64,000 nt of DNA from Lampropedia hyalina DSM 16112 (GTDB lineage Bacteria > Pseudomonadota > Gammaproteobacteria > Burkholderiales > Burkholderiaceae_C). Under the pieces are notes generated by a model that was given only the letters and a program-made list of their open reading frames with translations, was not told the origin of the DNA and searched no databases. Shown piece after piece: positions 1-64,000 of this stretch (position 1 is its first letter; each line of letters begins with the position of its first letter). The position numbers and the translations under genes are program-made. The DNA lies in contig NZ_FQUZ01000004.1 in assembly GCF_900129055.1 (NCBI RefSeq), forward strand, positions 62,001-126,000, given 5' to 3'.

Positions 1-666
1 GGCATGTTCCGCCACCTTCATGTCGTGCGTGACCAGAATCACGGTATGGCCTTCGGCGTGCAACTCGCCCAGAATCTTCATCACTTCGGCCCCGGAGGCC
101 GAGTCCAGTGCGCCGGTGGGTTCGTCGGCCAGAATCACCTGCCCGCCGTTCATCAGCGCACGCGCAATCGAGACACGCTGCTGCTGCCCGCCCGAGAGCT
201 TGCCGGGCGTGTGGCCCATGCGCTCACCCAGGCCCAGGCGTTGCAGCAACTGCGCGGAACGCGCGTTGCGCTGGGCTTCCTGCCGGCCCGCATAGATGGC
301 GGGCACTTCCACGTTGCCTTGCGCCGTCAGATCCGACAGCAGGTGGTAACGCTGGAAGATGAAGCCGAAGTATTCGCGGCGCAACCGCGCCAGTTCGTCT
401 GCTTCCAGATGGCCGGTCTCGCTGCCTGCCACCTGGTAGCTGCCCCGCGTGGGCTTGTCCAGACAGCCGAGAATGTTCATCAGCGTCGATTTGCCCGAAC
501 CGGACTGGCCGACGATGGCCACCATCTCCCCGGCATGAATGCTCAGGTTGATGTCCTTGAGTACGGCAATGGTGTCATCGCCTGCCGGGAACTCGCGCCA
601 GAGGTTGCGCACTTGCAGCAAAGGGGCTGCACCGGTGCGGGTGGGGGAGGTGTTGTGACCCTGCAT
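1..666 (-). CDS. macB: MacB-type ABC transporter ATP-binding domain (partial)
   Basis: This is the N-terminal ATPase part of MacB, the inner-membrane ABC protein that works with MacA and an outer-membrane channel to expel macrolides, peptides or lipids. The reading frame starts at ATG 666 and runs off the left window edge after 222 codons, so the membrane and periplasmic part is not visible. Seen in order: Walker [10 protein letters not shown] (about residues 53-61), the ABC signature LSGGQQQR, Walker B with [12 protein letters not shown], and the H-loop VTHD. The start lies 4 bases after the macA stop, so macA and macB are surely one transcript. A LolD-like ATPase is possible from this domain alone, but the adjacent macA makes MacB much more likely. 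Confidence 0.9.
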
Positions 667-670
667 GGCA

Positions 671-1912
671 TCACAACCTCAGTCCACCGTGACTGCCCGG
701 CCCGCCCGGTGTGCGTCGGTTCGAGCCTGGAGGGCCGCCGGGATTGCCGGACGCATTGCCACTGGCCGCTGCATCGGCCACCACCACACGATCGCCCTCG
801 CTCAGTCCTTCGGTCACTTCAGCGGTGATATTGTTGTTCAGGCCCACCGAAACGCGCCGGGGTTCGGGCTGGCCTTCGGCATTGAGCACGCGCACCATGT
901 ACTGTCCGTCAGGGCCGCGCCGTCCAAGGGCCGCCGCCGGAATGGTCAGCACCCCCTGGGCATGGTCGCGCACGATGTACACCTGTGCCGTCATGGAAAT
1001 ACGCAGCTTGCCATCCGGGTTGGGCACGTCGAACAGGCCGTTGTAGTACACCGCGCTGGTGGTGCTGGCACTGCTGCTGGAGCTGGTCGTGGTGCTGGAG
1101 ATGGATTCGGGCGCGGGTTCGATGGTGCGCAGGCTGGCTTCGTAGCGGCGATCCGGCTCGCCCAGAATCGTGAAGAACACCGGCAGGCCGGGTGTGACCT
1201 TGGTCACGTCCGCTTCCGAAATCTGCGCCTTGATGGTCATGGTGTCCAGTTGCGCCAGGATGATGATGGTCGGGGCCGACTGGTTGGCGTTCACCGTCTG
1301 GCCTTCCTTGGTGACAATGGCCACCACCTGCCCATCCATCGGCGCGGTGATGCGGGTATAGCCCAGATTCAGTCGTGCAGTGTCGGCACTGATCTCGGCC
1401 TGGGCAATCTGCGCTTTCTGCGATTCGATGTTCGCCAGAGCCACCTTGTAGCTTGCCTCGGCAGCCTCGTATTCGGCGCGGGAGCTGGCATCGGCAGCGC
1501 GCAACTGCTTCTGGCGTTCAAAGGCCAGCTTGGCCTGGGCCAGACTGGCCTGCTGCGAGCGCAACTGCGCCCGGTTGGTGGTCAGGGCAGCTTCGGCATT
1601 GCGCAGGGCATTCTGCTGGGTGAGCGAATCGATCTCGGCAATCAGATCGCCCGCCTTCACGTTCTGCCCCAGCTCCACGGCCAGGTGCTTGACCTGCCCG
1701 GACACCTGTGCGCCCACCGCCACCTGCTGGGATGCCTCCAGCGTACCGCTGGCCAGCACCGTGTTCTCGATGTCGCCCCGTACCACGGGAGCCGATGCGT
1801 AATTCACGATGGGTTCGGGCTTGAGCCAGTAGGTGTACGCGGCATAGCCCGCGCCAACCAGCACCAGCAGCAACAGGACATAGAAAAGGCGTTTTCGGTT
1901 TTTTTTCTGCAT
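671..1912 (-). CDS. macA: MacA-type periplasmic adaptor subunit
   Basis: This is a membrane-fusion protein of about 413 residues that bridges MacB and an outer-membrane channel. The chosen ATG at 1912 gives a short basic N-terminus followed by one hydrophobic anchor ([20 protein letters not shown]). An upstream ATG at 2002 would only add a 30-residue tail before the anchor and is unlikely. The biotinyl-lipoyl-like segment begins near [11 protein letters not shown] long helical hairpin rich in Gln and Ala follows (about residues 80-170), then a beta-barrel segment around [13 protein letters not shown]. An acidic Ser/Thr-rich loop sits near residues 270-290, and the C-terminus is Gly/Pro-rich. 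The ribosome site before 1912 is weak. macB follows directly. Confidence 0.88.
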
Positions 1913-2034
1913 GGAAATCAGTGGGCAAGAGGGCCGGGGGAACCGTTGGAAAAGAGCAGGCACTTTGGTGAATCTCAGGAAGCGATTGTTCCCGCATTTC
2001 ATGAAGCCTCATGAAAACCCTGTAAAGCCTGTGT

Positions 2035-2072
2035 AAAAAACACCCGGCGGGCTGGCATACCAGCATCCGGGC
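2035..2072 (-). terminator. Hairpin plus T-run in the macA leader
   Basis: Read on the minus strand, an outer CCCGG/CCGGG stem encloses an inner GCTGG/CCAGC stem with a TATG loop. TGTTTTTT follows at once, which is the shape of an intrinsic terminator. It lies about 120 bases upstream of the macA start on the same strand, and no minus-strand gene lies before it. It may be an attenuator for macAB or may stop antisense transcription coming from the next locus. Confidence 0.5.
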
Positions 2073-2107
2073 CTGTGACAAAAATCAAGGCCAACACCGC
2101 TGTTTGG

Positions 2108-2176
2108 TGCAATTGCCTTGGGATCGTGCGGATTTTGGTTTACATTTCTTGATATTTGTTGTCGATTGCAATTGCC
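2108..2176 (+). promoter_or_regulatory. Promoter region with paired GCAATTGC palindromes
   Basis: TGCAATTGCC occurs at 2108-2117 and again at 2167-2176, exactly 59 bases apart. Its core GCAATTGC is self-complementary. Between the copies a weak promoter can be read: TTGGGA at 2118-2123 and TACATT at 2141-2146 with 17-base spacing. The pair brackets the start region of the Roadblock gene, which suggests operator sites. The promoter assignment is inference. Confidence 0.3.
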
Positions 2177-2194
2177 GCAGGAGGCTCGGCTGTT

Positions 2195-2557
2195 ATGCGT
2201 ACAGAAACTTTTCAGAAAGTCTTGGAAGACTTGAACGGCTCCACTGCCGACATTGAGGCTTCGGCCCTTATCTCCGTCGATGGCCTGATGATCGCCTCGG
2301 CATTGCCCAAGAACATGGACGAAGACCGCATTGGTGCCATGTCGGCGGCATTGCTGTCCCTGGGCGAGCGTGCCACCCGGGAGTTGGGGCGTGGCAGTCT
2401 GGAGCGGGTGCTGGTACAGGGCAAGGATGGCTACATCATCATGACTGCCGCTGGCACAGAGGCCGTACTGACCGTCACCGCCAAGACCAATGCCAAGCTG
2501 GGACTGCTGTTCCTGGACATCAAGCGGGCGGCCCAGTCGCTCTCCAAGCTGGTCTGA
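2195..2557 (+). CDS. Roadblock/LC7 domain protein
   Basis: This small cytoplasmic protein of 120 residues is made almost wholly of a Roadblock/LC7 fold. In bacteria this fold usually pairs with Ras-like MglA GTPases or takes part in signalling. Typical features are the early segment ALISVDGLMIASAL, the helix MSAALLSLGERATREL, and the strand pair VLVQGKDGYIIMTAAG. ATG 2195 is chosen because AGGAG at 2179-2183 precedes it. The earlier possible start at 2156 would add 13 residues with no ribosome site. It is first in a plus-strand row of five genes. No MglA-type GTPase gene is visible in the window, so its partner is unknown. Confidence 0.82.
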   Translation: MRTETFQKVLEDLNGSTADIEASALISVDGLMIASALPKNMDEDRIGAMSAALLSLGERATRELGRGSLERVLVQGKDGYIIMTAAGTEAVLTVTAKTNAKLGLLFLDIKRAAQSLSKLV

Positions 2558-2590
2558 TGGGACTGCCTGCCGCTACAAGAAAGGCATTGC

Positions 2591-3094
2591 ATGCGTTTAC
2601 TGGACATGACCGCACCCGCTTCGGGTTCCTACCGCGAAAAACGGCAAACCTACTACGATGGCACCAGTCGGCAGATTTACTGGACCGAGCATGAGGTGCC
2701 ATTTCCAGAGGGCCGCCTGATCGTCTCGCGCACCGACCGCGACGGCATCATTACCCACGCCAACGATGCCTTTGTGGAAATGAGTGCCTATACCCAGGAA
2801 GAATTGCTGGGTGCACCGCATTACATCCTGCGCCATCCTGAAATGCCCGCCATTGCGTTCCAGGGCCTGTGGGACGATTGCCATGCCCGCAAGAAATGGC
2901 ATGGCTACGTCAAGAACCTGCGCAAGGACGGTGCCTACTACTGGGTTTATGCCACGGTGGTTCCCAACATACGGCACGGGATAGTGGAAGGCTATACTTC
3001 CGTGCGCCGCAAGCCCTCCCGTACCAAAATCAACGAACTGATCCCTGTGTACCAGAAGTTGCTGGATGAAGAGCGTGTCCGCCAAGGACAATAG
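2591..3094 (+). CDS. PAS domain sensor-type protein, Aer-like
   Basis: The protein has 167 residues and holds a single PAS domain at about residues 35-135, without a transmembrane, kinase or methyl-accepting part. The sequence resembles the N-terminal PAS of aerotaxis receptors. It shows the SRTDRDGIITHANDAFVEMS start, the EELLGAPHYILRHPEMP helix with its HP motif, and the WHGYVKNLRKDGAYYWV strand typical of FAD- or heme-binding PAS domains. It probably senses redox state or a small ligand and passes this on by protein contact, which is inference. It lies 33 bases after the Roadblock gene and 28 bases before the next gene, so co-transcription is likely. Confidence 0.8.
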   Translation: MRLLDMTAPASGSYREKRQTYYDGTSRQIYWTEHEVPFPEGRLIVSRTDRDGIITHANDAFVEMSAYTQEELLGAPHYILRHPEMPAIAFQGLWDDCHARKKWHGYVKNLRKDGAYYWVYATVVPNIRHGIVEGYTSVRRKPSRTKINELIPVYQKLLDEERVRQGQ

Positions 3095-3122
3095 CCCCGG
3101 CCTACACAGCAGGAGCGAAGCC

Positions 3123-3878
3123 ATGACCAAGCCCTTGAATTTCCTGATCGCAGCCGACTTCCCGCCCGCCAATTATGCGGGCTGGCATCTGCTCAACACC
3201 CTGGTGCAACGCCGCTCCGGCCTGCGCCTGCGCCTGCTGATGCCCGGTGATCTCAAAGAGCAACGCCAGATGCTCGAAACCGAGAACATCGACATCGTCT
3301 ATGCCAACCCCTTCGATGCGGCGCAGCTCGTGCGCGAAAATGGCTATATTGCCTTTGCCAAGCCTGCCAGCAGTTCCGACGAAGTGGTGATCGCCGCCAA
3401 GGCCGATGCCACCTACAACGTCGTCGAGGATCTGCCTCCCGGCTGCCAGATTGCCCTGACCTCGAATGGCGATGTCAAACTCATCAGCCTGCGCCTGCTC
3501 GAGCCTGCCGACCTGTCGGAAGACAATATCGAGTTGGTATCGGTCGAGAGCTATCAGGGCGTGGCGCGCCTGCTCATCAAGGGCGAGGCCCAGGCTGGAT
3601 TGTTCCTGGCCCATGCCTACCACTCCATGTCGAAGCTGGCGAAAAGCCAATTGAAGATCCGGGTCGAGAGCATGCTGCACGACATCTCCCACGTCTTCCT
3701 GGCCAATCCCATCTATGCCCAGGAACTGGCGCAGTTGCGCAGCGTGCTGCTGGACATTGGCAGCCAAAGCAGCGACAGCGATGTGCTGGATGCACTGGGA
3801 ATGCCCAGCGGCTTTGTTGCCATGGAGCAGGAAGATGCCGAATTCATGATCGACCTGATGGAAACACTGGTCAATTGA
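3123..3878 (+). CDS. PhnD-like substrate-binding protein without signal peptide
   Basis: This protein of about 251 residues is shaped like a type 2 periplasmic binding protein of the phosphate/phosphonate (PhnD) group. It has the start LNFLIAADFPPANYAGW, the segment IDIVYANPFDAAQL, and the QAGLFLAHAYHSM region. The N-terminus has no signal peptide and no lipobox, so it probably acts in the cytoplasm as a ligand sensor, not as a transporter part. ATG 3123 is chosen because AGGAGCG at 3111-3117 precedes it; an upstream ATG at 3066 overlaps the PAS gene. No permease or ATPase gene lies nearby. Its location between PAS and unknown genes supports a signalling role. Confidence 0.68.
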   Translation: MTKPLNFLIAADFPPANYAGWHLLNTLVQRRSGLRLRLLMPGDLKEQRQMLETENIDIVYANPFDAAQLVRENGYIAFAKPASSSDEVVIAAKADATYNVVEDLPPGCQIALTSNGDVKLISLRLLEPADLSEDNIELVSVESYQGVARLLIKGEAQAGLFLAHAYHSMSKLAKSQLKIRVESMLHDISHVFLANPIYAQELAQLRSVLLDIGSQSSDSDVLDALGMPSGFVAMEQEDAEFMIDLMETLVN

Positions 3879-3964
3879 AATACTGCGGGGCAAGGGCCAT
3901 GCCTGATCTGGCCTTTTCCTCCACCGTGAACGCTGGCATGGCTGCCAGTAGCTGAAAGTTCTGT

Positions 3965-4585
3965 ATGGTCAATTCATTGATGCCCGAATCCGTGCAATGG
4001 GCTGCCCGCCAGCAGTTTAGACGCTGTTCGCGTCAATTGCTGGCCCAGCCAACAGACCCCGGTACCCATTTGAAGCGACTGGCAGCCAGTCTCGGAATGC
4101 GGGGAACAGAACCTTTGCAAGGGGCACTGGCTGATTTTTTCCATGCAGTGCCGCCTACGGCTGCCTTGCTGGCGCAGCCGGTATTTGCTCAGGTTTGGCC
4201 ACGCCTGCCGCCCCATGTGGCGCAATCGTTCCGACAACTGGCACAGCAGGCGCAGGCCATGCAGCACCTGCATCCGCTGGCCACCCGCTGGAGCATCCTG
4301 ACCACAGTCTCTGCGGAGTTGCCCGCCCGGGCACGCCGCGCCAGCAGCGACGATGCCAAGCGCATGGCGCAGGAACTGGTTCACGCGCTCCAGCAGGGAG
4401 CTGACGATGCCCAGGACATCGAAGCCAATTTTCTGTCCCATTGCAGTGCCTGCCATGACAAACTGGCGTTCATGCTGGCGCGCCGCGAACTTCTGCGGCA
4501 TGGAGTGTTCTCGGAGTTGCCTGCTTCATGGCTGGCAGTCGCTGAAAAGCTCGAAAACCTGCACGAACCCGGCTTGCGTGCCTGA
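3965..4585 (+). CDS. Uncharacterised protein with one CxxCH motif
   Basis: The family of this 206-residue protein was not recognised. It is rich in Gln, Ala and Leu and looks mostly helical. Near residue 160 it carries SHCSACHDKL, which contains CxxCH, the heme-attachment motif of c-type cytochromes. There is no signal peptide, so covalent heme attachment, which needs export, is unlikely unless the true start differs. The motif could instead bind metal. It sits in the same row as the Roadblock, PAS and PhnD-like genes, 86 bases after the last, and is followed by another unknown gene. Confidence 0.55.
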   Translation: MVNSLMPESVQWAARQQFRRCSRQLLAQPTDPGTHLKRLAASLGMRGTEPLQGALADFFHAVPPTAALLAQPVFAQVWPRLPPHVAQSFRQLAQQAQAMQHLHPLATRWSILTTVSAELPARARRASSDDAKRMAQELVHALQQGADDAQDIEANFLSHCSACHDKLAFMLARRELLRHGVFSELPASWLAVAEKLENLHEPGLRA

Positions 4586-4632
4586 TACGACAGACACCTC
4601 CTGTATCCTGTACGCACTTCAAAAACGCAGTT

Positions 4633-5295
4633 GTGAATGTCCCACCTATGAACTCACCCTCCTCTGCCAGCTCTTCGGTTGCCGATCAGTGGATATCTCT
4701 CACCCCGTTGGGAGCGTTGTCGGTTTTTTCTGCGGCCGAACCCGATGCCTCGCAGCAGGCACTGCAAACCCTGCTGCGCGCTGATCGCTCCCTCACCGTG
4801 GCGCAGTGGCTGGGCGAGCAGGCCGGCGGCTCCCCCGAATTGCTGGAGCAGGCCCAGCAGCAGCATTGGGTGCAATTGCTGGCGCGCCCCATTGAGGCCC
4901 CGGATACCCGACTGGCCGATTTCATCCAGCATGTCATCGCGCCGCTGTCGGCCGAGCGCAAGGCCGTACTGGCTTCCGAAAGTGGTTTCAATCTGGGGCA
5001 GATCGGTGTCTCGGAGGAGGAGGCCGAAACCCTCAGCGCAGCGGCTGCCGACTATGCCGATTTTGCGGGTCGCCAGGCCCAGCGAGGCTTTGCGGTGGCA
5101 GGACGCTATGTCTCCTTCTTCAACGACCCACTGATGCTCATTCCCGAATGGTCGTTCGTGCCATTCTGGGTCGATGGCAATGGATACTGGCTGGTGCTGG
5201 GGCAGGAGCCATTGCTTAACAACCAGGCATTCGTCGAACTGGTATGGGGCGTGTGCATTGCCGCCCACCGCTTTGTCGTGCCCGCCAGCGAATAA
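4633..5295 (+). CDS. Uncharacterised protein, last gene of the Roadblock-PAS cassette
   Basis: The protein has 220 residues and was not recognised. It starts at GTG 4633 or, five codons later, at ATG 4648; neither has a clear ribosome site. The N-terminal half is acidic and helical, with a segment resembling a short winged-helix or inhibitory region (SLTVAQWLGEQAGGSPELLE). The C-terminal half is more hydrophobic and aromatic (LIPEWSFVPFWVDGNGYWLV) and may fold as a small alpha/beta domain. There is no signal peptide and no clear membrane span. It ends 24 bases before the 3' end of rnpB, which is transcribed towards it. Confidence 0.55.
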   Translation: MNVPPMNSPSSASSSVADQWISLTPLGALSVFSAAEPDASQQALQTLLRADRSLTVAQWLGEQAGGSPELLEQAQQQHWVQLLARPIEAPDTRLADFIQHVIAPLSAERKAVLASESGFNLGQIGVSEEEAETLSAAAADYADFAGRQAQRGFAVAGRYVSFFNDPLMLIPEWSFVPFWVDGNGYWLVLGQEPLLNNQAFVELVWGVCIAAHRFVVPASE

Positions 5296-5318
5296 ACCCT
5301 GCGGGATTTGGAAAGAGA

Positions 5319-5648
5319 TTGAAGTCCGCCGGTACGCCGGATTCTGTGCATGGCCGTTGCCGACCATGTGACTGCCATTAATCTGGGCCGCTGGTCACCC
5401 GAGCGGCTCAATGCTACCTACCCGCATACTCCCCGGAGCCAGATCACCGTATGCCTTCTTGGTATTGCTGCGCGTAGAGATTGCCCGTTTCACCCGCCAT
5501 GCCCGTGGGCACGGCGACTCGTCTCTGTTGCTCTGATCCTCACCTCGCGGTGGGCAGGTGTTACCTGCTACGCTGCCCTGTGCAGTCCGGACGTTCCTCC
5601 AGTGCGGTGTTTCCACGCTTGCACCAGCGACAGTCTGGCGAACTTCAA
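5319..5648 (-). ncRNA. rnpB: RNase P RNA, bacterial class A
   Basis: Read on the minus strand, this stretch shows the conserved elements of the catalytic RNA that trims tRNA 5' ends. They are GAGGAACGTCCGGACTGCAC near the 5' end, a CACAGGGCAG run, AGAGACGAG, GGGTGAAACGGGCAATCTCT, and CAGAATCCGGCGTACCGGCG near the 3' end. The ends pair as helix P1: TTGAAGTTCGCC at the 5' end with GGCGGACTTCAA at the 3' end, with one G-U pair. That pairing sets the bounds at 5648 and 5319, a length of about 330 bases, normal for the class. Confidence 0.93.
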
Positions 5649-5685
5649 GCCTGCCATTATCGCTGTTTTGGAGACTGCCTGCGGC

Positions 5686-5708
5686 CTAAGAACCTGTTCT
5701 CAATCCCC
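5686..5708 (+). repeat. Left copy of a roughly 20-base inverted repeat
   Basis: CTAAGAACCTGTTCTCAATC here is mirrored by the repeat at 6608-6629, with about 15 of 19 core positions the same. The pair faces inward around the DUF4126 gene and resembles the ends of the MITE-like element at 24997-25203. This copy overlaps the end of the DUF4126 coding frame. Confidence 0.45.
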
Positions 5709-6560
5709 AGGTTCTGCCGCTGCCACCGTTGCGGTGTGGCCTGATGCCCCGAACAGCCTGCGCAGCCGCTGCCAGGCGGCCCGCAGAAACCGGAACATCA
5801 CCCAGGTCAGTAACCACATGCCCAGCACCACCATCACCAGCAGAATGCCAAACGCCAGCGGGTGCACCAGTGCCAGCCAGATTGCGCCCACGGTGGCACC
5901 GTCTTCCACCAGACTGGCCCCGACATTCGAGAGCGGCTCCGGCGAGGTATTGATGGCTGCGCGGGCGGTGGTCTTGGCCACCTGACTGGTGGCGGCCAGT
6001 GTGCCCCCCATCAGGGCGGCAACCAGGGCCATCGAGGCATGGTCTGCACCGAACACCGAAGCGGCCAGCGCGGCTCCGGCGGGCACCCGAATCACGCTTT
6101 GCAGCAAATCCCATACCGAATCCAGGCCGGGAATCTTGTCGGCAAAAAATTCGGCAAACAGCAGGATGCCGCTGAAGAACAACACCACCGGGCTTTGCAG
6201 CACCGACAATGCGCCGGGCAGAGTGACCCACTCCAGATACCCGATCAGCCCGACGATGAAAACCACGGCATACAGCCGCAAACCACTGGCCCAGCCGAGC
6301 GCAGCCGCCAGGGCGATCAGGCTGGTCATGTCCATCGTGCCCAGCGTGGCACTGACCTGCTCGCCCAGTTGGCGCGCTGAATCGCCTGCCAGCGCAGATT
6401 CCGCCAGATGCCAGCCTTCTGTCACACGTTCAGCCAGCCCACGCTCCACCTCCTGTGCTGCCAGTGCAGGAGAGGGTAAAGTGAAAAGAGTATTTGCCGC
6501 CATGCCGGGTATTGTGGGCCAGATTGCCGCGAAAGCAAAAGCCCAAGTTCGAACCGCCAA
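5700..6560 (-). CDS. DUF4126-type multi-span membrane protein
   Basis: This integral membrane protein of up to 286 residues resembles the DUF4126 family, which has no known biochemical role. The family core begins near residue 76 (MDMTSLIALAAALGWASG). It includes the SGLRLY segment, a hydrophobic run around YLEWVTLPGALSVL, the motif FFADKIPGLDSVWD, and a long glycine/alanine-rich stretch with ALMGGTLAATSQVAKTTAR. The last 60 residues hold two more membrane spans and a basic tail. About 70 residues precede the core, so a later start (6503 or 6335) is possible. The gene is flanked by short inverted repeats at 5686-5708 and 6608-6629. Confidence 0.75.
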   Translation of the reverse strand: MAVRTWAFAFAAIWPTIPGMAANTLFTLPSPALAAQEVERGLAERVTEGWHLAESALAGDSARQLGEQVSATLGTMDMTSLIALAAALGWASGLRLYAVVFIVGLIGYLEWVTLPGALSVLQSPVVLFFSGILLFAEFFADKIPGLDSVWDLLQSVIRVPAGAALAASVFGADHASMALVAALMGGTLAATSQVAKTTARAAINTSPEPLSNVGASLVEDGATVGAIWLALVHPLAFGILLVMVVLGMWLLTWVMFRFLRAAWQRLRRLFGASGHTATVAAAEPGD

Positions 6561-6607
6561 GGAAATGCGTCATGCTGGGACTGGAGAGGTGGGCGCAGAC
6601 CTTCCTT

Positions 6608-6629
6608 GGATCATGAACACGTTCTTAAG
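6608..6629 (-). repeat. Right copy of the roughly 20-base inverted repeat
   Basis: On the minus strand this reads CTTAAGAACGTGTTCATGAT. It is the inward-facing partner of the copy at 5686-5708 and is close to the outer end of the element at 24997-25203 (TTTTAGAGCCTGTTCATGAT). It lies between the DUF4126 gene and mod. Confidence 0.5.
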
Positions 6630-6697
6630 TAGCCCAGGTATCGATTGCCACATGGCAGAATGCCAGTTTTCAGAATCAACAAAGCAAGGTGTGCGGC

Positions 6698-8566
6698 ATG
6701 ACGGAGTTCGTATTCAAGGGCAAGGAATTTGTTCACAACCACCACTTGAGTATTCCGCATCGGCCATTGGTTCCTGATGCCAGCAAATCCATACTGCCAC
6801 TGGAGACGGACGGACAGGCCCCGCCCGCGCGGCTGGATGGCAACCTCATCATCCACGGTGACAACCTGCACGCACTCAAAAGTCTGTTGCCGCTGTATGG
6901 CGGCAAGGTGGACTGCATTTTCATTGACCCACCGTACAACACTGGCAATGAAGGCTGGGCCTATAACGACAACGTCAATAGCCCGATGCTGCAAGCCTGG
7001 CTGAAAGAAAACCCCGTGGGTATAGAAGACGGGCTGCGGCACGACAAGTGGTGCGCCATGATGTGGCCACGCTTCAAGCTGCTGCATGAGCTGTTGGCCG
7101 AAACCGGCAGCTTCTGGATGACGCTGGATGACAACGAAGTGCATCGGGCGCGGGGGATGCTGGATGAAATTTTTGGGGAGCAGAATTTTGTTGCCTGCTG
7201 CATTTGGCACAAAATGGATAGTCCGAAAAATACAGCTGAATTTTTCAGTGTCGATCATGACTATTTATTGGTGTATGCAAAAAATCTCAAATCATGGGAG
7301 ATGAATCTTCTACCGCGTTCGAGTGGAATGCTTGCACGCTATAAAAATCCAGACTCTGACCCCCGAGGACCTTGGTTGCTCAGTGATTTAGCTGCACGAA
7401 ATTTTTATGCACAAGGTCAATACTCAATAAAAACAAAATCAGGAAGTGTTATTGATGGTCCACCTGCTGGAAGCTATTGGCGAGTAAGTGAGAGTAAGTT
7501 TTATGAGCTTGATGCAGATAATAGGATTTGGTGGGGAGAAGGTGGTGGTAATAGACCGGGAATTAAAAGATTTTTATCAGAAGTGAAGGATGGTGTTGTT
7601 GCTCAAACAATTTGGAATTGGGAAGATGTTGGTAGTACAAGAAATGCTAAGCAATATCTATCAGAAATTCTTGGTGCAGCTACAGGGCAAGAGCTTTTCA
7701 TAACGCCAAAACCAATTGAATTGGTTCAGCGGGTAATTGATCTTGCTACCAACGAAAACTCCATCATCCTCGACAGCTTCGCCGGTTCCGCCACCACTGC
7801 CCATGCTGTGCTGGCGGCCAATGTCAAGGATGGTGGCAACCGCCAGTTCATTCTGGTGGAGTGCGAGAACTATGCGGATACGCTGACCGCCGAGCGGGTG
7901 CGCCGTGCCATCCACGGCTATGCTTTCAAGGGCAACCAGCGCGAGGAATTGCTGCGCCAGCCGCTGACGTTCACCGACTTGAAAAAGGCCCATGAATCCG
8001 GCGGCGTGCTGGACCAGATTGCCGGCATTGAAAACCTGGAAAAATACCGCTTCGACAAGATCGAAAAGAAACTCAAAGATGGTGTGCTGACCGTGGAAGG
8101 GGTCAAGGCCGTGCAAGAAAAAGTGGATGGGCTGGGCGGCAGCTTCACCTTCTGTACACTGGGCCAGCCCATCGAAATGGAAAAACTGCTGAGCGGCAAG
8201 GATTTGCCCTCGTTCCCTGCATTGGGTGCGCTGCTGTTTCACACGGCCACCAGTGAGGTGCTGGAGGTCGCACAGATTCAAACACCCGATGCCAATGGTT
8301 TGGCCAAGTTGGGCGAGTCGTCTGCCTGGCATGTTTGGCTGATTTATCGACCGGAGCTGGCTTTTTTGAATGCGCCTGAATCGGCCTTTACGCTGGACAA
8401 GGCCAAGGCGATTGCCGCCACCACGGCTGACAAGGCCGATGGTAAAAGGCATTTGGTATTTGCCCCGGCACGATTTGTGTCGCAAAAGGTGCTCAGAGAT
8501 GCTGGCCTGTCGATGGTGGAGTATTCGCCACTGCCTTGGGCACTGTATCGGGCAGAAAGGAGCTGA
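6698..8566 (+). CDS. mod: Type III restriction-modification DNA methyltransferase (Mod)
   Basis: This protein of about 622 residues is an adenine-N6 or cytosine-N4 DNA methyltransferase of the beta order, the Mod subunit of a type III system. Motif IV IDPPYNTGNEG lies near residue 77 and motif I DSFAGSATTA near residue 360. DPPY before FxG is the beta-class order seen in Mod proteins. The target-recognition segment between them (about 7160-7745) is clearly AT-rich, with TTT, TTA and ATA codons rare elsewhere in the window, while both flanks match the GC-rich host. ATG 6698 follows AAGG at 6686-6689; a GTG at 6689 is an alternative. The res gene starts 4 bases after the stop. Confidence 0.92.
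   Translation: MTEFVFKGKEFVHNHHLSIPHRPLVPDASKSILPLETDGQAPPARLDGNLIIHGDNLHALKSLLPLYGGKVDCIFIDPPYNTGNEGWAYNDNVNSPMLQAWLKENPVGIEDGLRHDKWCAMMWPRFKLLHELLAETGSFWMTLDDNEVHRARGMLDEIFGEQNFVACCIWHKMDSPKNTAEFFSVDHDYLLVYAKNLKSWEMNLLPRSSGMLARYKNPDSDPRGPWLLSDLAARNFYAQGQYSIKTKSGSVIDGPPAGSYWRVSESKFYELDADNRIWWGEGGGNRPGIKRFLSEVKDGVVAQTIWNWEDVGSTRNAKQYLSEILGAATGQELFITPKPIELVQRVIDLATNENSIILDSFAGSATTAHAVLAANVKDGGNRQFILVECENYADTLTAERVRRAIHGYAFKGNQREELLRQPLTFTDLKKAHESGGVLDQIAGIENLEKYRFDKIEKKLKDGVLTVEGVKAVQEKVDGLGGSFTFCTLGQPIEMEKLLSGKDLPSFPALGALLFHTATSEVLEVAQIQTPDANGLAKLGESSAWHVWLIYRPELAFLNAPESAFTLDKAKAIAATTADKADGKRHLVFAPARFVSQKVLRDAGLSMVEYSPLPWALYRAERS
7160..7745 (+). other. AT-rich specificity segment inside mod
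   Basis: Base composition changes sharply to AT-rich inside the mod frame and returns to GC-rich just before the motif I region. The frame stays open throughout. In type III Mod proteins the central part chooses the target sequence, so this looks like an exchanged target-recognition domain brought in by recombination within conserved flanks. Confidence 0.6.
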
Positions 8567-8570
8567 TGGC

Positions 8571-10946
8571 ATGGCATTGCGTGAGCTGGACTATCAGCAG
8601 AAGGTATTGAAGCGGCTGGATGAATATCTGCAAGTGCTGGCGCATCAAAAGGCTTCGACCGAAGCTGTTGTGGCTGCATTGCAGTTGGCAGCCAGGCAAA
8701 CCCATAACCCCGCACTGTTGCAACATGCGCCTGACTTTGCATCCTTGACGTGGAATGAGTTGCGGGCAGCGGGCAAATTGCCCGCATCTCGCATGCAGGT
8801 GGACTATTCGCCCCGCACGGATGGCACAGGACAAACGGTGCCGAATGTCGTGTTCAAAGTGCCTACCGGTGGCGGCAAGACGTTTCTGGCCGTGGCGGCA
8901 CTGCCGCGCATTTTCAATCAATGGCTGGGCCGCAATACCGGCTTTGTGCTGTGGGTGGTGCCCAACGAGGCCATTTACACACAGACGTTGCGGCAGTTGC
9001 GTGACCGTCAGCACCCGTTCCGTCAGATGCTGGATGTGATGAGCGGCAACCGCGTGCAGATCATGGAGAAAGACACGCCGCTGAGTGCGACGGATGTGGA
9101 CAGCAAGTTGTGCATCATGCTGCTGATGCTGCAAGCCTCCAACCGCCAGAACCAGAGCACGTTGAAGATGTTTCGTGACCGTGGCGATGTGCACGGTTTT
9201 GCACCGCCGGAAGGCGACCAGCAGGCACATGCGCGGGCGTTGGCAGCAACGCCCAATTTGAACGTGTATGACATGGCAGATGGGGCCTATCACTGGCCCG
9301 TGGTGAAAGATTCGCTGGGCAATGCTCTGCGCACCATTCGCCCGGTCGTGGTCGTGGATGAAGGGCAAAAAGCCACTTCGGAGCTGGCCTACAGTACCCT
9401 GTATGGCTTCAATCCGTGCTTTGTGCTGGAGCTGACGGCCACACCGAAGGATGTGGCGGCCAGAGGAGGGAGGAACCCTTTGGTGGCGCGTCCGGCCAAT
9501 GTGCTGGTGGAGGTGTACGGCAAAGACCTGGATAACGCAGGCATGATAAAAATGCCAATGAATGTGACCCCGTTATCGGGCACAGACTGGCGGGACACGC
9601 TGGCGGCGGCCCTCGAAAAACTCCACACGCTGGCGCAACAGGCAGTGTCATTGCAATCCAATACCGGACGCTATATCCGTCCTATTTTGTTGGTACAGGT
9701 GGAGCGCACCGGTGCGGAACAGCGCGATGGCCAACATATTCACGCATTGGATGCCAAAGAGTGGCTCATGAACGTGGGCGGGCTGGAGGAGGCGGAAATT
9801 GCCATCAAAACCGCAGAAACCAATGATTTGAAGGAGCCAGAGAACCAGAACCTGCTTTCGCCATTGAACCGGGTGCGGGCCATCATTACCAAGCAGGCAT
9901 TGCAGGAGGGCTGGGACTGTCCGTTTGCCTATGTACTGTGCGCACTGGCTGCCAGCCAGAACATGAGTGCCATGACCCAGCTTATTGGTCGAATTCTGCG
10001 TCAGCCACATACCGAAAAAACCGGTATTGCCGCGCTGGATGAAAGCTATGTGTTTACGCACCACGCCAAGTCTGGCGAAGTGGCCGAGGCCATCAAGAAG
10101 CAGCTTGAGCAGGACGGCATGGGAGATTTGGTGCAGGAGATTCGTCTGCCCGACAGCGGAGGTGGCAACAGCGGGGATGGTGGGCGCAACGTCAGACTGA
10201 TTCCGCGTCGGTCGGCCTTTGCCCATACCGAAATCTACCTGCCTATGGTGCTGCATGTGGCAGATGATGGCGTGCGCGAACTGGACTACGAAAACGACAT
10301 TCTGCTGGCACTGGACTGGCGCGGGCTGGATGTTGCCACGCTGGTGCAGGAAATACCAGACAACCTGCAAGTGGCCGAGCAGCAAATGCAGCGCATTGTC
10401 TTGACGGACGATGTAGAAAAGCCTGTAGTGGCTGAACTCGTGGGGGCAGTGGCCGAAAGCACGGCATTTGACACGGTGCATGCGGTGCGCATGATCTCGG
10501 ACATCATGGCGCACCCGTGGTGGGCTTTCGTGCTGGTGGAGGAGTTTGTCAATGGATTGCGCCAATGCGGTTTTTCTGACGAGAAATTAGGACGAAGCGC
10601 GGGGATTCTTATTGCGAGATTGCGCCAATGGCTGGCAAAACAGCGCAATGGCATGGCCGAAAACCTGTTCAAGGAAAAGGTCAGAAGGGGGGGTATTCAG
10701 TTCCGGCTGCGCACAGATCGACACAACTGGAAAATGCCGCTTGCAGAGGTGACTTTCGAGCCGAAAGGGGCGGCCCAGCTTGCCAACGACAATGGGGTTC
10801 CGGTGGAGAAAAGTCTTTTTTCACCGCTTTATGTGAATGAATTCAATCGGGAAGAAAGTCAGGTTGCAGTTTATCTGGATGGCGAAAAAGCCCTGCAATG
10901 GTGGCATCGCAACGCTGCACGCTCACACTATGCCATTCAGGGGTGA
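8571..10946 (+). CDS. res: Type III restriction enzyme Res, truncated after the helicase domains
   Basis: Res is the ATP-dependent translocase and nuclease subunit of type III systems and acts in complex with Mod. The 791-residue product holds Walker A FKVPTGGGKT (about residue 98), motif II VVVVDEGQK, motif III ELTATPK, motif V ALQEGWDCPFAYV and motif VI QLIGRILRQP, so the SF2 helicase part is complete. It stops at TGA 10944-10946, just before the endonuclease domain, which continues in the same frame. A TGG-to-TGA change would explain this, because family members usually have Trp after the ALQG-type segment (from memory). AAGGAG at 8557-8562 sets the start, 4 bases after mod. As written it could translocate but not cut DNA. 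Confidence 0.88.
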   Translation: MALRELDYQQKVLKRLDEYLQVLAHQKASTEAVVAALQLAARQTHNPALLQHAPDFASLTWNELRAAGKLPASRMQVDYSPRTDGTGQTVPNVVFKVPTGGGKTFLAVAALPRIFNQWLGRNTGFVLWVVPNEAIYTQTLRQLRDRQHPFRQMLDVMSGNRVQIMEKDTPLSATDVDSKLCIMLLMLQASNRQNQSTLKMFRDRGDVHGFAPPEGDQQAHARALAATPNLNVYDMADGAYHWPVVKDSLGNALRTIRPVVVVDEGQKATSELAYSTLYGFNPCFVLELTATPKDVAARGGRNPLVARPANVLVEVYGKDLDNAGMIKMPMNVTPLSGTDWRDTLAAALEKLHTLAQQAVSLQSNTGRYIRPILLVQVERTGAEQRDGQHIHALDAKEWLMNVGGLEEAEIAIKTAETNDLKEPENQNLLSPLNRVRAIITKQALQEGWDCPFAYVLCALAASQNMSAMTQLIGRILRQPHTEKTGIAALDESYVFTHHAKSGEVAEAIKKQLEQDGMGDLVQEIRLPDSGGGNSGDGGRNVRLIPRRSAFAHTEIYLPMVLHVADDGVRELDYENDILLALDWRGLDVATLVQEIPDNLQVAEQQMQRIVLTDDVEKPVVAELVGAVAESTAFDTVHAVRMISDIMAHPWWAFVLVEEFVNGLRQCGFSDEKLGRSAGILIARLRQWLAKQRNGMAENLFKEKVRRGGIQFRLRTDRHNWKMPLAEVTFEPKGAAQLANDNGVPVEKSLFSPLYVNEFNREESQVAVYLDGEKALQWWHRNAARSHYAIQG

Positions 10947-11384
10947 CGCAACGAGCGTATCTACCCAGACTTTGTGTTTGCAGTACAGAATTCAAACGAT
11001 GCCCATTCACCATTGCATCGCCTGGTGGTACTGGAAATGAAAGGCGACCATTTGGCTGGTAGCGACGATACACAGTACAAAGCCGAGGTGTTGCAGTTCT
11101 TGACAGAGCATTACTTGACTCATGCGACTGAAAGTGTCGGCACGCTGGAACTGGTGGATCACAACCAGACTGTGGTGCAATGTGAACTGGTACTGATGAG
11201 TGACTGGCAAATACGATTGCCGGGTTTTTTCCAGTGGCGGTTGCTATCATGGAAAATCAACAAATCAAAAACACCATGGATGGTGGCTGTCAAATTCAAT
11301 GACAAGTTTCGACCCAAAGCGGTAGTTCAATGGGAGTCAAGACACGGCTTCTTGGAAGACTTTCCAAAGATGAAAAGCAAATGA
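10947..11384 (+). pseudogene. res: Severed endonuclease domain of Res
   Basis: This segment continues the res frame directly after the in-frame TGA. It holds the PD-(D/E)xK nuclease residues: RIYPDFVF (P-D at codons 799-800 from the res start) and VVLEMKGDH (E-x-K at codons 822-824). Sequence typical of the Res C-terminus follows (YKAEVLQFLTEHY, ELVLMSDWQ). The last 40 or so residues after LPGFFQWR do not look like the family end and may be read-through sequence. A start at GTG or TTG near 10974 would miss the PD pair, so a separate active protein is unlikely. Stop-codon read-through would restore a protein of about 937 residues. Confidence 0.8.
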
Positions 11385-11438
11385 CGGCAGAACCAACGGA
11401 AAACTAACTACAAAATCCTAGTCGATTCACTTTAACCG

Positions 11439-11867
11439 CTATGGAGGATCAGAACTTTTCTTTCTGACGTCTAAATACTTGTAAATGGTGGATTGGTGAA
11501 TTTGGAGTGCGACCGTAATTTCCTTGATCGATCTTCCATGAGAGTACATCTCCTGGGCTTTTTTAATCGTTTCGTCCGTTATGGCTGGACGTCCGACAGG
11601 CTTGGCGGGGAGAGGTTTTATTGCCTTTTTGGATGTTTTCTTTGCCTGTGATTTTTTCTGCAATTCTTCCCATCCTTCTTTTGGAAGGATTCTTTCCAAA
11701 TCTGCCACTCTTTCGATAACTCGACGAACACCTAGAGATAAGTTTCCGTCTCCGATGACTAGCAGCTCCGCATGCTGTTCTGCCGTTAGACGTATGTTTC
11801 TTTTGCGCATAGCTGGTTCGTCGTATGGTGCGACTCGGCGTGGTGCTTTCGGCTTTTCAGCATCCAT
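11439..11867 (-). CDS. Helix-turn-helix protein with resolvase-type C-terminal domain
   Basis: This basic protein has about 142 residues. Its C-terminal 50 residues look like the DNA-binding domain of serine recombinases (Hin/resolvase type): GRPAITDETIKKAQEMYSHG, then RSIKEITVALQIHQSTIYKY. The catalytic recombinase domain is missing. The N-terminal part (RKRNIRLTAEQHAELLVIGD) resembles small DNA-binding proteins of plasmids or phages, and a Lys-rich linker joins the halves. ATG 11867 is chosen; an ATG at 11912 would add 15 residues. The gene is AT-richer than its surroundings and lies convergent to the restriction-modification genes. It may be a regulator or mobile-element remnant. Confidence 0.6.
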   Translation of the reverse strand: MDAEKPKAPRRVAPYDEPAMRKRNIRLTAEQHAELLVIGDGNLSLGVRRVIERVADLERILPKEGWEELQKKSQAKKTSKKAIKPLPAKPVGRPAITDETIKKAQEMYSHGRSIKEITVALQIHQSTIYKYLDVRKKSSDPP

Positions 11868-12327
11868 GTGAGACTTTCTTTTTATTCCGATATTTTCGTG
11901 GGACGCTATCAAGGGAAGAATACAGGCATGGCGACCTCACCGGGTTGCAACCATGGGTGGTTAGGCGGAAGCCTAGAGCCTGATTCTGCCTTTGAAAGGA
12001 ATAGTCATGTGGAAAGCTGTTGTAGTTCTTTTGCGAAATCCGCGCCGTCTGTTGCATGCTATTCGGAGCTATCCGATGGAGTGCAGTTTTATTATGTGGT
12101 TTGTCTTAGTTGTTATGCTGATTTGGCGCTTGCCTTTGCAGTCATAGTTCACATGCCACCGGAGTCCCTTCTCAGATTGGCCGATTACGGAAGTAGAAGC
12201 ATCCTGCAGGCCACCAGACTGTTCCAACTGAACTTTGACAAAATTTTGTCATACTGCGGAATGAAAAGCACTGAAAAAAACATACCAACAAGGCTTGTTT
12301 TTTGCGCAAAACCAGCAGGCAAAGAAA
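11868..12327. other. Intergenic stretch of about 460 bases without a supported gene
   Basis: This stretch separates the HTH gene from the terminator of tRNA-Thr. A reading frame of 161 codons crosses it on the plus strand, but its translation has no recognisable domain, odd composition and no ribosome site. The base composition is mixed and more AT-rich than the host genes, which fits a scar of past insertions next to a restriction-modification island. I see no RNA gene in it. Confidence 0.5.
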
Positions 12328-12366
12328 AAGCCAAATCAACCGCAATGGATTGATTTGGCTTTGTTT
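12328..12366 (-). terminator. Intrinsic terminator after tRNA-Thr
   Basis: AAGCCAAATCAA (12328-12339) and TTGATTTGGCTT (12350-12361) form a perfect 12-base stem with a 10-base loop. On the minus strand, TTTTTCTTT follows, giving the tRNA-Thr transcript an end. The plus strand also has a T-run (TTGTTTTTT), so it may work both ways. Confidence 0.85.
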
Positions 12367-12368
12367 TT

Positions 12369-12444
12369 TGGTGCCGGTTGTCGGATTCGAACTGACGACC
12401 TACCGCTTACAAGGCGGGTGCTCTACCAACTGAGCTAAACCGGC
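12369..12444 (-). tRNA. tRNA-Thr (anticodon TGT)
   Basis: On the minus strand the sequence folds as a full cloverleaf. It has acceptor GCCGGTT/AACCGGC, the D-arm TAGCTCAGTTGGTAGAGC, an anticodon loop CTTGTAA in a CCGC/GCGG stem, and the T-arm with GTTCGAATC. The anticodon TGT reads ACA, threonine. The 3' CCA is encoded at 12369-12371. A TATAAT box lies 9 bases before the 5' end and a strong hairpin terminator follows. Confidence 0.96.
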
Positions 12445-12453
12445 GAAGCGGAA

Positions 12454-12459
12454 ATTATA
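12454..12459 (-). promoter_or_regulatory. -10 box of tRNA-Thr
   Basis: A perfect TATAAT on the minus strand lies 9 bases before the tRNA 5' end, so transcription would start within a few bases of the mature tRNA. No good -35 hexamer is visible at the right distance. Confidence 0.55.
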
Positions 12460-12540
12460 GCGGGTTTTTCCAGGTTTTTTGAGATTGTCTGGATTTTTCA
12501 ATCCGTTATGCTGCTTTCTGGGGGTGTTGGCTCTGGTGCA

Positions 12541-13500
12541 TCAGCGGCGTTTGTTCGGGCGACGCTGGTATTTCTGCTGGCGTTCCTGCTGGTATTCTTC
12601 CTTGCGCAGTTGGCGTTCGGCATCGAGTTTTTCGCCGGTGAGCAGCCAGTTCTCGAATTCTTCGGGGGTTTCCAGGGTGATGCGGCCCAGGGTGGCACTG
12701 CGAAAGTCCTGCAATACCAGTTCGGCGGCTTTCTGGGTGTTGATGCGGCCGCCGGGCAGCAGGGCACCGCGCTTGCGGCCAATGGCTTGCAGCAGTTCGT
12801 GGTCGGGCAGGGTTTGGAGGGCATCGGCCTCGTCGGTGATGGCGTAGCGGTGGTGCAGTTCCGGGCGGTAGTGTTGTTGCAGGTAGGCCAGCAGTTCCAG
12901 GGCGACGAGTTCGTCGTCGAAGGCGTTGCGGCCTATGGAGCCAGCGGCGGCCAGGTTGTAGCCGCTTTGTGCGACGATGATGCGCGGCCACAGCACGCCG
13001 GGGGTGTCGAACAGGTAGAAGCCGTCTTGCAGGGTGTAGCGTTGTTCGGTGCGGGTCACGCCGGGTTCGTTGGCGGCCTTGGCGGCGCGTTTGCCCACCA
13101 TGGTGTTGATGAGGGTGGATTTGCCGACGTTGGGGATGCCGCAGATGAGCACGCGCATGGGCTTGTCCATGCTGCCGCGCGTGGGGCGCAGTGCCAGGCA
13201 GGCGTCGATGAGGGCGCGGGCCGGGGCGGTGTGGTGGCTGTCGAGGGCGATGGCGCGGGTATTGTCTTTCTGCTCGTACCATTGTTGCCAGGCGCGGGTG
13301 CGTTCAGGGTCGGCCAGGTCGCTTTTGTTGAGTACCTTGAGGCTGGGTTTTTGCTGGAGCAGTTCACGCAGCATGGGGTTGGCACTGGAGCCGGGCAGGC
13401 GGGCATCCACCATTTCGATCACGACATCCACGCTTTTGGCGCGTTCGGCCAGGGCGTTGCGCGTGAGGTGCATGTGGCCGGGGAACCATTGAATGGCCAT
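12541..13500 (-). CDS. rbgA: Ribosome biogenesis GTPase YlqF/RbgA
   Basis: This circularly permuted GTPase of 319 residues helps late assembly of the large ribosomal subunit. The permutation is seen in motif order: G4 NKSDL (about residue 58) comes before G1 GIPNVGKSTLIN (about residue 120) and G3 DTPGVLWPR. The N-terminus IQWFPGHMHLTRNAL is typical of YlqF. ATG 13500 is preceded by AGGAG at a good distance; longer reading upstream has no family likeness. The C-terminus is very basic (RRPNKRR), as expected for rRNA contact. It lies before tRNA-Thr on the same strand. Confidence 0.93.
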   Translation of the reverse strand: MAIQWFPGHMHLTRNALAERAKSVDVVIEMVDARLPGSSANPMLRELLQQKPSLKVLNKSDLADPERTRAWQQWYEQKDNTRAIALDSHHTAPARALIDACLALRPTRGSMDKPMRVLICGIPNVGKSTLINTMVGKRAAKAANEPGVTRTEQRYTLQDGFYLFDTPGVLWPRIIVAQSGYNLAAAGSIGRNAFDDELVALELLAYLQQHYRPELHHRYAITDEADALQTLPDHELLQAIGRKRGALLPGGRINTQKAAELVLQDFRSATLGRITLETPEEFENWLLTGEKLDAERQLRKEEYQQERQQKYQRRPNKRR

Positions 13501-13655
13501 GGGGGTGTTTTCTCCTGTGGGTGCGAAGGGGGTGGCGGGCGCAAATGCAGCCAATCTGGCGCGAAACATGCCCTGAAAACCGGTTGTGTCACGTTGGCGC
13601 GGCGCAATGGCCGGTGTGGGCATGGCATTATCGGTTTTTTGATTGCGAGATTGTC

Positions 13656-14582
13656 ATGTGTTCTGACACTGTTTCTGCCGATGGGCAGGTTCATTGCGCT
13701 GTGGTTGCGCCCATGCCGACGATTTTGTCGGCCAGTATCATTGTGGTGCGCGCTGGTGCGCACCCGCAGGCTGGGCTGGAGGTGCTGTTGATGGAGCGGG
13801 GCCAGCAGACGCGCAATTTTGGCGGCACGCTGGTGTTTCCGGGTGGCAAGGTGGATGAGGGCGATGCCGAGATGGTGGTGGCGCAGGATTTGCCGTTGGC
13901 TTCGGCCACGCTGGAGTCGCTGGGTTTGTTGCCCCATCAGGTGCGCAGTGTGTACGGTGCGGCCTTGCGCGAGACGGTGGAGGAGGTGGGCTTGCTCTGG
14001 CATGGTCTGGGCGGGTGGCCGATGGCGGTGGATGCACCGGACGAATCCGGGCAACGCCTGCGTCTGGCCTTGCAGCAGGGGCAGTCGTGGCAGGCGGCTT
14101 GCCAGCATCTGCAATTGCGCCCCAGCGTGCAGGGTTTGCTGCCGTGGTCGCGTTGGGTCACACCCACCCAGCCGAACATGAGTGCCAAGCGGTACGACAC
14201 GGTATTTTTTCTGGCATCGGCTCCGCAGGCACAGCAGGCGGTGGCCGATGGCGCAGAGGCGGCGCGTCTGGTCTGGGATACGCCGCTGAATTTTCTGCGC
14301 AGTTTCGAGCAGCAGGATATTCTGCTGGCCCCGCCCCAGATCATGACGCTGGCGCATCTGGCGCGGTTCGATTCGGCTGACGCGCTGTGGCTCCATGCCC
14401 GCCAGCATGTGCCCTACAGTGTCGCGCCGGTGACGCACGAGGAAGCGGGCTGCCGCATGGTGTGCTTTCCGGGCGACGCACAGCATGCCATTCGCACGGC
14501 TGCGATGCCGGGGCCGACGCGCCTGCTGATGCGCAACCAGCGGTTCACGCCACCGGGTGGGTGGGCGACATTGTGGGAGTAG
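13656..14582 (+). CDS. NUDIX hydrolase, NUDT19/CoA-pyrophosphatase-like
   Basis: The protein has about 308 residues. It starts its NUDIX fold with SASIIVVRAG and has a NUDIX box split by an insert of about 40 residues: FPGGKVDEGD, then ALRETVEEVGLL. This split layout is known from NUDT19-like enzymes that cleave acyl-CoA or other nucleoside diphosphates. The exact substrate cannot be told. ATG 13656 has only a weak ribosome site; ATG 13713 is an alternative. The last 38 bases overlap the 3' end of pgi, which is transcribed from the other strand, so the two genes converge with overlapping tails. Confidence 0.8.
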   Translation: MCSDTVSADGQVHCAVVAPMPTILSASIIVVRAGAHPQAGLEVLLMERGQQTRNFGGTLVFPGGKVDEGDAEMVVAQDLPLASATLESLGLLPHQVRSVYGAALRETVEEVGLLWHGLGGWPMAVDAPDESGQRLRLALQQGQSWQAACQHLQLRPSVQGLLPWSRWVTPTQPNMSAKRYDTVFFLASAPQAQQAVADGAEAARLVWDTPLNFLRSFEQQDILLAPPQIMTLAHLARFDSADALWLHARQHVPYSVAPVTHEEAGCRMVCFPGDAQHAIRTAAMPGPTRLLMRNQRFTPPGGWATLWE

Positions 14583-16224
14583 GGTGCGCCGTTTCAGCGG
14601 AGTTGAGCCAGCCCAGCAGTCCCTGGGTGGTGGCATCCAGTCCGTGCAGTGTGCCGCTTTCCATGCGGTGCAGGATGTCCTTGGCCAGGGTCTTGCCCAG
14701 TTCCACGCCCCATTGGTCAAAGCTGTTGATGCCCCAGAGTACGCCAGCCACATAGGTGCGGTGTTCGTACAGGGCGATCAATGCGCCGACGCAATGCGGG
14801 TCGAGGCGGTCGAGCATCATCAGGGTGCTGGGGCGGTTGCCGGGGCAATGGGTGTGTGGCGGCCCGTCGTGTTTGCCCTCGGTGAGGGCGCGGGCTTGCG
14901 CCAGGGCGTTGGCCAGCAGGGCGCGATGCTGGTGGGGCAGCCAGTGCCCGGCTTCGCGCAGTACGATGAATTCCACCGGCACGGTTTCCGATCCCTGGTG
15001 GATGAGCTGGAAGTAGGCGTGCTGGCCGTTGGTGCCTGCCTCGCCCCAGACGATGGGGGCGGTGGCGGCAGTCAGGGGCGTGCCGTGCAGGTCGCAGCCC
15101 TTGCCGTTGCTTTCCATCTCCAGTTGTTGCAGGTAGGCGGGCAGGCGGCGCAGTGCGTGGCTGTAGGGGGCAATGCAGCGGCTGGCGAAGCCGTGGAAGT
15201 TGCGGTACCACACATCCAGCAGGGCCAGGCGCACGGGCAGGTTCTGTGCCAGCGGGGCATGGCGGAAGTGCTGGTCCATGGCGTGCGCTCCGGCCAGCAG
15301 TTGCCGGAAGCCATCGGCTCCGATGGCAATCGCAATCGAGAGGCCGATGCTGGACCAGAGCGAGAAACGTCCGCCCACCCAGTCCTCGAAGGGAAACAGG
15401 GTCTGGATGCCGAAGCGGCTGGCGGCATCGGGGTTGCAGGTGAGGCCGACAAAGTGCTGCTGCACCCGTTGCTGCAAGGCGGCAGGCAGGCTGGCGATGT
15501 CGTCCGGCTCCTGCTCCACGCCATGTGCTTTCAGCAGCCAGGCGCGGGCCGAGCGGGCATTGGCAATGGTTTCGGCGGTGCCGAAGGACTTGGAGGCGAC
15601 CAGGAACAGGGTGCGATCGGGGTTGAGCCGTGCCAGCCGCGAGCCAAGGTCTGCGCCATCCATGTTGGAGACGAAATGCAGGCGTTTGTCACTGCGGGTG
15701 AAGGCTTCCAGTGCGGCCACGACCACGGCCGGCCCCAGGTCGGAGCCACCGATGCCGATGTTCACGATGTCGGTGATGCGTTCGTCCTGCCGCACCTGTT
15801 CGGCAAAGTCGAGAAAGGCCTGCTGTTGCCGGTGCATGGCCTGCCATGCGTCGCCATCGGGGCCGGTGTCGGCCGCAGAGGCCGAGGGCGGGGTGCGCAG
15901 CAGCACATGCCAGGCGGCGCGCTGCTCGGTGGTATTGAGTTGCGCACCGGCGAACATGGCTTCGATGGCCTCTGGAATCTGGCATTCCTGCGCCAGTTGC
16001 AGCAGCAAGGTTTCGGTGGTTTCGTCCAGCAGGTTGCGCGAGAAGTCCACGCCAATGTGCGGGGCCTGCACGGCCATGCGCGCAAAACGCCCGCTGTCCT
16101 GCGCAATCGCCTGCCGCACATTGCAGTGTTTGCCGTGTTGGATGAAGTGTTCCTGCAACTGTGCCCACACAGGGGTTTGGTCACAGCGGGGGTGTGCGGG
16201 CGGCGGGGTGTTCCTGTACGGCAT
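14545..16224 (-). CDS. pgi: Glucose-6-phosphate isomerase
   Basis: This cytoplasmic enzyme interconverts glucose 6-phosphate and fructose 6-phosphate. The 559-residue length fits the bacterial PGI family. Clear signatures are NIGIGGSDLGP, the first PGI pattern DWVGGRFSLWSSIGL, ESNGKG, the segment GEAGTNGQHAYFQLIHQG, and the second pattern GINSFDQWGVELGK. The gene follows tal by 67 bases on the same strand, so the two are likely co-transcribed for sugar-phosphate metabolism. Its 3' end overlaps the NUDIX gene by 38 bases. Confidence 0.96.
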   Translation of the reverse strand: MPYRNTPPPAHPRCDQTPVWAQLQEHFIQHGKHCNVRQAIAQDSGRFARMAVQAPHIGVDFSRNLLDETTETLLLQLAQECQIPEAIEAMFAGAQLNTTEQRAAWHVLLRTPPSASAADTGPDGDAWQAMHRQQQAFLDFAEQVRQDERITDIVNIGIGGSDLGPAVVVAALEAFTRSDKRLHFVSNMDGADLGSRLARLNPDRTLFLVASKSFGTAETIANARSARAWLLKAHGVEQEPDDIASLPAALQQRVQQHFVGLTCNPDAASRFGIQTLFPFEDWVGGRFSLWSSIGLSIAIAIGADGFRQLLAGAHAMDQHFRHAPLAQNLPVRLALLDVWYRNFHGFASRCIAPYSHALRRLPAYLQQLEMESNGKGCDLHGTPLTAATAPIVWGEAGTNGQHAYFQLIHQGSETVPVEFIVLREAGHWLPHQHRALLANALAQARALTEGKHDGPPHTHCPGNRPSTLMMLDRLDPHCVGALIALYEHRTYVAGVLWGINSFDQWGVELGKTLAKDILHRMESGTLHGLDATTQGLLGWLNSAETAHPTPTMSPTHPVA

Positions 16225-16291
16225 GGGGCGAGAGCGGGAGAGGCGGGGGCAGATGGCGTGGCGCAGTGGGTAGTATCACGCCATCGGGAGG

Positions 16292-17245
16292 TCAGGAGGC
16301 TTGCGCCTGGAGCAGTTGTTCCAGCCGCACGGCATCGGCGGCGAAGGCGCGGATGCCTTCGGCCAGTTTCTCGGTGGCCATGGCGTTGTCGTTGAGGGCG
16401 TAGCGGAAGCGCGCTTCGTCGAAGTGCACCGGCTCCAGTGGCAGGGACTGGGCCTGTGCGGCATCCAGCGCGAGGGGCACACTGCCCTCGGTCTGCGCGA
16501 GTTGCTGCAACAGATCGGGGCTGATGGTCAGCAGGTCGCAACCGGCCAGCGCGAGAATCTGTCCGACATTGCGGAAGCTCGCGCCCATGACTTCGGTGCG
16601 AACGCCGAAGTGCTTGAAGTGATCGAAGATGGCCTTCACCGACTGCACGCCGGGGTCGTTGCTGCCGCTGCTCGCGGCTTCGTCCCACTGCGCCCCGGCC
16701 TGTTTCCTGTACCAGTCGTAGATGCGCCCGACGAACGGGGAGATCAGTTGCACCCGCGCATCGGCACAGGCGACGGCCTGCGGGAAGGAGAACAGCAGGG
16801 TCAGGTTGGTGCTGATGCCGCGCTGCTCCAGTTCACGGGCGGCCTGGATGCCTTCCCAGGTGGCAGCGATCTTGATGAGCACGCGGCGCGTGTCCACGCC
16901 CGCAGCCTGGTACAGTTCGATGAGTTGCTCGGCGCGGGTGAGCGTGGCATTGGTGTCGAAGCTCAGGCGGGCATCGACTTCGCTGGAGACGCGCCCCGGC
17001 ACGGTGTGCAGGATTTCCTGCCCGAATCGCACGATCAGCCGGTCGGCCAGCGCGTCCAGTGGTTTGCCGGGGTTTTGCTGCACCACCTCGCGCAGCAGGG
17101 CGGCGTATTCGGGACGCTGCACGGCCTTGAGAATCAGCGAGGGGTTGGTGGTGGCATCCTGTGGCTGCAAGGCCCGAAGCTGGTGGAAGTCGCCGGTGTC
17201 GGCCACCACGGTGGTGTGTTGTTTCAGTCCGTCTAACTGGTTCAT
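16292..17245 (-). CDS. tal: Transaldolase
   Basis: Transaldolase moves a dihydroxyacetone unit between sugar phosphates in the non-oxidative pentose phosphate pathway. The 317-residue protein shows the TalB signature [12 protein letters not shown] near residue 30 and the Schiff-base lysine segment [12 protein letters not shown] near residue 130. Other family stretches are [12 protein letters not shown] and [12 protein letters not shown] 17245 begins [20 protein letters not shown], a normal TalB start, although no good ribosome site precedes it. pgi follows. Confidence 0.95.
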
Positions 17246-17349
17246 GGTGTGCGGGGCTGGGGCAGGCCAGCGTTGAATAAAACCAGTGAGCGAGTGTAAC
17301 GGCTTCTGGAGCGGCCACGGGCCAGCCAGATGGACTCGATCGTGAGCGA

Positions 17350-17721
17350 TCAGGTGATTTGCAGCGAACCCTTGGCGGCCATCAGCAGGTCGATCACATC
17401 CGGGGCGGTGATGATCTGGTAGCCGGGCACCATGTCGGATGCCTGCATGCCGTTGTGGATCATGCAGGAGCCGCAGATGGCGATCTGGCCACCCAGTTCC
17501 AGAAACGCCTGGAGCAGATCGGCCACCGGCTCGAAGGGCTTGCCGATGTCCATGCCCTCGGTGGCCTGGGGCTTGCCCAGCTCCACGGCTTCGACCATCA
17601 GGATGATCGTGGCGGTATGGCCTTTCTTCAGCGCATTGACGGCCATCGTGAAGGCCACGGTGACTTTGTTGGGGTTGCTCTTGCCATCGAAAATGGTGGC
17701 GACGAAGTCGGTGGTTTGCAT
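17350..17721 (-). CDS. DsrE-family sulfur-relay-like protein
   Basis: This small protein of 123 residues looks like the DsrE/DsrF family, which carries or processes sulfur through conserved cysteines. Seen are the start [20 protein letters not shown], a long helix with [13 protein letters not shown], and [16 protein letters not shown], where two cysteines sit in CGSC. It is the last gene of the five-gene row led by the sulfide:quinone oxidoreductase-like gene, which supports a sulfur role. ATG 17721 is chosen; the ribosome site is weak. Confidence 0.75.
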
Positions 17722-17735
17722 GGTGTGCTTTCGTT

Positions 17736-18089
17736 TCAGGAGAGAGGAGGGGTGGCCTCGCGCAACTGGCAGGCCAGCCAGAAGGCTTCCCGACAGTGGG
17801 AGGCGAAGCCGATGCGCCGTGGCCGGATATTGCCCACGCATTCCAGCACTTCCCAGGTGATGGCCGTATCGGAGCAGGCGGCCTGGGGCTGTGGAGCATC
17901 GGCAGTGCTGGCGGCTTGCTCTTCCTCAATGGTGCAGCGCAGCACCGTGCCATCGGGGAAGCGAAAGACGGTCAGGGTTTCCTGCCAGCTTCCCCAGGCA
18001 TCGTGTTGGCAATCGGTGGGCGTGGTTTGCCGGACGATGCCGGAATGGCCCTGGCGGATGGCGTGTACATAGTGGGCCAGAGGCTGCAT
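17736..18089 (-). CDS. Small uncharacterised protein in the sulfur-type operon
   Basis: The family of this 117-residue protein was not recognised. The first half is mostly beta-like, with [19 protein letters not shown], and the second half contains four cysteines ([24 protein letters not shown]). There is no signal peptide or membrane span. It lies 36 bases after the AhpD-like gene and 14 bases before the DsrE-like gene, so it is surely part of the same transcript. Its frame, placement and host-like composition support a real gene, but no role can be given. Confidence 0.6.
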
Positions 18090-18125
18090 GGGAGTAGCAA
18101 AAGGAGATGTCGATTCGATGGCGGG

Positions 18126-18479
18126 TTATTCTGCGTCGGCAGAAAACTCCTCGAATGCGGCAATCGCATTGGCGGCATACATGACGGAAGGGCCACCGCC
18201 CATGTACACGGCCACGCCCAGCATTTCCTCGAATTCGGCGCGGGTCACGCCCAGCTTGACCAGTGCCTTGGTGTGAAAGCCGATGCAGCCGTCGCAGCGG
18301 GCGGCAATGCCAATGCCCAGGGCGATCAGTTCCTTGGTCTTGTGATCCAGCGCGCCACTGGAGTTGGCGGCTTTGTTCATGGCTCCGAAAGCCTGCATGA
18401 CATCGGGGATGCCGCCACCGAGTTTTTTCATGTTGGTGGCGATTTCGGCGGTGAGGGCCTTGTAGGACGAGGTGCTCAT
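18126..18479 (-). CDS. Carboxymuconolactone decarboxylase / AhpD-like protein
   Basis: This helical protein of 117 residues belongs to the carboxymuconolactone decarboxylase superfamily. The AhpD-type redox motif is visible: RCDGCIGFHTKALVKLG, with a CxxC pair followed by His. Members with this motif act as thiol peroxidase partners. The helices TKELIALGIGIAARC and EFEEMLGVAVYMGGGP are typical. It lies between the small membrane protein gene and the unknown 117-residue protein in the sulfur-type operon. Its likely job there is thiol or peroxide handling, which is inference. Confidence 0.88.
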   Translation of the reverse strand: MSTSSYKALTAEIATNMKKLGGGIPDVMQAFGAMNKAANSSGALDHKTKELIALGIGIAARCDGCIGFHTKALVKLGVTRAEFEEMLGVAVYMGGGPSVMYAANAIAAFEEFSADAE

Positions 18480-18537
18480 GGTGTATTCCTTTTGTTTTGC
18501 TGAAATGAGAAATAGGCAGATACGAAGGGGTGTGGCT

Positions 18538-18903
18538 TCAGCGGGACTGCGAGGTTGTCTGGCCCCGTAGAAGCCAACCTGCCGTGGCGTAGCCAATGAC
18601 CGTGGTACCGATGGCTCCCAGCCCGAATACCATGGCGATCAGGAACCAGTCGGCTGGGCCACCTGCATCCGTGAAGCCGGAGGAAGAAACCTTGGCCATC
18701 AGCACCAGGGCCAGCACGCCACCGGCCAGGCCCAGCAACTGGCAGCGCACCAGCCGCGTGGCCACCAGTTTGCCTTCGCGCCACAGCAGGGCTGCAAAGG
18801 CCAGCGTTCCGCCGACGACCAGCAGCACCAGCAATGCCAGCAGCGGTGTGCCCAGCATTTCCTGGAAGACGGCCAGCAGGATCAGGGGATCGAGTTCTTT
18901 CAT
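18538..18903 (-). CDS. Small four-span membrane protein (DUF5368-like)
   Basis: This protein of 121 residues has about four hydrophobic segments: PLLALLVLLVVGGTLAFAAL, LLGLAGGVLALVLMAK, WFLIAMVFGLGAIGTTVIGY and a short first one around ILLAVFQEM. It resembles a DUF5368-type protein from memory; that name is tentative. It starts 19 bases after the stop of the sulfide:quinone oxidoreductase-like gene, so the two are translated from one message. It may anchor or serve that flavoprotein at the membrane, which is inference from position. Confidence 0.6.
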   Translation of the reverse strand: MKELDPLILLAVFQEMLGTPLLALLVLLVVGGTLAFAALLWREGKLVATRLVRCQLLGLAGGVLALVLMAKVSSSGFTDAGGPADWFLIAMVFGLGAIGTTVIGYATAGWLLRGQTTSQSR

Positions 18904-18922
18904 GGTCGGTTCTCCTGCGGGG

Positions 18923-20272
18923 TCAGGCCTTGCCGCGCAACATGCTGATGTAGGTGGGTTTGAGGGCCATCGTCTTCATGACCCAGCTCACCCACAGCTC
19001 TTCCAGCGGTGCAATCACACCGGGGAAGGAGGGGGTGAGGTTGTTCTGGTAGTCAAATTCCACCAGCATGGCCTGCCCCAGCCGGGTGATGAGCGGGCAG
19101 GATGTGTAGCCGGTGTAGAGGGCATCCGTGCTGCGTCCGGTGATGTCGGTCAGCAGGTGTTCGATGGCCACGGGTACCTGCCATTTGACGCTGGCGGCTG
19201 TCTTGCCCTTGGGAACCCCGGCAATGTCGCCCACGCCGAACACGTTCGGGTAGCGCGTGTGGCGCAGTGTGCCTTTGTCCACCTCCATCCAGCCTTCGGA
19301 CACCCACGGGCCGCTCTGCCAGGGCAGTGGGCTGTTGAAGATGACATCGGGGGCCTTCATCGGAGGGATGACGTTGATGAAGTCGTAGCCCAGTTCGGTG
19401 CTGCCTTGCGGTGTCTGGAACGTGGCGATGCGCCGGTCGATGTCGATGGCTTTGAGCTGGCGGTCGTGGTGCATGGCCACGCCCCGCTCCTGAAACAGCA
19501 TCCGCACTTTTTCGGAAACGATGGGAACGCTGAACAGTGCCTTGTTATTGGAGTTGTAGATGATTTGCGACTTGCCGCGCGTGCCTCGGCGTGCGAGCGT
19601 GTCTTCCACAATGAACGTGTATTTCAGCGGGGCACCGGCACACTTCATCTCGGTGTTGGGGCGCAGGAACACGCCCACACCACCCTGGTCGGCGAAGGCC
19701 GACATCTGTTGCCATGTGGCAAAGGCCGCTTGCGGGCTGTGGTAAATGCTGCCCAGGCCATGCGTGCCGATGCGCGATGTGTCCATGCCATCAATGGCCG
19801 CGTAGTCCAGCATCATGCCAGTGGCCACGAACAGAAAGTCATAGGGGAAGGTCTTGCCGCTGTCGGTCACGACCCGGTTGCCATCGGGGTCGATTTCGGC
19901 CACGCGCTCTGCTACCAGTTCCACACCGGCTGGAACGTACTCTGCGGTGCGCGATACCGGGTAGTCCTGGGGCTTGATGCCCGCAGCCACCAGGGTGAAG
20001 CCGGGCTGGTAGTAGTGCGCGGCACGCGCATCGATCAGGGTGATGCGTGCACCATCGAGGCGGGCACGCAACCGCGAGGCCGCTGTCAGACCTGCCGCTC
20101 CCGCTCCGGCAATGACGATGCGGGCCTGGGATTGCACCGGTGCGGGAGCCGCTGCCTGCGTCGTCGTGCCAGACCCCAGCAATGCACCACCCAGCCCGGC
20201 CAGTGCGCTCATCCGAATGAAATCGCGCCGCGCCGGGGTGGGTGGGCCATGCCACTTTTTCGGGAATGTCAT
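18923..20272 (-). CDS. Tat-exported sulfide:quinone oxidoreductase-like flavoprotein
   Basis: This FAD enzyme of about 449 residues is similar to sulfide:quinone oxidoreductases and to the flavoprotein of flavocytochrome c sulfide dehydrogenase. The N-terminus has a Tat signal (PARRDFIRMSALAGLGGALL). The FAD-binding IVIAGAGAAGLTAASRL follows, then redox-cysteine regions EMKCAGAPLKYTF and YTSCPLITRLGQA, and the second nucleotide motif VFGVGDIAG. ATG 20272 has AAGGAGA before it. Export would place sulfide oxidation in the periplasm, feeding electrons to quinone. Four small genes follow closely on the same strand, including DsrE- and AhpD-like ones. Confidence 0.82.
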   Translation of the reverse strand: MTFPKKWHGPPTPARRDFIRMSALAGLGGALLGSGTTTQAAAPAPVQSQARIVIAGAGAAGLTAASRLRARLDGARITLIDARAAHYYQPGFTLVAAGIKPQDYPVSRTAEYVPAGVELVAERVAEIDPDGNRVVTDSGKTFPYDFLFVATGMMLDYAAIDGMDTSRIGTHGLGSIYHSPQAAFATWQQMSAFADQGGVGVFLRPNTEMKCAGAPLKYTFIVEDTLARRGTRGKSQIIYNSNNKALFSVPIVSEKVRMLFQERGVAMHHDRQLKAIDIDRRIATFQTPQGSTELGYDFINVIPPMKAPDVIFNSPLPWQSGPWVSEGWMEVDKGTLRHTRYPNVFGVGDIAGVPKGKTAASVKWQVPVAIEHLLTDITGRSTDALYTGYTSCPLITRLGQAMLVEFDYQNNLTPSFPGVIAPLEELWVSWVMKTMALKPTYISMLRGKA

Positions 20273-20371
20273 TTTTGTCTCCTTGCCACTTCTGCTGGAA
20301 AAGCTGTTTTCCTGCATGGGCCGTCTGGGATGTATTTGCGGCCTGTGGCAGGATGGCTCTGTTTGATATTA

Positions 20372-20390
20372 AGTATAAACTAATTTAGTT
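20372..20390 (-). promoter_or_regulatory. Candidate promoter and operator of the sulfur-type operon
   Basis: An inverted repeat AACTAA-T-TTAGTT (20378-20390) lies in an AT-rich patch about 105 bases upstream of the flavoprotein start. On the minus strand TATACT (20372-20377) touches it and could be the -10 box, so a repressor bound here would block transcription. Which regulator binds is unknown; sulfide-responsive ArsR-type repressors are a reasonable guess. Confidence 0.4.
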
Positions 20391-20482
20391 ATCTCTAATT
20401 AATAAATCGGCAAAAGGCATTCTTGGATGAAAGGCAAGCCCTGCCCGTTCCTGTTGTTGGGGGGACTTGCGCCGGGTTTCTG

Positions 20483-22159
20483 TCAGCCTTGTGGTTTGGC
20501 CTGTTCCTGTGCCAGCAACTGGGCACGCAGCTTGGCGCGCAGTTCCTTGCGGCTGGTCTTGCCGACGGCGGTGGTGTCGAAGGAGTCCACCAGCACGATC
20601 TGGTCGGGAACCTTGAAGGCGGCCACGCCGCGTTCACGCATCCATTTTTTCAGTTCCACGCCGCGCGGGCGGGTGCCGGTGTGCGGGATGATGAAGGCGC
20701 AGGTGCGTTCGCCCAGAAATTCGTCGGGGATGGAGACGACGGTGGCATCGAAGACCTGGGGGTGTGCCAGCAGGTGGTCTTCCACTTCTTCGGCAGAGAT
20801 TTTCTCGCCCGCGCGGTTGATGTGGTCGGTGGCACGGCCCTGCACGATGAGGTAGCCGTCGGCGGTGCGGGTAACCACGTCGCCGGTGCGGTAGAAGCCG
20901 TCTTCGGTGAAGCTGCGGGCGTTGGCGGCGGGGTCGTTGTGGTAGGCGCGGATGGTGTAGGGGCCGCGTGTGAGCAGGTAGCCGGTGCCGCCTGATTCGA
21001 GTGGGTGGCCGTGGTCATCGACCACGAGGATTTCGTCGGCAGGGCTGATGGGGCGGCCCTGGGTCTGGATGATGGTCTCCAGCGGGTCGTTCAGGCGCGT
21101 GTAGTTCACCAGCCCTTCGGCCATGCCGAAGACTTGCTGGAGGGTGCAGCCCAGCCCGGCAATGACGCGCCGGGCCGCTTCGGGCGTGAGCTTGGCCCCG
21201 CCCACTTGCAGCACTTGCAGGCTGGAGAGGTCGTGCGGGGTGGTTTCGGCGGCCTGCGCCCACAGCAGGGCCAGCGGCGGCACCAGCCCCAGCGCAGTGA
21301 CTTTTTCCTGTTCGATCAGCGGGAAGGCGGCATCGGGGGAGGGGGCGGGCGACAGCACCACGGTAGCCCCGGCGTAGAACGCGCCCATTGCGCCGGGTGA
21401 ACTCATCGGGAAGTTGTGCGCGGCTGGCAGGGCCACCATGTACACGCTCTCGGGTGTGATACCGCAGATGTCGTTGCTGGCGCGGAAGCTGTAGATGTAG
21501 TCGTCGTGGGTGCGCGGGATCAGCTTGGACAGGCCGGTGCTGCCGCCGGAGATTTGCAGGAAGGCGACGGATTGCGGATCGGCATCCTGGCTGGGCAGGC
21601 GCGCCGGGTCGGGCTGGAGGTGGTGCAGGGCGGTGAATTCGGCGGCATCGTCGCCGACGATGATAGTGTGCTGCACGGTGGGGACTTCGTGCTGCAATTC
21701 GCGCGCCAGGGTGCGGTAGTCGAAGTTCTCATGGTGCTGGGCGGCCACATAGGCGCAGGCTTGCGCCTTGCGGGCGAAGTGAGCGATTTCGGTGATGCGG
21801 TGCGCGGGCAGGGCATAGACCGGAATCAGCCCGGCACGGAACAGGCCGAAGACCACGCTGTAGAACTCGGGGATGTTGCCCAGTTGCACGACCACGCGAT
21901 CACCGGCCTGCAAGCCCAGTGCGAGCAGGCCAGCGGCAATGGTTTCGGCCTTGTCCCACAGCTGGGCGTAGCTCCAGCGTTGCACCACGCCGCCGGTGTG
22001 GCCGACGATGGCGGTCTTGTCGGCAAAGCGGCGGGCGTTGTCGCGCACAAAGCCGGTGAAGGTTTCGCCGCGCCAGTAACCGGCGGCGCGGTAGCGTTGC
22101 ACCATGTCGTCGGGCCAGATTTGCGCAAGGGGCAGGCGGGAGGGGGATGTGTCGGTCAT
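20483..22159 (-). CDS. entE: 2,3-dihydroxybenzoate-AMP ligase
   Basis: This is an adenylation enzyme (EntE/DhbE type) that activates 2,3-dihydroxybenzoate with ATP for siderophore assembly. It has about 558 residues. The ATP-loop motif reads LQISGGSTGLSKLIPRTHDD. The acid-binding region has LPAAHNFPMSSPGAMG, close to known dihydroxybenzoate-specific enzymes. Later motifs are FGMAEGLVNYTRLND, YRTGD and GRATDHINRAGEKIS, and the C-terminal lysine region is GKTSRKELRAK. ATG 22159 begins just after the entC stop. It is the last gene of the Fur-boxed operon, and the carrier protein that normally receives the activated acid is not encoded beside it. Confidence 0.92.
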   Translation of the reverse strand: MTDTSPSRLPLAQIWPDDMVQRYRAAGYWRGETFTGFVRDNARRFADKTAIVGHTGGVVQRWSYAQLWDKAETIAAGLLALGLQAGDRVVVQLGNIPEFYSVVFGLFRAGLIPVYALPAHRITEIAHFARKAQACAYVAAQHHENFDYRTLARELQHEVPTVQHTIIVGDDAAEFTALHHLQPDPARLPSQDADPQSVAFLQISGGSTGLSKLIPRTHDDYIYSFRASNDICGITPESVYMVALPAAHNFPMSSPGAMGAFYAGATVVLSPAPSPDAAFPLIEQEKVTALGLVPPLALLWAQAAETTPHDLSSLQVLQVGGAKLTPEAARRVIAGLGCTLQQVFGMAEGLVNYTRLNDPLETIIQTQGRPISPADEILVVDDHGHPLESGGTGYLLTRGPYTIRAYHNDPAANARSFTEDGFYRTGDVVTRTADGYLIVQGRATDHINRAGEKISAEEVEDHLLAHPQVFDATVVSIPDEFLGERTCAFIIPHTGTRPRGVELKKWMRERGVAAFKVPDQIVLVDSFDTTAVGKTSRKELRAKLRAQLLAQEQAKPQG

Positions 22160-22172
22160 GCGGATGAAGGGG

Positions 22173-23402
22173 TTACAGGTCGGTGTCGCGCTCCAGGGCG
22201 GCGACGGTGGGCTGCAAGTCCAGGCTGTGCAGCATGGCATTGAATTTTGCACGGGTTTCGGCCGCTTCCTGCGCGGGGATGGAATCGGCCACGATGCCTG
22301 CACCGGCAAACAGGCGGGCGGTGTGCCCCTGTACCTGGGCGCAGCGGATGGCCACATACCACGCGCCGTTGCCCTGTGAGTCGCACCAGCCCACGGCTCC
22401 GGTGAAGAAGCCACGCGCCACAGGCTCCAGTGTGTCGATGAGCGGGTAGGCCCGGTCGCGGGGCGTGCCACAGACGGCGGGTGTGGGGTGCAGCAGGGCG
22501 GCCAGTGCGAGGCTGGAGCTGCGATCGAGTGCGTCAGGCTCGCGCAGTTCGCCTTCGATGCGGGTGCCCAGATGCCACATGCTGGCGGTGGCGTGCAGGC
22601 CGGGCTGGGTGGGCACATGCAGGTGACGGCACAGCGGAGCCAGCAGATCGGCAATGGCTTCGACCACCAGCCGGTGTTCGTGTTGCTCTTTGGCCGAGTC
22701 CTGCATGGCCTGTACCTGGGCGGCATCGGTGCTGGCATCGGGGTGGCGGCGCACGGAACCGGCCAACGGGTGCGAGGCAATCTGCCGTCCGTGGCGCGCG
22801 AGCAGCAGTTCGGGTGATGCGCCGATCAGGTGGGCGGGTGGGTGGTTGGCATCGACGGGCAGTGGCAGCAGGTAGGTGGTGCTGCTGGCATCGTGGCGCA
22901 GACGCTGCAACAGCGGCAGCAGGGCAATGGGCTGGTTCGATTCGGCCAGCAGACTGCGCGCCAGCACCACTTTCTGTAAGGTGGTATCGGGGCTGGACGG
23001 GCTGTGGAGTTGCTGCACGGCGCGCGCCACGGCTTGGGCGTAGGCGGTGCGGCTGGGCTGGGCCTGCAACTGCCATTGCAGACCTTCCTGGGCCGGGGTG
23101 TTGGCGTACCCTGGGGTGAGCAGGGCCTGAGCCTGGGCTTGCGTCAGTTGCCGGGCGGGCTGGAACAGGTGGCAGGCGGCATCGCGCCGGAACGGCAGGC
23201 CGCCGACCAGCAGGCCGGGGGCTTGCGGGTGCTCGGGTACAGGCTGGGACAGGCCGTGCAGTACCGAAGCGGCCTGGGTGGCGAGCGCGTCGGCACTGTC
23301 GCAGAAAAGCCGCCGTGCCACGCCGTGCGTGATGAGGCTGTGCTGTGCGTTGTGCAGCACGAAGCCGTCACGGGGGGCGAATGAGGGGGCGGTGGAGGGC
23401 AT
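22173..23402 (-). CDS. entC: Isochorismate synthase
   Basis: This chorismate-using enzyme converts chorismate to isochorismate, the first step to 2,3-dihydroxybenzoate. It has about 409 residues from ATG 23402. Family features include [42 protein letters not shown], the helix [17 protein letters not shown] and the C-terminal [20 protein letters not shown]. An ATG at 23450 would overlap entA by 32 bases and adds a Pro-rich tail, so the later start is preferred. entE starts 13 bases after its stop. A salicylate-type function is less likely because entA and isochorismatase genes are present. Confidence 0.9.
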
Positions 23403-23418
23403 GGGCGGTGTGTGGGAA

Positions 23419-24183
23419 TCAGGCGCGCAGGGTGGCTCCACCATCGACATACAGATCGCTCAGGGCAATGTGCCCGGCCTGTTCGGACAGCAGGAACAGC
23501 ACGGCGTAGGCGACATCGTCGGGGGTGGCGAGTTTTTGCAGCGGGATGCCGGTCTTGTATTGCTCGGGCAGTCCGGCAATGACGCGGGCCGCACCACTGT
23601 CATCCGCCCACATGCCGGTCTGCATGGGGGTGAGGGTGGAGCCGGGCGCGACGATGTTGCAGCGGATGCCGTGCGGGGCCAGTTCCAGCCCCAGACAGCG
23701 CGTGAACAGGGTGGCCGCCGCCTTGGATGCGGCATAGGCGGCCATCGCGTGGCGCGGAATGCCGGCGGCATTGGAGCCAACGGTGACGATGGCCCCGCGC
23801 CTGCGGGGCTGCATGTGCTGCGCCAGTGCCCGCGAGACGTGGAACACACCGTCGCAATTGACGGCAAACACCCGCCGCCATTCGGCATCGGTGGTGTCGG
23901 TGACGGTGGTGGTGGAGAGCACACCCGCGACGTTCACGCCGATGTCGATGGGGCCGCGCTCGCGTTCGATGCGTGCCACCAGCGCGTCCACCTGGGCGGA
24001 ATCGCTGACATCCAGGGTTTCGGCCTGAATGTTCTGGTCGGCAGGAGCAAAGCATGGTGCGTGCAGGTCGGTGGCGATGACGTGCGTGCCCGCTTGCGCC
24101 AACAGACGGGCGACGGCTGCGCCGATGCCGCCTGCCGCGCCGGTGACGAGGGCGATTTTGTCGTGAAAGCCGGTCAGTTGCAT
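23419..24183 (-). CDS. entA: 2,3-dihydro-2,3-dihydroxybenzoate dehydrogenase
   Basis: This short-chain dehydrogenase of 254 residues oxidises 2,3-dihydro-2,3-dihydroxybenzoate with NAD+ to 2,3-dihydroxybenzoate. It shows the Rossmann motif [24 protein letters not shown], the catalytic Ser in [20 protein letters not shown] with the YxxxK pair, and the C-terminal [13 protein letters not shown] 24183 is 25 bases downstream of the isochorismatase stop. The surrounding genes make the EntA assignment firm; alone it could be any SDR enzyme. Confidence 0.91.
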
Positions 24184-24208
24184 GGGAGTGGAAAGAATGA
24201 AGAAAAAA

Positions 24209-24853
24209 TCAGGCCGATGTTTCCAGCTGCTGCAACGCTTGCTGGGTACACAGCGGTACGGCGCAGGTGGCAGCGGCCCATTGCAGGGCCATCTGGTGTT
24301 GCTCTGCGCTGAAATCGGCCACGGCATCGGCTATCAGGAAGGGTTCGATGTCGCGCTGAAAGGCTTCGGCGGCGGTCAGCATTACGCCAATATGGGCATA
24401 AACACCGCAGACCATGAGCTGATCGCGGCCCCGCACGTTCAGCAGGGTTTCCAGGTTGCTGCGCTGGAACGCGCTGTAGCGGTGCTTGACCAGCACGAAG
24501 TCGCCTTCGGCGGGGCCGATGCTGGCGGCAATGGCTTCGTGCTCCGGCGTGGCCCGCATTCCCGGCCCCCAGAGTTCGGCCTGCAATCCCCGGTCGCACC
24601 GCTGCTGGTTGCCGTGTTGGGCGGTGTAGAACACTGGAATGCCCTGTGCCCGGCAGTGCTGCACCAGTTGGCCGATGTGGGCCAGCACGCTGCGAATGGG
24701 ATCGGCATCGGCGGGGTAGGGGGCCAGAAAGTATTGCTGCATGTCGTGCACCAACAAGGCGGCACGCCGGGCATGGAGTTGCCAGGGGCTGCGGGCGGTG
24801 GGCAGGTCGGCGGGAGTGGGCAGTGGGTAGGAGGAGATGCGGGGCAGGGCCAT
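24209..24853 (-). CDS. Isochorismatase without aryl carrier domain
   Basis: This enzyme hydrolyses isochorismate to 2,3-dihydro-2,3-dihydroxybenzoate and pyruvate. The 214-residue protein matches the N-terminal domain of EntB/Dhb[14 protein letters not shown], the catalytic Asp region [16 protein letters not shown], and [18 protein letters not shown]. EntB of enteric bacteria is about 285 residues because an aryl carrier domain follows. Here the protein ends right after the hydrolase domain, so there is no phosphopantetheine site. It is the first gene of the operon, about 12 bases after a predicted transcription start under a Fur box. Confidence 0.9.
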
Positions 24854-24871
24854 GGTGCAGGGAGGCTGCGT

Positions 24872-24917
24872 GGTATAAGCAGATGATTAAACGGTACAAA
24901 TTATGATTGTCATTATT
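24872..24917 (-). promoter_or_regulatory. Fur box and promoter of the dihydroxybenzoate operon
   Basis: On the minus strand the 19-mer at 24899-24917 (AATAATGACAATCATAATT) matches the Fur consensus GATAATGATAATCATTATC at 15 of 19 positions. It touches a -35 TTGTAC (24894-24899), followed after 16 bases by a -10 TATACC (24872-24877). Iron-loaded Fur bound here would shut the operon, as is usual for siderophore genes. Confidence 0.78.
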
Positions 24918-24996
24918 TTCCATTGATTGTGAAATTTTCGTTGAATCAACCGCAATCGGGGCTGGGGTATCGTGGCCGTGGCGCAATCGCGTATGC

Positions 24997-25203
24997 TTTA
25001 AGAACATGTTCACGATTTCATGGCGATGCCGTACACGCAGCACCGTCATTCCGAGCTTGACCCGGAATCCAGTAACGACGTATCCAAAGAACACCTTGGT
25101 TCTCCATGGGATACCTTGCTACTGGATTCCCGCTTTCGCGGGAATGACGGGTGCTTTTCTTGATTGAACAGCATCGTGCAGAGATCATGAACAGGCTCTA
25201 AAA
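24997..25203. mobile_element. MITE-like element with inverted terminal repeats
   Basis: The ends TTTAAGAACATGTTCACGAT (24997-25016) and, on the other strand, TTTTAGAGCCTGTTCATGAT (25184-25203) match at 16 of 20 positions. Inside lies a second inverted pair: GTCATTCC...GGAATCCAGTA (25045-25074) and TACTGGATTCC...GGAATGAC (25120-25148), a kind of repeat common between genes in proteobacteria. The element is about 207 bases and has no coding frame of note. It separates the dihydroxybenzoate operon from the next gene. Confidence 0.65.
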
Positions 25204-25230
25204 CCCTTGTCTCATTCACCCGCACCCGCT

Positions 25231-26187
25231 ATGCCCCACGATTCAGCCCGATTGCCCATGCCCTGGCGGCGCATTCTGTTCTGGCTGGCCGCGCTGGGGT
25301 GTGCATTGGCCGTGCTGTGGTGGGGGGGCAACGTGCTGCTCAGCCGCCAGGTGGAGCAGTGGCTGGGGCAGTGGCTGGACGATCAGGGAATGCCCGCTGC
25401 GGTGCAGTGGCAGCGTTTGCACGCCACGCTGTGGGGGCGGGTGTCGATGCAGGGGGTGCGGCTGGAGCACAAGGGGCTGATCCTTCGTGCCGATGCTTTG
25501 CATCTGCACGGTTTGCGCTATGGCGCAGTGCCATCGCGCGTGCGGCTGGTCGTGGAAGGATTGTCGCGCCAGAATGGGCACAGTCCGCTGGCGTGGCTGG
25601 ACGGGCCGTGGCAGGGCAACCCATTACCGCCCCTGACGCTGGAAGTGGGCCTGGAACACCGGCAGCCCCCGGAAGGCGCAGAGCAACTGGGGGTGCAATG
25701 GCGCATTCAGCAGCCGCAGGCATTCGAGTGGCAGGGCAGTGCCCACTGGCAGAACTGGCGCAATGCCCAGGACTTTTTGCGCACACTCGACTGGAGCCGG
25801 CTCATGGCCGATGCCGAGGAACGGGAGCATCTCTGGAATTCGGCGGCATTCTGGCTGGTGCTGGGGCAGGTGACGCTGGCGGACATGCAGTGGTCTTTGC
25901 AAGACCGGGGCATGGTGGCGCAGTGGCAGACATCAGACGCTGCCACAGCGGCAGACTGGCCCGATTGGCTGCGTAATTGCACGACGGTGGCACCGCTGTG
26001 GCAGACCCAGGCCGATGCACTGGCCGCCTGCCGCACCTGGCAGGCGTTTGTGCGGGGGGAGCATGCGCAGTTGCGCTGGCAGGCGCGCCCTGCCCGGCCC
26101 GTGGCCTTGCTGCTGCTGTGGCAGGCGTATTCCCTGCAACCGGCGCGGCTGGCGACTTTGCTGGATGCACGCTGGAGCGCGCAATAG
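25231..26187 (+). CDS. Membrane-anchored uncharacterised protein
   Basis: The family was not recognised. The protein has about 318 residues from ATG 25231; a TTG at 25207 would add eight. A single N-terminal membrane span (RILFWLAALGCALAVLWWGG) follows a short basic head, so the rest should lie in the periplasm. That part is rich in Trp and Gln, with repeated strands such as VSMQGVRLEHKGLILRADAL, reminiscent of AsmA-like beta-rich proteins; this likeness is weak. It lies 66 bases before murJ on the same strand, so a cell-envelope role is possible. Confidence 0.55.
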   Translation: MPHDSARLPMPWRRILFWLAALGCALAVLWWGGNVLLSRQVEQWLGQWLDDQGMPAAVQWQRLHATLWGRVSMQGVRLEHKGLILRADALHLHGLRYGAVPSRVRLVVEGLSRQNGHSPLAWLDGPWQGNPLPPLTLEVGLEHRQPPEGAEQLGVQWRIQQPQAFEWQGSAHWQNWRNAQDFLRTLDWSRLMADAEEREHLWNSAAFWLVLGQVTLADMQWSLQDRGMVAQWQTSDAATAADWPDWLRNCTTVAPLWQTQADALAACRTWQAFVRGEHAQLRWQARPARPVALLLLWQAYSLQPARLATLLDARWSAQ

Positions 26188-26253
26188 CAAGCGTTTTGCC
26201 GACCTTCCCAAGCGCATAATGACGCGCCTTCTGCCCCACTGGATTTGCTCATC

Positions 26254-27819
26254 GTGTCCCTCTTCAAAGCCGCCTCCACCGTTTCTGTTCTGACCCTGCT
26301 CTCGCGCATCACTGGGCTGGTGCGCGACCTGCTGATGGCCACGATGTTCGGGGCGAATGCCCTGACCGATGCCTTCAACGTGGCCTTTCGCATTCCCAAC
26401 CTGTTTCGCCGCCTGTTTGCCGAAGGCGCGTTCAGCCAGGCGTTCGTGCCGGTGCTGGCGGCCACGCGGCAAAAAGAAGGCGAAGTGGCCACGCGGCTGC
26501 TGATCGACCGGGTGGCGACCGTATTGTTCTGGGCCTTGCTGTTGTTCAGCGCGCTGGGCGTGCTGCTGGCTCCGTTGCTGGTGTGGCTGCTGGCCAGCGG
26601 GCTGGACAAGACCCCCGGCACGTTCGAGGCTGCCACGCGCATGACGCGCTGGATGTTCCCCTACATTGCCTGCATGTCGCTGGTGGCTCTGTCGGCCGGC
26701 ATTCTCAATACCTGGCGACGCTATGCCGTGCCAGCGGCCACGCCGGTGCTGCTGAACCTGAGCATGATTGCGGCCGCGCTGCTGCTGGCCCCGTGGTTCG
26801 AGAGGCAGGGCATCGAGCCGATCTATGCGATGGCCGCCGGGGTGATGCTGGGCGGCTTGCTGCAACTGGGCATTCAGGTTCCGGCATTGCGGCGCGTCGG
26901 TTTGCTGCCGGAACTGGGCTGGCGCAGTGCCAGTCTGCGCCGCGCCTGGCGCGATCCGGGGGTGCGACGCATTCTGCTGCTGATGGGGCCTGCCCTGCTG
27001 GGCGTGGGCGTGGCGCAGATTTCGCTGATGATTAACACCCAGATCGCCTCCTGGTTGCAGGCGGGCAGTGTCACCTGGCTGTTCTATGCCGACCGGCTGA
27101 TGGAGTTTCCTACCGCACTGCTGGGCGTGGCTCTGGGGGTGGTGCTCACGCCCCGGCTGTCGGCGGCCCAGGCATCGGGCGATATGCAGGCGTATTCCGG
27201 GATGCTGGACTGGGGCTTGCGCATGGTGGTGGTGCTGGCCTTGCCATGTGCCGTTGGGCTGGTGCTGTTTGCCACGCCGCTGGTGGCCACGCTGTTTCAC
27301 TATGGCGCGTTGCAGGGCCATGATGTAGTGCAGATTGCCACTGCCTTGCGCGGCTATGGCGCGGGGTTGCTGGGGCTGGTGGCCATCAAGGTACTGGCTC
27401 CTGGCTACTATGCCCGTCAGGACATGCGCACGCCGGTGAAGGTGGCAATTGTGGTACTGGTGTTCACGCAACTGTTGAACGTGGCACTGGTGCCGTGGCT
27501 GGCCCACACCGGGCTGGCCCTGTCCATCGGGCTGGGGGCCTTGCTCAATGCGGGGTGGCTGCTGGTGGGGCTGGTGCGCTCCGGCGTGTTTCAGCCCCGG
27601 CCGGGCTGGTGGCGGCTGGGTGTGCAGGTGCTGGTGGCCCTGGCCGTGCTGGCCGCGTTCCTGTACTGGGCAGCACAGGTGCAGGACTGGCTGGCCTTGC
27701 AGGCCAGCCCGTGGCTGCGGGTGCTGTGGCTGGGCCTGTGCCTGCTGGCTTCGGGTGTGATCTATCTGGGCACATTGTGGGCGGTGCGTCTGGATTTGCG
27801 GGCCTTGCTGCGGCGTTGA
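26254..27819 (+). CDS. murJ: Lipid II flippase MurJ
   Basis: MurJ flips the peptidoglycan precursor lipid II across the inner membrane. The 521-residue protein has about 14 hydrophobic segments. The family start MSLFKAASTVSVLTLLSRIT is followed by GLVRDLLMATMFGANALTDA, with conserved Arg residues, and NLFRRLFAEGAFSQAFVPV. GTG 26254 is chosen because it begins the canonical N-terminus; a TTG at 26245 adds three residues. The charged cavity residues expected of the family lie in these early helices. Confidence 0.94.
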   Translation: MSLFKAASTVSVLTLLSRITGLVRDLLMATMFGANALTDAFNVAFRIPNLFRRLFAEGAFSQAFVPVLAATRQKEGEVATRLLIDRVATVLFWALLLFSALGVLLAPLLVWLLASGLDKTPGTFEAATRMTRWMFPYIACMSLVALSAGILNTWRRYAVPAATPVLLNLSMIAAALLLAPWFERQGIEPIYAMAAGVMLGGLLQLGIQVPALRRVGLLPELGWRSASLRRAWRDPGVRRILLLMGPALLGVGVAQISLMINTQIASWLQAGSVTWLFYADRLMEFPTALLGVALGVVLTPRLSAAQASGDMQAYSGMLDWGLRMVVVLALPCAVGLVLFATPLVATLFHYGALQGHDVVQIATALRGYGAGLLGLVAIKVLAPGYYARQDMRTPVKVAIVVLVFTQLLNVALVPWLAHTGLALSIGLGALLNAGWLLVGLVRSGVFQPRPGWWRLGVQVLVALAVLAAFLYWAAQVQDWLALQASPWLRVLWLGLCLLASGVIYLGTLWAVRLDLRALLRR

Positions 27820-27915
27820 ACTGCTTGGGAAGGTCTGCACAGGGCAAAAGGGGCTGCTACACTTGTCTGCATCCATCGCCGTCCCATTGAATCCCACCGC
27901 TAGAGTGTCGCCCAC

Positions 27916-28764
27916 GTGCTGTTGAACCTGCAAGCCCCCACCCCGCTGGAATATTTTGCCACCCTGGTACAGTCAGACCAGGGCTTTCCGCTGCTGGAGG
28001 TGGCCTTGAGCCTGGCGCAGGACGAATATCCGCAACTCGACCTACAGCACACCCTCGCGCTGCTGGATGCCTTGCAGATGCGCTTGCAGAAACGCTGTGG
28101 TCGCCAAACATCCATGCTGGAGCGCATTCACCTGCTCAACCGCCTGTTCTATGGCGAGCTGGGGTTCGGCGTGAATGCCAACGATTATTACGACCCCGAC
28201 AACAGCTTCGTGCATCTGGTGCTGCAAACCCGGCGGGGCATTCCCATCTCGCTGGGGGTGCTGTGGCTGGAGCTGGCCCGCTCCATTGGGCTGGAGGCGC
28301 ATGGGGTGGCATTTCCGGGGCACTTCATGCTCAAGGTCTTGCTCTCGCAAGGGCAGGTGGTGCTGGACCCGCTCACGGGCCGCTCCTTCTCCAGCGAGGA
28401 GCTGACCGTGCAACTGCAAAACCTGCTGCCACGCCTGAGCCACCTGAATGAAGAATCCGTGCCATTGGCCATGTTCCTGCAAAGTGCCTCGCCCAGGGAA
28501 ACCATCGCACGCATGCTGCGCAACCTCAAGGAAATCTACCGCCTCCAGCAAGACCTGCCGCGCCTGCTGGCGGTGCAGAATCGTCTGGTGATTCTGTTGC
28601 CCCAGGCATGGAACGAGGTGCGCGACCGTGGCTGGGTGCATGTCGATCTGCACCATACCGAAGCGGCCCTGGCGGACTTTCAATCCTATCTGGAGCATGT
28701 GCCACAGCCTTTGGATGCCGAGGATGTCCGGGCGCAGATCCAGCAACTGCGCACAGGAATATGA
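27916..28764 (+). CDS. SirB1-family transglutaminase-like/TPR protein
   Basis: This cytoplasmic protein of 282 residues is of the SirB1 family: a transglutaminase-like core followed by tetratricopeptide-like helices. Features are RIHLLNRLFYGELGFGVNA, NSFVHLVLQTRRGIPISLG, LELARSIGLEAHGVAFPGHF and LDPLTGRSFSSEEL. The C-terminal part (RMLRNLKEIYRLQQDLPRLL, then FQSYLEHVP) forms TPR-like helices. The start is GTG 27916. The biochemical role of the family is not settled. It follows murJ by 96 bases on the same strand. Confidence 0.85.
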   Translation: MLLNLQAPTPLEYFATLVQSDQGFPLLEVALSLAQDEYPQLDLQHTLALLDALQMRLQKRCGRQTSMLERIHLLNRLFYGELGFGVNANDYYDPDNSFVHLVLQTRRGIPISLGVLWLELARSIGLEAHGVAFPGHFMLKVLLSQGQVVLDPLTGRSFSSEELTVQLQNLLPRLSHLNEESVPLAMFLQSASPRETIARMLRNLKEIYRLQQDLPRLLAVQNRLVILLPQAWNEVRDRGWVHVDLHHTEAALADFQSYLEHVPQPLDAEDVRAQIQQLRTGI

Positions 28765-28868
28765 GTTTTTACGGATTGGGGTAGAGTGCTATGTGGTGGA
28801 TAGGAATCAGTCGTCTTTTTCTGAAAACTGGTGCATCTGCCAGGCCATGAACTTCCGAAACCTTGAAT

Positions 28869-30641
28869 ATGCCAAAACAACAAGCTATTGAATCAACAGC
28901 CTCTTCAATGGGCCGCCCATACAGTGCAACCGAGCAACTGGATGCCCAGGCCCATGCCCTGTGGGCCAAGCTGCATGCGGTGCTGTCGCCACAATCGGTG
29001 GTGCTGGCCTGGCTGGACTGGGCCTCCCATCTGGCCGTTTCTCCCGGCAAGCAACTGGAATTGCTGCGCATGGCTGTGGAGCAGTCGGAAGAGTTGTCGG
29101 GCTATCTGCAACGCTACTGGCGGGAAGAAAAAGAGCAGCGTACGGCACTGGAGCCACCGCTGGTCAGCAAGCTCTTCAAGGAGGAGGCATGGCGGCAGTG
29201 GCCGTTCAATGCCTTGCAGCAGTCTTACCTGATGGCACAGAACTGGTGGCAGGAAGCCACTACCCACACCTGGGGGGTGGAGCCGCACCACCAGAACGTG
29301 GTGGCCTTCGGTGCCAGCCAGTGGCTGCAAATCTTCTCGCCGGGCAACTATGCCTGGACCAATCCCGTAGTGCTCCAGCGCACCAGCGAAGAAGGCGGGG
29401 TCAACCTCGGGCGCGGACTGGTGAACTGGATCGATGCTGCCACCCGCCAGATCAACCAGTTGCCGCCAGCGGGCAGTGAAAAGTTCGTCGTGGGTGAAAA
29501 CGTCGCCACCACCCCCGGCAAGGTGGTGCTGCGCAACCGCGTCATGGAGCTGATCCAGTACACGCCCACTACCGGGAAGGTACGCCCCGAGCCGGTGCTC
29601 ATCACCCCGGCATGGATCATGAAATACTACATTCTTGATCTTTCGCCGCACAATTCGCTGATCGGCTATCTGGTCAGCCAAGGCTATACGGTGTTCTGCA
29701 TCTCCTGGAAGAATCCGGGCGATGCCGAACGCGATCTGAGCATGGACGATTACCTGCAACAGGGCCTGTTTGCCGCGCTCGATGCCATTGATGCCATCGT
29801 GCCGGGGCAGAAGGTTCATGCCACCGGCTACTGCCTGGGTGGCACGCTGCTGGCCATTGGTGCAGCGGCACTGGCACGCGATGCCAATCCGCGTCTGGCC
29901 AGCATGTCGCTGTTCACGGCGCAGACCGATTTTTCCGAACCCGGCGAACTGGCCCTGTTCATCGACGAAAGCCAGGTCAGCCTGCTGGAGGCGCAAATGC
30001 AGCGCACCGGCTACCTGCGTTCCGACCAGATGGCAGGCGCATTCCAGATGCTGCGCTCCTACGACATGATCTGGTCGCGCATGGTCAAGGAATACCTGCT
30101 GGGTGAACGCTACGAAATGAACGACCTGATGGCATGGAACGCCGATGCCACGCGCATGCCTGCCACCATGCACTCGCAATACCTGCGCCGCCTGTTCCTG
30201 AACAACGACCTCAGCAGCGGCCGCTACCTCGTTGGAGATCGTCCCATTGCCCTCAGCGATCTGAAGCTGCCGGTTTTCAATGTCGGAACGGTTGCCGACC
30301 ACGTCGCGCCCTGGCGTTCGGTGTACAAACTCCATTACCTCACTGCCACCGAAATTACCTTTGTGCTTGCCAGCGGTGGGCATAATGCAGGCATTGTCAG
30401 CGAACCGGGACATCCACGCCGCAAGTACCAGATCCAGACCCGCGAGGCAGGCGGCCTCTACCGCTCGCCCCAGGAATGGCAGACCACAGTGCCCGAACAG
30501 GAAGGCTCGTGGTGGACGCAATGGCTGGCATGGCTCGATGCCCGTTCAGGCGAACCGACCGACCCACCGACCCTGGGTGCAGCCGAAACCGGCTATCCGG
30601 TGCTCGGCGATGCCCCGGGTGTGTATATACTGGAGAAGTGA
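28869..30641 (+). CDS. phaC: Class I poly(3-hydroxyalkanoate) synthase
   Basis: PhaC links hydroxyacyl-CoA units into polyhydroxyalkanoate at the granule surface. The protein has 590 residues from ATG 28869 (a TTG at 28863 is an alternative), the usual class I length. The lipase-like box is TGYCLGGTLLA with the catalytic cysteine at about residue 322. The partner aspartate is in VADHVAPW (about 477) and the histidine in SGGHNAGIV (about 505). Other family segments are TPAWIMKYYILDLSPHNSL and VFCISWKNPG. The phasin gene lies about 195 bases downstream. Confidence 0.95.
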   Translation: MPKQQAIESTASSMGRPYSATEQLDAQAHALWAKLHAVLSPQSVVLAWLDWASHLAVSPGKQLELLRMAVEQSEELSGYLQRYWREEKEQRTALEPPLVSKLFKEEAWRQWPFNALQQSYLMAQNWWQEATTHTWGVEPHHQNVVAFGASQWLQIFSPGNYAWTNPVVLQRTSEEGGVNLGRGLVNWIDAATRQINQLPPAGSEKFVVGENVATTPGKVVLRNRVMELIQYTPTTGKVRPEPVLITPAWIMKYYILDLSPHNSLIGYLVSQGYTVFCISWKNPGDAERDLSMDDYLQQGLFAALDAIDAIVPGQKVHATGYCLGGTLLAIGAAALARDANPRLASMSLFTAQTDFSEPGELALFIDESQVSLLEAQMQRTGYLRSDQMAGAFQMLRSYDMIWSRMVKEYLLGERYEMNDLMAWNADATRMPATMHSQYLRRLFLNNDLSSGRYLVGDRPIALSDLKLPVFNVGTVADHVAPWRSVYKLHYLTATEITFVLASGGHNAGIVSEPGHPRRKYQIQTREAGGLYRSPQEWQTTVPEQEGSWWTQWLAWLDARSGEPTDPPTLGAAETGYPVLGDAPGVYILEK

Positions 30642-30658
30642 AACGGACAAGTCCGTTT
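30641..30658 (+). terminator. Hairpin at the phaC stop
   Basis: AAACGGAC and GTCCGTTT form an 8-base stem with a two-base AA gap, beginning at the last base of the phaC stop codon. Only four T follow, so this may be a weak terminator or a processing and stability hairpin between phaC and the phasin gene. Confidence 0.3.
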
Positions 30659-30836
30659 TGCGGGAATATCGGGCGGATGCAGCCGCCCTGTGTTCCTCTG
30701 GTATGGCGGCATGGGATGGCCCTGAAAAGCAGCATTCTGTGGAGCCTCGGCCCCTGACGGGGCCAACTGCCAGGTCCCGGCAGTGCGCTTCAGCGATTCG
30801 GGACCACCTCATTGTTTTTTGATTCAAGGAGACACC

Positions 30837-31280
30837 ATGACTGCCCCATTTGACTTTTACAAATCCAGCCTCGAACTCTGGGCCAAAACCACCAAAGACC
30901 TGCAAACCGGAAGCCAGCAATGGCTGGACGAGGTCATCAAGACTGCCAACGCCGATCTGGCCCAGACCAATGCCGAATTGCAGCAACTGGTGCAGGAACA
31001 GAACTGGGCGGCCTTGGCCAGCCTGCCCCAGCAGGCCGCATGGCGCGCCTATATCCACCAGGTCAGTGCCTGGCAGACCGCTGTGCAGGAACTGGCCCAG
31101 CAGCAGCCCGACTTCAACACCGGCATCCAGAAGGCTCTGGAAGGCTGGCAGACCGATTCTGTCAAGGCCGTGACCGACAAGTTCGGCGAACTGAACAACC
31201 CGGCGGCATTGCAGCAATACTGGCAATCCTTCTTCACCCAGGCCCTGCCGACCGCCCAGACGAAGAAAACCAGGGGCTGA
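30837..31280 (+). CDS. Phasin-family protein
   Basis: This small helical protein of 147 residues is probably a granule-associated phasin that coats polyhydroxyalkanoate. The sequence is amphipathic and Gln/Ala-rich with no signal peptide. It includes FDFYKSSLELWAKTTKDLQT, AELQQLVQEQNWAALASLPQ and ALEGWQTDSVKAVTDKFGEL. AAGGAG at 30826-30831 sets ATG 30837. The assignment rests on composition, size and its place right after phaC; Gln/Ala-rich phasins vary widely in sequence. Confidence 0.75.
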   Translation: MTAPFDFYKSSLELWAKTTKDLQTGSQQWLDEVIKTANADLAQTNAELQQLVQEQNWAALASLPQQAAWRAYIHQVSAWQTAVQELAQQQPDFNTGIQKALEGWQTDSVKAVTDKFGELNNPAALQQYWQSFFTQALPTAQTKKTRG

Positions 31281-31552
31281 TATTCCCTTGCCAGAGGAAT
31301 GTGGCTGCATGGACTTGGCATCCCATACCACATGCAGCCAGTTCAGGCGATCAGGCGCAAACGCCACCGCGCCGATGCCAGTGCTTGGGTGCAGCATCCG
31401 CGCGACAGTGGCCACATGATCGCCTGCCGATAACGCTGGCGTGGTCGGTGCGTATAAAGCTATAATGCGCGCTTATTTTTTCAGCAAAAGTCGGGAGCGA
31501 GTGGTGGAAATGCCGTTCTTGGTGCCATCCGTTGCCGGTTGCACATTCCTTT

Positions 31553-31801
31553 ATGGCCAAAGAAGAATTGATTGAAATGCAGGGGGCAGTGACGGAAGTT
31601 CTGCCCGATTCCCGTTTCCGCGTCACGCTGGACAATGGGCACCAGTTGATCGCCTACACGGGTGGCAAGATGCGCAAGCACCACATCCGCATTCTGGCTG
31701 GTGACAAGGTCACATTGGAGATGTCGCCATACGATCTCTCCAAGGGACGTATCATTTTCCGCCATCTGCCGGGTCGCAATTCCCCTCCATCGTCGTCTTG
31801 A
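31553..31801 (+). CDS. infA: Translation initiation factor IF-1
   Basis: IF-1 binds the A site of the 30S subunit during initiation. The 82-residue protein is one S1-like OB fold: [39 protein letters not shown] and [16 protein letters not shown]. The start MAKEELIEM at 31553 is the usual IF-1 form of Burkholderiales, which often carry a second infA elsewhere. It stands alone between the phasin gene and gltA and ends in a strong terminator. Confidence 0.96.
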
Positions 31802-31824
31802 TGCGGCAGGAAAACAAAGCGTAC

Positions 31825-31850
31825 AAAGCACCTTCGGGTGCTTTTTGTTT
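31825..31850 (+). terminator. Terminator of infA
   Basis: AAAGCACC and GGTGCTTT form an 8-base stem with a TTCG tetraloop, followed by a T-run (TTTTTGTTT). It lies 23 bases after the infA stop. Confidence 0.88.
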
Positions 31851-31884
31851 GGCCTCTGTATCGCTCAATGGGGGAGTGGTTCAT

Positions 31885-31921
31885 GAAAAAGCCCCGGGGG
31901 CATGAAAGCACCAGGGGCTTG
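31885..31921 (-). terminator. Terminator of gltA
   Basis: On the minus strand AAGCCCC and GGGGCTT pair around an 18-base loop, followed by TTTTTCA. It lies about 65 bases past the gltA stop and faces the infA terminator. Confidence 0.72.
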
Positions 31922-31985
31922 GAAGAGTGAGGCCACATTCAGACGGTCATCCAGAACGACCGCTGGCCTGGGGCCTCAAATGGGT

Positions 31986-33296
31986 TCAACGCTGGTCGAT
32001 CGGCTGGACATTGCGGGTGGCGTGGCCGGTGAACAACTGGCGTGGACGGCCGATCTTGTACTCGGGATCGGAGATCATCTCGTTCAACTGGGCAATCCAG
32101 CCGACGGTGCGGGCCAGTGTGAAGATGCCGGTGAACAGATTGACCGGAATGCCGATGGCACGCTGCACGATGCCGGAGTAGAAATCGACGTTCGGGTACA
32201 GTTTGCGCTGCACGAAGTAGTCGTCTTCCAGGGCGATCTTTTCCAGTTGCTTGGCCAGTGCGAACAGTGGGTCTTTTTCCAGGCCCAGTTCAGCCAGCAC
32301 TTCGTTGCAGGTTTCCTGCATCAGCTTGGCACGCGGGTCGTAGTTCTTGTACACGCGGTGGCCAAAACCCATCAGCTTCACGCCGGAGTTCTTGTCCTTG
32401 ACCTGTTTCATGAACTCGCCAGCCTTGGCAATGCCGCCATTGGCCTGAATGTGCTCCAGCATGTTCAGGCAGGCTTCGTTTGCACCACCGTGGGACGGGC
32501 CCCACAGGCAGGCCACGCCAGCAGCAATGGCGGCGAACGGGTTGGTGCCGGAAGAGCCGCACAGGCGCACGGTGGACGTGGAGGCATTTTGCTCGTGGTC
32601 GGCGTGCAGGATGAAGATGCGATCCATGGCGCGTTCCAGCACCGGATTGACCTTGTAATCCTCGCAGGGGTTGCCGAACATCATGCGCAGGAAGTTACCG
32701 GCATAGCTCAGATTGTTCTGCGGGTACATGTAGGGCGCGCCGATGCCGTATTTGTAGGCCACGGCCACCAGAGTGGGCAGCTTGGCGATCAGACGGATGG
32801 CGGCGACATCGCGGTGTTCCGGGTTGTTGATGTCGGTGCTGTCATGGTAGAAGGCCGAGAGACCGCCCACCAGGCCCGTCAGGATGGCCATCGGGTGGGC
32901 ATCGCGGCGGAAACCACGCAGGAAGAACTGCATCTGCTCGTTGATCATGGTGTGGCTGGTCACACGATTGTCGAAAGCAGCCTTCTGTTCGGCGTTGGGC
33001 AGCTCTCCGTAGAGCAGCAGGTAACAGACTTCGAGGTAGTCGCAGTTCACTGCGAGTTGCTCGATGGGATAGCCACGGTACAGCAACTCGCCCTTGTCGC
33101 CGTCGATGTAGGTGATGGACGACTGGCAGGAGGCGGTGGAGAGAAAGCCGGGGTCATAGGTGAACTTGCCGGTCTGTCCATAGAGCTTGCGAATGTCGAT
33201 CACATCCGGGCCAACCGTGCCCTGATAAATGGGCAAATCCACACTGGCATCTCCGTTGCTGAACGAGAGAGTGGCTTTGTTGTCTGAGAGCTTCAT
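31986..33296 (-). CDS. gltA: Citrate synthase
   Basis: Citrate synthase condenses acetyl-CoA and oxaloacetate, the entry step of the TCA cycle. The 436-residue protein is a type II (hexameric) enzyme. Catalytic histidines lie in [13 protein letters not shown] and [15 protein letters not shown], and the aspartate in NVDFYSGIV. Other features are [13 protein letters not shown] and [17 protein letters not shown] 33296 has AAGGAAGGA before it. It is the last gene of the row gntR-sdhC-sdhD-sdhA-sdhB-sdhE-gltA. Confidence 0.97.
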
Positions 33297-33390
33297 ACGA
33301 TCCTTCCTTGTATCTGTCACTGGATATGACATGAGTATTGATGGCTGGTGTCCTTTTTGATGCTGCCAGTGGGGAGTGAACGAAAGCCCT

Positions 33391-33711
33391 TCATGACTGG
33401 GGGCGACTTTCACGCAGCATCTCGAGCACTTTCTGGATTGCGGGCGTTTGCATCGCCTCTTGTAGTTCTGTACGACGCAGCACCAGGTCAAGCAAGTCGT
33501 TGTCTGCCAGATTCATCAGTGCTGTCATGGCATCAGCATCACTTGTGGTGAGGCTGTGACCATATCGCTCAAAGAATTTCTCGATGAACAGATCATTCTC
33601 CAGCAGTCCCCTGCGGCTGCGCCAGTGGAGCATATGCAGGGATTTTTCGTCCAGCAGCGGTGCTGGGCAGGTCTGGGAGGGGGTGAAACCGTTCATCGAA
33701 AATGGGGTCAA
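33391..33711 (-). CDS. sdhE: Succinate dehydrogenase assembly factor 2 (SdhE)
   Basis: SdhE helps attach FAD to SdhA. The 106-residue reading carries the family signature [20 protein letters not shown], with the RGxxE pattern, and an acidic helix region [18 protein letters not shown] start at ATG 33696 (MNGFTPS) is also possible and would give 101 residues. It lies between sdhB and gltA, its usual place in this group. Confidence 0.92.
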
Positions 33712-33756
33712 GTGTGAATGGGGGCAAGGTGGGGGTAATGTGACCGACCGCCGTTG

Positions 33757-34461
33757 TCAGACGGTGCGGCGCACCATCAATTCCTTGATCTTGCCGATGG
33801 CACGGGTGGGGTTCAGTCCTTTCGGGCAGACATCCACGCAGTTCATGATGGTGTGGCAGCGGAACAGGCGGTAGGGGTCTTCCAGGTTGTCCAGACGCTG
33901 GCCGGTGGCATCGTCGCGGCTGTCCGCAATGAAACGGTAGGCTTGCAGCAGACCGGCAGGCCCGACGAACTTGTCGGGGTTCCACCAGAAGCTGGGGCAG
34001 CTGGTGGAGCAGCTGGCGCACAGAATGCACTCGTACAGGCCGTTGAGTTCTTCGCGCTCCTCGGGCGATTGCAGACGCTCGCGCTCGGGCGGCAGGTGTT
34101 CGCTGATGAGGTAGGGCTTGACCGAATGGTACTGCTTGAAGAACTGGGTCATGTCCACGATCAGGTCGCGGATGACCGGCAGGCCGGGCAGGGGCTTGAG
34201 CACGATGTCGCCCTTGAGGCTCTTCATGTTGGTCAGGCAGGCCAGACCGTTCTTGCCGTTGATGTTCATGGCATCGGAGCCACACACACCTTCGCGACAG
34301 GAGCGGCGGAAAGCGATGGAAGGGTCTTGCGCCTTGAGCTTGACCAGTGCATCCAGCAGCATGCGCTCGTGTCCGTCCAGCTCCAGCTCGACGGTTTGCA
34401 TGTAGGGCTTGCTGTCCTTGTCAGGATCGTAGCGGTAGATTTTGAAGGTACGCTTTGTCAT
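33757..34461 (-). CDS. sdhB: Succinate dehydrogenase iron-sulfur subunit
   Basis: SdhB carries electrons from the flavin of SdhA to the membrane quinone site. The 234-residue protein shows all three cluster-binding regions: CREGVCGSDAMNINGKNGLAC for the 2Fe-2S centre, CILCASCSTSCP for the 4Fe-4S centre, and CHTIMNCVDVCPKGLNP for the 3Fe-4S centre. Its length is normal. It follows sdhA by 35 bases and precedes sdhE on the same transcript. Confidence 0.97.
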   Translation of the reverse strand: MTKRTFKIYRYDPDKDSKPYMQTVELELDGHERMLLDALVKLKAQDPSIAFRRSCREGVCGSDAMNINGKNGLACLTNMKSLKGDIVLKPLPGLPVIRDLIVDMTQFFKQYHSVKPYLISEHLPPERERLQSPEEREELNGLYECILCASCSTSCPSFWWNPDKFVGPAGLLQAYRFIADSRDDATGQRLDNLEDPYRLFRCHTIMNCVDVCPKGLNPTRAIGKIKELMVRRTV

Positions 34462-34496
34462 GATGGAATTTTTCTTTCGTGAGGCACGGTTCCAGA

Positions 34497-36308
34497 TCAG
34501 AAGGTACGAACCTTCGGCGGAATGGTATCAACCGTCAGGGGCTTGAGATTGACGGGCTTGTAGTCCAGGCGGTTGCCCTGGCTGTACCACAGCGTGTGCT
34601 TGAGCCATTCCTTGTCATTGCGACCCAGCGGGAATTCGTGGTGGTCGGCGGGGTGCTCATAGTCGTACACGGTGTGTGCGCCACGGCATTCCTGGCGGGC
34701 TGCGGCCGAAGTCATGGTGGCCTGTGCGACTTCGATCAGGTTGTCCACCTCCAGGGCTTCCATGCGGGCGGTGTTCCAGACTTTGGACTTGTCCTTCAGG
34801 GTCACGGAGCCGACTTTTTCGCGGATGGCGTTGATCTTGAGTACGCCTTCGTCCATGCTGGCCTGGGTGCGGAACACGGCTGCGTGCTGCTGCATGGACG
34901 TGCGGATTTGCTGCGCAATATCCTGCGAGTATTCGCCCGACTTGGATTCCTGCAAGCGACCCAGGCGTGCCAGCGTGCGACCTGCGGCATCGGCAGGAAG
35001 GGGCTTGTGCTCGGCCTGGTTCCTGACGGTCTGCACGATGTGCTTGCCTGCCGACTTGCCGAAGACCAGCAGATCCAGCAGGGAGTTGGTTCCCAGGCGG
35101 TTGGCTCCATGCACACTGACAGCGGCGCATTCGCCGACAGCGTAGAGACCCTGCACGGGAACCTTGTAGTCGGCTTCGCTTTTCTTGATGACGACCTGGC
35201 CGTTGATATTGGTGGGAATGCCGCCCATCTGGTAGTGGATGGTGGGAACCACCGGGATCATTTCCTTGGTGATGTCCACGTTGGCGAAATTCACGCCGAT
35301 TTCGTACACGGAAGGCAGGCGTTTGTGAATGGTGTCGGCCCCCAGGTGGTCGAGCTTCATGTACACATAGTCCTTGTTGGGGCCACAGCCACGGCCTTCC
35401 TTGATTTCCTGGTCCATGGAGCGCGAAACGAAATCGCGTGGTGCCAGGTCCTTCAGCGTGGGAGCGTAGCGTTCCATGAAACGTTCGCCCTCGCTGTTGA
35501 TGAGCACGGCACCCTCGCCCCGACAGCCTTCGGTCAGCAGCACACCAGCACCGGCCACGCCCGTGGGGTGGAACTGCCAGAACTCCATGTCTTGCAGCGG
35601 AATGCCGGCACGGGCTGCCATGCCCAGGCCATCGCCGGTGTTGATGAAGGCGTTGGTGGAGGCTGCAAAGATGCGACCGGCACCGCCGGTGGCCAGCAGC
35701 ACGGCCTTGGCTTGCAGGATGTACAGATCGCCGGTTTCCAGTTCCAGTGCTGTGACCCCCACCACGTCGCCGTCTTCGTCACGGATCAGATCCAGGGCCA
35801 TCCACTCCACGAAGAAGTTGGTCTTTTCCTTGACGTTCTGCTGGTAGAGCGTGTGCAGCATGGCGTGGCCGGTACGGTCGGCCGCAGCGCAGGCACGTTG
35901 CACGGGTTTTTCGCCATAGTTGGCAGTGTGGCCACCAAACGGACGCTGGTAAATGGTGCCATCGGGGTTGCGGTCAAAAGGCATCCCGAAGTGTTCCAGT
36001 TCCACCACGACCTTGGGGGCTTCGCGGCACATGAACTCGATGGCATCCTGGTCGCCCAGCCAGTCGGAGCCTTTGATGGTGTCGTAGAAGTGGTAGTGCC
36101 AGTTGTCCTCGGACATATTGCCCAGCGAGGCACTGACACCGCCCTGTGCCGCTACGGTGTGGGAGCGGGTAGGGAAGACTTTGGAGAGGGAGGCCACGCT
36201 CAGGCCGGCACGGGAGAGTTCCAGTGCAGCGCGCATGCCCGATCCACCCGCGCCAATGATGACGACGTCAAACTTGCGGGTGATGGTATTGGCTTTGGTA
36301 TAACTCAT
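34497..36308 (-). CDS. sdhA: Succinate dehydrogenase flavoprotein subunit
   Basis: SdhA oxidises succinate to fumarate with covalent FAD. The 603-residue protein has the FAD dinucleotide motif VVIIGAGGSGMRAALELS, the FAD-linked histidine region FPTRSHTVAAQGGVSASLG, the active-site stretch HPTGVAGAGVLLTEGCRGEG, and HYQMGGIPTNINGQV. MSYTKANTITRKFDV is a normal start. It lies between sdhD and sdhB. Confidence 0.98.
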   Translation of the reverse strand: MSYTKANTITRKFDVVIIGAGGSGMRAALELSRAGLSVASLSKVFPTRSHTVAAQGGVSASLGNMSEDNWHYHFYDTIKGSDWLGDQDAIEFMCREAPKVVVELEHFGMPFDRNPDGTIYQRPFGGHTANYGEKPVQRACAAADRTGHAMLHTLYQQNVKEKTNFFVEWMALDLIRDEDGDVVGVTALELETGDLYILQAKAVLLATGGAGRIFAASTNAFINTGDGLGMAARAGIPLQDMEFWQFHPTGVAGAGVLLTEGCRGEGAVLINSEGERFMERYAPTLKDLAPRDFVSRSMDQEIKEGRGCGPNKDYVYMKLDHLGADTIHKRLPSVYEIGVNFANVDITKEMIPVVPTIHYQMGGIPTNINGQVVIKKSEADYKVPVQGLYAVGECAAVSVHGANRLGTNSLLDLLVFGKSAGKHIVQTVRNQAEHKPLPADAAGRTLARLGRLQESKSGEYSQDIAQQIRTSMQQHAAVFRTQASMDEGVLKINAIREKVGSVTLKDKSKVWNTARMEALEVDNLIEVAQATMTSAAARQECRGAHTVYDYEHPADHHEFPLGRNDKEWLKHTLWYSQGNRLDYKPVNLKPLTVDTIPPKVRTF

Positions 36309-36356
36309 TTTTTTGCTCGATTCTCAAGGTGGGGCGCGTCGCGGAGGGCGCAGGGA

Positions 36357-36722
36357 TCAGATGCTCCAGAGAACCTGGAAAGCCCAACCGGCACAGCCGA
36401 TCAGCCATACGAGTGTGAAGACATCCAGCAGCAGCTTCAGTCCCACCGGCTGAACGTAGTCCATCCAGACATCGCGCACGCCGATCCAGACGTGCCAGAG
36501 CAGTGCAATGACCACCACAAAAGTGAGCAACTTCATCCATTGGGCACTGAAGATGCCTTGCCACAGCGCGTAATCGACTGGACCGGAAGAAAAAATGATT
36601 TGTGCCAGCAGGGCGATGGTGAAGAGCACCATCAGCACGGCTGTGATGCGCTGCACCAACCAGTCGCGTATACCGTAGTGGGCACCGACAACTGTACGCT
36701 TGGAACCGTAATTGACCGACAT
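36357..36722 (-). CDS. sdhD: Succinate dehydrogenase membrane anchor subunit SdhD
   Basis: This 121-residue protein has three membrane spans and helps form the quinone and heme b site. Spans are around ITAVLMVLFTIALLAQIIF, LLTFVVVIALLWHVWIGVRD and LLDVFTLVWLIGCAGWAFQV. The conserved start region GAHYGIRDWLVQRITA and the heme-side segment LWHVWIGVRDVWMDYV are visible. AAGGAGAA sets ATG 36722. It follows sdhC by 37 bases. Confidence 0.94.
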   Translation of the reverse strand: MSVNYGSKRTVVGAHYGIRDWLVQRITAVLMVLFTIALLAQIIFSSGPVDYALWQGIFSAQWMKLLTFVVVIALLWHVWIGVRDVWMDYVQPVGLKLLLDVFTLVWLIGCAGWAFQVLWSI

Positions 36723-36759
36723 CGTGAGATTCTCCTTTTTGCTATGCGCGTGTGGGGGT

Positions 36760-37194
36760 TCAGTACAGGCCAAACAGCTTGGCGGCCAGAACCACGGTCA
36801 GGGAAATGCTGACGGCAAAAGAAGCAAGGGCTGACTTGTGGCCAAAATGCTTGTCCACGAGGTGGTGGTTCACATCCATCAACAAGTGACGCACGCCTGC
36901 GCACAGGTGGTGTATGTACGCCCACATCAGTGCCAGCACTACCAGCTTGAAGAACCAGCCCGGAACGAAACCCAGTCCAGCTGAAAATACGCTGGCCAAT
37001 CGGTTAAAACTCTCTGCCGATGCCAGCGAGAGATCGAACATCCAGAAAAAGAAAGGCAAAAGCACAAACATCAACATGCCGCTGACACGGTGCAGAATCG
37101 ACAGCACCCCCGCAGGCGGCAGGCGGTAGGTGCGTACATCATTGAAGATGTTCAGGTTGCGAAATTCTGGCCTTTTTTTTGCTATTTCATTCAT
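36760..37194 (-). CDS. sdhC: Succinate dehydrogenase cytochrome b556 subunit SdhC
   Basis: SdhC is the other membrane subunit of complex II. The 144-residue protein has three membrane spans, the quinone-site motif LPPAGVLSILHRVSGMLMF with the SxxHRxSG pattern, and the heme-ligand histidine in HHLCAGVRHLLMD. It is the first gene of the sdh row after gntR; the promoter would lie in the 304-base gap upstream. Confidence 0.95.
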   Translation of the reverse strand: MNEIAKKRPEFRNLNIFNDVRTYRLPPAGVLSILHRVSGMLMFVLLPFFFWMFDLSLASAESFNRLASVFSAGLGFVPGWFFKLVVLALMWAYIHHLCAGVRHLLMDVNHHLVDKHFGHKSALASFAVSISLTVVLAAKLFGLY

Positions 37195-37498
37195 GGCAGG
37201 GGCTTTCTTGGGATGGGGACGACTTGCAAATCATGCGAATTTTAGGCCAATGTGCCGCGCCTTGCGAGAAGTTGCCGTGAGAACGTCGCATAAATTCGCT
37301 CAACATCTGGGGCGATGGCGTGCAAAATCTGGCAATTCCGGGTGTTTTTTCGCACCAATCCCATATTCATCCAGAGTGGTTTCACGGTAGTTCCGTGGTT
37401 TTTCGGGTATTCCATGAAACTAGGGAAAACCACTATGGATTGCTGCCCTCGTGCGACAAGTAAAAAAGTCAAGATTGCGGGCTGGAGACTCGTTGGCC
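37195..37498. promoter_or_regulatory. 304-base gap between gntR and sdhC
   Basis: No gene is visible here. It should hold the sdh promoter; TAAAAT on the minus strand at 37239-37244 is a possible -10 box. An inverted repeat AGTGGTTT (37375-37382) and AAACCACT (37427-37434) with 44 bases between could be a looped regulatory structure. The palindrome found upstream of mdh is not repeated here as far as I can see. Confidence 0.35.
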
Positions 37499-38317
37499 TC
37501 AGCCCAGTTCGTTGTGATAGTGGTGGGTGTCTGTGCGGTACAGGCCGCTGCGCAACTCCATCGGGGTATCGTGGTAGGTGAAGGCCAGCCGCTGCACATG
37601 CAGCAGGGCAGTGTGGGCCGGAATGTCCAGGATGCGCATGGCTTCGGCATCGGGCAGCACCGCCTTGAGTTTTTCTTCGGCGCGCACCATGTGCACCCCG
37701 AATTCTTCCTCCAGCAAGGCATAGGTCGGCCCCTGGTAGCCGGTCACGATGTCTTCGTTGATGCCTTTGAGGACGTGGGCGGGCAGCCAGATGTCTTCCA
37801 GAATGGTGGGCACGCCCTGAAAGGACAGAACCCGCCGGATATGAATCAGCGGGGCATCGGGTGGCAATTGCAGTGCCTGTGCCTGCTGGGGTGTGGCGCG
37901 CATGCGCCGGAATTCCAGAATCTGCCGCTGTGCCCGACCTTCGTCATTCGGACTGTCGTGATCGGGAAGCAGTTTCAGGAAGCGGTATTGCACCTGGCGT
38001 TCGGTGTGGGTGGTCACGAACGTGCCCTTGCCCTGTCGGCGCATCAGCAGGTTTTCAGCCGCCAGTTCGTCAATCGCCTTGCGTACCGTACCCTGGCTGA
38101 CACGGAATTGCGCGGCCAGATCAATCTCGCTGGGGATTGATTCGCCGGGTTTCCACTCGCCGGAATGCAGGCGAGCCAGCAGCAAGTTCTTGATTTGCCG
38201 GTACAGGGGACTGAATGCCGGTGTGGCAGCAGGTGTCGCTGACGCAGCCTCGGAAGCGGCGTCCTGAAATGGGGAATCCTGCGGAATGTCCGCTGGAGCC
38301 TGGGAGCTGCTGGTCAT
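37499..38317 (-). CDS. GntR/HutC-family transcriptional regulator
   Basis: This regulator has 272 residues from ATG 38317. Its winged-helix DNA-binding domain (LYRQIKNLLLARLHSGEWKP, then SEIDLAAQFRVSQGTVRKAI and RRQGKGTFV) is joined to a UTRA ligand-binding domain ending in LAFTYHDTPMELRSGLYRTD. A Pro/Ala-rich head of about 45 residues precedes the domain. Its fixed place between sdh-gltA and mdh in this group suggests it controls TCA-cycle genes and itself; the ligand is unknown. The palindrome at 38598-38609 is a candidate binding site. Confidence 0.88.
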   Translation of the reverse strand: MTSSSQAPADIPQDSPFQDAASEAASATPAATPAFSPLYRQIKNLLLARLHSGEWKPGESIPSEIDLAAQFRVSQGTVRKAIDELAAENLLMRRQGKGTFVTTHTERQVQYRFLKLLPDHDSPNDEGRAQRQILEFRRMRATPQQAQALQLPPDAPLIHIRRVLSFQGVPTILEDIWLPAHVLKGINEDIVTGYQGPTYALLEEEFGVHMVRAEEKLKAVLPDAEAMRILDIPAHTALLHVQRLAFTYHDTPMELRSGLYRTDTHHYHNELG

Positions 38318-38859
38318 GCGTACCCTATGAAAAAATCGTGAACAGAAGTGAATGGAAATCTGCCCGGTCGTTTCAGGTTTCATGCTGAAGCGGCCCGGCA
38401 GATTTTGCAGGAGGGGTTTGGCCGGATGTACTTTCCCGCCATCGCCGCAAAGAATCGGGGTGGGCAGTATGCTGCCCAGGCTTTTTGCAAATATGGCCTG
38501 AGAGCCCAATCTCGGGAAGCGAGGCGATGGCAGGAGACATGTGGAAAACCCACCCATACCGTACTGTGCCCTGATGCAGACATTTTAGCAAAATATATCT
38601 TATATAAGACATAAGAATAATTGACGCTGGCAAAGGAACCGCGTTAAACTAGCGGGCGTTTCACAGGGACAGAAACGCATGGATATAGGGCTGTTCTTTT
38701 GAGGGCAGCCACAGCCATACTGCCATCGTCGGCAGGCGTTGGCTGGGTGCGAGTCGATGGCTGCAAGTCTGCCGCAGTCTGTGAAAAGGCCTTTCCGCCG
38801 GTTGCAGCGATGGTGCTTGCAGCGGGTATTTTTCGATGAGACCACCTTGGAGTTTTGAT
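38318..38859. other. Divergent control region between gntR and mdh
   Basis: This 542-base stretch has no supported gene. It holds the palindrome TCTTATATAAGA, a good mdh promoter just beside it, and long leaders to both genes: about 200 bases to mdh and about 280 to gntR. A reading frame upstream of gntR continues the gntR frame but has no family likeness. The long leaders could hide a further start or a regulatory RNA structure. Confidence 0.45.
38598..38650 (+). promoter_or_regulatory. Palindromic operator and mdh promoter
   Basis: TCTTATATAAGA (38598-38609) is a perfect 12-base palindrome, the kind of site GntR/HutC dimers bind. It ends 11 bases before TTGACG (38621-38626), with TAAACT (38645-38650) 18 bases later, a good sigma-70 promoter for mdh. 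The gntR gene points the other way, so one operator could serve both. Confidence 0.55.
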
Positions 38860-39846
38860 ATGAGCAAGAAAGCTGTCCGCGTTGCCGTCACTGGTGCAGC
38901 CGGCCAAATTGGTTACGCCCTGCTGTTCCGCATCGCATCGGGTGAAATGCTGGGCAAAGACCAGCCCGTGATCCTGCAATTGCTGGAAATTCCCGACGAG
39001 AAGGCACAGAAGGCACTCCAGGGTGTCATCATGGAACTGGAAGACTGTGCATTCCCGCTGGTGGAAGCCATCATTCCTACCGGCGATCCGCTGGTGGCCT
39101 TCAAGGATGCCGACTACGCCCTGCTGGTGGGCGCACGTCCGCGCGGCCCAGGCATGGAGCGTGCCGATCTGCTGGCCGCCAACGCCCAGATCTTCACCGC
39201 ACAGGGCAAAGCACTGAACGAAGTGGCCAGCCGCGACGTGAAGGTGCTGGTGGTCGGCAACCCTGCCAACACCAACGCCTACATTGCCATGAAGAGCGCG
39301 CCAGACCTGCCGCGCGAAAACTTCACCGCCATGCTGCGCCTGGATCACAACCGCGCTGCCAGCCAGATCGCTGCCAAGACCGGTGGCAAAGTGGGTGAAA
39401 TCGAAAAACTCACCGTCTGGGGCAACCACTCTCCCACCATGTATGCCGACTATCGCTTTGCCAGCATCGGCGGCAAGAGCGTGAAGGATGCCATCAACGA
39501 CCAGGTCTGGAACGCGGAAGTATTCCTGCCCACCGTGGGCAAGCGTGGCGCAGCCATCATTGATGCGCGTGGCCTGTCTTCCGCCGCATCGGCAGCGAAT
39601 GCCGCCATCGACCACATCCGCGACTGGGCACTGGGCAGCAATGGCCAGTGGGTCACGATGGGTGTGCCTTCCAACGGCGAATACGGCATTCCCAAGGACG
39701 TGATCTTTGGCTTCCCCGTCACGACCGAAAACGGCCAGTACAAGATCATCGAAGGTCTGGAGATTGACGCTTTCAGTCAGGAACGCATTGACAAGACATT
39801 GGCCGAACTGCAAAGTGAGCAGGACGCTGTCAAGCACCTGCTTTGA
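38860..39846 (+). CDS. mdh: Malate dehydrogenase
   Basis: Mdh oxidises malate to oxaloacetate with NAD+ in the TCA cycle. The 328-residue protein belongs to the MDH type 2 group: the Rossmann start [20 protein letters not shown], the active-site stretch [32 protein letters not shown], the proton-relay histidine in [13 protein letters not shown], and [14 protein letters not shown] 38860 fits the family start and follows TTGGAG. Confidence 0.97.
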
Positions 39847-39922
39847 GCCAGACGCTGAATGCGTGACACCGGTTTGACTTGGGTTTCCTGATTCTGTTGG
39901 CGATCTGAAAAAGGTTTTTTGC

Positions 39923-40930
39923 ATGGGTAACAGCACCTTCACCAATGCCCGCACCGTGCTGTTGGGCGCGCAGGCCAGCCAAGTGGCGTTGCCTATTTGC
40001 GACCATTACAGCGGTGTGGCGGTGCGCATGCAGAAAAGCCTTCAGTTGCAGCAGGAACTGGCACAGGAGTTCGGCGGTGTCTGCGTGTTCGATGTCACGC
40101 TCGATTGCGAAGACGGTGCCCCGGTGGGTGGTGAAGAAGAACACGCCCATCTGGTCGCCGAACTGGCACAAGCGGCTGCACCCGGAATGCGGGTGGCAGC
40201 GCGCTTTCATGCGGTCGATCATCCGTCGTTTCTGTCGGATGTGCAGATCGTCATCGGCAAGGCGGCGGGGCGGCTTTGCCACGTCATGATTCCCAAGGTG
40301 GATACGCTGGACGATGTGAACCGTGCGGTGCAGGCACTTGATGCCGCCGGAGCGGGCGATGTTCCGGTGCATGCGCTGATCGAGTCGCCGCTGGCGGTGC
40401 GCAATGCCTTCGAGATTGCGGCGCATCCCAGGATTCAGTCGTTGAGTTTCGGATTGATGGATTTCGTCTCTGCACATGGCGGAGCCATTGGCGAGGATGG
40501 CATGAGTGCCCAGGGACAGTTCAGCCATCCGATGGTGGTGCGTGCCAAGCTGGAGATGGCGGCGGCCTGCCACGCGCAGGGCAAGACCCCATCCCACTGC
40601 GTGGTGACCGAATTCACCGATGCCCAGCGCATCGAACAGGCCGCCCACCGTGCGGCCAGCGAGTTGGCCTACTCCCGCATGTGGAGCATTCACCCGTCGC
40701 AGATACGCCCGATTCTGAAGGCCTTCAGTCCCGACCGGGCCGCTATCGATACGGCTCTGGCCATTGTGGAGGCGGCGCAGGCGGCGCAGTGGGCACCCAT
40801 CAGCTTCAAGGGTGTGCTGCATGACCGGGCCAGCTACCGATATTACTGGCAGATTCTGGAGCGTGCCCAACGCACGGGCCAGAGTTTGCCGCCCGTGGCG
40901 CAGCAATGGCTGGCGGGCAGTGTGCAGTGA
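39923..40930 (+). CDS. CitE-like HpcH/HpaI-family C-C lyase
   Basis: This 335-residue protein is of the HpcH/HpaI aldolase group, close to citrate lyase beta subunit-like proteins. Metal and substrate residues are in FDVTLDCEDGAPVG, ALIESPLAVRNAFEIAAHP and SLSFGLMDF; RMWSIHPSQI near the end is also typical. CitE-like enzymes cleave or form bonds of malyl-, citramalyl- or related CoA esters, and no citD or citF genes stand nearby, so it is not part of a citrate lyase complex here. The start is ATG 39923. Its place between mdh and acnB suggests a link to TCA intermediates. Confidence 0.85.
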   Translation: MGNSTFTNARTVLLGAQASQVALPICDHYSGVAVRMQKSLQLQQELAQEFGGVCVFDVTLDCEDGAPVGGEEEHAHLVAELAQAAAPGMRVAARFHAVDHPSFLSDVQIVIGKAAGRLCHVMIPKVDTLDDVNRAVQALDAAGAGDVPVHALIESPLAVRNAFEIAAHPRIQSLSFGLMDFVSAHGGAIGEDGMSAQGQFSHPMVVRAKLEMAAACHAQGKTPSHCVVTEFTDAQRIEQAAHRAASELAYSRMWSIHPSQIRPILKAFSPDRAAIDTALAIVEAAQAAQWAPISFKGVLHDRASYRYYWQILERAQRTGQSLPPVAQQWLAGSVQ

Positions 40931-41011
40931 GTACACCGGTGCAGTGGCTCACAAAGTGAAAATGAAATGACCGCCAAGGCGGTTCATCGGGTTGTTTTGC
41001 AGGAGTTTTCA

Positions 41012-41635
41012 ATGCGGTATGCAGTTTGGCTCAGTTCTTTGCTGGCAGCCCCGCTTCTGGTGGCGTGCAATCAGTCGCATCTGTTCGGTCTGGGTAAGCC
41101 TTCGGCTCCTACGGCCACTGCCGTGCCGGATGTCAGTGCCGTGTCGGCCACCGGATCGCAGGCCACGGAGGTTTTGCCAGCATCGCCGGAGACGGTCGCT
41201 CCTGTGGCGGTGGTACCGCCGGCTGACGAAGTTGTGGTGGCCACGGCCAGGGTGGAACGCCTCAGTGCCGAGGAGTACCTTGTCAGCCAGGTGCAGTTGG
41301 GCAACTTCCCCTGCAACAACAACATCCATGTCAATGTCAGTGCCGATCCTGTGGATCCCCGGCTGTTCCGGGTGGAGGGCAAGGGTTTCAGCCATCGCAT
41401 GAAGCCGGTGACCACCAAATCCGGTGCGATTCGTCTGGAAGACGAGGCCGGTGGCATCGTCTGGCTTCAGGTGGCCACCAAGTCCATGCTGATGAACCAG
41501 GTGGCCGGAACCCGCCTGGCCGATGCCTGCGTCAGTCCTCGGCAACTGGCACGAGCGGAGGAACTGGGTTTGACGGTTGAACCCCCTGCACCTCCTGCAC
41601 CCGTTGCAAAAAAAGCCGTCGCAGCCAAAAAATAA
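41012..41635 (+). CDS. Putative lipoprotein between the CitE-like gene and acnB
   Basis: This protein of 207 residues starts at ATG 41012 with AGGAG just before it. The N-terminus is a signal peptide ending in a lipobox (SSLLAAPLLVAC), so the mature protein would be lipid-anchored. A Thr/Val/Pro-rich linker follows to about residue 75. The C-terminal domain includes LSAEEYLVSQVQLGNFPCNN and VDPRLFRVEGKGFSHRMKPV, then an Ala/Pro/Lys-rich tail. The family was not recognised. Two cysteines (in NFPCNN and ADACVS) could form a disulfide. It lies 38 bases before acnB. Confidence 0.65.
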   Translation: MRYAVWLSSLLAAPLLVACNQSHLFGLGKPSAPTATAVPDVSAVSATGSQATEVLPASPETVAPVAVVPPADEVVVATARVERLSAEEYLVSQVQLGNFPCNNNIHVNVSADPVDPRLFRVEGKGFSHRMKPVTTKSGAIRLEDEAGGIVWLQVATKSMLMNQVAGTRLADACVSPRQLARAEELGLTVEPPAPPAPVAKKAVAAKK

Positions 41636-41673
41636 CATTCACTCTCATATAAACCAACCCCTCGGAGAACCCC

Positions 41674-44265
41674 ATGCTTCAAGAATACCGACAACACGTT
41701 GCAGAACGCGCTGCACTTGGCATTCCCCCTCTGCCCCTGACGGCCAAGCAGACGGCGGATGTCATCGAACTGCTCAAGAACCCGCCCGAGGGCGAGGGTG
41801 AATTTCTGGCCGAGCTGCTGACCAACCGTGTGCCTGCCGGGGTGGACGATGCCGCACGCGTCAAGGCTTCCTATCTGGCTGCCGTGGCACATGGCACCGA
41901 GAAGAATGATTTCATCAGCCGCGAACGCGCCACCGAACTGCTGGGAACCATGCTGGGGGGCTACAACCTCACGCCGCTGATCGATCTGCTGGACGATCCG
42001 CTGGTGGGCGAGATTGCCGCTGCGGGTCTGAAGAAAACCCTGCTGATGTTCGACCAGTTCCACGATGTGCAGGAAAAAGCCGAAAAAGGCAACGCCAATG
42101 CCAAGGCTGTGCTGCAAAGCTGGGCCGATGCCGAATGGTTCACCAGCCACCCCGAAGTGCCCGAGAGCATCACCTTCACGGTGTTCAAGGTTCCCGGCGA
42201 AACCAATACCGACGATCTGTCGCCTGCTCCCGATGCCTGGAGCCGCCCGGACATTCCGTTGCACGCGCTGGCCATGCTGAAGAACAAGCGGGAAGATGCT
42301 GCATTCGTGCCGGAAGAAGACGGCAAGCGCGGCCCCGTGGCCTTCCTGCAGGAGCTGGTAGCCAAGGGGCTGCCGGTGGCCTATGTGGGTGATGTGGTGG
42401 GAACGGGTTCGTCGCGCAAGTCTGCTACCAACAGCGTGCTGTGGTGGACTGGCGATGACATTCCGTTCATTCCCAACAAGAAATCCGGCGGTATCTGTCT
42501 GGGCAGCAAGATTGCGCCCATCTTCTACAACACCATGGAAGATGCCGGTTCGCTGCCTATCGAGCTGGACGTGAACCAGATGAACATGGGGGATGTCATC
42601 GAGTTGCGCCCCTACGAAGGCAAGGCCCTCAAGGATGGCCAGGTGATCGCCGAGTTTCAGGTCAAGAGCGATGTGCTGTTCGACGAAGTGCGCGCCGGTG
42701 GCCGCATTCCGCTCATCATCGGTCGTGGCCTGACCGCCAAGGCCCGCGAGGCACTGGGCCTGCCGCCTTCCACACTGTTTCGCCTGCCCAAGGTGCCCGA
42801 AGCCAAGGCCAAGGGCTTCACACTGGTGCAGAAGATGGTCGGTCGTGCCTGCGGTCTGCCAGAAGGTCAGGGCATTCTGCCCGGCACCTACTGCGAGCCA
42901 CGCATGACTTCGGTCGGCTCCCAGGACACCACCGGCCCGATGACCCGCGACGAGCTGAAAGACCTCGCCTGCCTGGGCTTCTCGGCCGATCTGGTGATGC
43001 AGTCTTTCTGTCACACGGCTGCCTATCCCAAGCCTGTGGACGTGAAAACCCATCACGAACTGCCCGACTTCATCAGCACACGCGGCGGCATTGCCCTGCG
43101 TCCTGGCGACGGCGTGATTCACTCCTGGCTCAACCGCATGCTGCTGCCCGATACCGTGGGCACAGGTGGCGATTCCCACACCCGCTTCCCGGTGGGTGTC
43201 AGCTTCCCGGCCGGTTCCGGTCTGGTGGCGTTTGCGGCTGCTACCGGTGTCATGCCGCTGGACATGCCCGAATCGGTGCTGGTGCGCTTTACCGGCACAC
43301 TGCAACCCGGCGTGACCCTGCGCGATCTGGTACATGCCATTCCGCTGTACGCCATCCGTGAAGGTCTGCTGACCGTCGAGAAAAAGGGCAAGAAAAACAT
43401 CTTCTCCGGCCGCGTGCTGGAAATCGAGGGTCTGCCAGACCTGAAGGTGGAACAGGCATTCGAGCTGTCCGACGCATCGGCCGAACGCTCGGCTGCGGGC
43501 TGCACGATCAAGCTCAACAAGGAGCCGGTGATCGAGTACCTCCAGTCCAACATCGTGTTGCTCAAGAACATGATCGCCAATGGCTACCAGGATGCACGCA
43601 CCATTGCGCGCCGCATCAAGGCCATGGAAAAGTGGCTGGAAGACCCCCAGTTGCTCGAAGCCGATGCCGATGCCGAATACGCAGCGGTGATCGAGATCGA
43701 CATGAACGAAATCACCGAGCCGATCGTCTGCTGCCCGAACGACCCGGACGATGCCAAGACCCTGTCCGAAGTGTCGGGTGCGGCCATCGACGAAGTGTTC
43801 ATTGGTTCCTGCATGACCAACATCGGCCACTTCCGTGCGGCATCCAAGCTGCTCGAAGGCAAGCGTGACATTCCCGTCAAGCTCTGGCTGGCACCTCCCA
43901 CCAAGATGGATGCCCAGAAGCTGACCGAGGAGGGCCACTACGGTATTTTCGGTACAGCCGGTGCGCGCACCGAAATGCCGGGCTGCTCGCTGTGCATGGG
44001 CAACCAGGCACAGGTGAAGGAAGGCGCGACGGTGATGTCCACCTCTACCCGCAACTTCCCCAACCGTCTGGGCAAGAACACCAACGTGTACCTCGGTTCT
44101 GCCGAGCTGGCGGCCATCTGCTCCAAGCTGGGACGCATTCCTTCCAAGGATGAATATCTGGCGGACATCGGTGTCATCAACGAAAACGGTGACAAGATTT
44201 ACCAGTACCTCAACTTCAACCAGATCGAGCAGTACGAGAAGATTGCAGAAACCGTCAATCTCTGA
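41674..44265 (+). CDS. acnB: Aconitate hydratase B
   Basis: AcnB converts citrate to isocitrate through a 4Fe-4S centre. The 863-residue length is that of the B-type enzyme, whose swivel domain comes before the catalytic part. Features are the N-terminal HEAT-like region with [76 protein letters not shown], and the cluster cysteines in [12 protein letters not shown] and [16 protein letters not shown] precedes ATG 41674. Confidence 0.97.
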
Positions 44266-44278
44266 TCGGAAAGCGCGA

Positions 44279-44584
44279 CCAACCCCGTCCTTGAGGGCGG
44301 GGAAGGAAAGCGCGGAACCCGCAGGGTTCCTATGTTAAAGTGACATGGTGGCTACCATGGGAATGCTGTCGGCTTCTCAATGACGGTCATGTGAATGTCC
44401 CGCAAGGGCTACGGCAGGGCATGCCGAATGTAAAGCCTGTGGAGAGGACGTAAGTCATGCCAAGCCTGCAAAGGCAAGGCGCGCAGCCTCGGTGAAGCAG
44501 GAACCCGCCGAAGCGACTCAACCCAGCCAGGTGCTGGTGTGAGCACCGTAGGAATCCCGACTTTAGGCAGGGGAGGATGTCAAT
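44279..44584 (+). mobile_element. Decayed IS200/IS605-type element with TnpB tail
   Basis: Three signs point to an IS605/IS1341-type remnant. First, CCCCGTCC-TTGA-GGGCGGGG (44283-44302) is the end hairpin often seen in these elements. Second, a short open frame (44393-44542) encodes a tail like the end of TnpB (ECKACGEDVSHAKPAKARR, then ASVKQEPAEATQ). Third, the right end GGAATCCCGACTTTAGGCAG with GGGAGGATGTCAAT (44551-44584) resembles the usual right end. Most of tnpB is gone. This is the region where the TnpB guide (omega) RNA is made in intact elements. Confidence 0.6.
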
Positions 44585-44625
44585 CTGTGGCGTGTCCCTG
44601 CTGCGGCAGGGCATGGCTTCTATCA

Positions 44626-44652
44626 AAAAGGCATCGAAAGATGCCTTTTTTC
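44626..44652 (+). terminator. Terminator between acnB region and DUF2254 gene
   Basis: AAAAGGCATC and GATGCCTTTT form a 10-base stem with a four-base loop, followed by T residues. T-runs on both sides let it stop acnB-side transcripts and also those of the DUF2254 gene from the other strand. Confidence 0.82.
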
Positions 44653-44662
44653 ATGTGCTTTT

Positions 44663-45973
44663 TCAGCGTGTGCTGGATGCGGCCATTTGCTGGATTTGTG
44701 CATGAATGGCTCGAATCGGCTCCAGTTCAAAATCGAAGGGCAGGGCCTTTTCTGCATGTTGCAGTGCGTGTTGCGCATGGCGTTGTGCCAGCCGGATCAT
44801 TTCGGGGTCGCCGGTGCGGGCCAGTGCCAGCAGGGCTTTTTGCAGGCGCACGCCCACTTCGGCCAGTCCTGCGCCGTCGCGTGAGACCACGGGGAAGAAG
44901 TCGTCGAAGTAGTCGCTTAGGGGCAGGGGTGGAACCCAGATGTGCTCGTAGCGAAGCTCGGCTTTTTCGGCAGGGTAATCCACCCAGATGCGAAAGACCC
45001 GCACCGCACGGCCAATCAGGTCGATCACGGTGCCAGAGTCGTTGATGGCCGAAGAAAGGGCCTTGGAGGCGACTTCCGACATGACGATCATGCCGAAGCG
45101 GGGGTCGAAGTCGAAACTGCGGCTGGTGCCAATCGAGAAGGCCGCACGCAGTGCGGTTTCCAGAGCCTGGCGGGATGCCTCGCCATCGGTTTCGTCTGCT
45201 GCGGCTTGGGGTGATGGGCGCAAATACAGCAACGGCACGTTGGGATCGACCAGCCTGCCCGGTCTGGCGCAGAGATAGACGGCCTCCAGATGATGGGCCT
45301 GCATGGCCTGCACAATCGCGGCCATGTCCACCGCCTGTACATAGCCGCATTGCGGGGCCGTCAGGGCCTGTGTCCCGGCAGGCTGTTCGTGCTCGGTGGG
45401 CCATTCACGCCCGCCCAGGAATGGCTCCTGCAAATGCTGGCGCAGACTGCGGCAGGCCACTTCTTCGAGCTTGTCCACGGTGGAGCCGAGCCGCCCCAGT
45501 TGCGACAGGTGGTGAATCCAGCGCAGCAGCGTATAGACGATCAGCACGATCACCAGCACCGTCATCATGAACAGCAGCACGCGCCCCTGCTGTTCGTACA
45601 CGCCGGTTTTCAGCGCGACAATGCCCACGATGCTGAACAGGAATGCGCCGATGAAGGTGGACAGCGCATTGTGTGCCGTGGTGTCGGAGGTCAGCAGCGG
45701 TGTGGCGCGGGGTGTGGCCGAATTGCTGGCCGAGCTGTAGGCCGAGACGACGATGCCCAGCGAGAAAGTGGTCACGGCCAACATGCTGGAGGCGATGATC
45801 TTCAGGATGTCGTCCACCGCCTGCGCACCGATGTGATCGCCCCATCCGGGCGGAATCCAGTCCTTGAACCAGGCGGCACACAGTGCGGTGGCCACGCCCA
45901 GCAGCGAAAAAAAACTGGCCCGCACCCACAGGCGGCGGGAATACCGGTTCAGCGTCCACTTCCATTTTTGCAT
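44663..45973 (-). CDS. DUF2254 membrane protein
   Basis: This membrane protein of about 436 residues starts at ATG 45973 (MQKWKWTLNRYSRRLWVRA). It resembles DUF2254: four membrane spans in the first 170 residues (for example ASFFSLLGVATALCAAWF and LLFMMTVLVIVLIVYTLLRW) with the motif SSMLAVTTFSLGIVVSAYSS. A soluble part follows with CGYVQAVDMAAIVQ and FGMIVMSEVASKALSSAIND. The function of the family is unknown. It points away from the AraC gene across a 216-base gap. Confidence 0.82.
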   Translation of the reverse strand: MQKWKWTLNRYSRRLWVRASFFSLLGVATALCAAWFKDWIPPGWGDHIGAQAVDDILKIIASSMLAVTTFSLGIVVSAYSSASNSATPRATPLLTSDTTAHNALSTFIGAFLFSIVGIVALKTGVYEQQGRVLLFMMTVLVIVLIVYTLLRWIHHLSQLGRLGSTVDKLEEVACRSLRQHLQEPFLGGREWPTEHEQPAGTQALTAPQCGYVQAVDMAAIVQAMQAHHLEAVYLCARPGRLVDPNVPLLYLRPSPQAAADETDGEASRQALETALRAAFSIGTSRSFDFDPRFGMIVMSEVASKALSSAINDSGTVIDLIGRAVRVFRIWVDYPAEKAELRYEHIWVPPLPLSDYFDDFFPVVSRDGAGLAEVGVRLQKALLALARTGDPEMIRLAQRHAQHALQHAEKALPFDFELEPIRAIHAQIQQMAASSTR

Positions 45974-46189
45974 GTTGGCGACTTTCGGCAGGGTGGCAGA
46001 AGGTGCAGTGTAAGGGAAGGTCTGCAACCCCATGCCATGTGCCATTTAGAATCATGCTGCCATGCAGAAGTCCTGCGTGCGGCGCATTCCGCCGCCCAGC
46101 CGGATCCACCCGACACAGGCCAGACATGGCCGCGAATTTCCCCACGATTCCCTGCGCAACCGCCGCTGTTCTCTATCTGGGAGTTTCCT

Positions 46190-47203
46190 GTGGAAAAGCA
46201 CGATACCTTGACCGATTGCCCTTCCGTACTGGAGCAATACGACTATTTTTATGGCGAATGCGTGGATTTCGTGGAGCCTGAATCCGGCCACGCCCCGTGG
46301 CGCAGCGCAGCGAGGCCGAAGATCGATTACCGCGTCAGACCGACCTGTGGCAGGGGGTGGACGGATATTCATGAACTGGACAATGGGGTGCTGGTGGGGC
46401 GCATGGACTGGTGCATTGCCCGCACGCTCGATGTGCAATGCCAGGTGTTCCCCGATACCCTCAGCCTGGGGCTGATGGTGCAGGGGCGGTCTCGCACGAT
46501 TCTGTCGTCGGGGCAGGACTGGATGAGCCTGGAGGGCGATCTGATGGTGCGCCATGCCGACCCAGGCCCGGTCGTGCGTGCGGTGGAGGCGGGTTGCCAT
46601 ACCAGTGGGGTATCCGTGGACATTCCTGCTGCCATGCTGGAGACCTTGCATGAGCAGGGCGTGAATCTGTCCTGCATTGGGGGGCGCGGCACTTATGGCG
46701 GCATCAGGCCGTCGCCAGACATGGTCAGTGGCCTGCGTGGCATCGGGCAGCGCATGCTGGCCTTGCGGGCGCAGCACTCGCTGCTGGCGCGCCTGGAACT
46801 GGAGTCGCTGGGGCTGGATATTCTGCTCAAGTTGCTGGCCTGCTCCACGGCATCGGCCAGCGTGTCTTGCAGCCGAGCGCATACGGCCACACGCTGGCAG
46901 ACGGCCCTGGACGGGGTGCTGGACATTCTCCATGCCGAATGGAATCGTCCCTTGACGATTGCGCAACTGGCACGCCGTGCGGGCATGAACGAGCTGTACC
47001 TGAAAACGCTGTTTCGTGAACGCACCGGCCAGACCGTGGCGGCCTATCTGCGCCATTTGCGCATGCAACATGCCCGCGCCATGCTGGCAGCCGGAAACTG
47101 TACGGTGCAGATGGTGGCCCACCATTGCGGCTACGCCCATGCGGGCAAGTTTGCCCAGGCGTTCCGGCGCGTTCACGGCCTGGCCCCTTCCGAGGTGGCC
47201 TGA
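46190..47203 (+). CDS. AraC-family transcriptional regulator (PchR-like)
   Basis: This regulator of 337 residues starts at GTG 46190 with GGGAG before it. The C-terminal 100 residues hold two helix-turn-helix units: PLTIAQLARRAGMNELYLKT and NCTVQMVAHHCGYAHAGKFA, with an RVHGLAPSEV end. The N-terminal domain is long and beta-rich, like siderophore-responsive regulators of the PchR type. It stands directly upstream of a TonB-dependent receptor gene, the usual place for a regulator that switches on a ferric-siderophore or other uptake gene when the ligand is present. Confidence 0.85.
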   Translation: MEKHDTLTDCPSVLEQYDYFYGECVDFVEPESGHAPWRSAARPKIDYRVRPTCGRGWTDIHELDNGVLVGRMDWCIARTLDVQCQVFPDTLSLGLMVQGRSRTILSSGQDWMSLEGDLMVRHADPGPVVRAVEAGCHTSGVSVDIPAAMLETLHEQGVNLSCIGGRGTYGGIRPSPDMVSGLRGIGQRMLALRAQHSLLARLELESLGLDILLKLLACSTASASVSCSRAHTATRWQTALDGVLDILHAEWNRPLTIAQLARRAGMNELYLKTLFRERTGQTVAAYLRHLRMQHARAMLAAGNCTVQMVAHHCGYAHAGKFAQAFRRVHGLAPSEVA

Positions 47204-47286
47204 ACCGACACGCCCTGGCCGCAGAAACTTCGTTCTGGAGCGTGCTTTCTTCCGTTTGGAGCAGGGGCAGGGTGTGCGGGCTGGGA

Positions 47287-47309
47287 AACTAAAAGGAATT
47301 CTCATTTCC
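47287..47309 (+). promoter_or_regulatory. Possible Fur half-site before the TonB-dependent receptor gene
   Basis: AAAAGGAATTCTCATTTCC contains ATTCTCA, one full half of the TGAGAATNATTCTCA form of the Fur box; the other half is degenerate (about 3 of 7). It lies about 20 bases before the receptor start. The call is weak because only one half matches. Confidence 0.35.
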
Positions 47310-47326
47310 TTCTTTCGGATTGTTTC

Positions 47327-49558
47327 ATGTCTTCTCAAACGGTTCGTGGCACAGGCTTGCCTCCTGTGCCATTGCGCAGCATTTCGTGGGCAGTGGCTCT
47401 GTGCGCGGTGGCTTTTCATGTGGGTGTTCGGGCATCCGACAGTGCAGATGCGGCAGATGTCCGGGCCGAGGCTGGGCAGAAGCTGGAGACCGTCACGGTG
47501 ACGGCGCGGCGTGCGGATGAGGATGTGCGCGAAGTGCCATTCAGTGTCCATGTGATGTCCGGGCAGGAGCTGGAGGAACGCCGCCTGCTGTCCGTGCAGG
47601 AAGCCCTGTGGCAGATTCCCGGTGTGGAGATGAACGACAACGGTGGCGATTCCTGGAATGCCCTGGTGCGCATCCGGGGAGTGGGGGCCTTGCAGAAGGT
47701 CAGCAGCGAAGATACGTCGGTTGCGCTGAATGTGGATGGTGTGCCCCTGCTCATCGGCAATATTTCGTCGCTGGGTTTCGATCTGGAGCGGATCGAGGTG
47801 CTCAAAGGCCCGCAAGGCACGCTGTTTGGCAGCAACAGCGAGGCCGGTGCCATCAACGTCATCACCGCCAAGCCCACGCGCAGTTTTGAGGGCTATGTGC
47901 GCGGTGAGATCGGCACCGACCAGCAACGCATGGCCGAGGGGGCCATCAGCGGCCCGCTGGGGGAAACTGTCAGTGCCCGGCTGGCGGTGCGTGGCGTGGG
48001 CAGCAACCATTGGGTGAACGACTATCAGACCGGGCGGCCCATCAGCCAGCCGCGCGATACCGGAGTGCGCGGCACCCTGTTGTGGCAGCCGCAGGCGGCG
48101 ACCCAACTGACTTTGAGCGCGCAGCACGACAGTCTGCGGGGCCATCCCAACCTCTATGTATTGCGCCCGTATGGCAGTCAGCCTGCAATGGATCGGGGAA
48201 CCATGCCGTGGCGGGGCGACAGCCGCACCGTGGACAGGGTCAGTGCCGTGCTGGAGCACGACTTTGGCCGCTTCCTGCTGACTTCCGTCACCAGTTATTC
48301 GCAGGCCGATACCTGGATGGCGAATATTCCCTATGAGGGCCGTCTGTTTCACCAGTTGCTGGGCATGTCCCCGGACAACGGTGGCTATTTCGTGATGGAT
48401 TATGACGAGGAAAGCCTTTCGCAGGAGGTGCGGCTGTCTTCCAGACCGGGTGATGCGGTTTTCTGGGTGGCCGGTGTGAACTGGCAGCGCAATGATCGCC
48501 ACACGGACGGGCCGTTTGGGGCATTCGATGCCTTCAATACCAGCAGCACCGTCAATGCCGATACGCTGCGCCATATCCAGTCCAGCAGCCGTGGGGTTTT
48601 CGGTGAGGTTACCGTGCCGGTGGCCGAGCGGCTCAAGCTCACCGGCGGACTGCGCCATACCTGGGATCGCAAGAGCTTCCGCGCCAGTTGGCAGGCGGTA
48701 GCGGGCAATCCCAGCCCGTGGCGTTATACGGAAAGCAACCATTCACTGCGTGACAACTACACGACCGGCCGCATGGCATTGAGTTATGCGCTGAGCGCGC
48801 AGACCAACCTGTATGCCGTTGCTTCCAGGGGTTACAAGAGTGGCGGCTACAGCGAGTATGGCAGCAACGTCACGATGGGTCTCCAGGAGTTGCCGTATGA
48901 CCCCGCGCGTGTCAGCAGCTATGAAGTCGGCTTCAAGAACGAAAGTGCCGATGGTCGCCTGGGCCTGAATGGCGCGGTGTTCTACAGCCACAACAAGGGC
49001 GACCATATCTCGGTCTGGGATACCGTCACGTTCGCTTCTTATGCCGAGAACCTCGATACCCGCAGTCAGGGGGCGGAGCTGTCGGGCTTCTGGAAGCCCG
49101 GCGCGGGGCTGACGCTGGGTGGCGGGCTGGCCTTGACCGATGCCGAGATCACCGGCGTGCCCGCAGGCAGCACCAGTGGCGCGGTGGCAGGCAACCGCGT
49201 GCCCGACAGTCCGCGCTGGAGTGCCAATCTCTCGCTGGCACACCATCTGCCGCTCCAGTCCTTCTGGGGCTGGCAATCGCCATCGTTGCATACGCAGATC
49301 AACGCCCGCTATGTGGGCGACCGCGAAGCCGATCCGCAAAACAGCTTCACCATGCACAGCTACCACCACATTGACTTTCGCATGGGAGTCAGCGGTGGCA
49401 ACACCGAGCTGTACTTCTGGATCAAGAACCTGACCGACAAGCAGTACGACCAGTACGGCTACTACTACCCGGCCATGTACGAGGGCGGATCGGATGCCAC
49501 GCTGGGATTGCCTTCGCGCGGGCGCACGCTGGGCGTGGGCTTCGCCTACTACTTCTGA
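47327..49558 (+). CDS. TonB-dependent outer-membrane receptor
   Basis: This outer-membrane receptor has 743 residues. After an N-terminal export signal (about residues 1-37) comes a TonB-box-like stretch KLETVTVTARR. The plug domain has PGVEMNDNGGDSWNALVRIR, RIEVLKGPQGTLFGSNSEAG and AINVITAKPT. A beta-barrel follows, with TonB-receptor features such as LYAVASRGYKSGGYSE and WIKNLTDKQYDQYGYYY, and it ends in Phe (GFAYYF). The ligand cannot be told from sequence. It sits between an AraC regulator and a row of exported proteins including a multicopper oxidase, which suggests a metal or metal-complex substrate. Confidence 0.92.
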   Translation: MSSQTVRGTGLPPVPLRSISWAVALCAVAFHVGVRASDSADAADVRAEAGQKLETVTVTARRADEDVREVPFSVHVMSGQELEERRLLSVQEALWQIPGVEMNDNGGDSWNALVRIRGVGALQKVSSEDTSVALNVDGVPLLIGNISSLGFDLERIEVLKGPQGTLFGSNSEAGAINVITAKPTRSFEGYVRGEIGTDQQRMAEGAISGPLGETVSARLAVRGVGSNHWVNDYQTGRPISQPRDTGVRGTLLWQPQAATQLTLSAQHDSLRGHPNLYVLRPYGSQPAMDRGTMPWRGDSRTVDRVSAVLEHDFGRFLLTSVTSYSQADTWMANIPYEGRLFHQLLGMSPDNGGYFVMDYDEESLSQEVRLSSRPGDAVFWVAGVNWQRNDRHTDGPFGAFDAFNTSSTVNADTLRHIQSSSRGVFGEVTVPVAERLKLTGGLRHTWDRKSFRASWQAVAGNPSPWRYTESNHSLRDNYTTGRMALSYALSAQTNLYAVASRGYKSGGYSEYGSNVTMGLQELPYDPARVSSYEVGFKNESADGRLGLNGAVFYSHNKGDHISVWDTVTFASYAENLDTRSQGAELSGFWKPGAGLTLGGGLALTDAEITGVPAGSTSGAVAGNRVPDSPRWSANLSLAHHLPLQSFWGWQSPSLHTQINARYVGDREADPQNSFTMHSYHHIDFRMGVSGGNTELYFWIKNLTDKQYDQYGYYYPAMYEGGSDATLGLPSRGRTLGVGFAYYF

Positions 49559-49575
49559 CGGGCAACGGCGCATTC

Positions 49576-51291
49576 ATGCAGGGCCAATCCCTCATGCGGA
49601 ACACCATACTGGGCTGCACGGTGGTACTGGGTGCCATGCTGCTGTGGTGGTGGCACAGCCATGCCACGGCAGCCACCGCTGGCGCAGAGCAGCCCCTGGC
49701 GCAGGCCGATGCCGTGGCATGGGAACGCCGCTGGCTCACCCCGCTGGATCCCAACGTCTGCACCACCGATCCGCAGGCCACCACGAAACACATGCTGGCC
49801 GATGCCGAAGGGGCATTCCATGTGGCCAGTGGTCGTGTGCGTTTGCGGGTGCAGCCAGGGTCGCCGCGCGTGCAGGGTGAATGGGTGCTGGAGCAGGTGC
49901 AGGCTCCGTGGGGCTGGCTCCATGCCACATTGCCGCCGGGGCTGGTGCTGCACCGGGTCACGGTCGGTTCTGCCTCGGTGGCCGCCGATGTCGAACATGG
50001 GCATCTGGCGATTGCGCTGGATGTCTGCGCCCAGCAGCTCTGCACGGTGACGCTGCATTTCGAGGTATCGCCCGGTGCGGGCAGTCGCATCGGTACAGAC
50101 GGCATCTGGCTGCGGGCCGCCGATGTCCTGCCGCGACTGGGGCTGGATGGTGACCGCCTGCTGCGCCAGCCAGCGACCCGCAAGGCACATGGCCTGAGCG
50201 ATTTCCTCACCCTGCCGGACTACTGGGCCAGCCCCGCCGTGGCAGGCGTGGCCCCTGCCGCTGCATGGCAATGGGACGTGCAGATCGAGGGGGAGCCGTC
50301 ACCGCATGGTGCCAGCGGCACGACCGATGGGGCACTGGACTTCGCCGTGGCCTGGATGCCCGTGCCGCAGACGGATGCCAGTGCCACCAAGCCGGCCCTG
50401 CCGGTGCTGGAGCTGGCAGTGCCACAGCACCGCAGCCATTCCGTGGCGGCTGAACTGGACGCGCTGCAAGCCTGCATGGCGCGGCGCATGGGCGGTACGG
50501 CGCGTGTGGAGCGCGTTGCCGCATGGCCTGTGGGCAGCTCGGATGCCGGGTTGGCCGGTTATCCGCAGTCGCAATTATCGGCAGCCACGCTGTGGTTGCC
50601 GCATGAACTGTGGCCCGATGCCCACGGGCCGGACGTGCCGCCCGATGCTCAGCGGCATACTGCCCGCCGCACCAGCATGGCCCAGGCCATCGCTTTGCGC
50701 TACATGGCCGACACCGCCCGGCTGCGTCAGGGCAGGGGCGTGCAATGGCTGGCCGAGGGTGTGCCTGCCGCATTGGCACTGGCCTGTGTGGCAGAAACCG
50801 AAGACCCGCTGGCCGTGCAAGCCCTGCTGCAACGCGCCGCACAGCAGGCCGATGCTGCCTTGCAGGCACAGCACGACGAAGTGGGGGCGGTGGCCTATGC
50901 GGCCTTCAACGGCTGGGTGCGGCAGTACGCTCCGCTGGCCGCACTGGATTCCGTGCGCAGGCTCTCTGCCGACCAGATCAACACCTTGCTGCACGAACTG
51001 CGCGACGGCGTGCGCGTGCAGTACGCCCTGGCCAACGCGCTGGGCGTGTCGCGCACCACGCTGGCACTGAGCATGCCATTGGCCACCGACCTGCGCCTGC
51101 AACCCGATGGCAGTGTCACCGGCGACCGCTGGCGATGGCAGCAGGGGCAGTGGTCGCGCGTGGGCACTCCCCGCGCAGCCTGGCCCCTGGCTGCCTCTGC
51201 CCGCCACGGCCAGACCCTCTACCTGGATGCCTGGCCCGGCTACGAACGACAACCGACCGACAACCTGCAAACCAACAGAACGCAACCATGA
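49576..51291 (+). CDS. Exported protein resembling a degenerate M1-type peptidase
   Basis: This protein of 571 residues has an N-terminal signal or anchor (TILGCTVVLGAMLLWWW). The middle and end have the helical layout of the M1 gluzincin fold: TARRTSMAQAIALRYMADTA, then GVQWLAEGVPAALALACVAE, but no HExxH metal site is present, so it is probably not an active peptidase. The N-terminal third is beta-rich with two cysteines in DVCAQQLCTVTLHF. The assignment is a fold-level guess. It overlaps the multicopper oxidase gene by four bases (ATGA), so the two products are translated together. Confidence 0.55.
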   Translation: MQGQSLMRNTILGCTVVLGAMLLWWWHSHATAATAGAEQPLAQADAVAWERRWLTPLDPNVCTTDPQATTKHMLADAEGAFHVASGRVRLRVQPGSPRVQGEWVLEQVQAPWGWLHATLPPGLVLHRVTVGSASVAADVEHGHLAIALDVCAQQLCTVTLHFEVSPGAGSRIGTDGIWLRAADVLPRLGLDGDRLLRQPATRKAHGLSDFLTLPDYWASPAVAGVAPAAAWQWDVQIEGEPSPHGASGTTDGALDFAVAWMPVPQTDASATKPALPVLELAVPQHRSHSVAAELDALQACMARRMGGTARVERVAAWPVGSSDAGLAGYPQSQLSAATLWLPHELWPDAHGPDVPPDAQRHTARRTSMAQAIALRYMADTARLRQGRGVQWLAEGVPAALALACVAETEDPLAVQALLQRAAQQADAALQAQHDEVGAVAYAAFNGWVRQYAPLAALDSVRRLSADQINTLLHELRDGVRVQYALANALGVSRTTLALSMPLATDLRLQPDGSVTGDRWRWQQGQWSRVGTPRAAWPLAASARHGQTLYLDAWPGYERQPTDNLQTNRTQP

Positions 51292-52874
51292 AACGAAGAG
51301 ACCTTCTCAAATACACGGCCACCCTTTCGATGGCCACCGGCGGCGCATTGCTGCTCAAAGCCTGCGGCGGCAAGAACGATGACGAAAACCTGCCCGCATC
51401 CACCCTGCCGATTCCCGATCTGGTCCGTGCCGATGCCGTCAGTGCCATCACGCTGAAACTGCAAAAAGGCCGCTACGAATTCCTGCCCGGCAAGCCCACT
51501 GACACCTTCGGGGTCAATGGCGCGCTACTGGGGCCGGCCCTGCTGGTCAGGAATGGCGGCCAGTTCAATGTGCGCGTCGAAAACGGACTGGACGAGGATT
51601 CGGTGCTGCACTGGCACGGCCTGCTGGTCGATGGCGGCTCCGATGGCGGCCCGGCCTCCGCCGTGGGCGCGGGCGGCAGCTACGCGGTGAACGCGCCGGT
51701 CAGCCAGCCTGCCGCCACGCTGTGGTACCACGCCCACCCGCACGGGCGCACCGGCTACCAGACCGCCAGGGGCATCGGCGGCCTGCTGATCGTGGAGGAC
51801 GAGGCCAGCCAGAGCCTGGGCCTGCCCAGCACCTGGGGCGAGGACGACCTGCCCATCGTCATGCAGGACAAATACCTCAACGACGATGGCCAGATCGTGT
51901 ACAAGCTCAACCACAACGTCGTGGGGCTGGGCTGGTTCGGGCAGCACCTGTTCGTCAATGGCGTGCAGCAGCCGGTGCACTACGCACCGCGTGGCTGGGT
52001 ACGCCTGCGCCTGCTCAATGCCTGCAATGCGCGCGCCCTGCGGCTCAAGCTGGGCACGGGCAGCCCCTTCCATGTCATTGCCAGCGATGGCGGCTTCCTG
52101 CCCGGCCCGGTGACCGTGACGGAGCTGGACATGGTGCCCGGTGAGCGGTATGAAATTCTGGTGGACGGCTCCAGCGGCCAGCCTTTCGATCTGGTCATGG
52201 CCCCTTTTCGCCAGCAATGGGGAGCCTACACCGCCCCGTTCGATGTGGACTACAAGGTGCTCACCATCCACCCGAGCCGACCGGCAAAGAACCGCATGAT
52301 GCCTGCCGTGCTCACGGAACTGGCCGATGCCGTGCCGCCTGAAGGCATCCGGCACCGCCGCATCGAATTCGAGCTGATGGGGCACTTTCCGCTGGACCCA
52401 GACCCGACCGGGCCGCTCTTCAACCAGGACGACTTTCCGTTCAGCTACGCCATCAACGACGAAGACTCGGTGTTTGACGACCACACCACCATGCACATCA
52501 ACCAGGTCACCGTGGACGATGCACCGATGGAATCCTTTGCCATCGACAAGGCCAGCTTCCACGTGCCGCGCCACAGCACCGAAAAGTGGACGATCACCCT
52601 GCGCACCGGCGACACCTACCCGCACCCCTTCCATGTACACGGCACCCAGTTCCGGGTGCTGCGCATCAATGGCGCGCAGCCACCGCAGCACATGCGGGGC
52701 TGGAAGGACACCATCAACATCAGCGGTGCGGCCAATGTGCGTGCCGAGCCGGGGCAGGTGGACGTGCTGGTGCGCTTCGATCACGAGGCCGTGCTGCCGC
52801 ACCCCTACATGGTGCATTGCCACAACCTCGAACACGAGGACGGGGGCATGATGCTGGGCTTCACCGCGTCCTGA
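51288..52874 (+). CDS. Multicopper oxidase with Tat-type signal
   Basis: This 528-residue protein is of the CueO/CopA-type family of multicopper oxidases. All four copper-binding regions are visible: LHWHGLLVDGG, WYHAHPHGRTGYQ, HPFHVHGTQFRV, and MVHCHNLEHEDGGMM, with the type 1 copper cysteine at about residue 511. The N-terminus has a twin-arginine signal (MKRRDLLKYTATLSMATGG) and LLLKACGG, which may be a lipobox although Lys at -2 is unusual. Such enzymes oxidise Cu(I), Fe(II) or catechols in the periplasm. The ATGA overlap with the previous gene shows coupling. Confidence 0.92.
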   Translation: MKRRDLLKYTATLSMATGGALLLKACGGKNDDENLPASTLPIPDLVRADAVSAITLKLQKGRYEFLPGKPTDTFGVNGALLGPALLVRNGGQFNVRVENGLDEDSVLHWHGLLVDGGSDGGPASAVGAGGSYAVNAPVSQPAATLWYHAHPHGRTGYQTARGIGGLLIVEDEASQSLGLPSTWGEDDLPIVMQDKYLNDDGQIVYKLNHNVVGLGWFGQHLFVNGVQQPVHYAPRGWVRLRLLNACNARALRLKLGTGSPFHVIASDGGFLPGPVTVTELDMVPGERYEILVDGSSGQPFDLVMAPFRQQWGAYTAPFDVDYKVLTIHPSRPAKNRMMPAVLTELADAVPPEGIRHRRIEFELMGHFPLDPDPTGPLFNQDDFPFSYAINDEDSVFDDHTTMHINQVTVDDAPMESFAIDKASFHVPRHSTEKWTITLRTGDTYPHPFHVHGTQFRVLRINGAQPPQHMRGWKDTINISGAANVRAEPGQVDVLVRFDHEAVLPHPYMVHCHNLEHEDGGMMLGFTAS

Positions 52875-52938
52875 TGCGCTGCGACACCGAACCGATATCA
52901 CCCGGCATCGACCACCCAATCCACACAAGGACCCATTC

Positions 52939-54531
52939 ATGACGCACCCGAAATTCCCCGCCAAGGCATTGGCCATTGCCATCACACTGGCCGCATCCGC
53001 CGCTGCATCCGCCCCAACCACCCACTATGGCGATGCGCCACGGGGCTTCTACCAGATCGTGGCGCATGGCGATGAAGTCTTCGCTGCTTTTGCCGGCACC
53101 ATCGAGGACTACATGGCCGACCCCGTCAGCTATCCGAAGGGCGCAACACCGGGCGGGGTATTCGTATTCGATGCCGCCAGTTTGCAGCTCAAGCAGGAAA
53201 TCCCCTTGCAGGCCGATGCGGGTGCGCTGGCATTGAATCTGGCGAAAAACCAGTTGGTGGTCGGACACACCCATCACCATGCCGTCAGCACCATTGACCT
53301 GGATACCCGCCAGACACGCTACCATGAACTGGACACCCGGCATGGGGATGCGTTTTACCGCGTGCGCTATGTCACCACCGATGCGCAGGGCGATCTGTAT
53401 GTCAGTGCCTACGACTGGCGCAGTCCTTTCCAGTCCGCTGTGTTCAAGTTCGGCCCGAGTGGCCAGAAGGCACCGGGCTTTGCCGTGCAACCTTTTGATG
53501 GCTTCTCCCTGCCCGTGTTCATCACCAGCCGGTTCTCCACCGACGGCCAGCCGCAACTGCTGCACGGCAGTGCCCAGGTGCGGGCCGCCGACCTGCAAAC
53601 CGGAGCGGTCGAATACCAGAGCGCTTCGCCCATACGCAGCACAGGTCAAGAGGCCGTCAGCTTCTATAACTACATCGAAGGGCCAGGCAACACCATCATT
53701 GCCACCAATAATTTCTCCTGGTTCGATGGCAGCCAGGGCGACCCCAACCTGTACCTGTTCGAGCGCGGCAAGGAAAACCAGCCACAGCCACTGTTCACCG
53801 CCAACACCGCACTGGAAGCCATCTACCACCCGCAGGCCAGCCAGTTGTATGCCACCAGCTTTGGCTCCTACTTCAATGGCAAGGGTGCCCAGGTGCTCAG
53901 CATCATCGGTATCGATGGCAGCCAGCCATTCGGGCAGTCGCGTTTCGAGAACATCCGCTTCGACAATGCCGTGCCCAATAGTCTGGCCATGCGCCGCAGT
54001 GATGCAGGCACCGATCTGTTCGTCACACTGCGCATGCCTGCCATCCAGATTGCCAAGGTACGCATTGCACCTGACGTGAAAGGCATCGATGGCATCCGCA
54101 CACCGGGGGCGTGCAGCGTCACCATCTGGAACTTCGAGAGCCGCGACACCCTTGCACCGGTTCCCTGTGACTTCGTGGACATCGAACAGCAGTTCAAGGA
54201 CAACCTGCAAAGTGCCCAGGCATTCGCCCAAAGCGCACCGCAGAAGCTGAAAGAAGCCGAGGAAGCCGCCGCCGCATCCCGCAAGGCCCTGGCCGATGCA
54301 CAAACCGAACTGGCGGCCAAGCCCGATGATGCCGAACGCAAGAAAGCATTGGAGACGGCACGCTACGCTGCACAGATCAACGACTTCATGCTGATTGCCA
54401 CCAGCCGATCTGCTGCCAGTGCCGAGCGTGCCGTAACGGGCGCACGGCAGTTCCTGCTGGACTATCAGGAACAGAACCGGGCAAGCCATGCCAATCATGC
54501 CGATGGCCGTGCTGTTCGCAAGAAAGACTAG
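52939..54531 (+). CDS. YncE-like exported beta-propeller protein
   Basis: This protein of 530 residues has an N-terminal signal peptide (ALAIAITLAASAAASAPTTH). The main part looks like a beta-propeller of repeated short strands, for example GGVFVFDAASLQLKQEIPL, NQLVVGHTHHHAVSTIDLD and NPLYLF-like turns. It resembles YncE, a periplasmic propeller protein whose gene lies beside a TonB-dependent receptor in E. coli. The HTHHH run could bind metal. The last 110 residues are Ala/Glu/Lys-rich and likely a coiled coil. It is the last gene of the receptor cassette. Confidence 0.65.
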   Translation: MTHPKFPAKALAIAITLAASAAASAPTTHYGDAPRGFYQIVAHGDEVFAAFAGTIEDYMADPVSYPKGATPGGVFVFDAASLQLKQEIPLQADAGALALNLAKNQLVVGHTHHHAVSTIDLDTRQTRYHELDTRHGDAFYRVRYVTTDAQGDLYVSAYDWRSPFQSAVFKFGPSGQKAPGFAVQPFDGFSLPVFITSRFSTDGQPQLLHGSAQVRAADLQTGAVEYQSASPIRSTGQEAVSFYNYIEGPGNTIIATNNFSWFDGSQGDPNLYLFERGKENQPQPLFTANTALEAIYHPQASQLYATSFGSYFNGKGAQVLSIIGIDGSQPFGQSRFENIRFDNAVPNSLAMRRSDAGTDLFVTLRMPAIQIAKVRIAPDVKGIDGIRTPGACSVTIWNFESRDTLAPVPCDFVDIEQQFKDNLQSAQAFAQSAPQKLKEAEEAAAASRKALADAQTELAAKPDDAERKKALETARYAAQINDFMLIATSRSAASAERAVTGARQFLLDYQEQNRASHANHADGRAVRKKD

Positions 54532-54594
54532 AATGCCCCTCTGCATGGCCGGATTGCGGCCACTTCAAGCATAGCCAACAAGGAGTACAGATAC

Positions 54595-55062
54595 ATGTCA
54601 GACAATCGCCCGTTCAAAGTGCTGGGCATCCAGCAGATCGCCATCGGTGGCACCAGCAAGGAACGCCTCAAGGCCCTCTGGGTGGACGCACTGGGGCTGA
54701 CCGTCACCGGCACGTTCCAGAGCGAGCGCGAGAACGTGGACGAAGACATTCTGGCCATTGGCAAAGGGGCCACCAAGGTCGAGGTCGATCTGATGCAGCC
54801 GCTGGACCTGGAGAAGAAACCCGCCGTCCATACCACCCCGCTGAACCACGTCGGCCTGTGGATCGACGACCTGCCCAAGGCCGTGGAATGGCTCACCGCC
54901 AAAGGCGTGCGCTTTGCCCCCGGTGGCATCCGCAAGGGCGCGGCAGGCTACGACATCACCTTCCTGCACCCCAAGGCCAATGAGGAGTTCCCGATTGCAG
55001 GCGAAGGCGTGCTGATCGAGTTGGTGCAGGCTCCTGCACAAGTCATTGCCGCGCTGGGTTGA
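54595..55062 (+). CDS. VOC-family (glyoxalase-like) protein
   Basis: This protein of 155 residues belongs to the vicinal oxygen chelate superfamily. Two beta-alpha-beta-beta-beta modules can be seen: [20 protein letters not shown] and [20 protein letters not shown], with metal-ligand candidates H (in NHVGLW) and E (in LIELVQ). It may be a lactoylglutathione lyase, an epimerase or a dioxygenase-like protein; the substrate is not clear. AAGGAG precedes ATG 54595, and a strong terminator follows. Confidence 0.83.
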
Positions 55063-55091
55063 GTTGCAGACCTTAAGTAAGGATTGCATGT

Positions 55092-55126
55092 CGCCGTTGC
55101 AGCCATGGCCGCAACGGCGTTTTTTT
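55092..55126 (+). terminator. Terminator after the VOC gene
   Basis: CGCCGTTGC and GCAACGGCG form a perfect 9-base stem with a 10-base loop, followed by seven T. It lies 30 bases after the VOC stop and just before the 3' end of prfC on the other strand. Confidence 0.93.
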
Positions 55127-55146
55127 GCACAGAACCGTGCAAAGCT

Positions 55147-56775
55147 TCAACCGTGCTGCAACTCCAGCCCGGCGTGCTCGCGCAGCGGGTGGAAGGTGAT
55201 TTTCGGGAAGCGTTCCTGTGCCAGCCGCACATCGTAGGGCGAGGTACACATATAGGCCAGTGCGTTGGCGGCATCGTGGGCCATGCGCAGAGGGTAGGCG
55301 GCCTCGAACTTCTTCAGCTCGTCCGGGCTGGCCGCGCTGATCCAGCGGGCACTCGTGTACTGGCTGGGTTCCAGCCGCACTTCGGCATCGTATTCGGTCT
55401 TCAGGCGATGCTGCACCACCTCAAACTGCAACTGGCCGACGGCCCCCAGCAGCATATTGCCCCCGGCATCGGGTTTGAACACCTGAATCGCGCCTTCTTC
55501 GCCCAGTTGCATCAGCCCTTGCTGCAACTGCTTGGTGCGCAGCGGGTTCTTCAGCACCACGGTGGCGAACATTTCCGGTGCGAAGAAGGGCAGGCCGGTG
55601 AATTGCAGATTGGCTCCATCGGTGATGGTGTCGCCCAGTTGCACGCCGCCGTGGGTGGTGAAGCCGATGATGTCGCCCGCGTAGGCTTCTTCCACGGCTT
55701 CGCGCCGCTGGCTCAGAAAGGTCACTACGCTGGTGGGACGCAGTTCCTTGCCACTGCGCTGCACCTTCAGCTTCATGCCAGGGCTGTACTTGCCCGAGGC
55801 AATGCGCACGAAGGCGATGCGGTCGCGGTGGTTGGCATCCATATTGGCCTGCACCTTGAACACCACGCCGGAGAACGCCTTGTCGGCCGGTTCGATGGTC
55901 TTCTGTTCCGGCTGGCGATTGACGATGACCGTGCTGGTGCGCGCCTTGGGAGCAGGGGCCAGATCGACCAGCGCGTCCAGCACTTCCATGACCCCGAAAT
56001 TGTTCACCCCGGAGCCGAAGAACACCGGGGTCTGGCGGGCCGCGAGAAAGTCGGCATGGTTCCACTCGGGTGATGCGCCGGTGGCCAGCTCCATGCTATC
56101 CAGTGCCTCGGTGAAGGCCGAGCCGAAGCGTTGCTCCAGCCGGGCATGGCCGTCTTTCAGTGGGATGGACTCGAAATCCTGCGGGCGTTTCTCGCTGCCC
56201 GCTTCAAACACACTCATGGCCTGGGTGCGCAGATTGATGATGCCGCCAAAGCGTTTGCCCTGACCCACCGGCCAGGTCATCGGCACGCAGGGCATGCCGA
56301 GTTCGCGTTCCACCTCGTCCAGAATGTCCAGCGGGTCGCGCACCTCGCGGTCCATCTTGTTCACGAAGGTGATGATGGGCGTATCGCGCTGGCGGCAGAC
56401 CTCGATCAGGCGGCGCGTCTGCGCTTCCACCCCGTTGGCCGCATCGATGACCATCAGCGCGGAATCGACGGCGGTGAGTACGCGGTAGGTGTCTTCCGAG
56501 AAGTCCTTGTGGCCGGGGGTGTCCAGCAGGTTGATGACGTGGTCGCGGTACACCATCTGCATCACACTCGATGCCACCGAAATGCCGCGCTGCTTCTCGA
56601 TCTCCATCCAGTCGCTGGTCGCGTGGCGGCTGGCCTTGCGCCCCTTCACGGCCCCGGCGATCTGGATCGCGCCGGAGAACAGCAACAGTTTTTCGGTCAG
56701 CGTGGTCTTGCCCGCGTCCGGGTGGGAGATGATGGCAAAGCTGCGGCGGCGGCGGGTTTCTTTTTCGTAGGTCAC
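55147..56775 (-). CDS. prfC: Peptide chain release factor 3
   Basis: RF-3 is the GTPase that removes RF-1 and RF-2 from the ribosome after termination. The 542-residue protein has all GTPase motifs: G1 SHPDAGKTTLTEKLL, G2 QRGISVASSV, G3 DTPGHKDFSEDTYR, and G4 FVNKMDREVRDP. Domain II and III follow with AYAGDIIGFTTHGGVQLGDT and VGQLQFEVVQHRLKTEYDAE. The start MTYEKETRRRRSFAIISHP is typical. It faces away from rfbD. Confidence 0.96.
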   Translation of the reverse strand: MTYEKETRRRRSFAIISHPDAGKTTLTEKLLLFSGAIQIAGAVKGRKASRHATSDWMEIEKQRGISVASSVMQMVYRDHVINLLDTPGHKDFSEDTYRVLTAVDSALMVIDAANGVEAQTRRLIEVCRQRDTPIITFVNKMDREVRDPLDILDEVERELGMPCVPMTWPVGQGKRFGGIINLRTQAMSVFEAGSEKRPQDFESIPLKDGHARLEQRFGSAFTEALDSMELATGASPEWNHADFLAARQTPVFFGSGVNNFGVMEVLDALVDLAPAPKARTSTVIVNRQPEQKTIEPADKAFSGVVFKVQANMDANHRDRIAFVRIASGKYSPGMKLKVQRSGKELRPTSVVTFLSQRREAVEEAYAGDIIGFTTHGGVQLGDTITDGANLQFTGLPFFAPEMFATVVLKNPLRTKQLQQGLMQLGEEGAIQVFKPDAGGNMLLGAVGQLQFEVVQHRLKTEYDAEVRLEPSQYTSARWISAASPDELKKFEAAYPLRMAHDAANALAYMCTSPYDVRLAQERFPKITFHPLREHAGLELQHG

Positions 56776-56847
56776 GGCGATCAGGGCTTGGGAATCGGCA
56801 AAGCCTGCTATCTTACTGGCGGATGCCGTAAAAAAAGGAACAGATAC

Positions 56848-57741
56848 ATGACGAAAATTCTATTGTTGGGCCGAAACGGCCAGTTGGGCTGGGAGTTGCA
56901 GCGCAGTCTGGCGGTGCTGGGCGACGTGGTGGCTCTGGAGCGGCACAGCCCGCAGCATGTGGGCGACCTTTCCCGACCCGAAGCCCTGCGCCAGACCGTG
57001 CAGGCGGTTGCGCCGGACGTGATCGTCAATGCCGCTGCCTACACCGCCGTGGATCGCGCCGAAAGCGAAGCCGCCCTGGCGCAGACCATCAACGCCACCG
57101 CCCCCGAGGTACTGGCACAGGAGGCGCAGAAACTGGGCGCATGGCTGGTGCATTTCAGCACCGACTATGTATTCGACGGTACGGGCGAGCGGGCATGGCG
57201 CGAGGACGATGCCCCCGCGCCGCTGTCGGTGTACGGCCAGACCAAGCTGGAGGGTGAACAGCGCATAGCCCAGGCGTGCGAACGGCATCTGGTGTTGCGC
57301 ACCAGTTGGGTGTATGGAGCGCATGGCCAGAACTTTCTCAAGACCATGCTGAAACTCGGGCGCGAGCGCGAACTGCTGACCGTTGTGGCCGACCAGATCG
57401 GCGCACCCACCGGCGCAGAACTGCTGGCCGATGCCACCGCCCACGCCCTGCGCCAAGCCCTGTACGCCCCCGAAAAAGCCGGTCTCTACCACCTCACCGC
57501 CAGCGGCAGCACCAGTTGGCACGACTACGCCCGGCAGGTACTGGCCTGTGCGCAAACCCTGCAACCCCAGGCACCGGTAGCCGAAGTCAAACCCATTGGC
57601 ACCGCCGACTACCCCACAGCGGCCCGCCGCCCGCTGAATTCCCGCCTGGACACCACCCGCTTTGAAAAGACATTTGGCCTGCACCTGCCCCAGTGGCAAA
57701 CAGGCGTGGAACGGGTGGTGCGGGAGTTGCTGAAAGACTGA
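56848..57741 (+). CDS. rfbD: dTDP-4-dehydrorhamnose reductase
   Basis: This enzyme performs the last step of dTDP-L-rhamnose synthesis for surface polysaccharides. The 297-residue protein shows the NADPH motif LLLGRNGQLGWELQRSL, VDRAESEAALAQTINATA, STDYVFDGTG, the catalytic YxxxK in VYGQTKLEGEQ, and RTSWVYGAHGQNFLKTML. ATG 56848 follows AAGGA. The partner genes rfbA, rfbB and rfbC are not visible in the window, so the rest of the pathway must be elsewhere. Confidence 0.93.
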   Translation: MTKILLLGRNGQLGWELQRSLAVLGDVVALERHSPQHVGDLSRPEALRQTVQAVAPDVIVNAAAYTAVDRAESEAALAQTINATAPEVLAQEAQKLGAWLVHFSTDYVFDGTGERAWREDDAPAPLSVYGQTKLEGEQRIAQACERHLVLRTSWVYGAHGQNFLKTMLKLGRERELLTVVADQIGAPTGAELLADATAHALRQALYAPEKAGLYHLTASGSTSWHDYARQVLACAQTLQPQAPVAEVKPIGTADYPTAARRPLNSRLDTTRFEKTFGLHLPQWQTGVERVVRELLKD

Positions 57742-57856
57742 AATAGAATGAGGCTGTTTCCCTCTCTGCCATGTTCGTTTGATGGCATCAGTGGGGCAGC
57801 GGAAATATGGTTGAAGTAAGCCAGGAACAAAATCAAAGACGGAAAACGAGGGTGAG

Positions 57857-59284
57857 ATGTTAATCAAGTTGGCTGATGACCAGAGCAAGCGTCTGGCGTT
57901 GCTGGAGTCGCTGGAGCAATCGCCCCTGCTGGATGACAGACAGAAAAAATGGCTCAGGGATGAGCTGTGGAATTTACGCAAGGGGCGCAGCGGCGAGCGC
58001 AATGCCGCCCATTACATTGACAGCTCCCTCAAGGACAGTGCCAATCTGGCGGTCATTCATGACTTGAGGCTGGAGTGGGAGGGCGAATCGGCGCAGATCG
58101 ACCATCTTGTCATCTCGCGTGGCCTGATTTTCTATCTGTTGGAGACCAAAAACTTCAGCGGCAATCTCTCCATCAACGAGCATGGCGAATTCACTGTGTT
58201 CTATGGCAATATCCGACAGGGTATTCCATCACCGATCCAGCAAAGCAAACGGCATGAAAAAGTGCTTGTCAAGTGGCTGGAAAAGCTTGGAATTGGTGGA
58301 CGTTTTGGCAGCAGCCCGCAATTTTTCCATGTGGTGCTGGTGGCTCCCACCAGCACGATCAGTCGCCCTGCGCCTGCCAAGTTTGACACCAGTAACGTCA
58401 TCAAGGCCGATGCGTTTGACGAATGGCGGATGCAGCACGGCATGTCGTTTGGGCAGACGTTTACCGCGATGGCAAATTTGCGCTCTGGCGATACAGTGCG
58501 CGAGTGGGCGCAAAAGCTGGCAGATGTGCACCGGCCACTGAACCCGCTACAGTTGCCCGATTTCATGAAGCCGCGTGAACGGGCAAAGGTGCAGCCGCAA
58601 GTACAGACTGTGATTCACAGTCAGCCAGTCGTGGCAGCGGAGCTGCCCCGGCCAGCGCAACCGGTGTCCGTTGTCGCCGAGCCACCGGGCGCGGTTTGTG
58701 CAAGCTGTGCGCGGCGTTTGTCTGCGGCTGAACAGGCGTATTGCAGCAATAACGCCCAATTGTTTGATGGAGCCATGCTGTGCATGGCGCACCAGAAAAC
58801 CTATCGACAGGAAAAACAGCGTGAGCAGGCGAATGTGCAGCCGCAAGTACAGACTGCGATTCACAGTCAGCCAGCCGTGGCAGTGGAGCCGCCCCGGCCA
58901 GCGCAGCCCGTGTCCGCAGCCGCCGAGGTACCGGGCGCGGTTTGCGCAAGTTGCGCGCGGCGTTTGTCTGCGGCTGAACAGGCGTATTGCAGCAATAACG
59001 CCCAATTGTTTGATGGAGCCATGCTGTGCATGGCGCATCAGAAAACCTATCAACAGGACAAACTGCGTGAGCAGGCGAATACTGTTCAGCCAGTGCAACA
59101 CCAGACACCTGTAGCCCCGGTGAATGTTGAAAACGTTGCAGAGACAGACCCACGAAAGCGCAAACTCATTTGCTGTACTTGCGATAAATCCATCAGTTTC
59201 GCGGAAGGCAAGTTTTGCTGGAATAACGAACAGCGTTTTGGTGGTTTGCAATACTGCCGTGAGCATCAGGCTGCATTCCGTTGA
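57857..59284 (+). CDS. NERD-domain protein with three zinc-type modules
   Basis: The protein has 475 residues. The N-terminal NERD (nuclease-related) domain has GRSGERNAAHYIDSSLK, the acidic residue in AQIDHLVIS (about 82) and LLETKNFSG with ExK (about 96-98), as in PD-(D/E)xK-like folds. A linker leads to three modules with one pattern, C-x2-C-x11-C-x12-C-x2-H, starting near residues 281, 363 and 439. The first two (CASCARRLSAAEQAYCSNN) are almost identical, in a duplicated unit of 82 residues; the third (CCTCDKSISFAEGKFCWNN) has diverged. Such domains suggest nucleic-acid binding. The role is unknown. Confidence 0.8.
   Translation: MLIKLADDQSKRLALLESLEQSPLLDDRQKKWLRDELWNLRKGRSGERNAAHYIDSSLKDSANLAVIHDLRLEWEGESAQIDHLVISRGLIFYLLETKNFSGNLSINEHGEFTVFYGNIRQGIPSPIQQSKRHEKVLVKWLEKLGIGGRFGSSPQFFHVVLVAPTSTISRPAPAKFDTSNVIKADAFDEWRMQHGMSFGQTFTAMANLRSGDTVREWAQKLADVHRPLNPLQLPDFMKPRERAKVQPQVQTVIHSQPVVAAELPRPAQPVSVVAEPPGAVCASCARRLSAAEQAYCSNNAQLFDGAMLCMAHQKTYRQEKQREQANVQPQVQTAIHSQPAVAVEPPRPAQPVSAAAEVPGAVCASCARRLSAAEQAYCSNNAQLFDGAMLCMAHQKTYQQDKLREQANTVQPVQHQTPVAPVNVENVAETDPRKRKLICCTCDKSISFAEGKFCWNNEQRFGGLQYCREHQAAFR
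58588..59082 (+). repeat. Tandem 246-base repeat inside the NERD gene
   Basis: Two in-frame copies of 246 bases (82 codons) start at about 58588 and 58834. They differ at few positions, mostly in the Pro/Ala linker; the zinc-module half is almost unchanged. This points to a recent tandem duplication or to ongoing correction between copies. Length variants between strains would be expected. Confidence 0.85.
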
Positions 59285-59354
59285 ATTTTCTTAACCTGTA
59301 AGGTGCAATGGCGGCAGCGTATTGCGCCTGTCGTTCGCCCCTACGGCCCGGCAA

Positions 59355-59855
59355 TCAGGGGCGGATGGCAGTGGCTGGGGGCTGGTAGATGCTGGTGTGG
59401 GCACGGATCAGGTCGATGGGGAAACGCTGGCCTGCCAGATAGTCTTCGATGCAGGTCAGGACGATGGGGGAGCGGTGGCGTTCGCGGCTGGCGCGCACTT
59501 CGTCGGCGGTGAGCCAGACTGCCCGCACGATGCCGGTGTCCAGTTGCCGCTCGGCATGGTGCAGCCCCAGCCTGCCGGTGAAGGTGAAGCGCAGGTAGGT
59601 GACGTCGCTGCGGGTGCGGCTGGTGGCGAAGCGGTTGAGGTAGATGCCCACCAGTTCGGTGGGCTGGAAGTCGTAGGCGGCTTCTTCCAGCGTTTCGCGG
59701 GCGCAGGCCTGTATGGGGTCTTCGCCGGGGTCCAGGTGCCCGGCAGGGGTGTTGAGACGCAGGCCGTCGGCAGTGTCTTCTTCCACGAGCAGAAAAGAGC
59801 CGCCGCGCTCGATCACTGCGGCCACGGTGACATTGGGCTTCCATCGGTTGGGCAT
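59355..59855 (-). CDS. NUDIX hydrolase
   Basis: This small hydrolase of 166 residues has a complete NUDIX box, GHLDPGEDPIQACARETLEE, fitting G-x5-E-x7-R-E-x2-E-E. The start MPNRWKPNVTVAAVIERGG and the strand RSDVTYLRFTFTG resemble NudJ-type phosphatases of nucleoside and thiamine pyrophosphates; the exact substrate is open. It is transcribed away from gspE, so the 132-base gap holds both promoters. Confidence 0.9.
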   Translation of the reverse strand: MPNRWKPNVTVAAVIERGGSFLLVEEDTADGLRLNTPAGHLDPGEDPIQACARETLEEAAYDFQPTELVGIYLNRFATSRTRSDVTYLRFTFTGRLGLHHAERQLDTGIVRAVWLTADEVRASRERHRSPIVLTCIEDYLAGQRFPIDLIRAHTSIYQPPATAIRP

Positions 59856-59987
59856 CCCGCCATTATCGCCGAGCCAGCCCTGCCTCGCGTTGCTGCTGTA
59901 CGCAGGGCAGGGTGAATGTTTGGGATAATGGGCCGTGGCTCTCCTGCCTTGGCGGGTGGTGGTTGTGTTGGCTTGCTTGCTTGCTGA

Positions 59988-61754
59988 ATGGAAATTCCTG
60001 TGTCTGATTTTTTGGCCGATCCTGATTTGTCTGCGCCCTTGTCGGTACACCGCTCCCCAGCAGCGGGACATTCTGCCGACGGGCTGGGGGAGTTGCTGGT
60101 GCAGGCGGGCAAGCTCAGCAGCCGCGATCTGGAGCGGGCGCGGCTGGCGCAGCAGGAGATGGGCGGCATGCTGGGGCGGGTGCTGATTCGCCTGGGCGTG
60201 GTGTCCGAGACGGATCTGATGCCGGTGCTGGCGCAGCATCTGGGCGTGGAACTGGCCGCTGCCGATGCCTATCCGGTGCCTTTGCTGGAGGTGGCCGGGC
60301 TGGTTCCGGGGTTTTTGCGCACCCATTCGATTTATCCGCTGTGGCAGCGCGACCAGCAACTGGGCGTGGCCATGGCGGTGCCGCAGGACGATTTTGTGCG
60401 CAAGGCCCTGCGGCTGGCCACCGGGCTGGAGGTCGTGCCCTATCTGGGGCTGGAGAGCGACATCGAGCGCGCGCTGGAGCAGTCGGCCGCCCATCAGGAG
60501 GCCGAGGAGGCGGTGGATGGCGATGTGCTGGGCGGGCTGGATGCCAATGATTTCGTCGAGCACCTGAAAGACCTGGCCAGCGAGGCTCCGGTCATCAAGC
60601 TGGTCAATACCATCATCGGGCGTGTGATCGACATGCGGGCGTCCGACATTCACCTGGAGCCGTTCGAGGACGGCCTGCATGTGCGTTACCGCGTGGACGG
60701 GGTGATTCATGTGGCCGAGGTGGTGCCTTCGCGCCTGTCGGCGGCCGTGGGTTCGCGCGTGAAGCTGCTGGCGCATCTGGACATTGCCGAACGCCGCCTG
60801 CCGCAGGATGGGCGCATCAAGACCCGTGTGAAGGGGCGGGAGCTGGACTTGCGCGTTTCCACCGTGCCCACGGTGTATGGCGAGAGCATCGTGATGCGGG
60901 TGCTGGACCGTGCCAGCGTGCGCCTGAACCTGGACGACATGGGTTTTGCCGCCGATACGCTGCGCCACTTCAATGAGTTGCTGGCGCGGCCGCATGGCAT
61001 TTTTCTGGTGACGGGGCCGACGGGGTCGGGCAAGACCACGACGCTGTATGCCGGGCTGGCGAAGCTGGATGCCGACAGCCAGAAGATCATCACCGTGGAA
61101 GACCCGGTGGAATACCAGTTGGCGGGCATCAACCAGATTCAGGTGCATCCGCAGATCAACCTGACGTTTGCGAACGCGCTGCGGGCGATTCTGCGGCAAG
61201 ACCCGGACATCATCATGATCGGCGAAATGCGCGATGGCGAGACGGCGCAGATTGCCGTGCAGTCCGCGCTGACCGGTCACCTGGTGCTCTCCACGCTGCA
61301 CACCAACACGGCAGCCGGAGCGATTGTGCGCATGAAGGACATGGGCGTGGAGTCCTACCTCATCACTTCGTCGGTGAATGGGGTGCTGGCGCAGCGGCTG
61401 GTGCGCACCCTGTGCCGCGATTGCAAGCAGCCGCACGACCTCAGCCCGGCAGTGTTGCAGGAGACGGGGCTGTCGCGCTTTCTGTTGCCGGGGCAGACGC
61501 TGTACCGCCCGGTGGGGTGCGAGAAGTGCCGGGGTTCCGGCTACCGGGGGCGCACCGGCATCCATGAGCTGATGGTGCTGGACGAGGCCATGCGCCGCGC
61601 CATTCTCGATGGCAAGGATTCCGGGGAGCTGAATACGCTGGCCGTGCATGCGGGCATGGTCAGTCTGTACGAGGACGGGCTGCGCAAGGTGGCGGCCGGT
61701 GTCACCAGCCTGGAAGAAGTCACCCGCGTGACGCAGGACCAGACCGATGCCTGA
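59988..61754 (+). CDS. gspE: Type II secretion ATPase GspE
   Basis: GspE is the cytoplasmic ATPase that drives pseudopilus assembly in type II secretion. The 588-residue protein has an N-terminal N1/N2 region (GELLVQAGKLSSRDLERARL), Walker A VTGPTGSGKTTTLYAGL, the Asp box and Walker B DIIMIGEMRDGETAQI, the His box TGHLVLSTLHTN, and the four-cysteine zinc site CRDC...CEKC near residue 480-510. The last bases overlap gspF by eight. A type IV pilus PilB is less likely because gspF, gspG and gspH follow. Confidence 0.94.
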   Translation: MEIPVSDFLADPDLSAPLSVHRSPAAGHSADGLGELLVQAGKLSSRDLERARLAQQEMGGMLGRVLIRLGVVSETDLMPVLAQHLGVELAAADAYPVPLLEVAGLVPGFLRTHSIYPLWQRDQQLGVAMAVPQDDFVRKALRLATGLEVVPYLGLESDIERALEQSAAHQEAEEAVDGDVLGGLDANDFVEHLKDLASEAPVIKLVNTIIGRVIDMRASDIHLEPFEDGLHVRYRVDGVIHVAEVVPSRLSAAVGSRVKLLAHLDIAERRLPQDGRIKTRVKGRELDLRVSTVPTVYGESIVMRVLDRASVRLNLDDMGFAADTLRHFNELLARPHGIFLVTGPTGSGKTTTLYAGLAKLDADSQKIITVEDPVEYQLAGINQIQVHPQINLTFANALRAILRQDPDIIMIGEMRDGETAQIAVQSALTGHLVLSTLHTNTAAGAIVRMKDMGVESYLITSSVNGVLAQRLVRTLCRDCKQPHDLSPAVLQETGLSRFLLPGQTLYRPVGCEKCRGSGYRGRTGIHELMVLDEAMRRAILDGKDSGELNTLAVHAGMVSLYEDGLRKVAAGVTSLEEVTRVTQDQTDA

Positions 61755-63012
61755 TTTTTCCTGGCGGGCCGCCTCTGCCTCGGGCCAGATTCAGCAGGGG
61801 CATCTTCAGGCCCAGTCCGTGACCCATGCCATGAAGCTGCTGCGCGAGCAGGGGCTGCATCCGTTGAACGTGTCGGTGGCGAATGCCGCCGAGATGGCGC
61901 AGGCCCAGGGGGCGGTGGAAAACCGTGCCGTGCGGGCCGCCAGAGGCAGCAGCAAGCCGGGGCGCAAGGATCGCGGCCCGGTGAATGCGCAGGATGTGCT
62001 GTCCATGACGTCGGAGCTGACCATCATGCTGCGCGCCGGGCTGGCACTGGACAATGCGCTGAAGGTGCTGATCGATATGAGCCACAAACCGGCCATGCGG
62101 CAACTGACGCAGAATCTGCTGGAGTCGGTCAAGAGCGGCGCGACTTTCAGCAAGGCCCTGGCACAGCACCCGCGCCATTTCGATGACTTCTACATCAACA
62201 TGGTGCGCTCGGGCGAGGCCAGCGGCCAGATGGCCGAGGTGCTGCGGCGGCTGGTGGAGCACATGGAGCGGCTGCGCGCACTGCGCGAAAGCGTGGTGTC
62301 CGCGCTGATCTACCCGGCCATTCTGCTGAGCGTGGCGGTGCTCACGCTGGTCTTGATGCTGGGTTTTGTCGTGCCCAAGTTCCGCGATCTGTTCGAGGAC
62401 CTGGGTGATGCACTGCCGCTGCCCACGCAGATTCTGATGTGGGTGGGCGACGTGTTCACGCAATGGGGCTGGCTGATCGCACTGGTGCTGGTATTGGGCG
62501 GGCTGGCCGGGGGACAGTGGTTCCGCAGTCCGGCGGGCAAGCTCTGGTGGCAGGGGCGGGTGCTGCAATTGCCGCTGCTGGGGCCGCTGGTGGCGCGTTT
62601 TCAGATGACGCTGTTCGCCCGCTCCTGGGGAACTTTGCTGGGCAACGGCGTTCCGATGCTGACCGCGCTGTCCATTGCCACCGACACCGTGGGCAATGCC
62701 GTGATGCGCGAGCCGCTGAAGACCGTCGCGCCGGTGGTGAAGGATGGCGGGCGGGTGGTGCAGGCCTTGCAGCAGACTGGCCTGTTCGAGCCGCTGGCCA
62801 TCAACCTGATTCGCGTGGGCGAGGAAACCGGCCGGGTGGGGCAGATGGCACTGGAGCTGGCCGACATACTGAACCGGCAGGTGGAAACCGGCATCAAACG
62901 CGCCCTGACCCTGATCGAGCCGCTGATGATTTTGGTGCTGGGGGTGCTGGTGGCACTGATTATCATCTCCCTGATGATGGGAGTGCTGTCCGTCAATGAC
63001 CTGGTGGCATGA
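61747..63012 (+). CDS. gspF: Type II secretion inner-membrane protein GspF
   Basis: GspF is the polytopic platform protein to which GspE binds. The 421-residue protein has two copies of the T2SF domain: SELTIMLRAGLALDNALKVL with GEASGQMAEVL, and FARSWGTLLGNGVPMLTALS with GEETGRVGQMALEL. Membrane spans lie near SALIYPAILLSVAVLTLVLM, WLIALVLVLGGLAGG and LMILVLGVLVALIIISLMMG. The start overlaps the gspE stop, showing translational coupling. gspG follows after 49 bases. Confidence 0.95.
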   Translation: MPDFSWRAASASGQIQQGHLQAQSVTHAMKLLREQGLHPLNVSVANAAEMAQAQGAVENRAVRAARGSSKPGRKDRGPVNAQDVLSMTSELTIMLRAGLALDNALKVLIDMSHKPAMRQLTQNLLESVKSGATFSKALAQHPRHFDDFYINMVRSGEASGQMAEVLRRLVEHMERLRALRESVVSALIYPAILLSVAVLTLVLMLGFVVPKFRDLFEDLGDALPLPTQILMWVGDVFTQWGWLIALVLVLGGLAGGQWFRSPAGKLWWQGRVLQLPLLGPLVARFQMTLFARSWGTLLGNGVPMLTALSIATDTVGNAVMREPLKTVAPVVKDGGRVVQALQQTGLFEPLAINLIRVGEETGRVGQMALELADILNRQVETGIKRALTLIEPLMILVLGVLVALIIISLMMGVLSVNDLVA

Positions 63013-63061
63013 TGGGCGGCTGGCGCAAACGCATTCCTGATTGAGAAGTTGAAAGACACCC

Positions 63062-63541
63062 ATGACACAGAAACATCTTGCACGTCTGCCCCACCATGCG
63101 GGGCATCTGGATCGCCTGACGGGCGCACGGCGCACACGCGGCTTCACCCTGGCGGAAATGCTGGTGGTGGTGGCCATCATCGCGCTGCTGGCCGGTCTGG
63201 TGGGGCCACGCGTGATCGGTATTTTCTCGGGCACGCAGACCAAGGCGGCCAAGGCACAGATCAGCCAGTTCGAGAATGCCATTGAAGCGTTCTACTTCGA
63301 CATGAAACGCTACCCCACGGCGCAGGAGGGCTTGCAGGCCCTGTTCAGCCGCCCGGTCAGTGGCGCGTCGGCCAACTGGAACGGCCCCTACCTCAAGGGC
63401 AGCAGCCTGCCCGATGACCCCTGGGGCAACCCGTACCGCTACATCAATCCCGGCCCCAATGGCGGGGTGATGATCGTGTCGTATGGCTCCGATGGCACGG
63501 AAGGTGGCCAGGGCGATGCGGCTGATATTTCCAATCAGTAA
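63062..63541 (+). CDS. gspG: Type II secretion major pseudopilin GspG
   Basis: GspG builds the pseudopilus. The 159-residue protein has a long leader of 26 residues ending in the prepilin peptidase site RG|FTLAEMLVVVAIIALLAG, with Glu at position +5. The family core MKRYPTAQEGLQALFSRP, then GPYLKGSSLPDDPWGNPYRY with the calcium-loop residues, and VSYGSDGTEGG are visible. The long leader is unusual but the cleavage motif is perfect. Its last 26 bases overlap the gspH start. Confidence 0.95.
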   Translation: MTQKHLARLPHHAGHLDRLTGARRTRGFTLAEMLVVVAIIALLAGLVGPRVIGIFSGTQTKAAKAQISQFENAIEAFYFDMKRYPTAQEGLQALFSRPVSGASANWNGPYLKGSSLPDDPWGNPYRYINPGPNGGVMIVSYGSDGTEGGQGDAADISNQ

Positions 63542-64000
63542 TGCGCGCGGGCATCGACCCGTTTCGCGCGGTTTCACGCTGATGGAATTGCTGGTGGTGG
63601 TGGCCATCGGCAGCCTGCTGATGGCCATGACCCCGCTGGCCTACCAGCGCATCAACGCTTCTGCCGAATACCGCAGCACCGTGCGCACCATGCGCACCGA
63701 AATGCGTGCCGCGCGTGAAGCGGCCTTGCAGACCCATATGCCCCAGCGTTTCCAGGTGGATGTGCCGGGGCGGCGTTTTGGTGCGCAGAATTGGCATCCC
63801 TTGCCCGACAGCGTGCAGGTGCACACCACGGTGGCCGATGTGGAAATGCGCGAGGGCGTGGCCTCGATCCTGTTCCTGCCGCAGGGTGGTGCCACCGGCG
63901 GCAGCGTGGAGATTGTGCGTGCCGCTGGAGCCAGCCAGGGCATGGGCACCCGTCTGCGCGTGGACTGGCTCACCGGGCAGATCACCCAGGAAAGCCTGTT
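63516..64000 (+). CDS. gspH: Type II secretion minor pseudopilin GspH (partial)
   Basis: The frame starts at ATG 63516, inside the end of gspG, and runs off the right window edge. It encodes a leader MRLIFPISNARGHRPVSRGF with the prepilin cleavage site SRG|FTLMELLVVVAIGSLL and Glu at +5. The body MRTEMRAAREAALQTHMPQR and FQVDVPGRRF is typical of GspH-like minor pseudopilins. The overlap with gspG and the same order as other gsp operons support the call. About 161 codons are visible. Confidence 0.86.
   Translation, partial: MRLIFPISNARGHRPVSRGFTLMELLVVVAIGSLLMAMTPLAYQRINASAEYRSTVRTMRTEMRAAREAALQTHMPQRFQVDVPGRRFGAQNWHPLPDSVQVHTTVADVEMREGVASILFLPQGGATGGSVEIVRAAGASQGMGTRLRVDWLTGQITQESL

What the first reader, a model, noticed from the sequence alone, without database searches (positions are those of the whole stretch)
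10930..11384. In-frame TGA separates helicase and nuclease of type III Res
The Res frame stops at 10944-10946 and then goes on in the same frame through PD and E-x-K, the nuclease residues. A single base change from TGG would restore the gene. The cell keeps Mod and a helicase-like Res without the cutter, so it may now only methylate, as in regulators of gene expression. It may instead be a recent mutation, a sequencing error, or a read-through switch.
Basis: partly seen in the sequence, partly recalled or inferred. Interest (0 to 1): 0.7.

Follow-up and report, generated by a model that had tools for sequence, protein, structure and literature searches.

The report
Restriction gene cut off before nuclease
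A bacterial DNA-defence gene carries one stop signal just before its DNA-cutting part, so this strain most likely still marks its own DNA but no longer cuts foreign DNA at those sites; losses of this kind are ordinary and already known from other bacteria.

Summary
[quoted passage not shown] The stop sits in a column that is Trp in 25 of 25 same-subfamily relatives examined; neither these nor 12 more distant homologues have a stop between helicase and nuclease. After the stop, 12 of 12 invariant residues remain and divergence is within the range of intact relatives, though at its lower end. This fits a recent nonsense substitution, or one wrong base in the assembly, not old decay. Mod is full length and has no switching repeat tract. 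RF2 is present, no tRNA-Sec reaches the cut-off, and the one tRNA-Trp found is ordinary, so recoding has no support. No ATG, GTG or TTG precedes the catalytic Asp, so the nuclease cannot come from a separate start at these codons. A second, open type III pair lies elsewhere in the genome. Best reading: restriction lost, methylation probably kept; a regulatory role is untested. Low interest.

The parts
6698..8566 (+). mod, type III DNA methyltransferase, 622 aa, intact (DPPY at residue 76 and DSFAGS at 358 of the sequence without its first Met)
   Evidence: PADLOC MTase_III PDLC03640 3.3e-187; Pfam N6_N4_Mtase 5.1e-34; full-length alignment to the Mod next to res in L010-L016, 51-65% identity
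8571..10946 (+). res, translated part: helicase-like motor and spacer, 791 aa
   Evidence: PADLOC REase_III PDLC03653 1.2e-165; Pfam ResIII 6.5e-10; of 175 columns invariant in relatives, 172 kept
10944..10946 (+). in-frame TGA, in a column that is Trp in relatives
   Evidence: 25 of 25 subfamily relatives have Trp
10947..11231 (+). untranslated remainder of res: PD-(D/E)XK-type nuclease segment (Asp 10968-10970, Glu 11034-11036, Lys 11040-11042)
   Evidence: PDLC03653 positions 796-858, E 9.1e-10; 12 of 12 invariant residues kept; codons
11232..11384 (+). further open frame without counterpart in the relatives, ends in TGA
   Evidence: alignment; weak coding signal (training set imperfect)

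Best explanation
A type III restriction-modification operon (mod-res) has recently lost its restriction function through one nonsense substitution at residue 792 of Res. Translation ends after the helicase-like motor and spacer, so the nuclease segment is not made (follows from the sequence). It cannot be started separately at ATG, GTG or TTG with its catalytic Asp, since none lies between the stop and that codon (shown). Mod is intact and most likely goes on methylating its site, because in type III systems Mod generally methylates without Res (published for the class; inferred here). The truncated Res may still join Mod and hydrolyse ATP but should not cut, and may not form the long-lived sliding state (inferred). 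The result is a modification-only remnant at an early stage of decay, with no evidence of selection for a new role.
For: Trp in 25 of 25 subfamily relatives at the stop; 0 of 37 relatives with a stop between helicase and nuclease; 12 of 12 invariant residues kept after the stop and no second stop before 11382; neutral upper bound of about 0.08 substitutions per site since the mutation; Mod complete; RF2 present and no tRNA-Sec over the cut-off; no start codon before the Asp codon. Restriction needs Mod and Res, methylation generally Mod only (PMC8259958, passages).
Against: No reads, so a wrong base is not excluded. No second strain of the species is held. Two type III m4C systems needed Res as well for efficient methylation (PMC8259958, abstract passage), so a damaged Res could also lower methylation. 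The tail keeps its invariant residues as well as intact genes do, which a sequencing error or read-through would also give.
Confidence: 0.72

Rival explanations
1. Assembly or sequencing error: the cell carries a sense codon here and makes a full-length, working Res.
For: Draft genome in 58 contigs; a single base, with everything behind it undamaged.
Against: No other sign of error was found in mod or in the rest of res, which align without frameshift to relatives. The sequencing method and depth are unknown; a single-base consensus error is uncommon in such assemblies (general knowledge).
Confidence: 0.16
2. Selected change: the cell keeps Mod, with or without the cutter-free motor, as a methylation-based regulator, as proposed for Haemophilus and Neisseria mod genes with broken res.
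For: Mod intact beside broken Res; precedents in PMC2667262 (passages).
Against: No repeat tract in or near mod beyond one 10-base unit of 1.9 copies; no relative shares the truncation; the lesion is young, so there has been little time to show selection.
Confidence: 0.08
3. Leaky UGA: near-cognate tRNA-Trp reads the stop at low rate and supplies a little full-length Res with the conserved residue.
For: Read-through at UGA by near-cognate tRNAs for Cys and Trp is the reading favoured for two E. coli genes (PMC5373646, passages). The residue tRNA-Trp would insert equals the conserved one, and the downstream part is undamaged.
Against: RF2 reads RASGAGGQ at its active loop, recalled as the efficient form. 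The one tRNA-Trp found has CCA, a 5-bp anticodon stem and G24, so neither the 4-bp-stem type (PMC13092985, abstract) nor the Hirsh suppressor (recalled). No relative shares the stop.
Confidence: 0.04

Closest known systems
Type III restriction-modification systems, EcoP15I/EcoPI kind; here the subfamily of PADLOC REase_III PDLC03653
   Same: Adjacent mod and res; Mod with DPPY; Res with TGGGKT, DEGQ (as in L013-L016), helicase core and PD...E-x-K segment
   Different: The nuclease segment lies behind a stop. By sequence the Res matches EcoP15I (4zcf_C) only over residues 424-483 (E 0.00027).
Type III systems with inactivated res in Haemophilus influenzae and Neisseria (phasevarions; PMC2667262, passages)
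   Same: mod kept while res carries an inactivating lesion
   Different: There the mod genes are switched by repeat tracts and the reported res lesions include a frameshift and an in-frame deletion; here no repeat tract was found and the lesion is one nonsense codon
The second type III pair of the same genome, L074:3862-9156
   Same: mod followed by res; Res ends in PDF...ETKG
   Different: Another subfamily (PDLC03649 and PDLC03634), frame open throughout; the Mods are 39% identical over 394 aligned residues

Membership tests
Type III restriction-modification system | mod gene with N6/N4 amino-methyltransferase motifs | tested here: met
   PDLC03640 3.3e-187, PF01555 5.1e-34, DPPY and DSFAGS
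Type III restriction-modification system | adjacent res with SF2 helicase-like domain | tested here: met
   PDLC03653 1.2e-165, PF04851 6.5e-10, motifs aligned
Type III restriction-modification system | PD-(D/E)XK nuclease as part of the Res protein | tested here: not met
   segment present in the DNA but behind TGA 10944-10946; met only if the stop is an error or is read through
Type III restriction-modification system | methylation of one asymmetric site, restriction in vivo | not testable with these tools
   needs methylome and phage assays
Phasevarion (repeat-switched type III mod) | simple sequence repeat tract that switches mod | tested here: not met
   TRF on 6400-12500, score 30 and above: one row, a 10-base unit with 1.9 copies at 7114-7132
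Selenoprotein / recoded UGA | tRNA-Sec in the genome | tested here: not met
   11 matches, none over the cut-off (best 43.2 against 47 bits; 150 of 651 candidates scored); the 8 loci typed hold ordinary tRNAs
UGA-to-Trp code change | UGA not used as stop, tRNA-Trp that reads UGA | tested here: not met
   RF2 gene over the cut-off; Mod ends in TGA; the one tRNA-Trp found by similarity has CCA

The most novel reading that the evidence does not exclude
A leaky UGA at an invariant Trp position works as dosage control: near-cognate tRNA-Trp puts exactly the conserved residue into a small share of Res chains, so the cell has plenty of Mod and cutter-free motor and only traces of nuclease-bearing Res, adjustable by release-factor activity.
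Probability: 0.03. Interest if true: 0.55.

Novelty: new member of a known kind. Interest (0 to 1): 0.2.

Why it matters
If real, the strain offers a natural separation of motor and cutter of a type III enzyme close to the spacer-nuclease boundary, and an early stage of decay in which restriction is lost before modification. That res can be inactivated while mod is kept is already in print (PMC2667262, passages), so the value is mainly for annotation and for choosing hosts or methylome motifs.

Tried and rejected
Rejected: another genetic code or selenocysteine. Rejected: the nuclease as a gene of its own, since the first in-frame ATG/GTG/TTG after the stop is GTG 10974, behind the PD codons; rarer start codons were not considered further. 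Set aside: the HTH gene 11439-11912 (-) as part of the system; PADLOC gave no match, Pfam a resolvase-type HTH just over its cut-off.

Led nowhere: AlphaFold of the whole read-through protein (mean pLDDT 64.5, below 50 from residue 764 to 937) and of 143 C-terminal residues (mean 44.4) gave no usable nuclease model, so no fold search was run. A profile of the nuclease segment found no PDB chain up to E 1. hhalign with the C-terminus of the genome's second Res gave a short PDF...ETKG match (probability 35, E 0.0004). The viral-contig scan found no relative. Plasmid records hold relatives of the helicase part in 58 records, all below 60% identity, and of the tail in 2. No empty site was found in the genus: of 9 other genomes, both flanking genes lie on one contig in 3 (G002, G004, G007), hundreds of kilobases apart; in 5 they are on different contigs, in 1 the first gene was not found. 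A self-trained codon scan for other interrupted genes was confounded by antisense frames and is not used; the codon scores have a similarly impure training set. Paper searches were read as listings except where passages are cited.

Dropped before the Trp count: partial or distant matches L005-L009, L030, L031, L062-L071. L030, L031 and L062-L071 were checked apart: the nuclease profile matches in the same stop-free frame as the helicase in 12 of 12, weakly in L062 (E 0.095) and L063 (E 0.0013); in the 9 alignments that were printed the Trp is not generally conserved (Phe in L030 and L031). L005-L008 gave E 0.0077 to 0.11 there, L009 was not checked.

Full report
What was checked. The window is G000:C15:62001-126000 of a 3.18 Mb draft genome in 58 contigs. 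The res frame runs from ATG 8571 to TGA 10944-10946 and stays open to TGA 11382-11384. Before the stop lies a helicase-like Res (Pfam ResIII 6.5e-10; PADLOC REase_III PDLC03653 1.2e-165, profile positions 5-792). After it lies the rest of the same profile (positions 796-858, E 9.1e-10).

The stop against relatives. 21 relatives of Res that cover the junction came from named genome contigs (7), the family (9 besides the own genome, including the genus hit) and the order (5 of the 7 besides the own genome; two were partial). All 21 have Trp, codon TGG, in the column of the TGA, followed by four residues and [VI]-Y-P-D-F. Four more from the class and phylum searches also have Trp, one of them (L061) with F-A-D-F in place of Y-P-D-F. 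None of the 25 has a stop between helicase and nuclease; the TAA reported inside L004 and L072 is the end of those genes. In 12 more distant Res homologues the nuclease profile matches in the same stop-free frame as the helicase (weakly in L062 and L063), but there the Trp is not generally conserved. The window is thus the only interrupted one of 38 res genes compared. The searches took in 399 family, 399 order, 369 class and 398 phylum genomes, sets that overlap in part, with 10, 8, 13 and 3 genomes positive at E 1e-60, the own genome counted each time.

State of the part behind the stop. Of 12 columns there that are invariant in the 21 relatives the window keeps 12 (listed). Of 175 such columns in the whole protein it keeps 172, the exceptions being T501S, P647A and N648H. 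Identity of the tail to each relative, regressed on identity of residues 300-791, gives the window a mean residual of -0.030, third lowest of 22; intact L004 (-0.058) and L014 (-0.031) are lower and L026 equal. Against 17 of 21 relatives the tail is somewhat less alike than expected (z from -2.0 to -0.01), against 4 more alike. So mild relaxation cannot be told from chance. A simple neutral calculation from the 12 kept codons and the lack of a new stop in residues 793-887 bounds the divergence since the mutation at about 0.08 substitutions per site at 95% (indels ignored). The lesion is young, or is an error; it is not an old pseudogene. The open frame 11232-11384 has no counterpart in the relatives and a weak coding signal (imperfect training set).

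What the cell can make. No ATG, GTG or TTG lies between the TGA and the catalytic Asp codon; the first is GTG 10974. UGA is a normal stop here: Mod ends in TGA, and an RF2 gene is present with RASGAGGQ at its active loop (that this is the efficient form is recalled). tRNA-Sec does not reach its cut-off (best 43.2 against 47 bits), and ARAGORN finds ordinary tRNAs in the eight loci taken from that search, which hold 9 of its 11 matches. The one tRNA-Trp found by similarity has anticodon CCA, a 5-bp anticodon stem and G24. It is therefore not of the 4-bp-stem form of PMC13092985 (abstract and outline), nor the Hirsh suppressor (recalled). Background read-through by near-cognate tRNAs remains possible, as favoured for two E. 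coli genes in PMC5373646 (passages).

The partner. Mod (6698-8566) is intact and aligns over its whole length to the Mod beside res in the seven named loci L010-L016 (51-65% identity); in the other loci the stored stretch cuts mod short. Its AT-rich middle (GC 0.38-0.47 over 7201-7800) lies where a target-recognition domain is expected (inference). TRF finds no switching repeat. In type III systems methylation generally needs Mod only and restriction needs both; but two m4C systems also needed Res for efficient methylation (PMC8259958, passages). In EcoP15I a helical spacer (aa 620-810) leads to an endonuclease domain that is disordered in the crystal (PMC4490356, passages), and the nuclease lobe has been proposed as part of a sliding clamp (PMC11142916, section 14 and passages). 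A Res that ends at residue 791 should keep motor and spacer, lose cleavage, and perhaps lose stable sliding (inference).

Interpretation. The best reading is a recent loss of restriction with methylation probably kept. Inactivated res beside a working mod is known in Haemophilus and Neisseria, where a dedicated regulatory role was proposed (PMC2667262, passages). Here nothing beyond the broken res points to regulation. The genome holds a second type III pair, open in both genes, Mod 658 aa and Res 1010 aa with a PDF...ETKG C-terminus. The strain may therefore still restrict at another site; whether the two Mods share a target is unknown. Near the locus lie a resolvase-type HTH gene, tRNA-Thr and a ylqF gene, and the two flanking genes are not neighbours in the genus, which fits insertion of the operon at a variable place (inference).

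Limits. No reads, no second strain and no metagenome scan were available. Structure prediction of the nuclease segment failed, so its assignment rests on sequence: the family profile, the catalytic residues and the alignment.

Noticed in passing
L074:3862-9156 (G000:C47, about 7861-13155): A second type III mod-res pair, both frames open, of another PADLOC subfamily.
   Followed up: partly
window 11232-11384: About 50 codons of open frame behind the nuclease segment that the relatives lack; perhaps a lost original stop.
   Followed up: partly
window 8571-10943, residues 647-648: A Pro-Asn pair invariant in 21 relatives reads Ala-His in the window.
   Followed up: no
window 11439-12444: Small gene with a resolvase-type HTH (11439-11912, minus strand) between the operon and tRNA-Thr (12369-12444, minus strand); the flanking genes are not neighbours in the genus, so the operon may sit in a variable spot.
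   Followed up: partly
L030, L031, L062-L071: Distant Res homologues share WWHRN or W-RN...PDF...E-x-KG but not the Trp before it (9 of 12 alignments seen).
   Followed up: partly
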